A DNA stretch of 64,000 nt from the NCBI GenBank assembly GCA_026770025.1, contig JAMXDE010000012.1:1364001-1428000 (forward strand). Direction: 5' to 3'. Shown here one piece after another: positions 1 through 64,000 of this stretch. Position 1 is the stretch's first letter, and every line of letters starts with the position of its first letter. The translations under genes were made by a program, and so were the position numbers. Source of the DNA: Craspedostauros australis (lineage: Eukaryota > Bacillariophyta > Bacillariophyceae > Mastogloiales > Achnanthaceae). The notes under the pieces are model-generated. The model was not told the origin of the DNA. It did not search any database and saw nothing but the letters and a program-made list of their open reading frames with translations.

Positions 1-702
1 CAGCAGCGACAGCAACAACAGCAGCGACAAGAACAACAGTATCATCAAGTCGGTCAGATCCAGCAAGGTCTACACGGCAACCTCGACACGAATAGCTCGT
101 GGATGGCACCCTGGCAATCCATCCAGCCAGAAGTACAAAACCCGGTAAATACGAATAGGATGGACTCCGCAACATCACCAATACGCGAAGACATGAAGGC
201 GGATCAAGAACATGCAGGAGGCGCATTCGGCAGGGCAGCATCGCATTTACCCTCGTCGGCATTCGCCAGTCTGAACCAAAGTATGGGATCTATCCACACT
301 TCCGTGACGGACCAGGACATGACAGGATCGTCGTCGGCTAACGACATGCCGTTTGATCCCATCACCGTTCCGCCACACCAGACACCTCCAGCGCACAACG
401 TACCATCCGGTTCGACGTTCGACAGCTCGCAGCGTAGCCTGGGATCATCGATGCTGACGATGGGCTTGGCAAGTCCCAGATCTCAGCTGTCGCCGAATAC
501 ACCCCCTCGAGATTTTCACATCACATCCGGATCCAACATCGGGCGTTTGGCACGGGCGCTTGATGAAGAGTCTTTCCATTTCCTGTCGTCTCTTAGGGAT
601 GGCGCACACACTACCGGTGGCGACGATCACAACACCACCGACCACAGCCATGACGATCATGGCCGCGACCTTCATCGCATGCAGAGGGAAGGGAGACGGT
701 GA
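1..702 (+). CDS. C-terminal part of a Gln-rich hypothetical protein (5' end outside window)
   Basis: The frame is open from the first base of the window to the TGA at 700-702, so this is the 3' end of a longer gene; the first Met inside the window (103) is probably not the start. The first 20 codons are rich in CAG/CAA and give a Gln/Arg tract. The rest is low-complexity, rich in Ser, Thr, Asn, Asp and His, and it ends in an acidic, His-rich then Arg-rich tail (about the last 35 residues). No folded domain, signal peptide or membrane segment is visible in this part. Poly-Q and disordered tails are common in diatom transcription and scaffold proteins, but nothing here fixes a function. Confidence 0.6.
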   Translation, partial: QQRQQQQQRQEQQYHQVGQIQQGLHGNLDTNSSWMAPWQSIQPEVQNPVNTNRMDSATSPIREDMKADQEHAGGAFGRAASHLPSSAFASLNQSMGSIHTSVTDQDMTGSSSANDMPFDPITVPPHQTPPAHNVPSGSTFDSSQRSLGSSMLTMGLASPRSQLSPNTPPRDFHITSGSNIGRLARALDEESFHFLSSLRDGAHTTGGDDHNTTDHSHDDHGRDLHRMQREGRR

Positions 703-3241
703 CTTGGAGTGCGGTGCACGTAGCTTGTGCACGGGCCATGGAGAACGGGCGCACACCCATTGTGCTGTTCTACACTACACTATCATACTATTATATGTCA
801 GTAGAGAACAGCACAATGGTGTTAACATTGGTGCCATGCACATCTACAATACATCTGTCATTCACATATTATATTCAGACATGCGCGCGCATGCGTCCAA
901 ACAAGAGATAGCATCCGAGCCCCCATCCCGACTATCATTCACGGGGGATCTGGAGTACGGCACCCCAACAAGAGATCATAGTGCGCGATATCTGAGCCTC
1001 CGGCTGGACACGGGCAACAACATATGATGGCAGAACTCTCAAGCAACCTTGTGTGTAGCTCGTCCCATACCAACCAACATCCCAGGATCCTCTTCTTGCT
1101 TCTCGCGCGATGCATGCCAAGATGCGCCGTGATTTCTCTGTCATTGGATAGAGTAGCCAAGACAAGATCCTGATAACACCTTCGACGGAAGCGATGCATT
1201 ACGCAGCAATTCACCGCTTTCGCATAACATCACCTTAGGCTGTCGTAATCCAGATACGCCATAAGGTACCGCCAATGAGAGCATTCTCGTTCATCGCAGA
1301 GCACTTCAGAGTATTGGTGGAGTGATTTGAAGCAACTGACGCCACGATCATTAGACTAACCGAGGTAGGCAAGAAGAGGCCATTTCCAAGTGTCTGGGCA
1401 CACCGAGTCCGAGTACTTTGCAGCAACGCGCCGCGCGACACATCAACCAAAGAAGCTGCTGGAGGCAGCGGGAAGGCAGGCCTGGCTCCACGAGAGTGAT
1501 ACACGAGGTACGTGCGTACAGAATACCACACTACGAGTTGTATTGTCTCTGGACAACCTGCCATGAGTACCGACCAATACAAACAGCTCGTCGAGTAGGT
1601 CGTACAAGACAGCGATGGCATCTTGCCATTACGCAGGTGGGTCAATACCAGAAGGCGGTCACTGGCGGAGTAGTGCTCGTCTTTTCTTCCATGCTGCGAG
1701 CTACGAGTAGTGCCAAACATGCTATCGCACTTATGCATTGTTTGTTTATTCTCGGTCTTGTGCTTGGCCAATACCGTCTTGTCCAAGACTTCTTCATCCT
1801 GCCAGAGGCAGGTATCGTGGAAGCACATAGAGTCTGTATTGTATCTCTGTGCTCCACTGGAGTGTGTCTGCACCTCGCGAAATGTTTCCATGATCATGTC
1901 CACTCCCGTGGCACTCTCGTGTGCAGAGGAGGACGATGATCTATGCATTGCGAATGGTAGGTTGATACGTGTACATGGTGATGTTTCAGACGGTTTGACA
2001 ATTAGTTCATGCGGAGAGATGTGCGCTGCGATGCTAGTAGTACTATACCATAGCTCGTACACCATGCGCGCCCACGAACACGAGTTTTGGTTGCCTCCTT
2101 GTTACAGGCGTCATTCGATAACTCATAGCGCACTCGTTTCCTCTCATAGAGGTAGGAGGGACAGCTGAGGAGATGCGGACATCGCTTCGCAGCGAGGAGG
2201 GAGCGAAGTTTCGCAAGTCACCAGGCGTGTTCGCGATCATGTCTGTTGGTTGCGGTCATCCTGCCACCGATTACACCGGCCGTGGTCGATGGTACTTTGG
2301 CGACAGCAAAAGAAGCGGTCATTATTCTTTGTTGTGACTTTGGACTTTCCGGCCGCCGTTGCCAGATTTCATGCTGGGACCTTGTTCGGCGAATGTCAAA
2401 CAAGGCGACACCAAAACCGACACCGCATCGGCTGCTCGCGCGTGTGGGTGTGCCATGCACCATTGCAACATCGCTGGTTGTCGCAGTACGTGAGGAACGT
2501 GGCTCTTCGTCAAGCATCATCCCCAAAGATGAAGGTATCAACTGCGCTGCTCCAATCTATTATGTATCGTCTATTGATAGTCGCACAACCAAGATCAAAG
2601 CAACGAAGCAGTGAATCAGCGAGATGACAATTTAAACATTTGACATCTAAAGCAAGTTAAGTTTTGTCGCAAAAGGGATACGCATCACCTCTCACCCTTG
2701 CAGTGCAATCCCGTGCGAAGTCGAGGGTGAAGCCGGGACGGAGACGGCGCCGTTCGGCGGCTCAAAGCGGTTTGGTCTGAGTTGGCAAGAACAGATTGGA
2801 GGTCCCTTGTGCCTTTTCGCCAATAGGATAAGTCCAATCGTTCCAGATTGGTTCACATCTGGATTGCTTTGATCGCTCCATGTCATATGTGCATCATTTA
2901 CATATGGCACGCGGAAAGCTGCGGGATTGGTGAGAAACAGATCGAAGCCTCGATCGGGGGATTTGTGAAGAAGCCGCGATGGGGAGATCGGCTGGAGGAC
3001 GACCCACCCGCATGCCACTGCGGACTACATGAACCACGCGCCCGTGCACGTATGACATGGTGTCCGCGTCGTAGGGATGTGGCAGCGCACAAGTAGCAAC
3101 AGCCACCATCTTCATCACGCAGCGTCGTCGTTCTTTGGCTGCGGTTGGGCGCGTCGGCAGTGATGGCGAGGGTCATACTAGCAGTGTCATCGCAGCAGTG
3201 CCACAGCGGTGAAAAAGTTCACCTGCCTGTTCGTGGCCATC
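703..3241. other. Intergenic, no supportable gene
   Basis: About 2.5 kb between the end of the Gln-rich gene and the 3' end of the secreted glycoprotein gene. Several overlapping open frames exist on both strands, the longest at 1235-2065 on the minus strand (276 codons). Their composition is random-looking (many Cys, Trp, His), they overlap each other in different frames and they match no family I know. I see no tRNA, repeat array or transposon end. Confidence 0.5.
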
Positions 3242-5081
3242 TTATCCCAGCATTGCAAGCGCAGCAGGAGCACCAGCGATCAGCAACACCACGCATGATA
3301 CAACACCGAAAGGTCCGGTGACGCTCACACTGCTGCTTCTGTCATTGTTGCCATCATCCGCGGCATCATCCTCTGTGCCACCGCCACCGCCGGTGTCTGA
3401 GTCCGTGTTCAGGTTTGGATCGGTGTTGTCACCGGTGGCTGGGGGGCTACTGCTGTCGCCCTCGTCGTCGTCGGGTTCATCGGCGGTCACCAGCTCATCG
3501 CCGTAACCAATACCTGCCTGAGGATCCCAGAAGATGTCGGATGCGGTCATCGCCGACGCCCCAACGAAAGAGAAAGCAATCTCTGTGGAGTTATCCTCCG
3601 TCGAGGATGTCGCGACGACGGCTGTCATGTTGCTTGTGGAGTTATCATCGCTCACCTCGGCATAGTCCACCCAGGTGTATGCTCCGAAGGGGGTGAAGCC
3701 GACAGTATCCACCGCGTCATCGAAGCTGATCTTGACATCAGTGGCCGTCTTCGTCGTGCCCGGAGGGGAGCCGCTGCTGGTGTCGCTGAATTCCACTTCG
3801 ATGGAACGTTCTGACTCGATGGAGCATATCAGCGCAACGTAAGTATCAGTGGAATTCCATGGGAAGTTGTTCAGGTCGAAGTCGATCTTCATCTCGTTGG
3901 CAGTCACGTTGTTGGTGTCAGCGTGGGCGATGGTGAAATTGAAGGTCACGACGCCATCCTCGGTGGAAATGGAGAATGTGGAGGAGTTGGCGTCCCCCAT
4001 GACAGGAGCGAAGGCAGTCCAGTCTGATATTTCGAACTCCTGAACGATGATGTCCTCTTCCCAATCGAATGCGTTTGCGCTTTCGTCAGTATCGGACTTA
4101 TTGCCGGTCGTGTTCGTCATATTGGCGGTGGTGTTGGCCTTGCGATACTCGATGATGCGGTCGAACTCGACTTCGAACTTGGTGGCGGTCTCAGTCTCGG
4201 TCTCGGTATCGTTGACGACGGCTTGGATTTCTTGCTCGTACTCGATCGTGACCGTCAGCGGTTCCTCATCCTTGGACGAGACAGTGAACTTGATCTCATC
4301 CTCGATCTCACTACCGTCATCGGTCTCCGTCTCCGCCTTGCACTTGAATTCCACTTTATCGGTTTTCTCCTCTGCAACATGGAGATCGCAGATGAGCAGT
4401 GCAATGATGGGCAATCATACCATGTCAAGTGCGAAGGCAAACGATATGAAACGATATGAAAGGAAAGGACATGTGGGCAGTGATGGACGAACAGCCATGC
4501 AGACCGATCAACATGGTGAAATGAAGCATGGAAAGGGAAAGGGAAGGGAGAACCAACTGAGTGCGCGGAGTGGATGGAGTGGATGAATGGGCAGGATGGG
4601 AGGTGGATGCGCTCAGGGACATCGAACCGGATGAAGTTTGATATGGGGGCGAATCTTGAGTATTTCAAAGCAGCCATCGCAAAGATGTCAGAAATGAGGT
4701 GTGTCAACGTCACCGAGCTGCTGTTGACTTACTGATGCCGCAGTTTCGCTTGGTGGGGGCGGACTTGTACTGCTTGGCGCTCTTGCCGCTGGACAAGGTT
4801 GTGATTTCTGTGATTGTGGCGTTGGTGTCGATTATGCTCTTCGATGTCTTGGAACTGGTTATGTTGGTGCTGGTGGAGTTGGTGCTGGTGGAGTTGGTAT
4901 CGATGGTGCTTTTCGATGTCTTGCTGTTGTCATGCAACCTACGGACCCTCCTGGCCATGTGGAGGTCGTCAGATATGTCGAGACGTCGCAATCCATAGTT
5001 CGCCTTGTCCCATGCCTCGGCGGATGCGAAGATGCTGAGGAGTTGCAGCACGACCAACGTCGTTTTCATCATGGTCATCAT
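3242..5081 (-). CDS. Secreted, probably GPI-anchored, N-glycosylated protein (2 exons)
   Basis: Spliced gene: exon 1 is 5081-4733 and exon 2 is 4371-3242. The intron (4732-4372) starts GTAAGT, ends TTGCAG and joins the frames exactly in phase 1, giving 492 residues. Exon 1 begins with a clear signal peptide (MMTMMKTTLVVLQLLSIFASAEA) followed by a basic stretch and a Ser/Thr/Asn-rich linker that carries an SSKTSKS-IDTN unit twice. Exon 2 encodes an acidic Thr/Glu-rich, probably beta-rich ectodomain with many NxS/T sites. It ends with an Asp/Gly/Ser-rich stalk and a final hydrophobic segment of about 20 residues without a basic cytoplasmic tail, which fits a GPI-attachment signal better than a normal TM anchor. 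The ectodomain matches no family I recognise; a cell-wall or adhesion role is only a guess. Confidence 0.8.
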
Positions 5082-5894
5082 GTTGCAAGAGGTGGCGTTG
5101 GTTTGGATGCTCGATGGTGTGTGGAGTAGCGCGCTTGTTTCGTTTTTATGTCAGATGGACTTGTGGGGGTTGTTGATGTTGGTATCGAGCACGATGTTGA
5201 ACACAGTGGAGTACTTGTTGTTGGAGCTCTCTAGGGCAGAGATGTGGATGTGGATGAAGATGAAGACGAGGGGGAGGATAATGATTTGCCTGTGCGTGCG
5301 CTTGTGCGTGCGCTTGTGCTTGCACGTGGTGCCCGTAGTTTGTGAGAGGGAGGAACAGTTTGTGGAGAGTCGTTCGTTCTCTTCACATGTCGGCTTCCTC
5401 TCGGAGAGTGTCGCCTCCATCGCGTCTTCGCACATGTCATGTGACCCCACCAGTGATCGGCTCGCGTTGTCGTTTTTGATCACTTTTTTGGATTTGAATT
5501 TGAATCGCCCCCATAACAGCTCCATTTGGCCTTCCGACACTGAATGTCAACGATCCGATCAATCGTGTGAAAAGGACAAGCCTACTATGATGACGTCATC
5601 GTGACGTATCCAAATAAATACAGATCGTGAGATTATCCACGAATGACAAACTCGGACAATTTCTGTGTGTTTTACGAGAAAGGCGCGAATAAATGACGTG
5701 GCCGTTAAATTGACGTTTCGGAAACAGTGTCATCATGTGCCTATTATGATAGTCATATATTATTTTCACGCAACTCCTACTATGGCTAAACAAAGTCTGA
5801 TCTGTTCGTGTGTCGTGATGGACATTCTGGAGCCTGCTCCGCGTTGTGCAAGCCTCTTCAATGTCGGCACCACCATACCACCGCACACCCGTGC
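5082..5894. other. Intergenic with promoter of the secreted glycoprotein gene
   Basis: Tandem minus-strand genes flank this 813-bp stretch, so it holds the 3' flank of the CobW gene and the 5' flank of the secreted glycoprotein gene. A 129-codon minus frame at 5540-5151 is low in complexity near its end and has no family match, so I leave it uncalled. The notable content is a cluster of TGACGT motifs, listed separately. Confidence 0.5.
5591..5716. promoter_or_regulatory. Cluster of four CRE-like TGACGT motifs
   Basis: A palindromic TGACGTCA lies at 5591-5598, with further TGACGT copies at 5602-5607, 5694-5699 and 5711-5716. TGACGT is the core bound by bZIP factors, and it is the core of the CO2/cAMP-responsive elements described in Phaeodactylum. 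The cluster sits 510-635 bp upstream of the ATG of the secreted glycoprotein gene (5081) and about 180-300 bp beyond the CobW stop. Which gene it serves, if any, is inference. Confidence 0.4.
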
Positions 5895-7673
5895 TTACTT
5901 GTTGACATCCATGTGATCGACGCTGCCAACATCGAAGAGGCTTGGTCCGCCGTGTTCTCTGCCCATGACAGAAAGCTCCCAGTTCTGCAATGCCTGTCTG
6001 TAGCGTTTCATTCCCCTCTCGGTGACCAGACAGCTGTCGAGGGCCTGGCGGATCTCCTCTTCAAGGAGATTGACACCGATGAAGACGATCTCCTGCCGAC
6101 GATCACCGAACTCCTCTGTCATGAAGTCCTCGTCGAGGATGCGCTCGTACTCACCCTTGTTGGTCTTGAAGTATTTCTTCATCTGCTCCTTGGAGATGCT
6201 GTCCCACCATTTGCCGGCGGATGAAATGCCGAAGTGCTTGCCAGCGTGACTCCAGAACATGGCGGTGTCGTGGCGCCAAACATCCTCTCTTGCGCCGGTC
6301 CACCGCGTGGGAGCGAACCAGCAGAATCCCTTGCTGCGGAGAACGCCGACAAAAGGATTATCGATCAGGCTGCCGTTCTCGGTGGGAATCGGCTTTCCTG
6401 CGTTCATGTCATCCAGAAGGGTGATGTCAAGATTGTCCTTGATGGGGACCGGCCAGGTGTTCAGCACCGTCATGAGCTTCTTCTGGTTGAACGGGCGCGA
6501 CGCCTTGTAAACGAAATTCACGATGCCGAGGTTGTCGGTGGATGTGGCATGCGAGTGCGTGTGCGAGTGCGTGTGCGACTCCGATTCGTCGATGTAATCG
6601 GGATCGGAACAGCTCGTGCTTTCCTCAGCTGGCTTATCATCGGCATGGCTCGCGTGATCATGATCGTGAGAATGCGATGACGAGCAATCGGGATTGCCGC
6701 ATCCAGGGTTGCTGCATTTGCCCTCCTCCTTGGATTCCAGGACAGACGTCAAGTAGTCATTCGACAGGATCTTTTGCGGGGAAATCTTTCCGAATGTCGT
6801 CTCCTCGAGGAAGGCCTTTGCATTGAGCCGCTTGGCGAGCGCCGTGGCGATCTTCGTTTGGTCGCCACCAGCAATGTCGACCTTGTTCATGAGGATGAGG
6901 TCGGCGGACTCCACCTGCTCGGCCAACAGCTCTGGTACCTTGCGTTGTCCGGAACAATTCTCGCCTTCATCCGTCCAACCGGATCGCTCGCCTGCCGTGT
7001 CCCAAGTCATCCAGTCCGTGCCGAAGGTGGAGGAGTCGATGACGGTGACCACCTGGGAGACATCCGCCTTGCTGGTGACTGGAACTCCAGCCACCAAGGC
7101 TTGCTGCCAGTTCGCTTGGATGGCGAGCGGATCGGCAACGCCGGAAAGTTCAATGACGATCGCATCGAGGGGATCGTCCGCGCTGCGGCTCGACAGGATC
7201 TGGTCGATGCTGGCCAGCATTTCGTCTGCCAAGCTGCAGCAAGCGCAGCCATTCTGCAGTTCCACAACGCCACCGGCACCGTCCAGCTTCTGCGCCGAGC
7301 TGGAGGACGAGACGAGCTTGGCATCGATGTTGACGCTGGCAACGTCGTTGACGATGATGCCAATCTTGACCCCGTCCGTGTTCTCCAACAGATGCTGCAA
7401 GGCAGTTGTCTTTCCGGATCCGAGGAATCCAGAGAGCAGCGTGATGGGAACCTTGCTCTTCGCCTTCGAATTGCAAGCGGTGTCCATCTGGGCATCGGGC
7501 GGAGCGACCGATTGGAACAGCCTCGTTGCAGCTCTGGTCGTCGCAGAAGATGGCGGACGCAAAGCGTTGAGAGTACGCAGCGAACAGCTCGGCGAGAAGC
7601 CCATCACGCCGACGTTGCTGCCTGATCGCAGCGCAGCCATCGCAGCGGCGAAGAGCATCATGTTCAACTTCAT
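5895..7673 (-). CDS. CobW/COG0523-family GTPase metallochaperone, predicted plastid-targeted
   Basis: 592 residues. The G3E P-loop GTPase core shows Walker A GFLGSGKT at 82-89, the metal-binding GCACC (CxCC) motif at 142-146, an ELSGVADP segment near 175 and NKVD at 263-266. A Cys/His-rich insertion (about 320-375, with CxxxCxxxxC followed by HSHDHDH and HTHSHTHSH runs) fits zinc or cobalt binding, and the CobW C-terminal domain follows. Members of this family (ZNG1, CobW, YjiA) deliver metal to client enzymes using GTP. The N-terminus has a hydrophobic signal peptide then GVMG-FSPS, resembling the diatom ASAFAP plastid cleavage motif with Phe at +1, then a Ser/Thr/Arg-rich transit region, so plastid import is likely. 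Single exon. The client is unknown; zinc is likelier than cobalt given the His-rich loop, but that is inference. Confidence 0.9.
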   Translation of the reverse strand: MKLNMMLFAAAMAALRSGSNVGVMGFSPSCSLRTLNALRPPSSATTRAATRLFQSVAPPDAQMDTACNSKAKSKVPITLLSGFLGSGKTTALQHLLENTDGVKIGIIVNDVASVNIDAKLVSSSSSAQKLDGAGGVVELQNGCACCSLADEMLASIDQILSSRSADDPLDAIVIELSGVADPLAIQANWQQALVAGVPVTSKADVSQVVTVIDSSTFGTDWMTWDTAGERSGWTDEGENCSGQRKVPELLAEQVESADLILMNKVDIAGGDQTKIATALAKRLNAKAFLEETTFGKISPQKILSNDYLTSVLESKEEGKCSNPGCGNPDCSSSHSHDHDHASHADDKPAEESTSCSDPDYIDESESHTHSHTHSHATSTDNLGIVNFVYKASRPFNQKKLMTVLNTWPVPIKDNLDITLLDDMNAGKPIPTENGSLIDNPFVGVLRSKGFCWFAPTRWTGAREDVWRHDTAMFWSHAGKHFGISSAGKWWDSISKEQMKKYFKTNKGEYERILDEDFMTEEFGDRRQEIVFIGVNLLEEEIRQALDSCLVTERGMKRYRQALQNWELSVMGREHGGPSLFDVGSVDHMDVNK

Positions 7674-8923
7674 CCTGTTTGAACTGGTGCGAGGATTCGT
7701 ACTGACGAGGATGGCTATTTGTGTGTTTATGAGTTAGTAAGTTTATGAGTTAATAAGTTTTGGAATGTGCAGGATCGGAACTCGCGGTGGAACGAGACAA
7801 AGAGAGAGAGAGGAAGATTTGAGATCTGGTTTCGCAATGTCGCTTGTGTTCGCGTTTGGGAAGATCCGAATTCGATGGAAAGTGTTGTGGTGATGGGGTT
7901 GATGTGTTCTTTCGGTTCTGTTTGGTTGGTTCTGGTGACTTGTCGTCATGACACGCGGCGGATCGTTCCAGTGTGTCCTGCGAGATAGATACCGATCTCA
8001 GTCTACAATCTTGAGAATAGATATCTGCTGTTAGTCTTCTACACCTGTGCTGTGCCGCACTCTATTCGTACGCTAATCTTTGTTCGTACGTACCCTCCTC
8101 CACCATGGGACGGAAATCCAGGGAAGTACAGGAGGAGTCTGGGAGAGCAAGACATTCCTGCTTGCTGCGTAGGGGATGTACTCGCACGTCCATCTGCGCG
8201 TGGCAAAAACAAATAGAACACTCTAATCTGTTGTTGGCGTAATGTGTATGCACTGTCTTATAATACTATTGTTACATTGGGATAGCTTCGATTGTTTGTA
8301 TTTCCACTTGCATGAACCAATGCGTGGACATCTCTTGTCCAACACACTCATGTGTTGGATTGCTCGCTTATCTTGCGCTCCTGTTGAATGAATTGCTGCA
8401 TCTGCTCCGCAACCCCCTTCTTCCTTCTCACTTCTCTCTCCCTCCGTTATGATCTTTCTCTCTTTTTCCATTCCACATGAAACACGATGATCATGGTGAA
8501 GGGGGGACGAGAAGATGAAGAAGAAGACGATGAAGAACCACCATTGGTTCTTTGGCAGCGACTGCCATGCCCAAGCCGTACTGCTGACTGATGTCGCCGG
8601 ATGGGTTGGGATGAAATGCGATGATACGGCGCAACACGAATTGCAGCGATCAATGGTGGCACTTGCATTCCAGTGGGTCTCTATGTACTGGATGGTCCAC
8701 GAGGCTGTGCGCCACAGGCATCCAAAACGACAAAATCGAAAGTTCTTTAGATTGCGTGTTTACTGTACATGCAGATGTAGGAGGAGGTAATGAGGAAGTC
8801 ACGAAAAGATGGGGTTTGATGAATGGATGGAAGGTGAGGGTGAGTGCTTGATTGTTGGCTATTCGATCGATCGAGGCACACACACACACACATACACAAG
8901 GAGGGTTAACTGTAGCGTAGGCT
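7674..8923. other. Intergenic; possible downstream exon
   Basis: This 1.25-kb stretch holds the upstream region of the CobW gene and the 3' flank of the PSxxPS/KxxK gene. A minus-strand frame is open from about 8776 to 8223 and includes a hydrophobic run rich in Phe and Ile. A candidate GTACGT donor overlaps the end of the upstream gene, but no acceptor keeps that frame convincingly, so no exon is called. A (CA)n tract lies near 8876-8893. Confidence 0.4.
8876..8893. repeat. (CA)n microsatellite
   Basis: A short run of about eight CA units just downstream of the PSxxPS/KxxK gene stop. It is probably in the 3' UTR. Confidence 0.7.
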
Positions 8924-10243
8924 TCAGATTTGACGTACCTTTGCGCTCTTGGAATCCTTGGAGCTCTCCTTCGAACTCTGGATGGAGCTATCCACGGAGC
9001 TATTCTTTGATGATTTGTTTGTGCCGACGATCGGTGTCGGCAGGCTCCCTGATCCGGCGGTTGGAGCCATGGCGCTCGATGAACCCTTCGATGTTTTTGA
9101 GGAGCTGGAAGCCTTTGGCACCTTGGTGGAGCTGAGGCTCGCGGTGGCGGTGGAGCTAGCGTTGACGATGGCAATGGTGAAATCCTTCGACGTCTTGCTG
9201 GTCTTGCTGTTCTTGGGGGTCTTTGGCACGTCGAAGATGGCGTCCGTGCTGTCGCTGCTCCAGCTTGGCTCCTTGGTGACCTTTGAGGATTTCCACGACT
9301 TTGGCGTCTTGGGCGTCATGTTGCCGAGGCTGGAGCTGGAGTCGTTGGAGCTGGTAGGTGCCTTGGTGCTCTTGGAAGTGTCCAAATCGCTGGGCTCCTT
9401 CGTGGACTTGTCTGACTTCTCCGACTTAGATGTCTTCTCGGACTTTGGCACCTTGCTGGATTCTGGCGCCTTGCTGGACTTTGGTGCCTTGCTGGACTTG
9501 ATGCTCTTCATGGTTGGAGCAGCTGTGAAGACCGGCATGAGCGTTGGCGTTGACGTGTTGGTGTCGGTCATGTTGATGGATGTTGGCATCGATGTGGTCA
9601 TGTTGGCCATGGTCGGCGCGCTGGTCATGTTCATTGTTGGCCTCGAGCTGATGGTTGGCAGGTCGGTCGGGGAGACAGATGGCTGTGTGGATGGGGAGGT
9701 CGATACCGTTGGGTTGAGAGAGGGCGTGTCCGACAAGGTGGCAGTTGGCGCTGATGTCCTCGTTGGCACGGACGAAGGCAGGGTTGACGGCGTGGCCGAT
9801 GGTACGGTGGATAATGTGAACGATGGGATGCTCGATGGTGCGGTCGACGGTACGGTCGTCGGCGACGCGGTCGCCGAAGCGCTGGAGGGGACGCTGGAAG
9901 GTGCAGCTGACGCAAGAGCCGTTGGAACACTTGATGGCGCAACCGACGGTGCAGCCGATGGTGCAACCGACGGTGTAACCGATGGCATCGCGGACGCCGA
10001 AGCACCGGAGGGGACACCAGATGGTGCGGTCGATGGTGCAACCGATGGTGTACCCGATGGTGCAGTTGATGGTGCAGCCGATGGTGTCGCCGACGGCGTT
10101 ACCGACGGGGCTACCGATATGGATGGCACTGCAGATGGAAGAATTGATGGTAGTTCCGATGGAGTACTGCTTGGCTCCTGACCGTTCGTCATGGCGACGT
10201 TGGAAAGGGCGACGAAGAGAAGGGAGAGCGGAGAGATTCTCAT
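8924..10243 (-). CDS. Secreted PSxxPS-repeat protein with a Lys-every-third-residue (KxxK) domain, silaffin-like
   Basis: 439 residues. A cleavable signal peptide (MRISPLSLLFVALSNVAMTNG) is followed by about 150 residues of degenerate PSxxPS repeats. A Thr/Met-rich linker comes next, then a Ser/Lys-rich second half. From about residue 244 to 285 Lys recurs at nearly every third position (KSSKAPKSSKAPESSKVP and onward, one Glu substitution), with further KxxK islands to the C-terminus. KxxK clusters direct proteins to biosilica in diatom silaffins and cingulins, and the Ser between the Lys residues would be phosphorylation sites. There is no membrane anchor and no Cys-rich domain, so a frustule or cell-wall protein is likely. 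The last codons (AAG-GTACGT) overlap a possible splice donor, so the extreme C-terminus could differ. No named gene is recognised. Confidence 0.8.
   Translation of the reverse strand: MRISPLSLLFVALSNVAMTNGQEPSSTPSELPSILPSAVPSISVAPSVTPSATPSAAPSTAPSGTPSVAPSTAPSGVPSGASASAMPSVTPSVAPSAAPSVAPSSVPTALASAAPSSVPSSASATASPTTVPSTAPSSIPSFTLSTVPSATPSTLPSSVPTRTSAPTATLSDTPSLNPTVSTSPSTQPSVSPTDLPTISSRPTMNMTSAPTMANMTTSMPTSINMTDTNTSTPTLMPVFTAAPTMKSIKSSKAPKSSKAPESSKVPKSEKTSKSEKSDKSTKEPSDLDTSKSTKAPTSSNDSSSSLGNMTPKTPKSWKSSKVTKEPSWSSDSTDAIFDVPKTPKNSKTSKTSKDFTIAIVNASSTATASLSSTKVPKASSSSKTSKGSSSAMAPTAGSGSLPTPIVGTNKSSKNSSVDSSIQSSKESSKDSKSAKVRQI
9660..10180 (-). repeat. Coding minisatellite of PSxxPS units
   Basis: About 520 bp of degenerate 12- and 24-bp units encode the Pro/Ser repeats of the secreted protein. 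The other strand is also open for 410 codons (Asp/Gly/Val repeats). That is a consequence of the repeat and not a separate gene. Confidence 0.75.
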
Positions 10244-11865
10244 GGTTGGCAGGTGATTGGCAGAGCTGTGATTGGGATGTGTAGTGCGTGTCGTTGGGTC
10301 TCTTGGTTATGTATGCGAGTGTGTGCGAGAGAGAGAGAGAGAGTTGATGTTGGTACTGCGACCGCTGTTACTGCTGCTGCTGCGATTGAATTTCTGACAA
10401 GGGAGCTGGTTGATCGAAGGAGCCGTTGATCTATCCGTTGCAACTTGGAGCCATGAGAAGGGCATGTTCTCATGTACCGCAACGTCTGCATGCACCGCGA
10501 CATCATCCTCACAAAACGCAACATCCTCATGCACCTCAATCCTCTCCTGCGCCACAGCGGAGTCGCCAATGCACATAGCATCACCCTCAGGCACGCATAC
10601 GCACACAGAGTACATGCCTCCTCTGCGCACGCGGCCGCCATCCGTACGAGTCCCGTCTTTGGGCATCACAGATGCCTGATGGAAGAGCTGAATCGGTCAT
10701 CGACCTTCGAGTTTGGCCAGGGGTTGAGACTTGGGAACCTCGGTGGAGGATTTTGTCGATGTTGGCACGAATTGTCAGTGTGGACGGTCTTGTTGTTGCT
10801 GATGATGGCTGATAGTCAGTGTGGCGGATGTTGGCGATAGGACCGTTGTTGTGGATCTTGTGACAGCTTGCCAAAAATGTGAGCTGCGCGCGTTGGTTTG
10901 ACGGGCAAATTCCATGTGGTACGATTGCTTTTGAGTGAACACACGTCTGAAAAATGGGATTCGACCGTTGGATTTCTGAACGGGTGAATGTACAGACGTA
11001 AGTAATGGCTATTTGTTGAATTGATGCGAATGGATAAAAAGGACACTCTTGATAATGACATTGGGTCCAACCAATCGAAAGCGAGCTGATTGGTTTCGCG
11101 ATTGGGCTTCAGCTCGGAAGCAAGAAAAGTACTTGGGCGTGTTTGTTGTTTTCGGAACGGCTTCAAGGAAAGGCCCAGGAAGATGTCTTTTTCTTTCGGA
11201 CATTCTTCCACGTGATAATTCAACAAATGCCTCTTATGGAGTTCTTTGACAGGGCGCTACCAGTCATAATTGGCCGTCAAGCACGAGTTAAGCCATGCGA
11301 CACGATTCGGATGTGCCCTTGCTTTTCTGAACTGATGCACGAAACGACGAAATTACTCCTTGCTCAGCGCATGCTGGTGAAGCAGGCAAAGCGGAAGAAG
11401 CGATTCGTGATACGATCGTGGCAACAGGTTGCGTGTTGTTGTGTTGGACGCGCCTGCAAATTATCGTCCCGTCCCGTCGCGGACGTGGTCGTGGTGTTGC
11501 GAGCCACGAACAGAAATTCAAGTAAAGGAGTGATGAGGCTCCTCGAGAATCCATTTGACGAAACAAACATCATGGTTTTCATTTCTTTCTTGCTGTGTGA
11601 AGCCATTGCGACAGGCACACATAATCGCACGCGCAAAGCAGAGAAGCTGGAGCCGTTGCGCACGAGATCATACTCGATCGACAACTGGTACGGGATTGAG
11701 AAAGCATCGACCAAGATCTAGACGCTGCATCCGTGATCATAAACATACCTACTCGAATAATTGATCGAGGAGTATACTATAATAGGCAACAGCCAAACCG
11801 AGAATTGGCGCCATCTTCATTGCTGTCCTCCTCTGCGACACGAGACGGCTCCATAGTCATACACG
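10244..11865. other. Intergenic, divergent promoter region
   Basis: 1.6 kb lie between the divergent PSxxPS/KxxK gene (-) and the coiled-coil gene (+), so both promoters should be here. A (GA)n tract lies at 10328-10342. The longest frame is 192 codons at 11143-11721 (+). It is basic with several Cys and hydrophobic runs but has no recognisable domain, and I do not call it. Confidence 0.5.
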
Positions 11866-14229
11866 ATGAGAGGCCTCACGAAGATGTTCCGCGAAGGATC
11901 GCATCGCAGCCTGGACCGCGACTTTGACCTGAGCAAGGACAACACGTACGAGCTGCCAGATGACAAGAAGGTGGAACGGCGATCGCGCAGCCGCAGCCGC
12001 GCCAGATCGCTCGTCAACATGGTGCGGTCGAGGAGCATCGGACGGCTGCGACCGAAGAAGCAGAAGCGACAGCCCAAGTCGCACATGAGCTTCGTGGAGA
12101 CGAGCAGCAACACCCTCATGACAGCGACGATGCACTCCTGCAACTCCTACGCCAATGATTCGACCGAAGTTGCTCACGCGAAGCCACGAACGAGATCGCA
12201 ACGAACGCTGCGGACGGAGGTGGGCAAAGGTGGCGACCATGGCGAGGCTGCCAACAGGGACAAGGTGAAGGAGAGCCTTTCGAATTTCATCACCAACTCT
12301 GCTGCTTCGTCCTCCTCTCCTGCCAAGAAGTCCGGAACGAAGATCAAGAAGCTGGGCAGCACCAAGTCCGTGTGCACGCTTGGCTCGAAGAGCATCTGCA
12401 CGACCAACACAAGGGCGAAGAAGAGCAAGAAGAAGAAATCATCCAAGACCGCCAGGGACGCAAAGAAGAAGTCCTCCAGAAGCAAGAAATCGTCCGGACG
12501 TTCTGTGGATGACGATGCCTCCGTCGTCTCCGCCACTCGATCTCTCGACGCTCTCTCCTTGGGCGGTTCCAGAAGCATGGCCACCTCCAAGAGCAAGAAG
12601 AAGTCCAGGAAGATGCGGGGCAGAAGGCCGACGCAGGAGCTCGATCAGCTCGAAGTTCCCTCCTCACTTCATGTTCAAACCACAGGATCAGCGTCACCGT
12701 ACTACAGCACCGGCCTCAATGACGACCACAATGACGACCTGAACAACGGCGTCAACAACGACCACAATGACAATGACAGCGGCACCGACGATGACACCCT
12801 CTACGCCTTCAACGACGACGACATCAGCGACGTCCTGTCGGTCAAGACCAGCAAAAGCGAAGCCAGACGGAAGCGTCGCAAAGATCGCCGCAACCGCAAG
12901 GATCGCTCTGCGGCCAAGTCCCCAAAGCGAGACAGCAAGAAGCGACGCAAGGCACGCGCCAAACGCCGTCGCAGCAAGATCGGGGCCAGCGAGCATTCCA
13001 ATCCATCGCTCGGCACCTCCGTGGACTTGCTTTCCACGGACGATGACGACGACGACGATGAGTACGACGTCGAGATCAGCGACAACGAGCACAACGACAT
13101 CCCGAAGACCGTCATCGACAACCGGACCAACCGCTCCGTCCATTCCTGCCTCGACGACCTTTCGTGCGACGACTTCAGCCTGGCCGTGCAAGAAGCCAAG
13201 GAAGAGCTCAAGGCGGAAGACAAGGCCACGTCGGCGCGTGAGCAATGCCTTTCGTTGTGGGAGAAGGACCTCGCAACGCGCGAGACGCAGATCAAGGCGA
13301 AGGAAGATGCGTGGCAAAGCCGGCTGGATGAGCTCAACATCTACTTTGACGATCTGCGCGCCACGCGATCCACCATGACGCACGGCGGCGACTCCTACGT
13401 CGATCAGCGCGAGAAGAACGTGCAGCAGATCGAAAAGGTCCTGTGCGAGGAGAAGCGCCATCTGCAACAGCAGCGCGGCGATTTCGTCAAGGAGAAGGAA
13501 CGGTACGATATGCTGCTGCAGAAGGAGCAGATGAAGAATGAAACCTTCACGCTGCAAGTCACGCAGTTGGAACAGGAAGTTTTCACATTGCAAGATCAAG
13601 TCAACGATGCCAACGATCAGCTGCAGCAGGCCAAGCGGAACGATGCTGCCTCCGGCGCTGTCGCGAGCAGCGGCCTTGGCGGACCCGCCGCCTCCCGCCT
13701 CTTCCTCAAGGGAGAGATGGCGTGCGCCAGCCAAGAGATCGTGCAAAAGGATAGCCTCATCCAAGAGCAGAAGGACGAAATCGCAAGCCTCAAGGCCTAC
13801 ATCCAAAAGATCGAAAAGGGCGGCGCCATCCCCGAAATGCAGCAGGAGATGGAGGCCATGCGAGAAGAGTCCAAGCTCATCAAGTCCGAGCTGGTGAACC
13901 AATGCGATTCCCTGTCGCATCAACTGGCGCAAAAGGAAGAGCGCATCGAATGCATGGACCGCGAACTGCGCCGGTACCGTCCAAGACGTCGTAGCATGCC
14001 ATTTTCGTCGACACCACCAGACGATGGCAACAACGACAACACCACCGATGGCAACAACGATGTTGCTGGCGAGAACGACGGCAATGCAGCGATCAACGTC
14101 AACGCAGACATGATCAGCAAGCGCCGGCACAACAGGAACGACGAAATGTCCTTGGACCGCAGCGGACATTCCATCGGCAGCCGGTTTGGTGGATTCTTCT
14201 CCCATCTCACCAGCAAGGTGGAATCGTAG
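11866..14229 (+). CDS. Large basic, disordered and coiled-coil protein of unknown function
   Basis: 787 residues in one exon. The N-terminus (MRGLTKMFREGSHRS) leads into an Arg/Ser-rich segment and then long Lys/Ser-rich disorder (KKSKKKKSSK-type runs, about residues 130-260). An Asn/Asp-rich stretch and a second Lys/Arg-rich block end in a run of Asp (about 385-400). From about 440 to 700 the sequence is heptad-rich coiled coil (Glu/Lys/Gln/Leu). The C-terminal 85 residues are Asn/Asp-rich. There is no signal peptide or TM segment. The layout suits a cytoskeletal or nuclear scaffold but no family is recognised. The start is supported by an open frame beginning close after an in-frame stop region and by resemblance to the N-terminus of the coiled-coil protein at 43504-46119. 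Confidence 0.8.
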   Translation: MRGLTKMFREGSHRSLDRDFDLSKDNTYELPDDKKVERRSRSRSRARSLVNMVRSRSIGRLRPKKQKRQPKSHMSFVETSSNTLMTATMHSCNSYANDSTEVAHAKPRTRSQRTLRTEVGKGGDHGEAANRDKVKESLSNFITNSAASSSSPAKKSGTKIKKLGSTKSVCTLGSKSICTTNTRAKKSKKKKSSKTARDAKKKSSRSKKSSGRSVDDDASVVSATRSLDALSLGGSRSMATSKSKKKSRKMRGRRPTQELDQLEVPSSLHVQTTGSASPYYSTGLNDDHNDDLNNGVNNDHNDNDSGTDDDTLYAFNDDDISDVLSVKTSKSEARRKRRKDRRNRKDRSAAKSPKRDSKKRRKARAKRRRSKIGASEHSNPSLGTSVDLLSTDDDDDDDEYDVEISDNEHNDIPKTVIDNRTNRSVHSCLDDLSCDDFSLAVQEAKEELKAEDKATSAREQCLSLWEKDLATRETQIKAKEDAWQSRLDELNIYFDDLRATRSTMTHGGDSYVDQREKNVQQIEKVLCEEKRHLQQQRGDFVKEKERYDMLLQKEQMKNETFTLQVTQLEQEVFTLQDQVNDANDQLQQAKRNDAASGAVASSGLGGPAASRLFLKGEMACASQEIVQKDSLIQEQKDEIASLKAYIQKIEKGGAIPEMQQEMEAMREESKLIKSELVNQCDSLSHQLAQKEERIECMDRELRRYRPRRRSMPFSSTPPDDGNNDNTTDGNNDVAGENDGNAAINVNADMISKRRHNRNDEMSLDRSGHSIGSRFGGFFSHLTSKVES

Positions 14230-14861
14230 TCTGAAGGACGCAGTCCGACGGTGCGCTCGGTATCAACTTGGTCCATGGTACTCCACCATGCGAGTACCGC
14301 GACCCACAAGATAACACTCCAATCAACCAACCACCGAGCTCGTGACCGGTGCTTTGGTGAATTCATCACCAAACAGAAACACATTCAGCGAGCACACACT
14401 CCATTCATCCATAATGATGCGCAAACACGTTTGTGTGCATTGTAACTTTAATCGTACAATACGACTATGCAAGACATGATACATCATATAAAAGCACTCT
14501 CCTAATGATTACTCAACTTCAGTCTGTAATGCTCGTTCCCAGCGTAGCACCGATGCTTACGTACCCGCAATTGTGTGCTTGTACTCGTATGCGCGCTCAT
14601 GGCGATTTTGGAAAGATCGCGAATGAGAGCCTGATGTGGAAAGAGAGAGACAGAGATGCACCTTCGTTGGATTGCAAATCGTGACATGCTTAGGTACGCG
14701 TACCGTTCTTGCGCGGCTTGGCCCGAACAGAACTTCTGATAGAGTATAGTATGGTACGTGCATGGTGGTGTATAACTGTTCTATTTTGTATGTTGGAGGA
14801 TGCACATTGGATGCATTGAACGTAAAGTAGCGCAATCGGGATGGAATGAAAATTGCCACAA
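14230..14861. other. Convergent intergenic region
   Basis: 630 bp between the 3' ends of the coiled-coil gene (+) and the LRR-less membrane protein gene (-). A small inverted repeat, GGTACTC/GAGTACC, lies near 14277-14298, about 50 bp after the coiled-coil gene stop, and could be a 3' UTR hairpin. Nothing else is visible. Confidence 0.4.
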
Positions 14862-17478
14862 TCATGGCACTATCTTGTCAATGTATCCAAGCATCACAAC
14901 AGGCGTTGTTGGGTTGATGGATTGCAAGATCTCTTGTGGCTGTCCCTCCATCAACACTTGCTTGACTTCTGCGAAGTAATGGTTGATGAATGCGAGGTTC
15001 TTGGTTGTCATCATTTCCACCGCAGCGACGACTTCTTCGCAACGGTCCGTTCTTAACGTGGCGTTGACGAACATCTCCTCGGAGCAATCTGTTGTTTGAG
15101 ATCACACACACAATTATGGTACAGAGACGTAATGCGCATGTGCGAATGGCACGAATGTGTGAGTGCATGTGATCCGATGAGAACAAATGTGCTGTTGTGG
15201 GATGGGACACGTGATACTTACCAACCTTGGTCACAGACTCCACGATCGTGGGAAGCTTCACGTCGACATCCGATGACCACAATGCGCGGTGGTTGGGACC
15301 CGGAGCAGTTTCGTTCATGGTGCGCATCGCCACTGTATCCATCATGCTGATGAGATCAGGGACGTATGCAGCCGGCGGGATGGACTGCACGAGCGCGTCC
15401 TTCACGATGATTCCGTACATGTACCTCATGACGTAACTCGGCATTTCGGATCCTCCTTGGTTCGTGAGATCTCCTCCGACAGTTTGTGTTGAGTTGTTGT
15501 TGCGATTTGACGTGATGGTTGTATTCTCAAGACTGTCATCAGCGCTGGCATCACCATCATCGTTCTTGAAGACAAAGAACACGATACCGCCCACCAGTAC
15601 TGCGACGACAAAGAGACAGACGCACACCATGAGGATGGACATCTTGCGACTTGGCTGCGATGTCATCACTTCACCTTCGTGCTTTGGTTGCGTGTTGGAC
15701 TGTTGCTCGAGATCATCGTCATCGTCATCGCCTTTGCTGCTGTTGTTGTGATCTTGGCACTGCTGATCCACGTGGATCGCCTCATCGCCCTGGTCCATAA
15801 CGGTGCCCACGGCTGCTTCGGCAAAGATGCTCTTGCACACTTCTTCGGATATCCTCACGGCTTCTTGCTGAAACTCGGCTCGCAACCGGCGTTCCACCCC
15901 CTTGAGCTGATCGTTGGATTCGTCCACGACGCTCGCTGTCGCGACGGCTTTGCATTCCGAGGAGCTGGGCATGCAACGGTCGGCGCGAGTTCCCGTTTGG
16001 ATGTTGATGCTGTCCGGTGGCTCGTCATCCACATCTGGCAGGTGATGCCGTCGGCGGGACTGCGTCGTGCCGCTGGATGTGGTAGAATGCAAGGTGCGGG
16101 ATGATGGCGCGTTGGCAAGTAGCAGGCTCCTTGAGCTGCGCGTGCTTCTGGGTGGTTTCAGGTCGCTGTCGTGCGGGTAATTGTGTTCCGGTGTCGGTAT
16201 CGCCGTTGTTTTTGGTTCGGTGTCCGGCTGAGTCGTCTTGAAAGAGGGCTCCTTGACAACATCCTTGAATCGAATCGCCTCTTCACTATTAGGATGGGGC
16301 ACGCAAGAGAAAGCTCCGACAAAGATCCCGCCCGATGTATGCGGAAACTGAGAATCTTTCTCCATATTTGCGTAGTGCGCACTGGTGCGGAACCCATCGA
16401 TCGTTTCTTTGCTGTGTTGCTCGTTGCAGGGACGATCGCTGTGATCGTTGCCGGTGGGGTCATGCTCTTCGCTACCATCGCCAACTTCGACACCGATGGC
16501 CACGCCATAATTTGCGTGTTGCCCGTCCGGTGCACAGCGAGCATCCATCTCATCTTCGAGGCTGCTGACGCGGGTGCTGTATTGCTGCTGATGGAACTGC
16601 AGTGAGCGGTGATGGCTGCTGTCGGTGAATTCGGTGCCTAGATCCATGTCCTCCAACGACCGCTGCTCCAGGCACGATCTCGTGTTGGAAGTTCGCTGCG
16701 TCTTGTCGTCGTCATCGTCGTGGACGAAGATAATCGATTCCTCGCTCATTTCGCCGGATCGGCGGCACTCTTCCGAATGGAACGAGCGGTCTGGGCTGGA
16801 GTGCGCGACGTTGGTGGTGTCGATCGTTAGTTTGTTCGTCGGTGTGGTATCCTTCCTGGTCTGTTGCAGGGAATGGATGCTGCCCATGAAAGTGGCGCCT
16901 GTGGAAGTGGTATGGGCGCTCTTGCTCAAGTTGCGGTTGCTTGCAGCCGTGGCGCGAATCGGTGAAGCAGCCAGTTGTGGCTTGATGGTCGTTGGTGGGA
17001 GCGGGGCTTTGGTGGCGACGTAGGCAGCTTGCTGCGTTGACAGCTCGTACTTTTGCTGCATCAATCCCAGGCCCATGCTGATCGAATGAGGTCCTGATGA
17101 CATGTGTGGGAGAGGCCATTGATGAGCATTGCATCCGTTGTCCGCAGTCTGATGTCTGTCAAAGCTGGGTTCTTTTGCTGGATCATCATCATCATCACAA
17201 TCATCATCACAATCATCGTCGATACTGTTTGGTGATGGCAACGACTGGGGAGACACCATGGTGCTCCTCGGGCTGCCGCTGCTCCCACCCTCGACTGCGC
17301 TGTCCGCTGAGAAGGGCTGATGGTTGCTCGCGTAGTGCAGCATGTCGGGATCGATGGATTGGTTGTGAGCGGCGGCGTCTGGCGTATCCCCGTCTTGCAC
17401 GATGTCGCTAGTCATGTGGACGGGAGCAGAGAGAGATCTCGCGGGGCCCAAGTCGGGCTGTGGGGCCGACTGTTCCAT
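14862..17478 (-). CDS. Single-pass membrane protein, LRR-less paralogue of the LRR protein at 27159-35068 (2 exons)
   Basis: Exon 1 is 17478-15222 and exon 2 is 15088-14862, with a GTAAGT donor and an AACAG acceptor. The phase-1 join gives 827 residues. Residues 1-520 are disordered, Ser/Thr/His/Asp-rich and presumably cytosolic. At about 525-560 is an amphipathic motif (RLRAEFQQEAVRISEEV, then AEAAVG) also present in the large LRR gene (RLRQEFQEETRRITQQV, then AEAAVG). A TM helix follows at about 611-634 after a basic flank (SRKMS). The outer part has NxT sites, then, right after the intron, a CSEE/TDRCEE segment matching the LRR gene's exon 2 (CPYQ/NDRCES). It then ends after about 75 residues, before any LRR or the WxG-type cap. 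Reading through the intron gives a different, basic tail; the spliced form is supported by homology. Function unknown, possibly a modulator or decoy of the LRR protein (inference). Confidence 0.85.
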
Positions 17479-18902
17479 GTTCTAACGTTGTCGTTGTTCC
17501 GCTGAAGCCCCGGGTCGTGTTGATGCAGATACTCCCGCTAACCAAGGACAGGGAAGGCTTCGCAATGCGCCTCTGCTCGACGACCTTCACGCTCGTGTCG
17601 GTTCGCAGGATCAACAAGCGCGCCGCGCTGTGTCATTCGACGAGATCGTTGCCGCTCTCTTTGACTTCGCGATTCGTTGGCTCCGTCTTTCTCGATTGCT
17701 GTTGGTCGCACCAAGTGGCGTCGACTCCTCTTCAATTCCTCACAAAGACACAAACACACTCGTTTCTGGTCCTTTCTGACGATCGATCTCGTTCCCTCTT
17801 CCTCGGAGTCGAAGACATCCAATACTGCTCCACTTCCAACAAGACCGAGTGATGGATCAAATGCGATACCGCGAATTGAGGTTGATGCCGTCGATGATTC
17901 CTCTCAAGTGATGATGGCAGCACACGACCATGTTCTTCCTTCCCACCAATCCTCGTACGCGCTGCTGCTGTTAGTTCACGGTTTGGACTCGTAATCGTTG
18001 TCGTGGTTGGAGTTTTCGCGCTTTGTTGTTTTGTCGGAAGACGCGAAAACTCCATCCAGGCCTAAATCCACGTTCTGTTGCCAAACAGTCGTGCATAACA
18101 ATTATCGTCGGCCAATCACCGACACGACCCGAAACAATCGCGAAATAGGCGAAAAGACACCCGGACTTAGAGTGCGTGACTCAACCCAAACCCAGTGGTG
18201 CCTGTAGCCACCGTCGTTCATACCACCCAAAGAAGCACGGCCACCAAGTCCGACATTGAGAACGACTCCGATGACGCTTCATCAGCCTATCTTCATGCAA
18301 TCTAGATACAGACGAGAATGTGCAGCACGTGCGCAGTCGCATCATGGTCGCACGACCACGCAACCTGTCCAAAAGTCTTTTTCTCGAAGGTTTCTGAGCA
18401 CATCTTGGTGTTGGCTTCGGAACGCCACAGCGTCGTCACGGAGCAGCATGCATAGTCGACCAAGAGGATCGCAAATATACAAAGCCCCGTACAAATGAAA
18501 CTAAGGCCTTACAGCAAAATCGGGCTCCACTAAGCATCTTATGTTTTTCTTTATTTTCAGGGTATGTGAGTGATTGGGTTGAAAGCCTCGGATGTTGCAG
18601 GCACTCCGCGACGGATCGCAGGTCCCGCCACTCAGGTGGACCCTATTGACAAAAACTCACAAGACGAGGAACAACGCAATCTAACGAACTCAAAAAGGCC
18701 CTATTATATTAGAGATAGCCAGGCCATATTCATCACCTCATAACTTTATAACTATGGCCTTTAATCACGTTCTAACACTTGGGCTCTGTGACCAATGTGC
18801 TAAATTATACCTGATTACGTTTTAGTCCCTACAGCAGCCCACTTTTTCAGGATCCTGTAGTGACCGTACTGTCATGCTATTGGCATAACCAAGCATATGA
18901 CG
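17479..18902. other. Upstream region of the LRR-less membrane gene, partly AT-rich
   Basis: 1.4 kb. The proximal half carries E2F-like motifs, listed separately. From about 18480 the composition turns AT-rich, with no gene-like frames, marking the start of a repeat-rich block that runs into the MITE-like element and the retrotransposon. Confidence 0.4.
18008..18155. promoter_or_regulatory. Cluster of E2F-like sites, two in a perfect inverted repeat
   Basis: TGGAGTTTTCGCG at 18008-18020 is repeated in exact inverse at 18042-18054 with a 21-bp spacer. Each arm carries TTTTCGCG, an E2F/DP-type core. Two more cores in reverse orientation, CGCGAAAT (18139-18146) and GGCGAAAA (18148-18155), lie just beyond. 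The cluster is about 530-680 bp upstream of the ATG at 17478. The motif match is visible; binding by E2F is inference. Confidence 0.35.
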
Positions 18903-19227
18903 CTAATCTCCATAGTCTCCATAGTCGGGAAAGAAAATAAGAAGATTTGCAAAGCCTACATTTTAAGTTTTATGGACCATCGAATACTTGGAGTCGTCTG
19001 GGTCGAATACGTGTGGCCAGGCGTGATGTATTTCGCGAGAAGTTCTTTGGTGTTGTTGGCGAATGGAGGAATGTGCTCATCCTGTCAGCATTTCACGTTT
19101 TTCCTTCCACGATTTCTCGTGCAACAGTGGTCCAAAAATGAGCACTCTGACGGGTCCATAAAACTTAAAATGCAGACTTTGAGAATCTGGATAAGTTGTC
19201 TCCCACTATGGAGACGATGAGGATTAG
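18903..19227. mobile_element. MITE-like element with about 75-bp imperfect terminal inverted repeats
   Basis: Left arm 18903-18978 and right arm 19153-19227 are reverse complements. They share CTAATC at the tips, an 11-bp exact GTCTCCATAGT block and a 20-bp exact inner block (CATTTTAAGTTTTATGGACC). The mismatches lie between these blocks. The interior is about 174 bp and has no coding capacity. No clear target-site duplication is visible, so the exact ends and the family are open. It lies 14 bp from the copia 3' LTR. Confidence 0.6.
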
Positions 19228-19235
19228 TATTCTAT

Positions 19236-19241
19236 TGTATC
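19236..19241. repeat. Target-site duplication, left copy (TGTATC)
   Basis: TGTATC directly precedes the LTR starting TGTTGG at 19242. The same six bases follow the other LTR at 26857-26862. Copia elements usually give 5 bp, so the sixth matching base may be chance. Confidence 0.75.
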
Positions 19242-19988
19242 TGTTGGAAATCCGGGGTTATAGTTAGTACTAAGATCTAATCTGCTGTTAGAAACTGTAC
19301 CGTTTTAGAACTGTGTGCACAATCTCACTTTCTCTTCTGATTTCGTTTTCTTGACAGGCATCTGTCGCGGTAACGACGCGGGGCATCCTGTTGTCTCTTA
19401 GGTGCTTCCCTCTTCATTCATCATGCTCTGTTCTTGCTTCCTTGTCTCTGCATCGTCGTAGCTGTCTACGCTTGCATGGTAGGGATCTGCAGTCTTGAGC
19501 ACTTGTCTATCTCATGTTTCCGTTGTTGATTCTCATGACGCCGTCGTCTCATGATCGATGTCACCTTTGGTGATGTTCCAAACCTGCGGATGTTCTGATC
19601 CTTTCTGATGTTCCAAACCTGCGGATGTTCTTGTCCGCAGGAGAGGCATGTGCTGACCTCTGAAGAAGGTGCGTCACTTGCCCATGGACATGCTGTTCTG
19701 ATCGACGTCGTCGTCTGGATGGTTGCCATGGTTGGCGTGGTATCGGGACCTCCTGATCCGCCGTGGGTGTCTTCCTTACATTACCAGAGGACAGGCTATC
19801 CTCCTCGCGGTTATACAGGTATCAATCGCGTCCGTATGCTTAGTCATAGTCATAATGACATGGTATACAAAGGTGTGACAAATAGTCTCTGAACATGTGA
19901 TGAATAATATTCAAAGCTGTGACGAACAATTTTGGGAGGTGCGGCAATTACGGATATTCCGACAAAGTCGTACCCTCAATTCCTAACA
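19242..19988 (-). repeat. 3' LTR of the copia element
   Basis: 747 bp, TG...CA ends. It contains a 26-bp unit (TGATGTTCCAAACCTGCGGA and 6 more bases) twice, at 19571-19596 and 19606-19631, a 35-bp period. It differs from the other LTR at about four positions. Confidence 0.95.
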
Positions 19989-19998
19989 CCCTTCCATT
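19989..19998 (-). other. Polypurine tract of the copia element
   Basis: AATGGAAGGG on the minus strand directly precedes the 3' LTR start (TGTTAGG). This is the expected place for plus-strand priming. Confidence 0.6.
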
Positions 19999-20062
19999 GT
20001 CGCATCGACAACATAACATCCATCATCACCGTCGTTCTCTCTCACCTTTCGCCTTACTCCCA

Positions 20063-20326
20063 TTAATCCATTGCAGACCGCAGTTGGATGAAGTGATTCT
20101 TGTGGTTGTCGTAGATCTCCTTTTTGGTGTTCTTTGTGAAGCCGTCTGCGATGTTGTCTTCCGATCGCACGAATTTGGTTATGGCTTCTCCATTTTTGAC
20201 GAGTTCACGTATGAAGTGATGTCGGATGTCGATGTGCCTTGTTCTTGCGGATGTCGATGGATTTGAGGCGATGAAGATCGCTCCGATGTTGTCGACCATA
20301 ACGTCCGCGGGTTTGTGCATCTTTAA
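20063..20326 (-). pseudogene. Distal RNase H part of the copia pol, cut off by an in-frame stop
   Basis: After the TGA at 20329-20327 the same frame continues for 87 codons to a normal stop. It encodes the copia RNase H end (VDNIGAIF, then RTRHIDIRHHFIRE, then NIADGFTK). The TGA falls inside the conserved run MRDI-stop-LKMHKPADV, so it is a nonsense change within RNase H and not a natural terminus. No frameshift is involved. Confidence 0.85.
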
Positions 20327-23300
20327 TCAGATGTCTCTCATCAGTTGCGTCACGAAGCGGATTTCTTTCCCTGCTTCTGACAGTGCGACGTATTCTGCTT
20401 CTGTCGAGCTGAGTGTTACGCTGCGTTGTGCCTTTGATCTCCATATGATCGGCACTCCTTGTAGTAGGACGATGTGCCCTCCTACGCTGATGCGATTGTC
20501 CTTATCACCCGCGAATTCGCTGTCGGTGAATATTGCAATCTTCCATGCATCGTTAGTCAGTGGACTCGGTTTCATCTTCAGTCCATATTCTCTCGTGTCC
20601 CATACGAATTTCATGACTCGTAGCATCTCCTTGTATGCTAAGGCCGTTGGTCCGTCCAATACTTTGGTCAGCTCTCGCACTGCATTGGCGATGTCGGGTC
20701 GAGAGTGTTTCACCAGGTATAGCAGCATGCCTACTCCGCTTCGGTATCGGCTGTGTCGCTGTTCGTCCACCTTGGGTGCGTCGCTGTTCCTTTGGATGCC
20801 CTGCCCTGGTGTTCCTGGTGTTCCGTATCGTTGTAGTTTCAGCACATTGCTCCCGAACGTATCGATGATGTTCTTGAGGATGTGTGGTTGGTTCACCCAA
20901 CAGTTCGTCTTGTCATGGTTGAATATGATCTTGCAGCTTAGGTAGTCTTCAAGATCCTCCTCCACTTTGACTCCGAACCGTTCCGCTCGTATATTCTTCA
21001 CGAGCTTCTCCAGTTCCTGCTTTTCTCCGATGCAGAGACAATCATCCACATAAGTGCCAATTAAAAGCAGTTGCCCTTCCTGATTCCGAATCAGTAGGCA
21101 TGGGTCTACCTCACTCTGCCTGAACCCTAGCTTGAATAGGATGTCGACGAGCTTCTTATTCCATTGTCTGGCACTCTGCACGAGTCCGTAGATGGTTTTC
21201 TTGAGCAGCAGACATTCGTCGGTTTCGTGCTTCATGCCTTTCGGGCATTGCATATAGATCTCCTCGTCGAGGTCACCGTGTAGGAATGCTGTCTCGAAGT
21301 CGATGATGATGCTATCTAGCTTCAATATCATCTTCATGGTGAGCATGATGCGGTAGGTTGCGTCGTGTATCACCGGTGCGTGGTGCGCTGAGAAGTCGAC
21401 TCCTGCGATTTGCGAGTATCCGCATGCCACGAGTCTGGCGCGGAATACCCCGTTTCGCTTTTCCTTGAAGACCCACTTGGTCTTCACGCACCGCCGATTT
21501 CTCGGCATCCGGTCCTTCTTGATCTTTTCCCATACTTTCCTTCTGGCCATATCGTAGAATTCCTTGTTGATGGCTTCTTGCCACTTCTTTCTCTTACTGG
21601 GGTCCGCGTGGTCCCAGCAGTCCTCAAATGTGGTTGGGTCTAGCAGCATAGCGATGCTCGCTAGTTCCATCCCATCCTCATTTCGTTCGTTGTTCAATGC
21701 TTGGTCCGCAGTGATGATATCGTCAAGTCTCATCATTCCGTGAGGTGTATCTATCATCATACCTGCGATATCTCTGTTGAATGTTGACCCGTCCGCGTGG
21801 AAGTCGGGTCCTCCTGTGTCCGATGGGGATGCGATAGTCTCTTGGGGTGTCTTGTACCCTTCGTCTGTATTTGGTTCTGACTCATCGCTCGATTCAAGGT
21901 CTCGCTCCTCCTCTGGAATGGGTTCTTTGTTGTACCCTGCGAGAGCACTCACCATCCTTGGTACGCGTTGCACAGGTTCTGCGATAGGGGTCTGCTCTGG
22001 CTCATATTTGGCCTCTTCATTTGCTCTCCCCTCATCGTCCCTTCCGAATTCGTCGCCGTCATTATCGTTCGACTCATTTTTCCCATGGGTGGGGAGCAAG
22101 TCATCTTGCCCTCGCGCAGCGTCTTCTGTATCTTCTTTCTCTCCGGCTCTGCTGCTGCGATCTGCGTCGTCGGTCTCCATACCTTTGATGGTCTCCGATC
22201 GTCGCTCCCAAGCTGCTCTCGTGTGTCGAGTCTTCATACCCGATGTAGAGTTGTCATCTTCCAGATCTATCAATATTGATCTGTTGGCATTCTCGATACC
22301 TCTGAATTGCCCATATGACTGATTCATCCATGTCACGTCTCTCGTGATTAGGATCTTAGTTGTTGCGAGGTTCAGCATTCGATATACTCCTTTCGCGTGT
22401 GACTGGCCGTATCCAACGAACATAACTGGTCTGGATCTGTCATCCAGCTTCGCCTTTATCGTGCGGCCTCCGATGTACACCATGCCTATTTCCCCAAAAA
22501 CGCGCAACCCATCCACGTAAGTTGGGATCCGGTTATTGAACAGCACGCATGCTGGTTCTCTCGTTTTCGTCCCGATGATATTCTCCAGTTGGGTAGCGGT
22601 TCTGGCCGCCTCGGCCCATAATTTTCCTCGGACATTTTTCGGCAGGTGTGTGTGATTAAGCATGGCTCGGACTTTCCCGTACAACGTGGCGAATTTTCTT
22701 TCCACGCGCCCGTTCTGTTGCGGCGTAGATGCTGCAGTGTACTCGAACGTTGGACCGAACCCTGCGACGAGCAGTTGCTTCTCCGCGGAATAATTTTCTC
22801 CTGCGTTGTCACATCTGATAATTTTCACTCGTGTTTGCTGATTGACATGGAGCCATTTAAGCAACAGAATCATTTTTGTTCCAACCTCACTCTTCTCCTT
22901 CAGGAAATAGCTCCAACAGTAGTCACTGTAATCATCGAGGACCAGGAGCCAATACTTTCCTTGTCCGTAGCTGTGCGTCTGGACACTTGATGTGTCAATG
23001 AACAGTCGATCACCAACCTCCTTCGCTCGTGATTGGAGTTTCTTCGTCATGGCCTTCTGCCTTTGTTTGCCAATGGCACAGTCCACACATGCATGCAATT
23101 TGCCTGTGACATTCCAACCGTATCGTCCCGCTGTGCGAGAGATCGTGTAAGTGTCAACATGGCCTAACATTTTATGGATTTGGTTGACGTCCACCGCGGT
23201 CTGGGTGGACACGCCAACATTGGCTTGATCGTGAGGGTGAGGGGCGGTGATCATGTTAACGCCGCTCACGAACCCGCTGTGGGTAGCCATAAGTCGGTCG

Positions 23301-26029
23301 AACGTGATGCGTTGTCCGCGCTTCTCCAGGCTCATCACAACACCGTGGTTGCTGATGTTGAAGCCGCTCTCAAGCGCTTTGTTGATGCTGAGGAGGTTCA
23401 CCCACAATTTGGGCACGAACTTCACGTGCTTGAGGAGGATGGTTGCGGTGGTACCGTTTTTCTGCATTACCACCATGCGCTTGTCGCCCACCTTTGTTGC
23501 CTTGATGTAGCGACCGCTGCCGATCTTGATGGAGTGGTCGGCTACGCGAACGTTGGTCATCCCCTCGTCGTTGTTGGTCAGGTGGCACGAGGCACCTGAG
23601 TCGCCCAACCAAGTGTTTGCCTCATGGCGGTCTGGGGCGAGCGTGATGCGGCGTTCTTCGACGCCGTCGATGTCACCGACCACCATCGCCATGTCTGGTT
23701 GCGGGTTTCTCTCGCTGTAGATGGGGAGTTCAGGGAACGCATTTGGGCTGCGGACTCCGTAGTGGCCTGGGTGGTATTTCCACATGACTTGGAGTGCTCC
23801 ACGCGAGGCCAGGCTCCCGATGAGTCCATGGTGGATGGCTGGCAACTGCTCCTTCTCCAGCCTTTCGTTGATATACGGCATGTTCTTCATGACGTTGAAG
23901 GGAGTCATCATCCCGATTTCGCGTAGGAGGAAGTAGAGGGTGCGAGCATCCGCGCGATTGCGTCTGTCTCTCGAGTTGTACTCCTCCACTGTGTCGAGGC
24001 ACAGCAAGGCAAGCTCGGAGCGCACACTGTCAGCCGGCGTGGCGTTGCTCAATGAGTATCGCACTGCGAGTGCGAGGGACTCCTCCTTTGCGAGCATTGC
24101 GCGGCGTTCGTCGCGTTCTTCGTGAGTTGTCGGTTTCACCACGTCCGTTCCTTCCGGTAGATCGATGAGGAAGGGCTGGTTTAGGCAATCGACGCAGTAC
24201 GAGTAGATGTACCCTTGTTTGAAGCACAGTGGGCACGATGCCCATCCTTGGTACATTGCGCGCCCTGCTGCTTCGATCGTCTTCTCGATGGGAGACTTGT
24301 TGGTGGAGAGCGAGAAGACAGGTTCTCTGCAGATGTCTTCCGCTCCGATCACCATGGCCACTTCGTTGGTAGACTCTTCTTCGGTGCTGACGAGGTCTTC
24401 ATCGTAGATGACCTCGTCGAAGAACTCGTCGTCTTTGGTGGACTCGTCGTCGGACGGGAAGAGTTCGCGGTTGATGCGTTCGGTGGCGACCGCTGGTGGT
24501 CCGTAGTGACCATACACCCCTGGGTGGTGGGCCGCCCGCTCTTCCGCCGTCCACTCGGAGCCTTGGTTTGGCTCTTCGTTGCCTTGGTCGCCCATCTCTT
24601 CGTCGGTGGACGTGAGGGCGAGATCTTCGGTGGTCTCCTCTTTGGGAGGCATCATGGCGTGGTCGTTGCTCATGTTTTTCTTGATGTTCGTAATTTCTTG
24701 GGTTGTTACGAGTCTTGGGTTGGTCACATTTTTGACCTCTGTCGAATCGATTTCGAACTCGTTGGTGAGGAAACACATCATCTCCGTGCTATCCATAGAC
24801 TTGTCGTCTTCGGGCAACCAGGAGGGCTCCTCGATCATGGCTAGGGCAACGTCGTCGGCCTTCTCGTTGGAAGGTAACCACATCTCCTCGTCAACTTCAA
24901 TGAAGGAGTCGTAGCCTGCCACATCGTCTTCTGCAGTCCGCCACATGTGTTCTTCGACCATCACGAGGGCGACGTCTGCCTCTTCCCCCATGCTGTCGGT
25001 CGCCACGTTTGCGGCCTCGGCTTCTCGCATCGCTGCTTTCAACTTGAAGCAGTCGAGGATCTTGTGCCCCTTCTTACCGCAGTACTTGCAGTTTCCGTTG
25101 AACTTGTTCTTGGCGGGGGTGTCACCTCTCTTGTTGTTCTTCTTCAAGGCCTTGTTGTTTTTGTTCTTTGGGGGAGAGCGGCAGTCCGCCTTCTTGTGCC
25201 CGTAGGCACCGCAGTTGCGGCAGTACCCTTTGAAGCCGCCCGTGGCAGCGAGAGCCATTTCCTCTTTGGTGTCGCTCTCGCGGCGGTTACTTCCTTGCTT
25301 GATGTGACGTGCGTCGTAGGTGGCACTCACTGCTTCACGGATGTCCTCGATTGACATCGTGGCTTCGATGCCGGTGAACTTGAGCTCGATGAGCTTCACA
25401 TCCATCTCGTAGTCCCTTGCGAGGGCGTTGAGCACGAGCATGTGGTACTGGGTCATGTCCAAGTCGACGCCGGCGTGGGAGAGGCGTCCGCGGAGCACTT
25501 CCATCTCGGTGAGGAACGTGTCCGGGTGTTCTCCCTTCTTCATGCGCATCCCGTTGAGCTGCGCCAACAACTTTGCCTTCATAGGCGCAGTGCGCTGCTC
25601 GTAGATACGCTCAAGAGCCTTCCATGCCTTACGTGGATCTCCTCCCTCGTAAGCGCTGCTCTTGCATCCCAACACAGCCATGAAGGCAACATTGCCTTCG
25701 GTGGTTTCATGGCTAATAGCCATGGTCAGTTCTTCAAACGCGTACTTCGCCAATGCCTTCTTGTACTCAGCCTCCTCTTTAGGAGTCATGGCACTTGGCT
25801 TCTTGGCTTCGTCGTCGTCCTTCTTCTTGCCTTTCACAGGGATGGAAGCAACGGAGGGGACGAACGGTTCTTCCTTCACAACCACATCACCCATGTCCTT
25901 GAGATACAAGTCTCCATAGCCCTTGCGGTTGGCGCGGGCCAGGAACTTCGCACTCCAAGCTTTCCAGCTGGACCGCTTGCCGTCGAACATGATCATGTAA
26001 CGATCAGTCTTACCTAGGAAGGATGTCAT
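20327..26029 (-). CDS. Copia gag-pol polyprotein (protease, integrase, reverse transcriptase, partial RNase H)
   Basis: 1900 residues in one frame. Gag-like N-terminus with two CCHC zinc knuckles near 268 and 313 (CxNCGAYGHKKADC; CKYCGKKGHKILDC). An acidic linker (about 340-780) precedes the protease DSGAS near 808. Integrase has the HHCC finger (HMLGH...CVDC near 948-980), first Asp in DTSS near 1010, and CDNAGEN and TPQQNGRVERKF for the rest of the DDE triad. A degenerate acidic spacer follows. The RT has WVFKEKRNG, DFETAFLHGDL and YVDD (near 1658). RNase H has FTDSEFAGD and SSTEAEYVAL (near 1835-1885). The frame ends at a TGA inside RNase H; the missing part follows in the same frame. Gag and pol are not separated by a stop or frameshift. 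This copy may be non-autonomous unless the stop is read through. Confidence 0.95.
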   Translation of the reverse strand: MTSFLGKTDRYMIMFDGKRSSWKAWSAKFLARANRKGYGDLYLKDMGDVVVKEEPFVPSVASIPVKGKKKDDDEAKKPSAMTPKEEAEYKKALAKYAFEELTMAISHETTEGNVAFMAVLGCKSSAYEGGDPRKAWKALERIYEQRTAPMKAKLLAQLNGMRMKKGEHPDTFLTEMEVLRGRLSHAGVDLDMTQYHMLVLNALARDYEMDVKLIELKFTGIEATMSIEDIREAVSATYDARHIKQGSNRRESDTKEEMALAATGGFKGYCRNCGAYGHKKADCRSPPKNKNNKALKKNNKRGDTPAKNKFNGNCKYCGKKGHKILDCFKLKAAMREAEAANVATDSMGEEADVALVMVEEHMWRTAEDDVAGYDSFIEVDEEMWLPSNEKADDVALAMIEEPSWLPEDDKSMDSTEMMCFLTNEFEIDSTEVKNVTNPRLVTTQEITNIKKNMSNDHAMMPPKEETTEDLALTSTDEEMGDQGNEEPNQGSEWTAEERAAHHPGVYGHYGPPAVATERINRELFPSDDESTKDDEFFDEVIYDEDLVSTEEESTNEVAMVIGAEDICREPVFSLSTNKSPIEKTIEAAGRAMYQGWASCPLCFKQGYIYSYCVDCLNQPFLIDLPEGTDVVKPTTHEERDERRAMLAKEESLALAVRYSLSNATPADSVRSELALLCLDTVEEYNSRDRRNRADARTLYFLLREIGMMTPFNVMKNMPYINERLEKEQLPAIHHGLIGSLASRGALQVMWKYHPGHYGVRSPNAFPELPIYSERNPQPDMAMVVGDIDGVEERRITLAPDRHEANTWLGDSGASCHLTNNDEGMTNVRVADHSIKIGSGRYIKATKVGDKRMVVMQKNGTTATILLKHVKFVPKLWVNLLSINKALESGFNISNHGVVMSLEKRGQRITFDRLMATHSGFVSGVNMITAPHPHDQANVGVSTQTAVDVNQIHKMLGHVDTYTISRTAGRYGWNVTGKLHACVDCAIGKQRQKAMTKKLQSRAKEVGDRLFIDTSSVQTHSYGQGKYWLLVLDDYSDYCWSYFLKEKSEVGTKMILLLKWLHVNQQTRVKIIRCDNAGENYSAEKQLLVAGFGPTFEYTAASTPQQNGRVERKFATLYGKVRAMLNHTHLPKNVRGKLWAEAARTATQLENIIGTKTREPACVLFNNRIPTYVDGLRVFGEIGMVYIGGRTIKAKLDDRSRPVMFVGYGQSHAKGVYRMLNLATTKILITRDVTWMNQSYGQFRGIENANRSILIDLEDDNSTSGMKTRHTRAAWERRSETIKGMETDDADRSSRAGEKEDTEDAARGQDDLLPTHGKNESNDNDGDEFGRDDEGRANEEAKYEPEQTPIAEPVQRVPRMVSALAGYNKEPIPEEERDLESSDESEPNTDEGYKTPQETIASPSDTGGPDFHADGSTFNRDIAGMMIDTPHGMMRLDDIITADQALNNERNEDGMELASIAMLLDPTTFEDCWDHADPSKRKKWQEAINKEFYDMARRKVWEKIKKDRMPRNRRCVKTKWVFKEKRNGVFRARLVACGYSQIAGVDFSAHHAPVIHDATYRIMLTMKMILKLDSIIIDFETAFLHGDLDEEIYMQCPKGMKHETDECLLLKKTIYGLVQSARQWNKKLVDILFKLGFRQSEVDPCLLIRNQEGQLLLIGTYVDDCLCIGEKQELEKLVKNIRAERFGVKVEEDLEDYLSCKIIFNHDKTNCWVNQPHILKNIIDTFGSNVLKLQRYGTPGTPGQGIQRNSDAPKVDEQRHSRYRSGVGMLLYLVKHSRPDIANAVRELTKVLDGPTALAYKEMLRVMKFVWDTREYGLKMKPSPLTNDAWKIAIFTDSEFAGDKDNRISVGGHIVLLQGVPIIWRSKAQRSVTLSSTEAEYVALSEAGKEIRFVTQLMRDI

Positions 26030-26109
26030 GGTGATGATGATGAGAGGATGTTTGTTGCTGTGTTGATGGTGGTAGAAACGTAGGATTTCAATCGTAACGT
26101 TTCGAAACG

Positions 26110-26856
26110 TGTTGGAAATCCGGGGTTATAGTTAGTACTAAGATCTAATCTGCTGTTAGAAACTGTACCGTTTTAGAACTGTGTGCACAATCTCACTTTC
26201 TCTTCTGATTTCGTTTTCTTGACAGGCATCTGTCGCGGTAACGACGCGGGGCATCCTGTTGTCTCTTAGGTGCTTCCCTCTTCATTCATCATGCTCTGTT
26301 CTTGCTTCCTTGTCTCTGCATCGTCGTAGCTGTCTACGCTTGCATGGTAGGGATCTGCAGTCTTGAGCACTTGTCTATCTCATGTTTCCGTCGTTGATTC
26401 TCATGACGCCGTCGTCTCATGATCGATGTCACCTTTGGTGATGTTCCAAACCTGCGGATGTTCTGATCCTTTCTGATGTTCCAAACCTGCGGATGTTCTT
26501 GTCCGCAGGAGAGGCATGTGCTGTCCTCTGAAGAAGGTGCGTCACTTGCCCATGGACATGCTGTTCTGATCGACGTCGTCGTCTGGATGGTTGCCATGGT
26601 TGGCGTGGTATTGGGACCTCCTGATCCGCCGTGGGTGTCTTCCTTACATTACCAGAGGACAGGCTATCCTCCTCGCGGTTATACAGGTATCAATCGCGTC
26701 CGTATGCTTAGTCATAGTCATAATGACATGGTATACAAAGGTGTGACAAATAGTCTCTGAACATGTGATGAATAATATTCAAAGCTGTGACGAACAATTT
26801 TGGGAGGTGCGGCAATTACGGGTATTCCGACAAAGTCGTACCCTCAATTCCTAACA
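26110..26856 (-). repeat. 5' LTR of the copia element
   Basis: 747 bp, same ends and same internal tandem duplication as the copy at 19242-19988. As the 5' LTR on the minus strand it should carry the element's promoter. Confidence 0.95.
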
Positions 26857-26862
26857 TGTATC
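26857..26862. repeat. Target-site duplication, right copy (TGTATC)
   Basis: Matches 19236-19241 on the other side of the element. Confidence 0.75.
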
Positions 26863-27158
26863 ATGTGCTTGGGTACGTTAACATCGATGAAAAAGTGCCA
26901 CTCAACATTCAAAAGGCCCGTCGACTCGCTGACCTGGGTCATCGACTACCTCCGCCAACACAAGCAACATGGGGATGCGGTTTGGTAACGTGTCCAGAAC
27001 AAACCAATAGACTGCGTGGCACTAACAGCAACGATCTGTGCTTTACTCCACCATGAGAACCTTTACAAACGTCGATTGCCGTTGCGCACACTCTTGTTTC
27101 CCGTAGTGCGATTCTTTCAATCAATCGCCGCATAGACAGCACCTTGTCTCGGTTACAG
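26863..27158. other. 3' flank of the large LRR gene
   Basis: About 300 bp between the retrotransposon and the LRR gene stop. No feature seen. Confidence 0.4.
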
Positions 27159-30100
27159 TTAGACGTACGCGGAGGATGCGTCACTCCAGCACTGGGTACA
27201 GCAGTGGCAAGATACCTGCGGCGGATGGTCGCCACAGTCAGCGTCCAGATGTTCAAAAGTCTGCTGGCAAAACGGTCCCGGAATACTGCCAGTTAGATCA
27301 TTCTTGTCCAGCGTCAAGCTGGTCAGCTTCAACAGCATCCCGAGAGATGAGGGGACGGCACCTCTCAATCCGTTCCCCGTCAATTCAAGACCTTCCAGGT
27401 TGGTGTACTCTCTGATTTCGTCGGGCAGCATCCCGCTCAAGCCACACCATCGGCCTGTTCAGCACGTTTTGCGGTGTGCGTTTGTCCACGGCACCGGCAG
27501 AGCATCGAATACAATAAAGGAGGAAGTGGGTGAGAGCAGTTGTTCGCTTGTCTCCGCCATCACATGAATGTGCTTTTGATCCGCAGCAACATGATTGTAA
27601 ATAAGAACAGCAGCAGCAGCAATGCAGAAAATTCCGCACTCACATTCGAAGACCCTCAGACTTGTTGGGAGTTTCGTAGTATCCAGCACCGACTCCAACG
27701 TTTGTGAGAACGGGGAGTCGTTCCAATTCTGCATTTTGACCGCATGATAATACGGAGCAACGGCATTTGTTACGATGTAGGAGCAAGCATGATAACCATG
27801 AATTGATATGATGTTGCGTGTGTATTATGTGACGGACAAAGAGAAAGAGAGCGTGCGCGCGTGGGTGCGTGAGCAAGCGACAGTGACGAAGAAAAGAGAA
27901 GAAAGCCAGAGGACGAGCGACAGCGTCAAGCTTCGGACAATCCATAACCTTTGGACGGAATTGCGACCAGTGCTGCACACACAACTCCAACGATAGCGAC
28001 GGTGACCATCACTCGTGGTCTTTTCAAAAAAAAATCGTGTGGCAAAACTCACCAATGAAAGGACCTCCAGCCTGCCATCATTGTCACTGAAGAATGCTGG
28101 GAATGTGCCAGAGAGCTTGTTCGATGCCAGGTACAGCTCCTTGAGGTTTTTCAAGTTCCCCACGTCCTCTGGGATCTGCCCTTCCAGATTATTAGAGTCA
28201 AGGTCGAGAACGGAAAGCAATTGCATGTCACCGACCTCTGTCGGAATCTCGCCGACTAAACCCGCACTCGACAGTTCAAGGGTGGTCATGGATTTGAATC
28301 TGCCAACAGTTGCTGGCATCGCGCTGTTGATGATGCACTCGCGGCCTGATTGATTGCGACGGTGTCATTGGAATGTTTGCAATAGTGCGCATTCGTATGG
28401 CGGGTGGTTTGGACGTGGTGAGATAAATCGCAGTTCTCAATCAAATATGAACACAACACAACACATTAATCCGTCCAGGTAGCACTCGTATCAACCCTTG
28501 TACCAGCACATCACACCATGGATGTTTGAAGGAAATTCACGCGCATGAAAGCAGCGGGTTGGTCATCGTCACTAGTCGCTGTGCCCATCCGCGAAGCCGG
28601 ATTTCAAAGGGATCAGAAAGTACCATTGGTCCCACTTACATTTGAATTCACCAAGGTCCTTCGTGAGGGTGGCGAAAAATGCATGCAGACCAACGGTCAA
28701 TCCGTTCAGGGAATTCTGTTCATCGTGATCGAGGAGAGTGGAGCGCATGTATGAATGCGCCACGATGTGGATAACATGAGCAGTTTGGCGAATTTTGAGG
28801 GGAAAAGCCCGAATGCATCGTAATGCGAGGGTTAGCCACAAGTTCTGAGAGCACACGACACCACAAACGGATGCCAAAGAGAGCAAGGACCATTTCCCGC
28901 GAACGCAAAGCTGCTGCATTTGTCTCATTCTCTCCATCAATAACACCATGAAAGCACTCATCTCGCACCAACTTACCAAATCAAGAGAGTGCAACTCTTT
29001 GGCATTTGCAAAGCTCGGAAGGCTTCCGCTGATGTCGTCGTTGTTCCGGAGAATCAACGACCGCAGGTTTTGGAGGTCTCCAATCTTTGACGGGATGACT
29101 CCAGACAGCGAATTGCCTCCAAGATTGAGGAACTCGAGCTGCTGCAACTGTGACACCTGAGTTGGTATCTTCCCCCTCAGCAAACAGGAAGATGCTTCAA
29201 ACTCCGTCAGAGACTCCAGCATTCCAATTTCCGTCGGAATCACTCCTTCAACCTTCGTGTCATCGATGTTCAATCTCCTCAGCTTGCTGTAGCCTCCAAT
29301 CGCTGGGGGTAGAGACCCTCGCAACGCACAGGATCCGCCTGCATGAATTTGTTTGTGTTCGATAGAGAGACAGAGAGAGGAGAGCAGCAGCAACAACACA
29401 GTCGGCATTGGACGGAGTTAGACAACATTGTGTCTTCCACAATCAACGCACGGTGCAAATCAAAATCGCATCGTCTGTACAGTGCTGTGCTTGAGAGGAC
29501 TCCTCGGTGGCATTCAGAAAGCTTGGAGGTTTCTGTACTTACAAAGGAATACTTCCAGCTTTTCTGTGGGGGTAGTTGTGAAGATGGTGTCGACGTCAGC
29601 CCAAAGGGCCATGTTGTTTGCCTAGGCGTGTTGACATCGTGAAAGAAAAACAGAGCACAAGTACATGTACGTACGCGGAGAGTTGCACGGGATTGAAGAG
29701 TGTGAGAGACAATCTTTTCGTGGACAAAACCACCATCAGCTTGGAAGCGCTCAATCACTGCTGGATCGCAGCAATGCCCGTGATTTCCAATGCAAGCATT
29801 ACGTGCACAGAGAGAGGAACTCACCAAGTCAATGGTTGTGATCGCTTGCGCGTTCTTGGCGAAGCTTGGAATGGGCCCGATTAGATGATTGTTGTACATG
29901 ACCAGTTCGCGTAGGTTCGGTAGATCACCTAAGGACTGCGGGAGCACTCCGTTCATGTTGTTGGTGTTGAGTACGAGTGTCTCCAAGTTTTGCAAGTTTC
30001 CGATCTCCGTGGGAAGGCTCCCGTTAACATGATTGTTCGTCAGGATGAGATCGACAAGCCTAGTGAGTTCACCGATCTGAGATGGTATGGGACCCTCGAT

Positions 30101-33100
30101 GTCATTTCCGGATACGACGAGCGATGACAATTTCTTGCAACGCCCGATTGTAGTTGGGAGGCTTCCCGTCAGATGGCACGACCGACCTGCGAGAGTGATC
30201 AGAGCGTTGCAAAAAGGGAAAAACGGGAGTGACAAAACAGCAACGTGGAACGAAAACGAGTGAGAGTAGAGCAGCGTAAATGGCCACACCTTGCAATTCA
30301 CAGTGTACGTGCGAGTAAGCAATGCCCATTCTAACAACAATTGTGGACTTGTTGCTTGCAGTTTGGGACCTGCGACAGCACGCACGCAAAGTTGCAATGG
30401 ACCAACTTACAATCGAATCTCTGCAGATTCTCGCAGGGCATCATGTCCAACAGAATCTCGATGTCTCCGGACAGGCGGAAGTTCCTATTCTGTGGGTGCA
30501 GTGGGAAATGAGAGCAACGAATTGTTGGCGTGAGCAACGGGCAGGGTGTGAGATAGGCGCATACATGTGCGTATACATGTACATATGCATGTACGTACAG
30601 AACGAAAGGCATCGCCATACATGTGCTTCTGATCTTTCCCATTGATGTGGCTTTCAATCACCAGACTTACAAGGTTGATTGCCAAGAGCGACGAAGAATT
30701 CGCTGTTCCAGAGAATGTCGGAATTGTCCCAGACAGATCATTTCCCCACATCTCGAGCTTCTGTAAGTTCTTCAGTTGATTGATTTCGGTCGGTATCTTC
30801 CCATTCAGCTTGTTCCCACCAAGCGAGATCCGCCTGATGAGTTCCAAATTCTCGATAGTGCGAGGGAGTCCACCCTCTAGTCTGTTGCAGTGAAGACCCA
30901 ATATCTGAAGATTGGTCAACAAGCCAATCTCGGTGGGGAAAGGGCCATCAATCCCGCCGTTCTGGTTCTGCTTAGAATCGTCCAGATTCATAATCTCCAA
31001 CCGTGTGAATCGTTCTAGGTCCGTGCTCGGCATGGTTCCCTTCAGGAAACATTCATGACCTTGAGTTGGGTATGATCAGCCAGTGGGACGACAACGTGCA
31101 GTGCACATCATCGGCAGGAACACAGTAGTAGTCGCAGTATCAAAGGATGGCCCACGGAAGATGGTACGTAGCAATCCAGGTGCACGCAAGTACATTGAGA
31201 AGAACAAAGAGCAGATGAAGACGGCGTTGTTGTGAGCATTTTTGCATTGGGATGATCTGAGGGCGCTGAAGGCTTCATGTTTGAGGTCGTGCTCAAGTGA
31301 TGGCGCGTGCTTCGACGCTGTACTTACAGAAAATGGTATGAAAGTCTTCACCGGAGACGTCTCGGAAGAATTCTTCGACATCGAAATGGAACTCGTTGTT
31401 ATCCTGGACCCTTCTCTATCACCACCACGCAGGAGCAAACACACGGTAATGGAATCCAAATAAGTTTGGAGATGGAAAATGAAGCAGGATATGGCCATGA
31501 GAAGCATGTCAACAAATTAAGGCAAACACAGGAGTTCGTCGAAACCAAAAATTCGCCCAAAGCGGCAGGACAACGAACGCGATTCCGTCTCAATGGTTCG
31601 GCGGCACGGAATCATGAAGCACCTTTGGTTTTTCCCACTTACTAGATCGACCATTTGGAGCTTGCCACCGTTGTTTGCAAATGAAGGAATCGTCCCATTC
31701 ATCTTGTTGTGGGATACCTCCAAGCTCACCAGAGTCTGGATTGATGCCACAGACTGTGGGAGTGAACCGGTCAAGCCGTTGTCGCTGAACAGAATACGTT
31801 CTAGCGCCAGGCCAAGCCCGATTTCGTCGGGGATCGGGCCATGCAGTTTGTTCGATCTGAGATCGAGCTCCTGCAACGCCTGCAGTGTTCCAAGCACCGG
31901 AGGGATCACGCCTCCCACTCCCGTATTGTAGATATCGAAAATTCGGAGATGGGCAAAGCGGGTTATGGACGGTCCTGGCAGGTCTTGATCGGCAAAGACG
32001 CATTCAGAACCTGTGAGAACCGAAATGCAAGAAGACGGCATTGCGTTAGAGATGTGGCGGGGGGTACCTTTGTGGTTCGGTGAAAGAAATGGAAACAGAC
32101 AGTCATGTTGAATCCACATGCAACAAAATGAATATTCTCTGTGCCGATACGAGGCAGTACACAACACAGCGCGGTTGGGCAACAGAAGCAGACTTACAGC
32201 GGAAGCTCTCCAGATTGCCAGGTGGGATGGATTCGAGAATCTCCGACAGGTTGCCGTGGAGTCTACCCTCTTCATGAATGTTGTCCTCCTGCGACATCGA
32301 GCGATTCAAGAGGATCAGGAACGAGGGAATGGAAGGACGAGGAGGAGTACGAGAGTGAGGAATGTGATCATGTAGAGGCGAGACTAGACAAGGTTGTGGC
32401 TGTTGAGTTCTGCATCTTGTCTGTGCGTCATACCAACCCATCCCATGCTTCGCATCTTGATTTCGCAACTTACCATGTCGATGTTGGCAATTGTACCAGA
32501 GTTGTTGTGAAATGAAGGGATGGATCCCGACAGCATATTGCCACGCAATATGAGTTGCACCAGGTTTGGCAGTGAGGCAATGGCTTGCGGGATTGTACCG
32601 GTGAAAGCATTGTTAGCAAGGTCCAGCACCATCAGATCCTGCATTGCCGACAAATGCGTTGGTATCCCTTCATCGATGCCATTGTTACCCAAATTCAACT
32701 CTCGGAGCTCTGTGAAATATTGGATCTCCGTTGGAATCGCGCCCTTCAGCCTGTTGCCATTCAAATTCACCTTTTCGACGACTGTATCTACCGAGCAGAT
32801 AATACCGATCGTATCTCTCTGAGAACTGGGTGGCTTGTTCCAATCGCAAATGTGGCCCGCCGTCAGAAAATTGGCCCCATCATTCCACCCGACGCCTTCG
32901 AGTACGAAATACAGCAAGGCGGCCACATAGCGGCTCCTCAGCTCTTCCACAGGATAGGTGTCCACAGGCTTCTTGCCAGGGTCGCCGTGCGCGAGCCAGA
33001 AGAGCGCGCTGAACTGATGCGTTGATGGGTCGTCGAGCAACGTGCCAGACAATGGGAAGAGCAGATCTCGCATCCGGTTGAAGTCTGTGCTTGTCGGGCT

Positions 33101-35068
33101 GGGTGTGCGAAACCTGTCTTCGGTTGGCGCAAGTGTGGGTGCCTTGGTCATGAGCGACCCAAGGATGGAAACTCTGGGAAGGTCCACAACTTGCTCGAAC
33201 GCCAATTGCAGCCTGCCGTCCGTGATGGCATCATCAATGGCTCCCAGTAGTCTAGCCGGGACGATAGACAAAGGGTCCGCGCCCAGCACTTCCATTGTGG
33301 CTGTGATGCTCTCGCACCGGTCATTTGGAGTGGTTCCTTGTTGATACGGACATGCTGTAGGTACCGACGGACATGTGCCGCAAGCGATGAAATGTGGGGG
33401 GAGAGAGAGAGGTGAGACGACATCGATGACGGTAAACTAATGGAGTACAATGCTTCGGTATCAAATCAATGAACACGCGCACACGCACACTCCATTCATG
33501 TTCTGATTGCTTTTGATGCCATCATTCCTTTGCCTGCAGCTTCGGCGTCATACCGATGCTGCAGTGGTGGCGTCCAAGCAAACCCTGCAATGCAATTTCC
33601 ACTTACCCATTCCGCCGACATTTGTTATTCTGGTTGGAAGATCGAGAGATTCGGCCAACTGACGTTGGTGTGGCTCCAAGTGACGGTATCTGAGGCGGAC
33701 GCCGCCATCAGATGTTGGGCTTGGCTTGCCAATGACTTCCTGCAGAACTTGCGGCGCCAGCAAATCCATGCTAGCGATGAGAACGGGAACGTACACACTT
33801 TGATCCAGAGAATTGATGTTCGCATCCTTGACGACGACGGCATACTCCACTTCGATTTCGGTGCGTGACTCCATCACAGGTTGAGTCGATGTCGCGTCAA
33901 TCACGTCGGCGCTGGGTGCGGGCGCGGGGGTTGGTTCCAGTTCCCCGTTTTGGGAGTTGGATGCACCGCCGCTGTCGCCGCTTCCAAACACGGCAATGCC
34001 AATGCCGACTCCAGCTGCTACCGCAAGTAGCACGATGAAGATGACTATCCACGTGAGCCGGCTCCTTTTACGTTTGCCAGTGTCGCTGTCGTCATCCACA
34101 ATGCGATCATCGACATCGGCAGACTTCACATTCGTGCTGTTGCGCGAAGGTCGGGTGGGACGCGGCCGGCTCGGCTGCGGCGTCTCTGCCTGGGCGATCA
34201 CCTCTCCAACGGCCGCTTCTGCCAGCAGGGTCTTGCGAACCTGCTGCGTGATGCGCCTCGTCTCCTCCTGGAATTCTTGGCGCAACCGATTCTCCAACTC
34301 ATACGCATCGTCGGACGTGTTGACGACCTGCGCGGCGATGACGGCCGCAGGCATGCCACCAGAAACCGGAGTTGGCGAAGGAGGAGGCGCCGGTGCCATC
34401 CGGACAATCGCTCTGGCATCGCTCGAAGGTTCTTCTTGGGGGTGTTGCCCAGGGTAGTGCATTGGAATGGAGCTTCCTGGATCGCCCTTCAGCGGTCGTA
34501 GGTCAGGCTCCGCCATGGAGTTGCTGTAAGCAAATGCTCCCACCGGAGTCACATTGAAACCCGGAACAATACCGTTCTGCGCTCCAGCAGCGGCATCTGC
34601 GGGCGTCGGATGTTGTCCAGAGCTGGGAGATGTGCTGGAGCCTTCCGCCATCGCGGTGAGTGCCGTTGGTATCGCCGGCATTTGCTCACCAAGTCGATGC
34701 AACGCCTTGTCGGCATCGGCGGATGAAGTCCTCGCCACGCTTGGAGACGTGCGCCTCACCGATTGCCGCGACGACGAAGCAGGGCTGCGGTTCTTCTGTT
34801 CGGGCGAAAGCGGATTGATGATTTGCGGCTTCGTCTCTCCGCTGTCCACTGCCGCCAACTTGCCTCGCGCCAGATCGTCAGTGCCAACCTGCGCGTCGGC
34901 ATCCATGGCTCTGCGCGCAGCTGCGTCGATGCTTGTGTCCAGCGCTGGCCGTCCCGATGGTGGTGGGGTTTGCACGGATGATGACTGCGATTCGCCTCTC
35001 CTCATTGGTGGCGGCAGAGGAACGTCCGCCTCGTCCGCGGCTGCGCCCTTCTTCTTGTTCGGTGACAT
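27159..35068 (-). CDS. 1632-residue leucine-rich-repeat transmembrane protein, 14 exons in a two-exon repeat pattern
   Basis: Exons on the minus strand: 35068-33607, 33354-32474, 32288-32198, 32010-31643, 31403-31328, 31059-30671, 30489-30411, 30186-29825, 29621-29543, 29338-28977, 28715-28640, 28345-28053, 27728-27644, 27454-27159. Every intron starts GTAAGT or GTGAGT and ends AG; phases alternate 1,0,1,0 and all joins keep frame. Residues 1-335: disordered cytosolic part with a juxtamembrane motif (RLRQEFQEETRRITQQV, AEAAVG) near 255-290. TM about 337-360 after KRKRSR, so the N-terminus is inside. Outside: a membrane-proximal region, an alpha-helical cap with Trp/Cys (GVGWNDGANF, HICDWN), then about 25-30 LRRs of LxxNxLxGxIP type, and a Cys-rich C-cap (ADC, VSCHCCTQC). 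This is a receptor-like protein without kinase, as in pennate diatom LRR families; the ligand is unknown. The start at 35068 is chosen because upstream Mets add only an atypical extension. Confidence 0.9.
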
Positions 35069-36519
35069 GATGGGTTGCTCTGGCGTAGAGTGCTGGTCTT
35101 GGTACGCTATTGGTACGCTATTGGCACGGAACTGGAATGGAATGTTACAATGCTCTCGCAACTTGGGTTTGTGGCGAGGCGCTGTTTCGAGTGCTGTCGG
35201 TTGTTATTCGTTGATGATCCTGGCAACACCCTTGATCGAGGACGAGAAAGACAGAGAATACGCACGATTCCGCCAACACCGTGCAGGTGAGAGCAAGCGG
35301 AGATGGACGGATACCCGGTTTCCGAGGCGTGTGTCGTGTTCGTCCACAAGCCACCTTCTGCGACGTTCCAGAGGGGTGCGGTTACAAAGATCTCTCTGGA
35401 GGAATGTTGGCAGGAAGCTCCGATCGCCGCTGTCACCGTTCTTGCTGCTGTTGCCGGAAGAATTGGAGAAGTCCTCTGTTGTGGGTGGCAAGACGTTCGT
35501 TGTCGAGAGTGGGCTGACACCAAAGGAGGAGACTGGGGGAAGCAAGCCAAGGGAAACAATGGAACGGAGGTAAGTTTTGAAGAGCACAAAGAGATGGTGT
35601 TGGTGACTGACTTGGTCTTGGTGTTGCGCATCGCCGTCGGACTTTTGCGATTGTGGTGGTGTGCTGTCCGTACTGTATGAGTTCTGACCTTCTATACCTT
35701 ATCCACAACGATGATGGTGCACAACTGGCGCGAAGCAGCCGACGACAAGAATCAGATCTTGGCAGAGTGTGATGTTTGTGTGGTTCTTGTGCCTTTCGGG
35801 TGCACACTCTCGGCTCTCTTCTTGTGTCGTACGATTGGTCCTTCCACGACACACAACAACGCGCTGCGTGATGGACACGAATGAAGTTTTTGCACGAGCG
35901 AGGAGAGATGGTGAGGAAGCGAAAGATCGCTTGTCGCGGCTGTGGACATTGTTCAGCTGTTGGTAGAACCTTGGCGCGGAGGGACAGAGTGAAAAACTCC
36001 GTGTTCTGTTGTGTGACATGTTTCGATAAGCAACAGAGACATGTAGGAGACATCAATGGGACTGTCATTGGATGGATTATTTATGGTATTGTTGTATGCA
36101 AAGGTGACATTTAGAACGCATCCAGAGGAGGACTGGACGGAGTTCCGAGTTGGATTGTGATTGCCGTTAAGTCGTGGACACGGTACAACTAGACTGCCTG
36201 TCTCCAATCATCCACGATGCATTGACAGGTGCATCAGGGTCTACACTCGCAGATCAAGAACGATCGGTAGCTGTTCCACGTCGCCAAATCCACCAACCAA
36301 ATGGAAGGAGGAGGAGTGGCCAGCCTTGTCCAGGAATATAATCGATACAACCATGTATACCCTAATCATCATGACGTAGCAGTAGGCAGGTAACTGATCG
36401 TATCAAATCATCGTTCATGCTGCAAAGTGTACAATTACTCCCGTTCTACTATCTCCGCAGTGAGACAGTGCTTGTGTCTCATCAGTCCGGCCACCTCTCT
36501 GGAGAGACACGGAACCTGT
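35069..36519. other. Upstream region of the LRR gene, 3' flank of the nucleoporin gene
   Basis: 1.45 kb between tandem minus genes. Overlapping frames on both strands (up to 211 codons at 36068-35433, minus) are Arg/Cys/His-rich and unlike real proteins. The LRR gene promoter and 5' UTR should be in the proximal part. No known motif stands out. Confidence 0.4.
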
Positions 36520-38472
36520 TCATCTTCTTCTGCTGCTGCGGCTCTTGCTCTTGGATTTGGGTGTCGTGGCAGTTGCCGCAGCACCGAACCCAAATCCTCC
36601 CGCAGCCGGAGCGCCAAAGGCGGGAGCAGGAGCAGCAGCGCCGAACAGACCACCACCAGCCGGAGCGCCAAAGGCAGGAGCAGGAGCGGCAGCACCGAAC
36701 AAGCCACCACCAGCTGGAGTCGGAGCAGGAGTAGGCGTGCTGCCGAACAAGCCACCTCCAGTGGGTGCAGGAGTGGGAGCAGGAGCACCGAACAAGCCAC
36801 CTGCGGGTGCTGGAGCAGGAGTGCTACCGAACAAGCCACCGGCTGCGGGTGCCGGAGTCGAACCAAAGAGACTACCGCCTGGCGTAGGAGCCGGTGAGCT
36901 ACCAAATAGACTACCGCCCGGCGCAGGTGTGCTGCCAAACAGACTACCGCCCGGCGCAGGAGCAGGAGTGCTACCAAACAGACTCGTAGTGGGCGTCGAT
37001 CCAAACCCTGATGCTGCGGGTGCCGGTGCTTGTGGTCGCGGCATGTTCTTGACCATCGCCATGCGTAGCTGGTTCTCGATCTGCTGCTGATGCGCGACCT
37101 CCATCTGGTTGGCCTGGTCGACAACGTTCGTGCCTGTCTCGTAGTGCGAATACCTCTGTCTCAGCATATCGATTTGGTAATGCATGTGCGTGATGGCGGA
37201 TGCCAACTTGACGATGGCCTCGTTCTGGGCCTGCACAACGCCAGTGACGTTGATGTCGGAGGGCCGGGCCGACGCAGACAGCTGCAGTTTGATCTGCTTC
37301 TCGACCGATTGGACGCTGGAGGCCAGCTGCATCAGGCGCTTTTCGAAATCCTCGAGGGTCGACCACAGGTACGGAGACGGCATGCGCTCGATTCGATCCA
37401 CGTGGGCAAGCTGCCGATCCAACAGATCTTGAAGTTGTTGCTGCACCGAGGCCGCTGCGGACGATGACGAAGCTGGTGCCGTCAGCGCCGCTCCGGGTGG
37501 TGCGGTCGTTGCTGCCGTGATCGCGGTTGCTGGTGCATGGCTCGCATTCGTGTCCTTGCGAGTGAGAGTGACGCCGCGTCGCATGGCCACCGCTTCGGTC
37601 GGCCACTTCCCATGCATGATGGCTTGCGTCGTCGACGTCTCGTAGTTCGTCTTGCAGGCTGCCACGGCGTCGCGCAGATTGCGCACATCATGCTCCAATC
37701 CGTTCAACTTCGTCTTGAGCTGCTGCGTCTGCTGTTTGAGCGATGGAACTCTCGTTTTCCGGGCCGGCGATCCTGCCGCGGCGTCGGCCTGCTGCGGTGG
37801 CGCCGATGCATCCAGCAGCTTAGGTGCCATCGTGGACATCATCGCCGTCGCGCGTCTGTGCTGCATGATGGCCTCGTGCAGCGTATCGATGACCTGCCTG
37901 TGCGCTGGTGGAAGGCTTTGATACGGCATGTTGCCGGCGATGTCGGGAGGCGGTCCCATGATCTGCGCCGTCGCCGCAGCACTGAACAATCCTCCTGTCG
38001 CTGCTGGTTTGCTGCCAAACAGACTCCCGGGCGCTGGTGCCGCAGCACCGAACAAGCTCGTCGTCGGCGCCGGCGCTGCGCTTCCGAACAAACTGCCTGG
38101 TGCCGGTGCCGGGGTGCTACCGAACAGTCCACCACCCGCGCTGGGAGATGGCGCACCGAACAGCGATCCTCCTGGAGCTGGAGCGCCAAAGCCGAATGCA
38201 GCAGGCGCCGCAGCCGGTGTGGAACCGAACAAGCCGCCGCCCGCAGGTGCCGGCGTTCCACCGAAGCCGAAGCCACCTGGGGCAGGTGCGGGAGCCGCTG
38301 CACCGCCGAAGCCGAAGCCTCCTGCTGGTGATGGAGCCGCAGGGCCTGCCGCTGGAGCCGGAGCGCCGAACGAAAACGCGGACGTCATGGCGGGCGTTGG
38401 AGCGGGAGCTGTGGCAACGCTTGTGGCAACGCTTGTGGCACCTGTGATTGCACCGCGACGCGCAGCTGGCAT
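36520..38472 (-). CDS. FG-repeat nucleoporin, Nup58/Nup49-like
   Basis: 650 residues, one exon. Residues about 28-165 and 490-635 are FG domains (SLFG, GLFG and FGFG cores in Ala/Pro/Gly spacers). Between them (about 172-480) is a helical region starting PPPDIAGNMPYQSLPPAHR, followed by long coiled-coil segments. FG domains on both sides of a coiled-coil core is the layout of metazoan Nup58; yeast Nup49 has the FG part at the N-terminus only. Nup58 sits in the central channel with Nup62 and Nup54, where the FG repeats bind import receptors. The C-terminus ends in a Lys/Ser/Arg tail (SKSKSRSSRRR). The start could also be the Met about 28 codons in. The identity as Nup58 rather than another channel Nup is likely but not certain. 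Confidence 0.8.
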   Translation of the reverse strand: MPAARRGAITGATSVATSVATAPAPTPAMTSAFSFGAPAPAAGPAAPSPAGGFGFGGAAAPAPAPGGFGFGGTPAPAGGGLFGSTPAAAPAAFGFGAPAPGGSLFGAPSPSAGGGLFGSTPAPAPGSLFGSAAPAPTTSLFGAAAPAPGSLFGSKPAATGGLFSAAATAQIMGPPPDIAGNMPYQSLPPAHRQVIDTLHEAIMQHRRATAMMSTMAPKLLDASAPPQQADAAAGSPARKTRVPSLKQQTQQLKTKLNGLEHDVRNLRDAVAACKTNYETSTTQAIMHGKWPTEAVAMRRGVTLTRKDTNASHAPATAITAATTAPPGAALTAPASSSSAAASVQQQLQDLLDRQLAHVDRIERMPSPYLWSTLEDFEKRLMQLASSVQSVEKQIKLQLSASARPSDINVTGVVQAQNEAIVKLASAITHMHYQIDMLRQRYSHYETGTNVVDQANQMEVAHQQQIENQLRMAMVKNMPRPQAPAPAASGFGSTPTTSLFGSTPAPAPGGSLFGSTPAPGGSLFGSSPAPTPGGSLFGSTPAPAAGGLFGSTPAPAPAGGLFGAPAPTPAPTGGGLFGSTPTPAPTPAGGGLFGAAAPAPAFGAPAGGGLFGAAAPAPAFGAPAAGGFGFGAAATATTPKSKSKSRSSRRR

Positions 38473-38998
38473 CGCTCAGCAGTCTACCCCTGCTGGTACA
38501 CAAATTGGGGAGGTCTGACGATTCAGTTGGCTGGTGCACGATGTTGATGGACGTGACTGGTGTTTGCTGTCATTCAGAATGGAGCAAAAAGTGTTGCTGG
38601 CAATCAAAGTGAGAAGATACAACACAGGGTAAATGTTCAGAGTGGGTATTGTGACACCAATGCAAACCCAGCACAAGAGGAGCATCGTCGTGGCGTTGCT
38701 GTCGTTGTTGTTGCTGTTCTTGTTTTGTCGCCACGAAATCCAACAGACAAGTTTTGAATTCATCACGACACTGGCGACGGTCAGGTCGAGAGCGTGACGA
38801 TTAGTTTTCCAGTCGAGACAAAATTCGACATTTGAACAAATGCCGGCACACTCCATTTCCCCACTCATCACAATTGACAAGGTTAGGAACATAACAAGAT
38901 AGAATAGGTATAAGATGAAACACTACAGTAAGGTTATCATCGTTTGATCGTCGCAGTGTTTGAAAGCTGCAAGCGCCTTTCCATTCCTCCATTCATCG
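38473..38998. other. Intergenic
   Basis: 526 bp upstream of the nucleoporin gene and downstream of the small Gln/Ser-rich gene. No feature seen beyond ordinary promoter space. Confidence 0.4.
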
Positions 38999-39622
38999 TT
39001 AGCAACGACCATCCGCGATGCTGTGAAAATCAGATTTGCGTCGTCGCGACATCCAAGACTGCAGTGCTTTCGCGACGCTGCTTGTAGCCATCTCTTCCTC
39101 GCTCGATGAGGAATCCAGACGTAGCATCCCCGGAATTTTCGCATCATCGTCATACGTGAAGGGATTCAACAATGCGACGGGATCGCTGTCGACATGGCGA
39201 TCAATGTCCTCCATGCGGTTGCGATCGTTGCGTTTCCAGAACTTCCATGTGGCCTTCTTGTCATCATCGTACTCTTCTGGTGGATCATCGAGCACGTACG
39301 TCCAGAATGACTCGAGTCCCGTCATCTCGTACAAGGCGACGACGGTGCTCTTCGATGGCGATGCTGCGTCATCGCTCTGCGACTTGATGCTTCTTTGCGA
39401 TCGTTGCTGCTGCCATCTGTTCTGATTTGTATGAGAAGATTGGCGCCGCAGCAGTCCACGACTTGACTTGCAACTTGTTCGTGGTGATTGTTGGTCTGGC
39501 TGTGAGTGTTGGTGTTGCTGATTCCTGTTTTGCTTGAGCACGACGTTTTGCCTTTGTTTCTCTTGAATCAGCCGAAGTTCGTCATGGTAGCTTCGTCTCC
39601 TGATAGTCTTCATCGTCTTCAT
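38999..39622 (-). CDS. Hypothetical protein, basic Gln-rich N-half and acidic C-half
   Basis: 207 residues. The first 85 are rich in Gln, Arg and Ser. Residues about 95-135 (TVVALYEMTGLESFWTYVL, then DDPPEEYDD and WKFWK) look like a short folded or interaction segment with several aromatic residues. An acidic Asp/Glu/Ser patch and a final basic, helical segment with a Trp follow. No signal peptide, TM or known domain. The ordered middle and regular composition make it a credible gene, but it could lack further exons upstream. Confidence 0.5.
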   Translation of the reverse strand: MKTMKTIRRRSYHDELRLIQEKQRQNVVLKQNRNQQHQHSQPDQQSPRTSCKSSRGLLRRQSSHTNQNRWQQQRSQRSIKSQSDDAASPSKSTVVALYEMTGLESFWTYVLDDPPEEYDDDKKATWKFWKRNDRNRMEDIDRHVDSDPVALLNPFTYDDDAKIPGMLRLDSSSSEEEMATSSVAKALQSWMSRRRKSDFHSIADGRC

Positions 39623-40374
39623 CGTCTTCGTGTATCAAGTGATGATGTTGATCATGGGGACAATGATAGTGATCGCGATGCTCTCCAGAGTGACACAATC
39701 CACCCTTTCCGATCTGTTCCGTCCTTCTTCTTGTGTTGTTGGTCTTCTTCGTCTTTTTTGCACCCGAAAAGCAGCGCCGTCGAAGCGAGGTGTGTATTGG
39801 CGTGTGCATCGCATGTTGGTCACCACCTCCTTGTTGTTGCGATTGTTGCCGTCGAGTCTCTCTGCGTTGCGTGAGCAGAGACAAGATCAATGCACTCTGC
39901 ACTATTTTGGGCTTTCCACACAGCAACTCACATGGCGCACCTCGCAAATCTCGCGTGCCACTTTTTTGGTGAATGCAAAGGGTGGACAGTAAATTGAAAT
40001 GGTATCCACGACATCAACAAGGCTCCAGACACGACAAAATTGCCGCCCTGATGAAACCGTTCAGTGTCTGCCAACACTGGTCATGTCTCTCTGGTTGGCA
40101 TTCTTGCATTGCATCGAGAGCAATGCCCAAACGCATCTCTCGTGTCTCTATGTATGTAGAGGAGGAATAGCCAACAAACATTATCCCATACAATCCAATG
40201 TGAAGCGTATTGCCAATGGCTATCACTCCGAGTTGCTACTCTTGAATAAAGTGGACTGGACGTGTGCCTGCTGCCCTTGGAGAGATTTTGGCGCTCCAGA
40301 CACAGAAGAAATCGAGACTTGCTGGTGCACTCACCGACCTGTTCCAACAGCCCCTCACCATCACATGAACCGAC
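39623..40374. other. Intergenic
   Basis: About 750 bp between tandem minus genes. Open frames here are short and overlapping; none is supportable. Confidence 0.4.
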
Positions 40375-41562
40375 TCAGCTGACCTTGGGTCTGGGAATGT
40401 CGACAGTCTCTCCAATCATGCTGTAAATGTTGCCACCCAACCGTCCCACAGGCTTCAGTTGCATCGTATCCACCGCCGGTCTTTCCACGTCGCTGTTGGC
40501 CATCAATACTGTCGAATCCACATGCACACGCACCACCTTGGCAAGTACGATTTCAGTCGTCGCCTTCCCCGTCGCATCGTTCGTCAAGGCATGGATGTGT
40601 TGCAATTCGCATTCGTATGATACAGCAGCCTCCTTGACACGCGGAGCGTTGACAACCTCACAATCGTTGATCTTCGTCATACCGGACACATCGAATTCGT
40701 CGACGGAGGATGCGAAGTTGCCGCAGCTGTGGTTGGCAGCATCGAGGTACCATTCCGAGATGATGTTGACGCAGAATTGGCCGTTGTTGGATTCGATGTT
40801 TTGGAGGGAATCCTTCTTGGCACCACCATTGCGACAGAAGCCGATGGCAATCATGGGTGGATCATGGGCAAGGGCGCCGAAGTAGGAGAACGGCGATACG
40901 TTGTCCACTCCGGTGGTGCCGTGGCGCGATGATACCAACGCGATTGGTCGTGGCGTGACGGTGGAGATCATGAGGGAATAGGATGATTTCAACACGGATG
41001 GATCGTAGACTCGAACATTCTTTCCGAATGTTGACGATGGAAGCGTTGGCTTTGCCCCTGGCTTGTAGGGTGGCCGATCGGCTAGAGAGGTGGGCGCGAC
41101 CCGCTCCGCGTCGGACCGCGTCAGAACGCTTCCCGTGACCATGCCAACTCCCACCGCCGCAGGAAGAGGGATATCGTACGATGTCGATGAGTCACCATTC
41201 TGCGAGGCGGTGTTCTGGTCACTTGTAATCATCTGCGTGTCCCGAGAAGCAGCGTCCTCGGAAGCCTCAGCAACATCCACGAACGGGGCAGCTGCAGCGA
41301 AGGCCGCTGCGCCCACGAGGAACGCTTTTCTCGAAACGCCAACAGAATCCACAGCGTTGTCTGCCATGGTTGCGGAAGGAGTGGCCATGGCTGTCTGATG
41401 CGATGGCTTTGGAGGCACTGATAGACGTGCATGAGGCCGATTTGGTGTGGACCATCCCTGCGCTGGTCTGACGGTCGATGTGCCGATCAGCAGGTACGTG
41501 AGAGCGATTTTACGAAACGACATTGTGGGCAGGACTCTCTTCAGGGCGAGAGAATTCTCCAT
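40375..41562 (-). CDS. Flavin reductase-like (FMN-binding split barrel) protein, predicted plastid form
   Basis: 395 residues. The C-terminal 240 residues are a flavin-reductase-like domain (DIM6/NTAB type): YSLMISTVTPRPIALVSS, then NVSPFSYFGALAHDPPM, GFCRNGGAKKDS and the NIES/FCVNI core. Such proteins bind FMN and act as reductases or oxygenase partners. The N-terminus from Met14 is a signal peptide (MSFRKIALTYLLIG..RPAQG) with Trp at the following position, then a Pro/Ser/Arg region, so import into the plastid is likely. A second hydrophobic stretch preceded by SRK (about residues 78-95, SRKAFLVGAAAFAAAAP) could be a lumen-targeting signal; it has RK instead of the twin Arg. A near-identical domain is encoded by the neighbouring gene at 42142-43026. 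Substrate unknown. Confidence 0.85.
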   Translation of the reverse strand: MENSLALKRVLPTMSFRKIALTYLLIGTSTVRPAQGWSTPNRPHARLSVPPKPSHQTAMATPSATMADNAVDSVGVSRKAFLVGAAAFAAAAPFVDVAEASEDAASRDTQMITSDQNTASQNGDSSTSYDIPLPAAVGVGMVTGSVLTRSDAERVAPTSLADRPPYKPGAKPTLPSSTFGKNVRVYDPSVLKSSYSLMISTVTPRPIALVSSRHGTTGVDNVSPFSYFGALAHDPPMIAIGFCRNGGAKKDSLQNIESNNGQFCVNIISEWYLDAANHSCGNFASSVDEFDVSGMTKINDCEVVNAPRVKEAAVSYECELQHIHALTNDATGKATTEIVLAKVVRVHVDSTVLMANSDVERPAVDTMQLKPVGRLGGNIYSMIGETVDIPRPKVS

Positions 41563-42141
41563 TTGAATTCGAGTCTATGTTGCTCCCGGCTGCCCTGGAC
41601 GATGTACATGGTTGTGCCTCCTTCGACGATGCTGTTGGTGTTGTCTGTGCCGCTCACGCCGTTCATGTTGTGCTCGACGATGATGTGTTGGATCTCCTGT
41701 TGGTATCTTTCTTCTTTGTCTTCTTTGTCTTTGTCATGTCCCAACATGCACGACTAAAACACTGTGGTTCCTTGTGCCGAATGACACCACGTCTAAGGCA
41801 CGAACGTAGAACGGAGGAAAAAGTTGAAACAAACAGGCTATCCAGACCTCTGGAGAGTAGCCGCCATTCCAAGTGATTTCTCTAAATTAAAGTGAAGTTG
41901 ATGGACTCCAGCTTAAGCTGTTAGAAACAAAGGTATTCGGAGGGCGCCTGCTGGAATTGTTGTCTGTTCCTTGGTTGTTGCGGACTCCAACGTAGGACTG
42001 CGACACTCATTCAGGTGTTCTTCTTGCTGCACCTTGTCAAGGTTGCATCCTTTCCATCACAATCCGCAGAAGAACATGCAAACTCATGACGTGGTACAAC
42101 AGCAAGCCTGTGCCATGCCCCTCGCCATCACGTGAACCGAC
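41563..42141. other. Intergenic between the flavoprotein duplicates
   Basis: 579 bp. The stretch next to the 42142 gene resembles the 3' flank of the other copy (CCTCRCCATCACRTGAACCGACTCAG), so the duplicated or converted block extends about 25 bp past the stop codon. The rest shows nothing. Confidence 0.5.
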
Positions 42142-43026
42142 TCAGCTGACCTTGGGTCTGGGAATGTCGACAGTCTCTCCAATCATGCTGTAAATGTTGC
42201 CACCCAACCGTCCCACAGGCTTCAGTTGCATCGTATCCACCGCCGGTCTTTCCACGTCGCTGTTGGCCATCAATACTGTCGAATCCACATGCACACGCAC
42301 CACCTTGGCCAGCACGATTTCAGTCGTCGCCTTTCCCGTCGCATCGTTCGTCAAGGCATGGATGTGTTGCAATTCGCATTCGTACGATACAGCAGCCTCC
42401 TTGACACGCGGAGCGTTGACAACCTCACAATCATTGATCTTCGTCATACCGGACACATCGAATTCGTCGACGGAGGATGCGAAGTTGCCGCAGCTGTGGT
42501 TGGCAGCATCGAGGTACCATTCCGAGATGATGTTGACACAGAATTGGCCGTTGTTGGATTCGATGTTTTGGAGGGAATCCTTCTTGGCACCACCATTGCG
42601 ACAGAAGCCGATGGCAATCATGGGTGGATCATGGGCGACGGCACCGAAGTAGGAGAACGGTGATACGTTGTCGACCCCGGTGGTGCCATGGCGCGATGAT
42701 ACCAACGCGATTGGTCGTGGTGTGACGGTGGAGATCATGAGGGAATAGGATGACTTCAGCACGGATGGATCGTAGACTCGAACATCCTTTCCGAATGTTG
42801 ACGATGGAAGCGTTGGCTTTGCCCCTGGCTTGTAGGGTGGCCGATCGGCCAGAGAGCTCGATGCGGCCTTGCTGATGGCAGACGCGCTCGCCGCAGCCCT
42901 CTTCGCAAAGAACCGCGTCAGAACGCTGCCCGCAACCATGCCAACTCCCAATGCCACAGCGATGGCGACATCGCCAGAAACTGCTGAGCGGCTGGCCTTG
43001 TCATCACCGGCAGATGCAGTTGTCAT
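42142..43026 (-). CDS. Flavin reductase-like protein, short form without a plastid presequence
   Basis: 294 residues. From SLADRPPYKPGAK to the stop it matches the 40375-41562 protein at all but about two residues, and the DNA at roughly 97 percent. The N-terminus differs: a short Ala/Ser region, a hydrophobic helix (VAIAVALGVGMVAGSVL) and FFAKRA. The presequence is absent, so it is probably cytosolic or tail-in membrane attached. An in-frame stop lies about 15 codons upstream of the ATG, so no long extension is missing unless spliced. The patchy pattern (near-identical domain, diverged N-terminus) suggests tandem duplication with later gene conversion, leaving one enzyme for two compartments. 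Confidence 0.85.
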   Translation of the reverse strand: MTTASAGDDKASRSAVSGDVAIAVALGVGMVAGSVLTRFFAKRAAASASAISKAASSSLADRPPYKPGAKPTLPSSTFGKDVRVYDPSVLKSSYSLMISTVTPRPIALVSSRHGTTGVDNVSPFSYFGAVAHDPPMIAIGFCRNGGAKKDSLQNIESNNGQFCVNIISEWYLDAANHSCGNFASSVDEFDVSGMTKINDCEVVNAPRVKEAAVSYECELQHIHALTNDATGKATTEIVLAKVVRVHVDSTVLMANSDVERPAVDTMQLKPVGRLGGNIYSMIGETVDIPRPKVS

Positions 43027-43503
43027 TGTGCTCGAAATCGTACTGTTTTCTTGGTGTTGATGGTGCTATTTTCGCTCCGACCATTGGTGTGAAACGCAGT
43101 CGAGGTTTGATCAGTGGACGTCCTCGTGATCTTCTGTTCTCTCTGTGGAGAAGATCCATCAAGATCACGCGCAAAATGTCCCAGTGGGGAGTTCCGACCC
43201 GTTTTCGGGAGTTTCGCTTTCTTCTCGCCAGAAACGCCACCCACAATCACGACCAGAAAGATACATCGAACTCACATCATTCGCATCAGTACCGGCAAAC
43301 CAGAGTAATCGTAATCGCCAAGGCATTCGCAACACATGAACCATCGGGCAGCTCGTATTGTTGGGAGAGATAACGCCTTGTGGACTGCGAGCTGAATCTA
43401 ACAGATGTGAGGTTACGGCTGATATGCATCGCGGTATGGTCCAGCAACATGGAGGATCGAGATGCCATCACAGCGCAGCTTGTCTACTATCCAACGGGGA
43501 AAT
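43027..43503. other. Intergenic, 3' flank of the poly-Q coiled-coil gene
   Basis: 477 bp, no feature seen. The 5' UTR and promoter of the short flavoprotein gene lie in its first part. Confidence 0.4.
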
Positions 43504-46119
43504 TTAGGATGGCTTGGGAGGTTGGTTGTCCTGGAGATGCTTGACGATAGTGTCTGCGTCCACTGGAGGCGAATGCCGCAACGGGTACGTCTCGGCTTCC
43601 GGCTGGTCTTCATTGGGATGCACCGGTTGATGCGAAGACGAGTCACGTTCTGCCTCTTGCCGTCGCTGTTGCAACCGTCGCTCCGATTTCTGCTCTTCTC
43701 CAGGCAGTTGCAATCGCTGCTCTCTCTTCTTTTCTTTCAATTCTGGTGTTGGCGTTGGAGGTGCTGTTGTGGTTGTTGCTGCGACTGCAGTGTCTGGTGC
43801 TGTCGCTGTAGTAGTTGTTGGCGTCGGTAACTGAGCCTGCGGCTGTATCACTGGTTGTTGCTGTTGCTGCTGCTGTAATTGTTGCTGTTGTAATTGTTGT
43901 TGCTGCTGTTGCTGCTGCTGTTGCTGCTGCTGTTGCTGCTGCTGTTGCTGCTGCTGTTGCTGCTGTTGTTGCTGTAATTGCTGCCGCAACTGCCGCAGTT
44001 CCTGAAACTGTCGATCTTGCTCCAGCTGTTGCGATTGCAAAATGGCCTGCATAGATTGCGGCTTCGACGATGCGACGGGTGATGAGGATGACGACGATGA
44101 TGACAGAGAGAATTGAATATTGGATTGCTGCAGGACCTGTTCCTTCAGCATCTGCAGCTCGACGGCGAACTGATTCTGACGTTCTTCGAAGTGCTTTTGG
44201 ACCCATTGCACGGAGCTGTTGGTGAACGACAGTTCGTTCTCCAGCTGCGCCACGCGCTTCTCCTTCTCTTCGACCAGCTTCATTGCCGCGCTGGCTTGCT
44301 TGCTCTGTTGAAAGGCCTCTTCTTTGGAGATCTTGACCTGTTTCAGGGCATGGCGGCACTTGGCTCTTTGGACATCGTTCTTGGCCTTCAGATCATTGAT
44401 CTGCTCACGCGTTGCGGCGACGAACTTCTCCAACGAGCCGTAGTTGTTGATGGTGGACACGACGGTACGCATACGATTGAGCTCTTCGACGAGGTTGGTC
44501 GGCGCTGGATTGCTGATTTCCTCCAGAGGTGGCATGGCAGGTGGTACGGTGGCCTCGACGATGTTGGACAGCATCGTGGTCGCAGGTGATACGGCTGAGA
44601 AGGAGTGCTCGCCCGGAGCAATTGGCGCCACGGTTGCTGATATCTGTGGCTGCGACGGAGTGCTGTTGATACTGTTGTTGCCGTGCGCCGAGTCCACCAA
44701 GCTGGTGTCATCCTTCGTGGGTGCTGCGGACAAGCTCACGGAAACTTCCGACTCCGTGCCGGCTTCTTCCAATTCCGGCAACGGCGTATCGCCGATGGTT
44801 TGCACCTTCATCATGGTCGTCTTGTCCATGCCGTACGGAAAGTAGCAACTGTTGTACGCCGACGACGGTGAATGGATCGACGTGGAGTGGTTGGAGACGG
44901 ACCGAGACGCGACGCTGCCCGCGCTGCTGTTCTGGAGTCGCCGCCTCGATCTGTGGCTCGAGACGGACGACGTGGTCGAGCTGCCCTGCGGTAACGGCGG
45001 CAGCGGTTTGCTGTGCTTCAGTATCGTTCGCACGATGCCCTTCGTGGTGCTGTGCGAGCTCGTGCTGATCGAGCCAGGATGCTGCGGCGGTCTCGCGCTG
45101 TGGCTGTCGCCGTCGAGTTGAAATGCCACGTGCTTCTTCGGCCTCAAGGAGCTGTCCAAGGACAAGGCCCCGTCCGGTGTCTGCCAACTCCTGTTCAAGC
45201 TGCCGCTGTCATGGCCGTGGCTCATGGCCGCCGCAAGCGACGCGTCCGGCAACTCGGTCGATGCGATCGTGCTTGCGCTCTTCTCGTACGTGTTGGTTGT
45301 CGTGGTGAAGGTGGCGGAGTCATCGTTGCGTTTGGCTTGGGTCGTGTGCAACGGGGTTTGCTTGACCGGTATACGCCCATCATTGTCGATGGTGCTTCTG
45401 CTGCCGAGGGTGGTTGCCGTGGTGATGGTCGTGGGCGACTCCTGGCTGATTTGCGGTTGCTGCCCGTTTTTTGCAGGAGCCCCCGGAGTGGACTTACCCT
45501 GACCAGCAGCGCCTGCAGCGCGGCCGTTCCCGCTATTGACGCTCCACAGCCCGGCACTGCCCAGACTATTGATGCTGCTGTTGTACTTGCCGGCGTTGGT
45601 CGTGGTTGGCGTGGTCGGTGCACCTGATCTGACACTGCCATCAGGCAACACTCTCGCAGACACTCTCGCAGGGCGGATTGGCAGTGTCGTTGTTGATGTT
45701 GCTGCTGGCGTTATCGACTGATGAGGAGATGGAGTTGCGTTGGCCGCAGACAGCAGCGTGGATACCGGCACCTGACGAGAACGAGACGAAGCCACGCTCT
45801 TCGATGTGGACGCATCGCGCGATCGCCCGCTGGTACTGCCCACGCTCGATGCAACACTGACCGACGCTGCGCGAACATTCTTGCGAGTCGTTGGCTTCTT
45901 GGCATTGCCGCGAGTTTGCTTGGACTTGGACCGTCCACCGACGTCGTTCGTCTTCGCGCTGGCATCGGCTGGTGCGGATCTGCTCTTGCTCTTTGCCTTG
46001 ACATTACCCTTGACATTACCTTTGGCATTGCCCTTGGTATTAGCCTTACCCTTGACATTGCTCTTGCCTTCAGCGCTGCCGCTATTGTCGCCGCGGAACA
46101 ACCGCGTAATCGACTTCAT
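43504..46119 (-). CDS. Large disordered protein with coiled coil and poly-Q
   Basis: 871 residues, one exon. The N-terminus (MKSITRLFRGDNS) precedes a KGN-type tandem (KGNAKGNVKGNVKAK) and a basic Ser-rich region. A long Ser/Thr/Asn disordered part (about 100-520) follows. Residues about 570-665 are coiled coil (EEAFQQSKQASAAMKLVEEK and neighbours). A Gln tract of about 45 residues, broken by Leu, lies near 711-755, with Pro/Thr then basic Arg/Glu-rich sequence to the end. No TM or catalytic motif. The N-terminal M-x-x-[LI]-T-[KR]-[ML]-F-R is shared with the coiled-coil protein at 11866-14229, so they may be distant relatives or share a targeting motif. Function unknown. Confidence 0.8.
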   Translation of the reverse strand: MKSITRLFRGDNSGSAEGKSNVKGKANTKGNAKGNVKGNVKAKSKSRSAPADASAKTNDVGGRSKSKQTRGNAKKPTTRKNVRAASVSVASSVGSTSGRSRDASTSKSVASSRSRQVPVSTLLSAANATPSPHQSITPAATSTTTLPIRPARVSARVLPDGSVRSGAPTTPTTTNAGKYNSSINSLGSAGLWSVNSGNGRAAGAAGQGKSTPGAPAKNGQQPQISQESPTTITTATTLGSRSTIDNDGRIPVKQTPLHTTQAKRNDDSATFTTTTNTYEKSASTIASTELPDASLAAAMSHGHDSGSLNRSWQTPDGALSLDSSLRPKKHVAFQLDGDSHSARPPQHPGSISTSSHSTTKGIVRTILKHSKPLPPLPQGSSTTSSVSSHRSRRRLQNSSAGSVASRSVSNHSTSIHSPSSAYNSCYFPYGMDKTTMMKVQTIGDTPLPELEEAGTESEVSVSLSAAPTKDDTSLVDSAHGNNSINSTPSQPQISATVAPIAPGEHSFSAVSPATTMLSNIVEATVPPAMPPLEEISNPAPTNLVEELNRMRTVVSTINNYGSLEKFVAATREQINDLKAKNDVQRAKCRHALKQVKISKEEAFQQSKQASAAMKLVEEKEKRVAQLENELSFTNSSVQWVQKHFEERQNQFAVELQMLKEQVLQQSNIQFSLSSSSSSSSPVASSKPQSMQAILQSQQLEQDRQFQELRQLRQQLQQQQQQQQQQQQQQQQQQQQQQQQQQQLQQQQLQQQQQQQPVIQPQAQLPTPTTTTATAPDTAVAATTTTAPPTPTPELKEKKREQRLQLPGEEQKSERRLQQRRQEAERDSSSHQPVHPNEDQPEAETYPLRHSPPVDADTIVKHLQDNQPPKPS
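43858..43985 (-). repeat. CAG/CAA microsatellite encoding poly-Q
   Basis: Near-perfect Gln codon run on the minus strand, mixed CAG and CAA with two CAATTACAG-type Leu interruptions. Mixed codons limit slippage, but length variation between alleles is likely. Confidence 0.85.
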
Positions 46120-47961
46120 CCGTGAAGGTCGCTCTGGAAGTCGCAGTGAGAGTTGGGCTGCCCTGTCGTCTTTGCTCCTGGCGTTGCTTTGTGGTCAGCC
46201 CGCAGGACGATGATGACTGTGAGTCTTTCGACCTTTCTCTGGTGACAACCACGAGTCTCCGATCAGCCTCTGGACAGTGTCTCCGGTCGCCAACGTCCAA
46301 ACATCAAACTGGCAGGCAGCTGTCTCCGAAACCGCGAGCACGGATCAGCCGAGGGCGTCTTTGGGAGTTGTTTTGCGTTGAGTTCCGCTGTCCCTTGTGT
46401 TCTTTGTGGATGGTGATGCTGTCGTTCGCACTGTCGGTGCAATAGGTACAAGTCAGGTCTACGATGCTGCTCCTTCTGGTCTCTTGTGGTTGTTGACGTT
46501 GTTCGATTTGCGCAAGTGATCGAATGGGTACGCGAATGCTGGTGGCGTTTGATTGGCTGCTCCTTGCCTTGCTTGGTCTTGTTCTTGCAGCCCGACCTGT
46601 GTTCCGACGTGTTGTTGTCACAATGTGATGGTTTGTGCTGCGTCGTCGATGGCCTCCCTGATCCCTTTGGTCTGTCTTCTGATCTCAGTCTTGTTGCGGC
46701 TGATTCTTTCGGTGGCACCTCTGTTGCTGTTCACGAGAATTGTGTACTTGTGGTCGCTTTCGAGGGCATCAGCGCAAACGCGGTGGGAAGGACGACTCCG
46801 CGATGCGCTTTTGCCCCGCTTCAGTATGAGCGTTGCGCGCGAACCACGGAACACCAATACGAACCCGGCCAAAACAGAGGTTCCGTTTTCCTCCGTGGGC
46901 GCTTATACCGTGGCGTTGGTGGACACAAACAGAGGCACAAAACATCGCGATCACGTTTGTCACCACCAACAATCTTCCCCATCTCTGTTGTGGCTTGCGA
47001 GGTCGCTGTTGCTGTCTCGCTCATGTTGATGTGTTGCTGTCCAGACACGTCGACGTCATGCACCCAACAATTCAACGGTTGGGATTCTTTGGTCGTTTGC
47101 AACATCATGCCGTTTTATTGGTTGTCGACTTTGTTCGTGACTTTTGTCAATGTTTGCCTCATAAACAACGCTTGTCGCAACGGGAAAAGAATTCGTATCG
47201 AGGAGCACTCTGGTACACCAAGGGGATGCACCAGTACACCAATAGTCCATCACTGCAGAACACACGATTGCCAATGGCCATATGTATTCAGTGTCGCGTT
47301 CGCTTCAGTTTTGTCATATCGGCAGATCACGACCTGCAATGACACTCGAAGCACTTAATGACCATTCTCCACCCACCCAAAACTAAGACTAGATGTCACA
47401 TTTTGATGTCACGCGCGCAAAGCCACAATCATGGACGCAAATGCACAAGACGGCTTCATCCTCGGAAGCATCCGCAAAGCAGCAGAGAGGTGGATGTCCA
47501 TGATCGCACTCGTTCAACACTGGGGAGGTTGACATGGTGTGTTGCGCGAAAACACAAAAAATGAATGTGTTCTGTGTCATTTCATCAGTGAGACCGATGT
47601 CCGCCGAATCGATGTTGCTGGGCGATGTCACACACAAACAACATGTCACACCAAATACGAGAAGATCGAGGTGAATACCGCAGATGAGAGAACAGATTTC
47701 GTTCGTCATGGTATTTGACTCTCAGCCGAGGCGATCCCATTCGCGCGGCGCTGGTGAGAACGAGTGGATCGACGTTCTACCGTGTTTGGTCTTCAAATGG
47801 TTCCTTTTGTGTTCCATTATTATTCTATTACAGAATACATCACTGGTCGCATTGCTTTCTGTGGCAATCACTTTCCTTGCGCGGAACCTCATCGCGTCGA
47901 ACCGCGAGGCAGAACATCCTCTCGGCATGTTCGTTCATTTCAATCTCACCTACATTCCATC
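46120..47961. other. Intergenic, no supportable gene
   Basis: 1.8 kb between the upstream end of the poly-Q gene and the 3' end of the hydrolase gene. A 290-codon plus-strand frame at 46486-47358 is Cys/Val/Trp-rich, overlaps two other long frames and shows no domain, so I do not call it. The poly-Q gene promoter should lie in the proximal part. Confidence 0.45.
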
Positions 47962-49080
47962 TCACACGTCGAGGAATGTGTGACGCATCCATTCGATGAT
48001 CTCGTCATCGAAATTGGGAAGATTGCGAGACCCATCAAAGTTGGCGTGCCCTCCGCTTTCGTAGGCGACGAGCTTGACGTTCGGGAATTTGGCAAAGTTC
48101 TCAGAACCTGCGAACGGCACCCTCGCATCGTCCTTGGCCCAGCACATGATGGTCGGCGTGCCGTCGCCGACAGCATCCGCGGCAACCTGCGCTTCGAAGG
48201 AAGCTGGGTGCATGATGACAGCGCCGGCGATGTTGCGCCCGAACGTGTCGTCCGCGTTGCGCGCTTGGGCCAGCAAGGGAACGCCAACTCCGCCAGACCA
48301 TGATTTGATGCCCAGGATGAACTTCGTGTCAGGACTTGTGCCCCATTCCAGCCCCTGCTCGATCACGGCGCGCAGCACGGCGGCGCCATCTTCGAAGCTG
48401 CGTGGCGTGACGGCGTCCATCGCGGTGAGGCTGTTCTTCGCCTTATCAGCGACTTCCTTTGGCAGATCCTTGGACATGAGCTCGACAGCCTCATCTGAAA
48501 GGCCCGAGAAGAAATGCTTCGGCAGCATCGTCAAGAAATCCTCGTTGGGCTTGTCAATCGACCGATCGATGGAGTGCCAATCGAGCGCGACGAAGCGGAT
48601 TTTGTGCTGCTTCAGATCGCCGCCGCCGAGCCGTTCTCCCAACGAATGCCACCGGGTGCGGCTGACGCCAGGCGTGAGGCCGTGGACGGCCACCATGCGG
48701 TGCTGGGCGTCACGCTCCGAAGCACCCCATGCGTACACGTCCATGGTGAAGTGCTCTCCCCACAGCGAGAACTCGACATTGAGGCGCTTTCCGGTGGACC
48801 CTTGGATCATGAACTGCGCCTCGGGAGTTGTAGGGATGCCCTGCTCGCGAAGTGATGGCGTCAGCGTTCGCCGCAAGCGAAGGTGGGGATCGTTGTCGAG
48901 GTAGAATGATGGGCCTGTGGAGGGCTTCACGAACTCCTTCGTGGCTCTGTGCAACGCCTTGATGTAGTCCTGCACATGCTCCTGCGTTTGGTCGCTGGTG
49001 GGAGGGTTGATGGCTGCACTGTCACCTGGACCCGAAGTCTCTTGCGGTTGGTCGCATGCCATGTTCTTTGGTGGACTCAT
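47962..49080 (-). CDS. Alpha/beta-hydrolase fold protein
   Basis: 372 residues, one exon. After a disordered N-terminus of about 40 residues comes a core with MVAVHGLTPGVSRTRWHSLG (oxyanion-loop HG) near 140, and IRFVALDWHSIDRS. The probable nucleophile elbow KSWSGGVG lies near 260; it reads S-W-S-G-G, so the usual first Gly is replaced. The acid is in WAKDDARVPF (near 315) and the His in GGHANFDG (near 345), so the triad is in order and spacing. No signal peptide, so probably cytosolic. Substrate cannot be told; esterase, lipase or haloalkane-type activity are all possible. Upstream neighbour is the divergent SET gene. Confidence 0.8.
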   Translation of the reverse strand: MSPPKNMACDQPQETSGPGDSAAINPPTSDQTQEHVQDYIKALHRATKEFVKPSTGPSFYLDNDPHLRLRRTLTPSLREQGIPTTPEAQFMIQGSTGKRLNVEFSLWGEHFTMDVYAWGASERDAQHRMVAVHGLTPGVSRTRWHSLGERLGGGDLKQHKIRFVALDWHSIDRSIDKPNEDFLTMLPKHFFSGLSDEAVELMSKDLPKEVADKAKNSLTAMDAVTPRSFEDGAAVLRAVIEQGLEWGTSPDTKFILGIKSWSGGVGVPLLAQARNADDTFGRNIAGAVIMHPASFEAQVAADAVGDGTPTIMCWAKDDARVPFAGSENFAKFPNVKLVAYESGGHANFDGSRNLPNFDDEIIEWMRHTFLDV

Positions 49081-50058
49081 GGTGCTTGGTGCTTAGCGGG
49101 TGGGTCAATGGGTCGATGGTCGAATGGAAAGGGTAGATTAGTGCGCAGTTGATGCCTTTGTTCACTTGCTTGTCTGCTTTGGGGTATGGTCGATGGGACA
49201 CTGTCTGTGACTGATGTTGTTGAATGCTGCTGTGCCGTGCAGGTTTGTTGCGGAGGTATGCCGATGTTTGATTGAGTACTGTCTGAAGCGGCTGCGACTG
49301 ATGATGCTGGTGGCCTGGCGGAAGAGTGCTATTCCGTTCTGTGTTGAGATGATCTGAGCTGAGCTGTGTTCGTTCCTTGTGATTTACACTTGCCGAGCAA
49401 TGTACTTTGCTTTGCTTTGTTGTTGCGGATGATTCCAAGTTGTGATCATGCTTTCTCACGTCGACGACTGATCTGTGCAGAATTCCGGGACTGCGCACTG
49501 CCCAAAGTGTTACTGATGGATGCCACAAGAGGCGGAGAGCATGGCGATCCTCATCCTCTTTCTTTACACCGGTCTCCCTGTTGCTGTTGCTGTCGTTGAT
49601 GCCATCGTCAACGAAGTGCCTTGTGAGGATGGAGCTCTGCTGCTTCATTCACACACAAGACTGCCTCGTTTTGTGCAGACTGTGATCAGACACACGCATG
49701 GTCGCCTGCTGAGCTTGGTTTCATTTTCGCGTCTCTGATTTCGTTTGTGTCCTTGTTTGTTCGTGATTTACGCCATCTTGCTATTTTTGGTATTCCAAAA
49801 TGCAGTGAAATAGTATGTTTAGGAAGCTAGACTATTGCGATCATTTTGTGCTCAATACGACTTTTTTATTTCAACAAGTAGGTAACAAACCCAGAAAACG
49901 AATCGACAGATTCGTCACAAATCAACAGAACAGCCTCGAATGCAGTGCAAGAAGATCCAGTCGGGCAACCAAAGCACCCACCATGCCATGGCATGCTACG
50001 CCATGCGATGCCATACGAATACGGATGCCGACATGGAGGCTCCTCCTGACGATTCACG
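49081..50058. other. Divergent promoter region
   Basis: About 1 kb between the hydrolase gene (-) and the SET-domain gene (+). No convincing gene. Both promoters should lie here. A minus-strand frame of 208 codons overlapping the hydrolase start is a shadow. Confidence 0.4.
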
Positions 50059-51051
50059 ATGAAGATCGGCACCGACAACCTCGCGCAATCCATCTGGAGA
50101 CTCCTTCTGCGATCGCAGATTCAGCCTCTCGTTGAGGTGAAGCCCAGCACCAAAATGTCCGCCGGAAAGGGCGTTTTTATCCGGCGCGCCAATGATCCCA
50201 ACATCGGTGATATTTCTTCAGCTGACGAGAACACCGTGAAAGCAGGGACAGCGCTATGCCTCTATCCTGGGATCTATACCCCCGGCTTACCTAACTTCGT
50301 GGGCGTGGCAAGCGGCATCGACCCCTCCATTCTGTACTTTGCAAACCAACGAGACGCCTGCGGCATGCCGATGGACGCGAATGCGTATATTCTCAACACG
50401 TCGCATCTCGGCGGCTACATCGACGCAAGCAAAGGCTCGCTTAACCAGGTCCAGAGCGGCGATTGGGGCACGAATCCGGCCGCCTGTGGGCATCTTGTCA
50501 ATCATTCTGCCCTTGATTTCAACGTTTCGGTGGTTTCATTCCGCTGGAATTCCGTATCCGTCCAGGACCATGCCCGCAAACTCAATGCAAATGTGAGTGC
50601 ATTTACGCGCCGAAATGCTGATCTCCGGCAGGAGGAAGGCGTTGGTTGCGATAGTGCGGATCGCATCATCCAAGACCGAAGCTGGTTGGATTTTCATTCT
50701 GGCGCAGCGGACGAGAACGGAGGGCATTCAAAGCTGACGCAATACTATCCAATTCCAAACTCCATCCGATGCGATGGCTCCGCATGGTACATGGACGATG
50801 TCGAAGGGCGGATGATAATGTTCCCGAAGCATGACCATATGAATACTGACGACCGTGATGGCCACGATGGCCAGGTTGAGCATGATGGAAGCGATGGACT
50901 TGATGCAATCTGTAAGTTTGAACGGTCCCATCTCGTGGGTGCAGCCATGATTGCCACGAAGGATATGAAGGCTGGGGATGAGCTCTTTTTGGATTATGGT
51001 CTTGACACGACGAAACCCTTGCCACCGTGGGCATCTGGTTGGTATGAATAA
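50059..51051 (+). CDS. SET-domain protein, SETD9-like
   Basis: 330 residues. The SET fold starts at about residue 33 (SAGKGVFIRR) and has TALCLYPGIY, then an insert. The SAM/lysine-site pseudo-knot follows as CGHLVNHS near 146-151 and AGDELFLDYG near 306-314. These match the SET motifs GxG, NHS and EL-x-x-DYG, with Tyr retained. KGVF plus LYPG-x-Y and the spacing resemble animal SETD9, a small stand-alone SET methyltransferase. Two inserts, including an Asp/His/Gly-rich one (about 270-295), enlarge it. No PHD or pre-SET Cys cluster is present. Likely a protein lysine methyltransferase of unknown target. The start may be the later Met32, because the first 30 residues are not conserved-looking. 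Confidence 0.65.
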   Translation: MKIGTDNLAQSIWRLLLRSQIQPLVEVKPSTKMSAGKGVFIRRANDPNIGDISSADENTVKAGTALCLYPGIYTPGLPNFVGVASGIDPSILYFANQRDACGMPMDANAYILNTSHLGGYIDASKGSLNQVQSGDWGTNPAACGHLVNHSALDFNVSVVSFRWNSVSVQDHARKLNANVSAFTRRNADLRQEEGVGCDSADRIIQDRSWLDFHSGAADENGGHSKLTQYYPIPNSIRCDGSAWYMDDVEGRMIMFPKHDHMNTDDRDGHDGQVEHDGSDGLDAICKFERSHLVGAAMIATKDMKAGDELFLDYGLDTTKPLPPWASGWYE

Positions 51052-51577
51052 GGCAATGCGATGGGTATAGATCTCCATTACTGTAACAATAGACGAATGA
51101 CAGAATACTGCGCGATGCTCTTGGTGACCATGGACTCGAGGTACACCAATTTCCTTATCGACCTCTCCATGAGACAACGATGCAGCCCTCCCTCTCGAGG
51201 TGCTGTTGCTACTCTCACCCATTCCTTTAAACACATCCTTGCCGACACGGGTGGAACTGAGATGTAGGGATCCTGCTTCTAGCCGAAGGAATCGTTTGAA
51301 ACGAGGAACAGATATGGACGCCAATTGTGATTGGATCGAAATCACAGGCTCCAAGCCGAGTTGGTGATTCACATTTGGCGACCAACAAATGTACCATACA
51401 ATTGTGGCGGCAAATCTAAAGAGGACTAATATGCAAGTCTTTCCTTCTGTCTGCACGTACCTATGTATAACACATGTGTTGGCCATGCAATTCCTGCTAT
51501 GCTATTTAGGAGCGGAGAGTTTGGAAGTATGTGACGAATGTTCAACTCTAAGGTACGGATACGTTCTTACTCATCGT
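51052..51577. other. Convergent intergenic region
   Basis: 526 bp between the 3' ends of the SET gene (+) and the HSF gene (-). Nothing seen. Confidence 0.4.
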
Positions 51578-52711
51578 TTAGAAATCAAAGTCCAAGATCT
51601 CACCCGGCGTCGGCAGCGGTATCTCATCAAAGATTGCCTGTGTGATGAATTGATCAATAGTGTGCGAAAACCGCTCTGCCTCGACAGAGAGCATATGCTG
51701 AGGCGAGATATCACCTTCCAACATCGTGATCGGATGTTGCGCCCATGAATGACTGTTATCTTCCAAAGGCACTGCGGCGCTCCGTGCGATCTCCGCCCAC
51801 GATGAGTCTTGGTAGTTCTGAGAATCCAACGCCATGTTTGCTTGCCTGACGTTCTTGATATTGCTACAAGCAACAACAATTCTTCTGCCCTTCGTTGAGC
51901 GCGAGTGCCGTCGGAGATCACTCTCAATCTTTTTCAATCCTAGCGATTCCGCGGCAGACTTGAGACTTTTCGATGTGCCCTTGACAGCTTGGAGGTGCTG
52001 GATTGATTCGGCATGGGCTGAAGCAGATTGTGATGTGGTCCATTGGCCATCTTCGCCCTGGGACGTCTCGTTGTCCGACTCAGTCTCTGAGTTCAGACGC
52101 CGCGATGTGCTCTGCGAGAGCGACATGATCTGTGTCAGCGCCGTTTGGACTGGGCAGGATGATGTCGAAGCGGTTGTGGATTGAAGGACTCGTCGCAATG
52201 TGGGTGTGGATGTAGGCACGCATGGAGTGACATCGCACGGTGGCTGTTGCAATCCATTGTTGTACTTGATGCGCTTTTTGATGACTGGCCGGGCCTTGCC
52301 TGTTGGAGGAGATCCACGATGGATGTCACGAACTTGCACGTTCTTGCCTCGGATGAACTTGGCGTGTCTGTAGCTTCCCTTCAGTGGTCCTTTGCTGATG
52401 CGTTCGAAGCTGTAGGTGTTGAGCTGTCGCTGAAATGACCTGAATTGCGTCTGCTGGTTGAAGTACTTGGGCAGAACGGCCTTGACAAACTCGGCGGGCT
52501 TGTGAACGCGGAATGCTGTGCCTTGTCCCGTCCAGGAGACGATGCTTGGGTCGACGTTCGACTCGTCAGCTTCGAGCATGCCGTACAGTCGCACAGGAAA
52601 GGCGAGTTCTGTGTCATGCTGGAGGTTGGCCATGCGTTGGGCCATGCGTGATTCTTCGGTGGAGTTGATTGCGTCCCAATCAAGGTTGTAGAGGAAGTTG
52701 TATCGGCTCAT
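51578..52711 (-). CDS. Heat-shock-factor-type DNA-binding protein
   Basis: 377 residues. The HSF winged helix is at about 39-125: FPVRLYGMLEADE, IVSWTGQGTAFRVHKP, the recognition helix region QTQFRSFQRQLNTYSFERI and SYRHAKFIRGK. Gln/Ser-Phe-x-Arg-Gln-Leu-Asn is the conserved HSF signature; in most HSFs the pre-helix text is F.SFVRQLN, here FRSFQRQLN, as in many diatom HSFs. C-terminal to it is a basic stretch (KKRIKYNN) that could be a nuclear signal, then Ser/Thr-rich disorder and a short helix region. No strong heptad trimerisation domain is visible. HSF genes are the largest transcription-factor family in diatoms; whether this one responds to heat is unknown. Confidence 0.9.
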   Translation of the reverse strand: MSRYNFLYNLDWDAINSTEESRMAQRMANLQHDTELAFPVRLYGMLEADESNVDPSIVSWTGQGTAFRVHKPAEFVKAVLPKYFNQQTQFRSFQRQLNTYSFERISKGPLKGSYRHAKFIRGKNVQVRDIHRGSPPTGKARPVIKKRIKYNNGLQQPPCDVTPCVPTSTPTLRRVLQSTTASTSSCPVQTALTQIMSLSQSTSRRLNSETESDNETSQGEDGQWTTSQSASAHAESIQHLQAVKGTSKSLKSAAESLGLKKIESDLRRHSRSTKGRRIVVACSNIKNVRQANMALDSQNYQDSSWAEIARSAAVPLEDNSHSWAQHPITMLEGDISPQHMLSVEAERFSHTIDQFITQAIFDEIPLPTPGEILDFDF

Positions 52712-54961
52712 CTTGATTATGCTGCAATGAATATTATACGATATATACTACTGTGATGGGGGTGTGGATTCTTGAGAGTGTTGCGAGTGTTGGACGATGT
52801 GGATGTTGCAAACAAGGGGAAGTGTGTTCGTTGTGTTTTGATTGTTGCCTTGTGTTTTTTGTGAGCTTTGTCGCGTGCACTGAGCTTGCCGACGGGCGAC
52901 TCGTGTGGTGTTGTGGAATTGGTAGAATGTCTCGGCGTTCATGCGATGCCGGTGGGAGCAAAGTTTGTAGAGTAGGACCAATGGGATTCTTGGTTGGGTG
53001 GAGTCCGCCTGAAGGCTTCGTGGTAAGTTGTGGGCACGGCATGGTCTGGTTCCACTGTGCCTCCAGGACAAAAACAAACAAACGAACACCTCTGGCGAAT
53101 CCTCGACGCCGCATAGCATCGACCAACAGCGCGCAGAGGGGATCGGAGTTGACTGGGTTCCTCAGACCAACTGCTCCCCACCTACACGCGGACGTCGAGT
53201 TGAATACCATACTCCTACTCCCCATACAAGTACAACTACCAAAGAGTGGCTTGTACTCTTCGTACTTGTACTCATGCTCGTACTTGCACAGAGATTGTAG
53301 CTGTCAGGTAAAATTCTGCATTTAAACAGCGCTCTGTGCGCGTTGGATGCCTGAAGTCACTTTGGTCATTAAGGATGAAGAAGTTGGAAAGGAGCGACAA
53401 AACCAGCCCTCTCGCTTGTCGCAGCACCTGTTCTGTGCTCCATGTCTTCGTGACTCTTTCCTCTTAGGTTGGGCAACCCCAACGTCGCGTACGGAGGTGT
53501 ACTATGGCAAACAACAGCTACTGCGCCTCTACTCATGCCTAAGTACAGTTCGGACAGGCAGAGATGATTCACATTTCTCCTTGGACGAAGACATTAACTA
53601 CAGGAACTCACGCTGGCGAGTCGAGCGACCCGGACACAGAGACAAACTCGGACTGTGACTAACAAGGGCACAGTCAGATAGCGTAGAGCAGAACGCAAGC
53701 GGGTGGAGTACGACCTGCTCGTGGAATAATCAAGTTTGTTCCACATGCTGCATGGTGGTGACCATGATACGTGAACAAATAGTGTACTACGGAAGCATAC
53801 GTGGATTCTGTATAGGTATCTTGCCAGAGTACGGTGGAAGAAATACTTGCATGCCTCGAATGCCCTACGAGCAGGTTGCTCTCAGCTCGTACTGCACGCT
53901 GATACATCCACGATGGATGCGATTACCGCCCCACCGTCAGCACCAGAGAGGCTGGACTGTCTGCTTTGCAGACGGTTGACGCCGAGCCCGGAGATCATCA
54001 ACCACCAACCATCACCCAGCAGTGTCCATGATACACACTTTGCAAATCTGGGACGCACCGGAAATCGATGCGGATTGAACTGTGTCTCATCCTCTCCTCG
54101 CAGACTTCCATTCAGATAGAGTCTCCCTTATCCTTGAGCCGTTTTGAGATGTGGGAGCCCGCTCGCAGCTGGAGCACTCAACTCCATGACATTGATGGAG
54201 CTGTGACCAACGACGGAAATATTGCTCAGCGTGTTCTGATCTCTGGGTTGCCAAAAGTCTATCCGTATTCGTATTTCTTGGAACGCTGTGCCAACCTCAG
54301 ATGGGCGACCAGGCGAAAAAGTTGTTGGGCCTCAGCATCAAACCATCTGTGTCTGCCGATCTGTGAGCGTGGATGAGTTTGTTCGTCACGTCGGATTCAC
54401 AGATCAGCCAATGCAAAAAGCCAAACCGTCATTGTGTCTCATTAGTGTCGTTGTTGGACAGAACGTGGATACCACATGGATCACTCGGTCACATGTCCGT
54501 TTCGATCACGAAGGACAATGACCAAGAGTCACGAACGTAACGATCGGAACACCCTCGAAGGACCAAAGCGGCCGGAAAGGAGAAGACAACATCTCGACGA
54601 GCCACTCCCATCACGGACCAGAAACAGAATCCAAACAGCGCATGACAACCGAAAGTACGATCACTTCAGCGAGAGATGTGGTGCCAGATACGTACGAGCC
54701 GATGCACTTCACATGAGCACCTCCGACACATTCCAGAGTCCGAACCGCCCCACACAAGCGCGTCCTCCTCCACAACATTGCACGCACGCTCTCCAACGAA
54801 GCGGCGGCAATTGCTCTATCCTCATCGCGCCGCAAGTAGTGACGGTTGCGAATCGGTCAAGTTCGAGCTGATCAACGAGCAAGACGAGAGCCCACGAGAG
54901 GGACGGTATCGAGACCGCGCCAAGAAGCAGCGACAGATCCCTTCGAGTAACTGTTCTCGAC
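52712..54961. other. Divergent promoter region, no supportable gene
   Basis: 2.25 kb between the HSF gene (-) and the cyclic-nucleotide-regulated kinase gene (+). Short overlapping frames only. A plus frame just before the kinase (54676-55050) is rich in Arg/Ser/Pro. The kinase's own frame is closed by a stop at 54869-54871, so the 54962 start stands unless there is an upstream exon. Confidence 0.4.
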
Positions 54962-57900
54962 ATGGTGGAGACATCATCCCTCGAAGCCCACAGAATCATG
55001 CAAGACACCTTGCAGGCCGGTGGCATCGGCCATCGTGCGATCGACGATGATGACAGTCAATGCGACACTGAGGATCTTCTCGTGGACAATCAGGGACCGA
55101 AGAGTCTCAACAGCTTCATGGGCTTGCAACGGCGCAGTTTTCATGCTGGAAATGACCTTCACAATTTTGATGCTGTCGTCGAAATTCCATTCATGCCCCA
55201 ATCTCCAGAAGCAACGGACATGACGACAGGGCAGAACGCGCTGGTTTCATCTTCGTCACCTCAATTGATGACGCCCAAACTATCGAATGGCAAGACGCAG
55301 ACACAGATAGAATCGCGGCCACCCGCAGGATGTGGAGCAATACAAAACAAGAGAAACAGCACGAAGAAACTGAGGCAGCACCAAAGCCGGCACAAGGCTC
55401 TGAACGAGTATCGGAAGAAAAGTCTCAGGATACCGAGAAGAAAGCGCACCGGCGATGCATTCGACCCTTTCCCTTCTTCGTCAGAGGTGGAGGGACATGG
55501 CAGGAAGGATAAAGGTTGCAGAACGAGTATCAAGGAACCGACGAGGCTGCAGGATGAGGTTTTCCAGACCACAATCGAAGATGATCAAGCGGCGGTGCCG
55601 CTGCAGGCGCCGCCTGTGTACGAGAAGGATGAGGCAGAAACCCGGTTGATTAAGAAGGCGCTGAAAAAGAATGTCCTCGTTCCCGAGCTGACGACGAAGG
55701 AGTTGGATGTGTTCGCGAAGGCATTCGAGCCGTTGCTTGTGAACGATGAGCAAGTCATCATCCAACAGGGCTCCACGAAAGGGGACTATTTCTACATCAT
55801 TGCAAGGGGTCGTGTCAAGTTCAAGGTGAATCGCAAAGTGGTGGGATCGGCCAAGAAGGGCACGTCGTTCGGGGAGCTGGCATTGCTGTATTCCTCGCCG
55901 CGTGCCGCAACGGTGGTGGCCAAAGGCGACGACACCAAACTCTTCCGCGTGGATCAGCGGACGTTCCGCTCCATGCTGCATGCGCAGACGAAGCAATCTG
56001 AACAGAAGAAGTTCGATCTGCTGCAGTCCGTGCCACCCTTCCAGGTGCTCAAGAGCTTGGACATCGAAAAGCTCGCCATGTGCATGACACCCCGTTTCTT
56101 TCAGGAAGGCGATGTGCTCGTCAAGCAAGGGGCCACAATGTCGGCCTTCTACATCATTGACGAAGGCGAGCTGGAGATGGTTCGTCGAGACGGGGACGAC
56201 GATGAAACTCGCGACTCCAACGGCGACTACAGCTGGGATGATGTCGAAGCCAATCGTCCCAAGGACGTTCACTCCAAGCGATTGGCGCCTGGTAGCTTCT
56301 TCGGTGAGCAAGCATTGATGGCAAAGGATGTCAAGACCGTCATTTCAGAGAATGAGATCCGCGCAGCATCGAAGGGAATGTACTTTTCGATAAGTCGGAA
56401 ACGATTTGAAATGATCTTTGGCAAGTTCTCCCGATTGGCCGTGAAGTCGGTGAACGATCGCAAGGTGCTGCAACGAGTAGAGCCGTTCCGAGCGGCGCAA
56501 GTCACCAGCGAACAGTACGATGAGCTGGTGACGTTGATTTGCGACGAAAAGCATGTGAAGGGGAAGATGATCTTCAAGGCCGTAAATCTCACGGAAGCAG
56601 CCCTCTTCATCGTTCTGGAAGGTCGCATCAAACTGACCGGAACGAGATTAGACATCGTGAAGCCGGGAGGTTTCTTTGGTGACGAGAACATGCTGGTGGA
56701 TGCCCGGCAACAGCACGGTCCGTTGCGACCATGTCCCGAAGCTCTCGCTCGGTACGATGCCGTTGCATTGGAGGATTGCGTATTGGGTGTGCTCACGCTC
56801 GAGGATTGTCGCACCGTGTTCGATACGACCAAAATGCTTGACAAGTCTGCATCGAACAACCGCGCTGGTAGAGTCGGCAGCATTAGCACGAGCAGCAAAA
56901 GTAACGGCAGCTCAAACGGAAATGGAAGCAGAGCCACCCGAAAACGTGTCAGCAGCGTCTCTTTCGCTGCGACTGAGCGTTCCGCTGGCGGCGCGAGCGA
57001 GGAGTTCTCTTGTTCTGGCGTTGCTCCGCCGTCGCTCAGTAGCCAATCCACGGTCGACTGGCTGGAGGAGAAGTCTTCCGAGCAGCTGCGTGAGCACATC
57101 AAGAAAGACATTTCGCTCGACGACTTGGAACGTCTGTCAGTGCTAGGCGAGGGGCAGTTCGGAAAGGTCTGGCAAGTCCAGACGGACATCCGCACGAGTT
57201 CTCCGAACGGAGCCATCACAAGCACGAAGAAGCATCAATTCGCATTGAAGGTGCAGAAGAAGGTGGATTCCCGTGGCGACAAGACCATGATGGTGATCCT
57301 GCGAGAAATCCGAATCCTGGCGTTGTTGGACCACCCCTTCATCGTGGATCAGTTCCATCACTACGAGGACGCTGACAATCTGTACATCCTCATGGGATTG
57401 GTCACCGGCGGAGAGCTCTTCAATCTCATCCACTACCAGAAGGATGACGGACTGTGGTACTCCGGGATCCCGGAAAGCCACGCCAAGTTCCACTGCCTGG
57501 TCGTCGCAGATACCTTGAACTACATCCACAAACGCAAGTACTTGTACCGTGATCTGAAACCGGAGAATATCCTGATCGATCAGGATGGATACCCCATCAT
57601 TTGCGACTTTGGGTTTGCAAAGTACGTTCCCAACAAGACCTACACGCTGTGCGGGACCTTGCAGTATCTTTCCCCCGAGATTATCCTGAATCAAGGCCAC
57701 AATGCCTCGGTGGATCATTGGGCTTTGGGCGTGCTGATCTACGAACTGGTCTGTGGGGACAATCCATTCTACGAGGATGGCATGGATCAGATCGAGCTCT
57801 TCGAATGTATCGTGAATGAAGATTACTACCCGCTGCCGAGCTCGGCATCGGATGGAATGTTCGACATCCTCGATGCGCTGCTGGAGAAGAAGCCGTACCA

Positions 57901-58069
57901 GCGGCTTGGTTCGTTGGCAGGCCGTGGCAAGGACATCGTGCGCCATCCTTGGTTTGCCGAATACGATCTGCAGCAACTGCGGCAGAAGATCGTCCCCGCA
58001 CCGTTCCAGCCCAGCGATGCATCATCAGTCGAATTGGACGATGATGCGGATGACGATCTGTTGTCGTGA
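54962..58069 (+). CDS. PKG-like AGC protein kinase with three cyclic-nucleotide-binding domains
   Basis: 1035 residues. Residues 1-245 are disordered and basic. cNBD-A about 248-345 has a complete phosphate-binding cassette (FGELALLYSSPRAATV, 303-318). cNBD-B about 356-490 (FFGEQAL near 447) and cNBD-C about 505-640 (FFGDENML near 570, with an insert) lack the cassette Arg and are probably degenerate. A Ser-rich linker precedes the AGC kinase at about 722-1000: GEGQFGKV loop, FALKVQ Lys, YRDLKPEN (near 862) with Tyr in place of His, CDFGFAK, TLCGTLQYLSPE (Pro-Glu replaced by Leu-Gln). The C-tail has PAPFQP. Domain order is that of cGMP-dependent kinase, with regulatory domains on the same chain. 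The Ala after the cassette Arg, where cGMP sites usually have Thr, points to cAMP or another ligand. Cytosolic; substrates unknown. Confidence 0.92.
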   Translation: MVETSSLEAHRIMQDTLQAGGIGHRAIDDDDSQCDTEDLLVDNQGPKSLNSFMGLQRRSFHAGNDLHNFDAVVEIPFMPQSPEATDMTTGQNALVSSSSPQLMTPKLSNGKTQTQIESRPPAGCGAIQNKRNSTKKLRQHQSRHKALNEYRKKSLRIPRRKRTGDAFDPFPSSSEVEGHGRKDKGCRTSIKEPTRLQDEVFQTTIEDDQAAVPLQAPPVYEKDEAETRLIKKALKKNVLVPELTTKELDVFAKAFEPLLVNDEQVIIQQGSTKGDYFYIIARGRVKFKVNRKVVGSAKKGTSFGELALLYSSPRAATVVAKGDDTKLFRVDQRTFRSMLHAQTKQSEQKKFDLLQSVPPFQVLKSLDIEKLAMCMTPRFFQEGDVLVKQGATMSAFYIIDEGELEMVRRDGDDDETRDSNGDYSWDDVEANRPKDVHSKRLAPGSFFGEQALMAKDVKTVISENEIRAASKGMYFSISRKRFEMIFGKFSRLAVKSVNDRKVLQRVEPFRAAQVTSEQYDELVTLICDEKHVKGKMIFKAVNLTEAALFIVLEGRIKLTGTRLDIVKPGGFFGDENMLVDARQQHGPLRPCPEALARYDAVALEDCVLGVLTLEDCRTVFDTTKMLDKSASNNRAGRVGSISTSSKSNGSSNGNGSRATRKRVSSVSFAATERSAGGASEEFSCSGVAPPSLSSQSTVDWLEEKSSEQLREHIKKDISLDDLERLSVLGEGQFGKVWQVQTDIRTSSPNGAITSTKKHQFALKVQKKVDSRGDKTMMVILREIRILALLDHPFIVDQFHHYEDADNLYILMGLVTGGELFNLIHYQKDDGLWYSGIPESHAKFHCLVVADTLNYIHKRKYLYRDLKPENILIDQDGYPIICDFGFAKYVPNKTYTLCGTLQYLSPEIILNQGHNASVDHWALGVLIYELVCGDNPFYEDGMDQIELFECIVNEDYYPLPSSASDGMFDILDALLEKKPYQRLGSLAGRGKDIVRHPWFAEYDLQQLRQKIVPAPFQPSDASSVELDDDADDDLLS

Positions 58070-58652
58070 TGGTTGCGGGCAGGTGCAGAGGAGTCCCGTG
58101 CGAGTCGGGCTGCACTGATGTGATGAGATGGTCGTGAACATGCGAGCGCGGAGATCGTATATAAGCGCTATGTGTGTATGTCTCCCAGTAGTGGAAGATC
58201 CAACGACAATACTACAAGTATGTCAGTGATAGATAAGAACATGTTTACGAGTATCAGCATGAGCGAAGAAACACAGCAGTCCGTTTTCTTGTCCGACGCC
58301 ACGTAGTACTCTATTTGATTTCACGATCGCGCAATTCATTTTCGTGCTGTGGCTGTGTCTCTCGGCGTATTCGTACAAGCGAATATCCTTGCGTCCCCTT
58401 TTGCTTCGCAACGCCAACCTCATCAAACGCATCGTACTCGATGGACACATGTGTGCTGATCTCATCACAGACTACGAACAGACGAGAGCAAACTTGAGTA
58501 CGAGCCGAGCCGAGTCGCATTCCCCATTTCTGATTACGTGGAAGGATAGGATTACCACAGTGCAAGTATTTGTTGTGGGTGACGGTGCATCCTCGTTCTC
58601 AATGCCCACATTCCATTTGCTTCCACTATCACAGTCGCAGTTACGTTCACAA
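58070..58652. other. Convergent intergenic region
   Basis: 583 bp between the 3' ends of the kinase gene (+) and the SAE1 gene (-). A TATATAAG at 58158-58165 is the only box-like element. In a convergent region it is unlikely to be a promoter. Confidence 0.4.
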
Positions 58653-59684
58653 TCACACCTTCTCCTTGACCAGATAGGTCCACACCTTGAGCGCCGATCC
58701 ATCCACAAGCACGGTGTTGTTGGCCGGCTCGCCCTTGCCCGAAATCAGTTTGATGACTTCATTCCCCAGTATCCCACCCAGCACAGCGCAGACGGGTGAC
58801 AGTTCCGCCATGTAGACGCGCGCCCATTCCTCGCACGATTCCTTGGTGATGCCCAACGCCTCCGCGTGCTGCGTTCCAGCAAAGTCGGTTGCCACAGCGT
58901 GCCAATCATCGACCGTGGTAGGTTCGGGATCCTTGATTGCGTCCAACCATCTGTCATCTTGCTTTTGCTGCACGTACTCCAGCATGCATCGGTATTGGAC
59001 GTAGATGGGCGGCGGCGCCTTTTTGAAGAAGCGGTTTGTGGCCTTGGACAGTGGCACTTTGAGGATGTCGGACATTGGCAGGTAGGGTTCCAGCTGCTTG
59101 GGATCGAGCAGCTTCTTGCCCTGCTCCGGTCGGTACATGCAGTTGGGACCGTAGTCCAAAATCGCAGCACCGTTGAGACCGAAGGAATCCGTGAGGATGA
59201 AGTGATGACCAGCCTGCTTCGTGACGTATCCGGCTATCCGGACGGCGTCCTCCACACCGAGACGCGACGCGATGACGACGGTGAAGTCTTTGACGTCGTC
59301 TTGCGTCAGATCCTGAACAGACTTGGCGATGATGGGACACTCTCCCATCAGCAGATTCAATCCCTCGACGGCCGGTTGCACGGCCTCCGCCACCGTGGCG
59401 AACTTTGGCTTCTTGGTGCTGGGCTCTCCTTCTTCTGCGACGACGGCACCCGGCGCAACGAAGAAGGAAGGCGTTTCGGAAAGCGCCGACATGGGGCGGC
59501 TGTCACAGACCGTGGCAGCGATGCCGGCCAGCACGCAGTTCTTCATGATCTCCGACGTGACGCCGGTGATGTGGATGTACAGCACCTTGGCCTTCATCAT
59601 CTTGGCCTGCGCGTCTGCGCCCCACAGCCGGATCTGCCGATCGTAGATCTCGGACGCCGTCGGTGTTTTGGTTTCGTCGCTCAT
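58653..59684 (-). CDS. SAE1: SUMO-activating enzyme subunit 1 (SAE1/AOS1)
   Basis: 343 residues, close to the usual 340-350. The N-terminus EIYDRQIRLWGADAQAKM is the ThiF/E1 adenylation-domain signature of the small E1 subunit; a VLYIHITGVTSEIMKN (usual V-x-G-x-x-G-x-E) segment follows with the glycine spacing changed. Near the end SPVCAVLGGILGNEVIKLISG matches the SAE1/AOS1 end (SPVCAVVGGILAQE-I). It pairs with UBA2/SAE2, which holds the catalytic Cys and most ATP-binding residues, to start SUMO conjugation in the nucleus and cytosol. The closest alternative is the NEDD8 E1 small subunit (APPBP1), but that is about 530 residues long, so SAE1 is preferred. Single exon, divergent neighbour none. 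Confidence 0.88.
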   Translation of the reverse strand: MSDETKTPTASEIYDRQIRLWGADAQAKMMKAKVLYIHITGVTSEIMKNCVLAGIAATVCDSRPMSALSETPSFFVAPGAVVAEEGEPSTKKPKFATVAEAVQPAVEGLNLLMGECPIIAKSVQDLTQDDVKDFTVVIASRLGVEDAVRIAGYVTKQAGHHFILTDSFGLNGAAILDYGPNCMYRPEQGKKLLDPKQLEPYLPMSDILKVPLSKATNRFFKKAPPPIYVQYRCMLEYVQQKQDDRWLDAIKDPEPTTVDDWHAVATDFAGTQHAEALGITKESCEEWARVYMAELSPVCAVLGGILGNEVIKLISGKGEPANNTVLVDGSALKVWTYLVKEKV

Positions 59685-60122
59685 TGTGGATGGTGCGAGG
59701 CTTGGTCTCTCTGTTGTTCTGTTATTCTATTGTTGCGGTTGTTGCGACAATGATATGATATTGCAGCAAGTATTGTAGTCGCACGATATCTGTGTTCACC
59801 ACCATCAACGCCTCCTTGTGGTCGCGTTTGTGTTTGGACGAAGATTCTGGTTTGGTTGATGATAGGTTTTAGTGTGGAAATGTGTGTATGCGAATTTGCG
59901 CGTCAATCTGAGTGTTCGGATCACCGTTTCGGTCGACGGGAAGACGATGCGTATCATCTCATTCGCAGTGAATCAGACATGAAGTATTTGTTGAGATGTA
60001 ACGCGATGTCATGAAGCTTTCGCCTCATCCCAAGACATGAATGACGAGGTTGGCTCTCTGGACTTGTTGCACCTAATAATGAGAGAGCAATATAAGAGCA
60101 TGTTCGAGTATCATTGCTATCA
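59685..60122. other. Intergenic
   Basis: About 440 bp between tandem minus genes: the SAE1 promoter and the 3' flank of the membrane kinase. Nothing notable seen. Confidence 0.4.
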
Positions 60123-61862
60123 TTACGTCTCACTCGAGTCCATTGTATCAACCCCCTGCTGTATGAACTCTGCGATTTCCTTCGCGCTGGGCCGTTTCCT
60201 GGGGTCGTTGACGAATGCCATGCGCATGGCTCCCAGCATGGTCTGCACGTACTTGCTCGAGTCCTTCTTTGCCAGTATTTCATCCGGCACCGGCGGATGC
60301 TCCCCCTTCATGACGAGCTTGTACACGCGCTGCTTGTCGTAGCCATGCCACGGCATCTCGCCCACCAGCAGGAAGTGCAGGACGTTGCCCAGGGAGTAGA
60401 CGTCCACCTTTTCGGTTTCCGTCCTGTAGGCGTACTCCTCCGGCGATCTCCAAATGCCGCCGTTCTTTCCCACGGTGAAGCCGCACGTTTTTTCGGCGTA
60501 CGTATCCCATCGCAAGAACCGCACGCGGTTGAAGTCGGTGAGCTTGTAGTAGCCGTCCTCGTACAGGAACTGATCCGGCTTGATGTCGGTGTGAGCGATC
60601 GTCGGTCTGCCCTGCTCGTCGAAGTTGTGCGCGTCCGAAATGGCCAGCGACACGTTGTGCGCGATCTTGAGCAACTCCAGGTTGGAAATGTCGGGGACCC
60701 GATCGTAGATGGAGGTGAGATCGCCCTTGTCGCCCCAGTTGAACAACGCCGAATTGGAGCAATGGCCGTAGATGTCCACGATCAGCGGTGACTTGGTGAG
60801 GCGCTCCATGCTCATGGCGTCTCTGCGGTGCCGGTCGAAGCTTCGCAGATCGAACTTCTTGCTGTCGGCGTTGACGCGCAGCGTCTTCAGGGCGCGCTTG
60901 GTGCCATCGAACTCGCGGATCATCCACACCTGACGGAAGGCACCGGCGGCAGCAAACATGGCGCTGCCATTCTGTTCCAGATCGTGCTGCATCGATTGCC
61001 AGTGCATGCGCTCCGCTTTGGACATGCTGTGATCGCGGTGATGGGAATGCGGTTTTTCGGTTCCATCTTCGTTGTACCGCGTGGGTCCCGCCAGCTCGTC
61101 CGTGTGGAACGACGCCATGACTTCGTGGATCAGGTTGCAGGTCGGCTGATGGCCCTTTTGCCACTGTGCGACTGCCTTGCAGGATCCCCGTTCGAGCGGG
61201 CTGATGGCAGACAGCTTGGGTATCTTGGCAAAGTTCGACAGCGGCACGTAGTTGAAGACCAACCGGCGTTTGTTGGGCGGCGGTATGCTGCCCACGATCC
61301 TCGTGAGGTTCTGCGACAGCTGGAACTCATACCCGTCCAGCATCTTCGTCGAGAAAGTTCTCTGTCCATTGCGTTGCACTATGTGTTGTTGCGTTTGGGG
61401 TGTCGCATACGTGCTCGGTAACAGTACGAGTCTTGGATGCTGACCTCGCGGCAGCGGCGATGTGTCGATCGGCGGTACGGAACCAGCCGTGAAGTCCATC
61501 AGCGCGTCGGCTGATATCGCGGCGAGCTCCGCACGGGACACGGATCGTTGACCATCGCTGCTCGACTGGTACATGCGTCTCACAAACCTGACCAGGTTCT
61601 GTCGCAGCAGGATCATGGACACGATGCAGGTCATTGGTACCAGACTCAGAGCAGCGAGTTGCCAATGACGAGGCAGCGTGCGGTACCTCACGATGCATCG
61701 CTGGAAGGCCATGGCGAGTGGAGATCGCTGCTTCTTGAATCGTTCATCGCCATCGTCATCATCATCATCATTCTTATCATCGTGTCTGATGCGTACGAAC
61801 GCAGCTTGCGTCGAACGCATCACGCTGGGGCCGCCGATGGGCACCTGCCTGCTCAGCGCCAT
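60123..61862 (-). CDS. Membrane-anchored atypical protein kinase with HTD and DFN motifs
   Basis: 579 residues. A short acidic-basic cytosolic N-terminus is followed by one TM helix at about 69-88 (LAALSLVPMTCIVSMILLRQ). A Ser/Pro/Arg-rich region comes next. The kinase-like domain (about 290-565) has the Lys in RALKTLRV (near 324), IAHTDIKPDQFL (near 423; catalytic Asp and following Lys kept, Arg of HRD replaced by Thr), TDFNRVRF (near 441; DFG is DFN, with Asp kept) and RSPEEY in place of APE. The metal-binding and catalytic Asp are thus present, so activity is possible. The glycine loop is not obvious. Such HTD/DFN kinases occur in stramenopiles and plants, but I know no close named family. 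Topology (N-in with the kinase outside or in the lumen, or the reverse) is not settled; Arg-rich flanks on both sides of the TM give no clear answer. Confidence 0.85.
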   Translation of the reverse strand: MALSRQVPIGGPSVMRSTQAAFVRIRHDDKNDDDDDDGDERFKKQRSPLAMAFQRCIVRYRTLPRHWQLAALSLVPMTCIVSMILLRQNLVRFVRRMYQSSSDGQRSVSRAELAAISADALMDFTAGSVPPIDTSPLPRGQHPRLVLLPSTYATPQTQQHIVQRNGQRTFSTKMLDGYEFQLSQNLTRIVGSIPPPNKRRLVFNYVPLSNFAKIPKLSAISPLERGSCKAVAQWQKGHQPTCNLIHEVMASFHTDELAGPTRYNEDGTEKPHSHHRDHSMSKAERMHWQSMQHDLEQNGSAMFAAAGAFRQVWMIREFDGTKRALKTLRVNADSKKFDLRSFDRHRRDAMSMERLTKSPLIVDIYGHCSNSALFNWGDKGDLTSIYDRVPDISNLELLKIAHNVSLAISDAHNFDEQGRPTIAHTDIKPDQFLYEDGYYKLTDFNRVRFLRWDTYAEKTCGFTVGKNGGIWRSPEEYAYRTETEKVDVYSLGNVLHFLLVGEMPWHGYDKQRVYKLVMKGEHPPVPDEILAKKDSSKYVQTMLGAMRMAFVNDPRKRPSAKEIAEFIQQGVDTMDSSET

Positions 61863-64000
61863 GGTCGTGTATAACAGTATAGTATAATATGATATGCGCT
61901 GATGCTGATGTTGTGCTCTCTCTCTATTGGTATAATAGATATCTGAACAGTGACGGCTCAGTGGAACGCTATCGTGTGCTCACTGGCAGCAAATGACCGA
62001 TTGACTGCCTTGTTCGCTTTTCAGCTTGGGTGGCACTTCTTGTTGCAGTCAGTGCGGTGTGGTATCGTATGTAGTCAAGTGGATGAACACTCTTCATTGA
62101 CAGGATCTCCGGTTTGTAGCAACTTGGATGTACGATCACTGTCTGAATGGCTTCGCTGATTGCAAGTAATAGTTGGCCAGAGTGTGAGCAGGTATGATCT
62201 CTGGTGCCTTGTTGGAGTCGTGGTTCAATGGAGCGTGGACGTTCGGTTTCGTTCTTTCGTTCGTTGTTTGTGGGGTTGTGCCTCCTTTGGTTAGATCCGT
62301 GGCATCTCCATTTCGCCAAATCGCCGGCCGTGAGCGTGTCCCAATTGCGTTCCAACAATATGTGATACAATAAGTTGCGGTAGAAATATAATAAATGTAA
62401 TAACGTTTCAGAACATATTCAACTTCAGGACAGACTAACGACTTGTTGGACTAAAATGAGAAGTCTACAAATACAAGCGCAGAATGACAAAGCCAGGGAA
62501 GATTTGAACCAAGCTTCGCACCTTTGTGGATTGGCTTGTCGTCGATCAAGTGCAAGGGTCAATGATGCCCTCGTACCCGTGCCCATACCCGTGTCCATGG
62601 ACGAATGATTCTTCTTGAGCATCATTGCTTGCCTTGCCAAGACAGAGAGCATTCGACAATGCATGGATACATGTAGATACCGCTTGCGCCATGTCCCATC
62701 CCGTTGCAGCAACAGCAGCATTGTCAGTGGTCATTGACGACTAAATCATGGTGCAGACATGAAGACTTCGAAATCAAAGGTATGGCATGGGTTTGCCCTT
62801 GGCGCAGCGCATACCGGGTGGCGCAATAGTTCAGAGTACGCAGAGTGTCGGATGCCTCTGCGCGGCGAAGACTTGTAATCGTGCGACTACGATTGCTTCA
62901 ACCCATGAAAAGGAGTGATAGATCTTGCACAAGGTCGTTGGTGCAAGTATCATGGGGGTAAAAGAACTCTTCGTCCTCCCTTCTCTATCGCACAGAGTAC
63001 TACACTTTCCGGTGTCTTCCGAATGTTGATTAAGCTGTTGTTCAAGATGCGATGCTCCATTGATGCGTTTGCATCCATCCACAATTGATCCAAAGACACA
63101 GAACGAATTGCAACATCATCTCCGAAACCACTTGGGCAGTTTTGGATCTTGCAAAGCATCGGTGCCTGTCCTGGCCATGATGATTTCACCGCTTGTGGAT
63201 GGCGCCAATCCGCGGGGTTGTCGATGCCAGAAGATAACCTTAGGTGGCACCGCCATGGCTGTGTCTTGTTGGGACGAAACATTGTCCTGACAAGAGATTG
63301 CTCACTCTTTCTTGATCCCAGTGATGCGTTTGTATGGTACACACTCGTGCGGAAAGAGGATGGATTGTCGTCGGTGAAGCGATGCAATCGTGGGGCATGG
63401 GCGTCATTGCTGTCGCTTCATAGGGGGCAATTGTGCGATAGATGGGCATCAGCAATTAAAGAGATGCAAATGCTGTGCCTGGACCTTCACTGCGAAGGTG
63501 GAACGAATGTTGCTTTGCAACGAGACTCCTTCAATTGCCTCTTTCTGCACATTCATCACAACGGCCACATTTCGTGACATCTCAACAAGAATCAAACTCG
63601 CATACACAACTATGCGTGGACCGCAAGAGCGGTATTAAGAGAGAAGATGGTGACGCTGATTTAGAACCGGAGAAGTAGCACCCACGAACAGCGACATGCA
63701 GTTTGTGAGCGAAAACTTGAGAGACGAGGTTGCCAAGACAAGGATTCTTTTGTATTCGTATGAACTGCTCGACGTGGTGGCCTTGGAACGTGCGTACTCC
63801 TGTTGTTACATAGGGAAGTTCCCTTGACGACAAGGTACGTTGGTGCGAGTATGATGCCTCTTCGTCAGCGGGCGTTCGCCCAATCCTTTACCACACCGTC
63901 GCGATCGTCGTCATTGTCGCGATCGGTGGGTTGCTTGACGAGGCAACGCGGCGTCAGTACTGGTGACATGTGGGAGTGGGAATGTTGGCGTTCCAGGAAT
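61863..64000. other. Terminal region, no supportable gene
   Basis: 2.1 kb. Frames of 145 codons (63387-62950, minus) and 142 codons (63149-63577, plus) overlap each other antisense and match nothing. The kinase promoter should lie in the first few hundred bases. No tRNA, repeat or transposon end is visible. Confidence 0.45.

Follow-up and report, generated by a model that had tools for sequence, protein, structure and literature searches.

The 64,000-nucleotide stretch of Craspedostauros australis DNA analyzed here (the window) carries on its minus strand, at 35068..27159, an LRR gene of 14 exons which splice in frame into a 1632-aa protein and the last 12 of which form six two-exon cassettes. 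Most probably, the array originated by ancient tandem duplication of an exon pair, followed by divergence of the cassettes in place, yielding one continuous plant-type LRR solenoid within a single-span receptor-like or adhesion protein that lacks a kinase domain; this assessment applies to the gene history and the protein architecture jointly. Under this scenario, a pair of exons bounded at homologous LRR positions would have been duplicated in tandem at an early date, which probably precedes the branching-off of the lineage of the database protein P0004, and the copies would have diverged later where they stood. The pair can equally be read as large exon plus mini-exon, with phase 1 at both ends. 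Tandem pair duplication is the simplest scenario because it explains together the alternating intron phases, the position-specific LRRs, and the fixed period of the array.

The splice sites of the model (Table 1) are predicted from reading frame, splice consensus, and homology, and all 13 introns run from GT to AG. Every mini-exon is 1 mod 3 and every cassette large exon 2 mod 3 in length, leaving each pair at 0 mod 3, and the intron phases alternate 1,0,1,0... across all 13 introns, from intron 1 on. At all six mini/large junctions the intron splits a Cys codon (T/GT or T/GC), each of the six large exons opens with C-x-x-C, and the five that precede the last one end in I/L/V-D/N/S-L; exon 2 ends in IDM. 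On the lengths and frame of the cassette exons, the alternating phases, the split Cys codon, and the starts and ends of the large exons, a sequence-only reading that preceded this analysis proved accurate, as it did in sizing the introns at about 180–325 nt (introns 2–13 measure 181–324 nt and intron 1 measures 252 nt). The ending L-x-x-F-x-C which it attributed to every mini-exon is exact in five of six, exon 5 reading FHTIFC instead, and the interval it proposed, 27159..33354, covers exons 2–14 but stops short of the gene start at 35068. Its suggestion that introns so uniform in size are unusual did not hold, because related loci of the same genome are similar (196–251 nt in L011, 150–255 nt in L010, and 296–369 nt in L021).

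Table 1. Predicted exons of the LRR gene (positions within the window)
Feature	Positions	Strand	Content	Basis
Exon 1 (1462 nt)	33607..35068	-	N-terminal low-complexity tail, conserved coil, likely membrane span, extracellular start	model; hydropathy
Exon 2 (881 nt)	32474..33354	-	pre-LRR cap domain and first LRRs; end GSIPSF..IDM	
Mini-exon 3 (91 nt), cassette 1	32198..32288	-	single aberrant LRR; last base is the first of Cys	
Large exon 4 (368 nt), cassette 1	31643..32010	-	five LRRs; start CxxC; end IPSF..VDL	
Mini-exon 5 (76 nt), cassette 2	31328..31403	-		
Large exon 6 (389 nt), cassette 2	30671..31059	-	LRR insertion, placed as in P0004 cassette 2	
Mini-exon 7 (79 nt), cassette 3	30411..30489	-		
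Large exon 8 (362 nt), cassette 3	29825..30186	-		
Mini-exon 9 (79 nt), cassette 4	29543..29621	-		
Large exon 10 (362 nt), cassette 4	28977..29338	-		
Mini-exon 11 (76 nt), cassette 5	28640..28715	-		
Large exon 12 (293 nt), cassette 5	28053..28345	-	shorter by one LRR	
Mini-exon 13 (85 nt), cassette 6	27644..27728	-		
Large exon 14 (296 nt), cassette 6	27159..27454	-	final LRRs, Cys-rich C-cap (ADCG..CHCCTQCW), stop	

Two features of the locus are recorded as side observations. Intron 10 is 261 nt long (0 mod 3) and has no in-frame stop, so that it joins exons 10 and 11 in a single open frame (28640–29338, minus strand) and its retention would keep the frame; introns 6 and 8 are likewise stop-free in frame, and all three cases are possibly due to chance. 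Some 1.1 kb past its 3′ end, the gene is followed by a copia-type LTR element (20327–26029, minus strand), whose 1900-aa single open frame contains gag, SH3, and RVT_2 domains.

A Pfam scan of the 1632 aa at E 0.001 returned only LRR families, with LRR_8 (138.2 bits), LRR_14 (165.8), and LRR_1 (152.6) above their curated cut-offs; it detected neither a protein kinase domain, which sets the product apart from LRR receptor-like kinases, nor ROC-COR domains. The single strong hydrophobic segment, at residues about 341–359 (hydropathy 2.93 at 341, against a second-best value of 1.52 elsewhere), is preceded by KRKRSR and likely represents one membrane span ahead of the LRRs; it is followed by the cap domain, the LRRs, and the Cys-rich end, in this order. 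The low-complexity N-terminal tail contains a coil (ELENRLRQEFQEE...) which, judged by eye, is common to L010, L011, and P0004. This layout would place the N-terminus inside the cell and the protein at the cell surface, with signalling or adhesion conceivably operating through the conserved cytoplasmic coil. C-terminal ends resembling exon 14 were recognized by eye in L010, L011, L021, and the database proteins P0121 and P0122. The latter two, found with part of L011, have cap domains in common with the family by eye and look secreted from their sequences; inspection by eye revealed no cassette in either.

Up to six plant-type LRRs form the super-repeat that each cassette encodes; in it, the mini-exon supplies one aberrant LRR and the large exon the ordinary ones, starting with CxxC and ending with IPSF..DL. 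The two cassette introns cut almost the same spot of the LRR, at sites two bases apart, and removal of a pair should thus preserve the LRR register as well as the frame. A register-shift test was uninformative owing to cheap end gaps (a shift of −3 scored 171.6, compared with 180.1 in register), and an LRR-by-LRR matrix was used in its place. In this matrix, built from hand-cut LRR units of nine six-unit cassettes out of 16 (W5, W6, Q3, K2, J2, M1, and M2 lie outside it), position specificity is seen for the mini LRR and for the first and last LRRs, whereas the middle LRRs are interchangeable; scores of the mini LRRs against any other LRR are near zero or negative. The structure predicted for P0004 has a helix on the convex side of the mini LRR, and a corresponding helix may be placed in the window protein.

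The same organization recurs elsewhere in the genome. Three further loci (L010, L011, and L021) have the same phases and intron places, with two cassettes each. In L011 and L010, phases run 0,1,0,1, the mini-exons are 85 and 88 nt long, the first large exons 365 nt, and the last exons 440 and 443 nt; the cassette exons of L021 measure 85, 365, 88, and 446 nt. The phase rule is kept by all 23 cassette introns in four contiguous models, and 10 of the 12 mini-exons in the four loci end within a Cys codon; the first mini-exons of L010 and L011 have Ala and Val instead. Together with the continuity of P0004 across the corresponding joints described below, this recurrence indicates that the exon pattern is more than chance. 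A probable 5′ exon of L021 lies in L009, 16.6 kb away, and the match there contains one TGA; the L009/L021 locus may be broken or may not be one gene. Just upstream of its two cassettes, between these and the probable L009 exon, the opposite strand of L021 (4892–7546, plus strand) contains a long open frame of about 880 aa that appears mobile-element-like by eye.

The genome contains at least four cassette loci. This count is a lower bound from loci that were read (L009–L012, L018, and L021–L023) or scanned by script only (L013–L017, L019, and L020); a strict phase-0 exon-end pattern, applied to L001–L020 and the window, recovered two of the six window-gene exon ends preceding mini-exons. Among the matches listed, a 42-aa composite query also hit C53 (L018), C2:1833884, and two places on C30. 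L022 and L023 (one of the two C30 places) were considered as cassette genes and rejected, since each is an LRR gene with a single long frame and no cassette. In the same genome we also observed 88 matches to the silicon transporter family PF03842 (e.g., C2:977655-1028778, C61, C9, C24, and C11). Of these, 32 extend over 480 or more of the 513 positions, and 28 of this subset are free of stops. A diatom typically has only a few silicon transporters; judging from the matches, the family looks greatly expanded here. The diatom character of the genome is also visible on its contig C90, which encodes a rubisco large subunit with diatom enzymes as its five best matches among solved structures (7yk5, 5mz2, 5n9z, 5oya, and 6ftl).

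The recurring intron places could alternatively mean that the super-repeat protein came first and that introns were inserted in parallel at one favored LRR site in each copy. Several observations are compatible with such a history, which we nevertheless regard as unlikely. Exons 4, 6, and 8 start with GT after T, as introns do, and a mini-exon model run over L009–L023 and the window found, besides its own 12 mini-exons, a weak mini-like LRR in L018 (E 0.0043) that sits in an uninterrupted frame. Out of 16 donor-like sites in LRR frames, 12 fall at the LxL site (eight in phase 0 and four in phase 1); the other four comprise one in L012, three residues farther on, one each in L016 and L017, elsewhere in the LRR, and one window site that is not an intron of the model. 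L012 (2574–4176, plus strand), another and differently built LRR gene, has donors at or near LxL: all five of its donor-like sites are in phase 1 and four lie one base after LxL, an intron habit different from, but related to, that of the cassette genes. However, parallel insertion requires twelve insertions to fall in strict alternation at two sites separated by two bases and to be confined to both ends of one special LRR, and the donor-like sites of L016 and L017 lie in other parts of the LRR.

Less likely still is that the pattern reflects only a general habit of LRR genes to place introns at LRR borders, with no history at the level of the cassette. Whole-LRR exons do occur in brown algae and Tetrahymena, L012 is similar in this respect, and the middle LRRs are interchangeable; the position specificity of the mini, first, and last LRRs disfavors this interpretation. 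The sequence-only reading had expected cassettes to resemble one another more than unrelated LRRs do, and the outcome was mixed. As controls, 1500 windows were drawn from the 3625 LRR windows of 119 database proteins; the share of controls that reached a cassette's mean in-gene score was 0.9% for W1, 1.8% for W2, 0.1% for W4, and 5.7% for W5, with W6 outside the test; for W3, which is near the LRR consensus and no closer to its sister cassettes than many control windows, the value was 15.1%. By these scores, the cassettes are related beyond generic LRR likeness, W3 excepted.

Tandem duplication of the exon pair, if it built the array, was not recent. Comparison of the 13 introns with one another (blastn, word size 7, plus strand, E up to 0.1) yielded a sole match of 12 bases, and comparison of the 14 exons under the same settings yielded one 20-base match at 90%, which rules out recent tandem duplication. 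The order of the cassettes could be traced in P0004, a JGI sequence of 1115 aa and the sole match at E 0.001 among 2868 candidates drawn from about 5.8 billion proteins, with residues 400–690 (from late exon 1 through most of the cap domain of exon 2) as the query. P0004 is 39% identical over 83% of residues 480–1600, comprises four full cassettes followed by the beginning of a fifth, and is continuous across the corresponding mini/large joints. By whole-cassette score, each of its four complete cassettes matches the same-numbered window cassette best, Q1 by only 240 vs 239, and the insertion in cassette 2 occupies the same place in both proteins. This colinearity is weakened a little by the same-number best matches of mini-exons alone (two of four) and large exons alone (three of four). 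A tree of the cassettes, which had been proposed as a check on tandem duplication, pairs W2 with Q2 (86/85) and does not unite the window cassettes in one group; its resolution is weak, with stars on 2 of 11 inner branches, so later exchange is possible. Given the near-absence of intron and exon DNA matches and the same-order scores of P0004, the array looks old, and to the extent that P0004 reveals it, the order has been preserved. The C-terminus of P0004 (..ALKCE) falls exactly at window intron 11, where T/GTGAG would read Cys-Glu; with the upstream joints continuous, this end could be an unspliced intron in its contig.

These comparisons also bear on the proposal, made in the sequence-only reading, that the cassettes provide a route to length and specificity variants, pairs being skipped by splicing or gained and lost between strains. 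The part concerning the units themselves stands: cassettes are homologous and frame-neutral, and their number differs between loci (six in the window gene vs two, two, and two). Length and specificity variants of this kind have been proposed for brown-algal LRR genes, and LRR exons of brown-algal ROCO genes are reportedly alternatively spliced, according to the available text of PMC11378527. As an engine of present-day variation the array is doubtful, however, considering the short DNA matches and the whole-cassette order kept in P0004. Gain or skipping of pairs without a frameshift is possible from the exon lengths; the evidence suggests that the cassette has long been a fairly stable building block, not one that is freshly shuffling.

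Modular LRR exons have precedents. Zambounis 2012 is said to have described brown-algal LRR-ROCO genes with shuffling LRR exons. In the available text of PMC11378527, these are 72-bp, phase-2 exons of one LRR each, in genes encoding a ROC-COR GTPase. The window gene resembles them in being a stramenopile LRR gene with a fixed LRR intron position, whole-LRR exons, and frame-neutral units, but differs in its two-exon unit of up to six LRRs, its exons of 76–91 and 293–389 nt with phases 0 and 1 alternating, its likely membrane span, and the lack of ROC-COR domains and of signs of recent shuffling. Tetrahymena LRR exon arrays, according to the accessible portion of PMC6564038, consist of 90-bp phase-2 exons in many hundreds of T. 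thermophila genes, some of which show conservation at the nucleotide level and ectopic recombination. They likewise are in-phase arrays with copy numbers varying between paralogues, but have exons of a single length, unlike the window gene with its at least four loci and old, divergent copies. Within diatoms, the available text of PMC7335047, the Seminavis genome paper, mentions tandem-duplicated LRR genes. Among the matches listed, represented by titles and abstract openings and with most of the subscription literature outside, none describes a two-exon LRR cassette in diatoms.

The solenoid fold and LRR consensus, tested on P0004, match the plant receptor ectodomains of TDR/PXY, RGFR1, PEPR1, and FLS2; in the tail that corresponds to exon 1, the predicted structure of P0004 has low pLDDT at 43–335 and a helix at 18–47. 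Unlike these plant receptors, the window protein has no kinase domain, a likely span before the LRRs, and an aberrant LRR at about every sixth position. As a likely membrane-spanning diatom LRR protein with no kinase domain, it recalls MRP2 and MRM2 of Pseudo-nitzschia multistriata, transmembrane LRR proteins with no recognizable kinase domain, for which a role in pheromone reception or adhesion has been hypothesized (PMC6261938, available text); the likeness is one of description, and no cassette is described in that part of the source. In the same species, several genes with an LRR receptor-like annotation are regulated in the course of sexual reproduction (PMC5485032, available text). By analogy with MRP2 and MRM2, and from its architecture, the window protein may be a surface receptor or adhesion protein. 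We put forward only tentatively, as rather improbable, a surface receptor built from a two-exon module of about six LRRs, with the aberrant, helix-bearing LRR as the joint, in which splicing or recombination could add or drop whole segments of the solenoid and leave frame and fold intact.

Known cases of LRR exon modularity involve phase-2 exons with a single LRR each. The unit described here exceeds these in size, comprising two exons with alternating phases and a structurally marked joint. Its conservation in P0004 suggests that such arrays can stay ordered over a deep split, and may be an exception to the view that LRR exon arrays generate immune diversity. The cassette family also offers a test set for recognition or adhesion in diatoms, in which membrane LRR proteins lacking a kinase domain are candidates for mating receptors.
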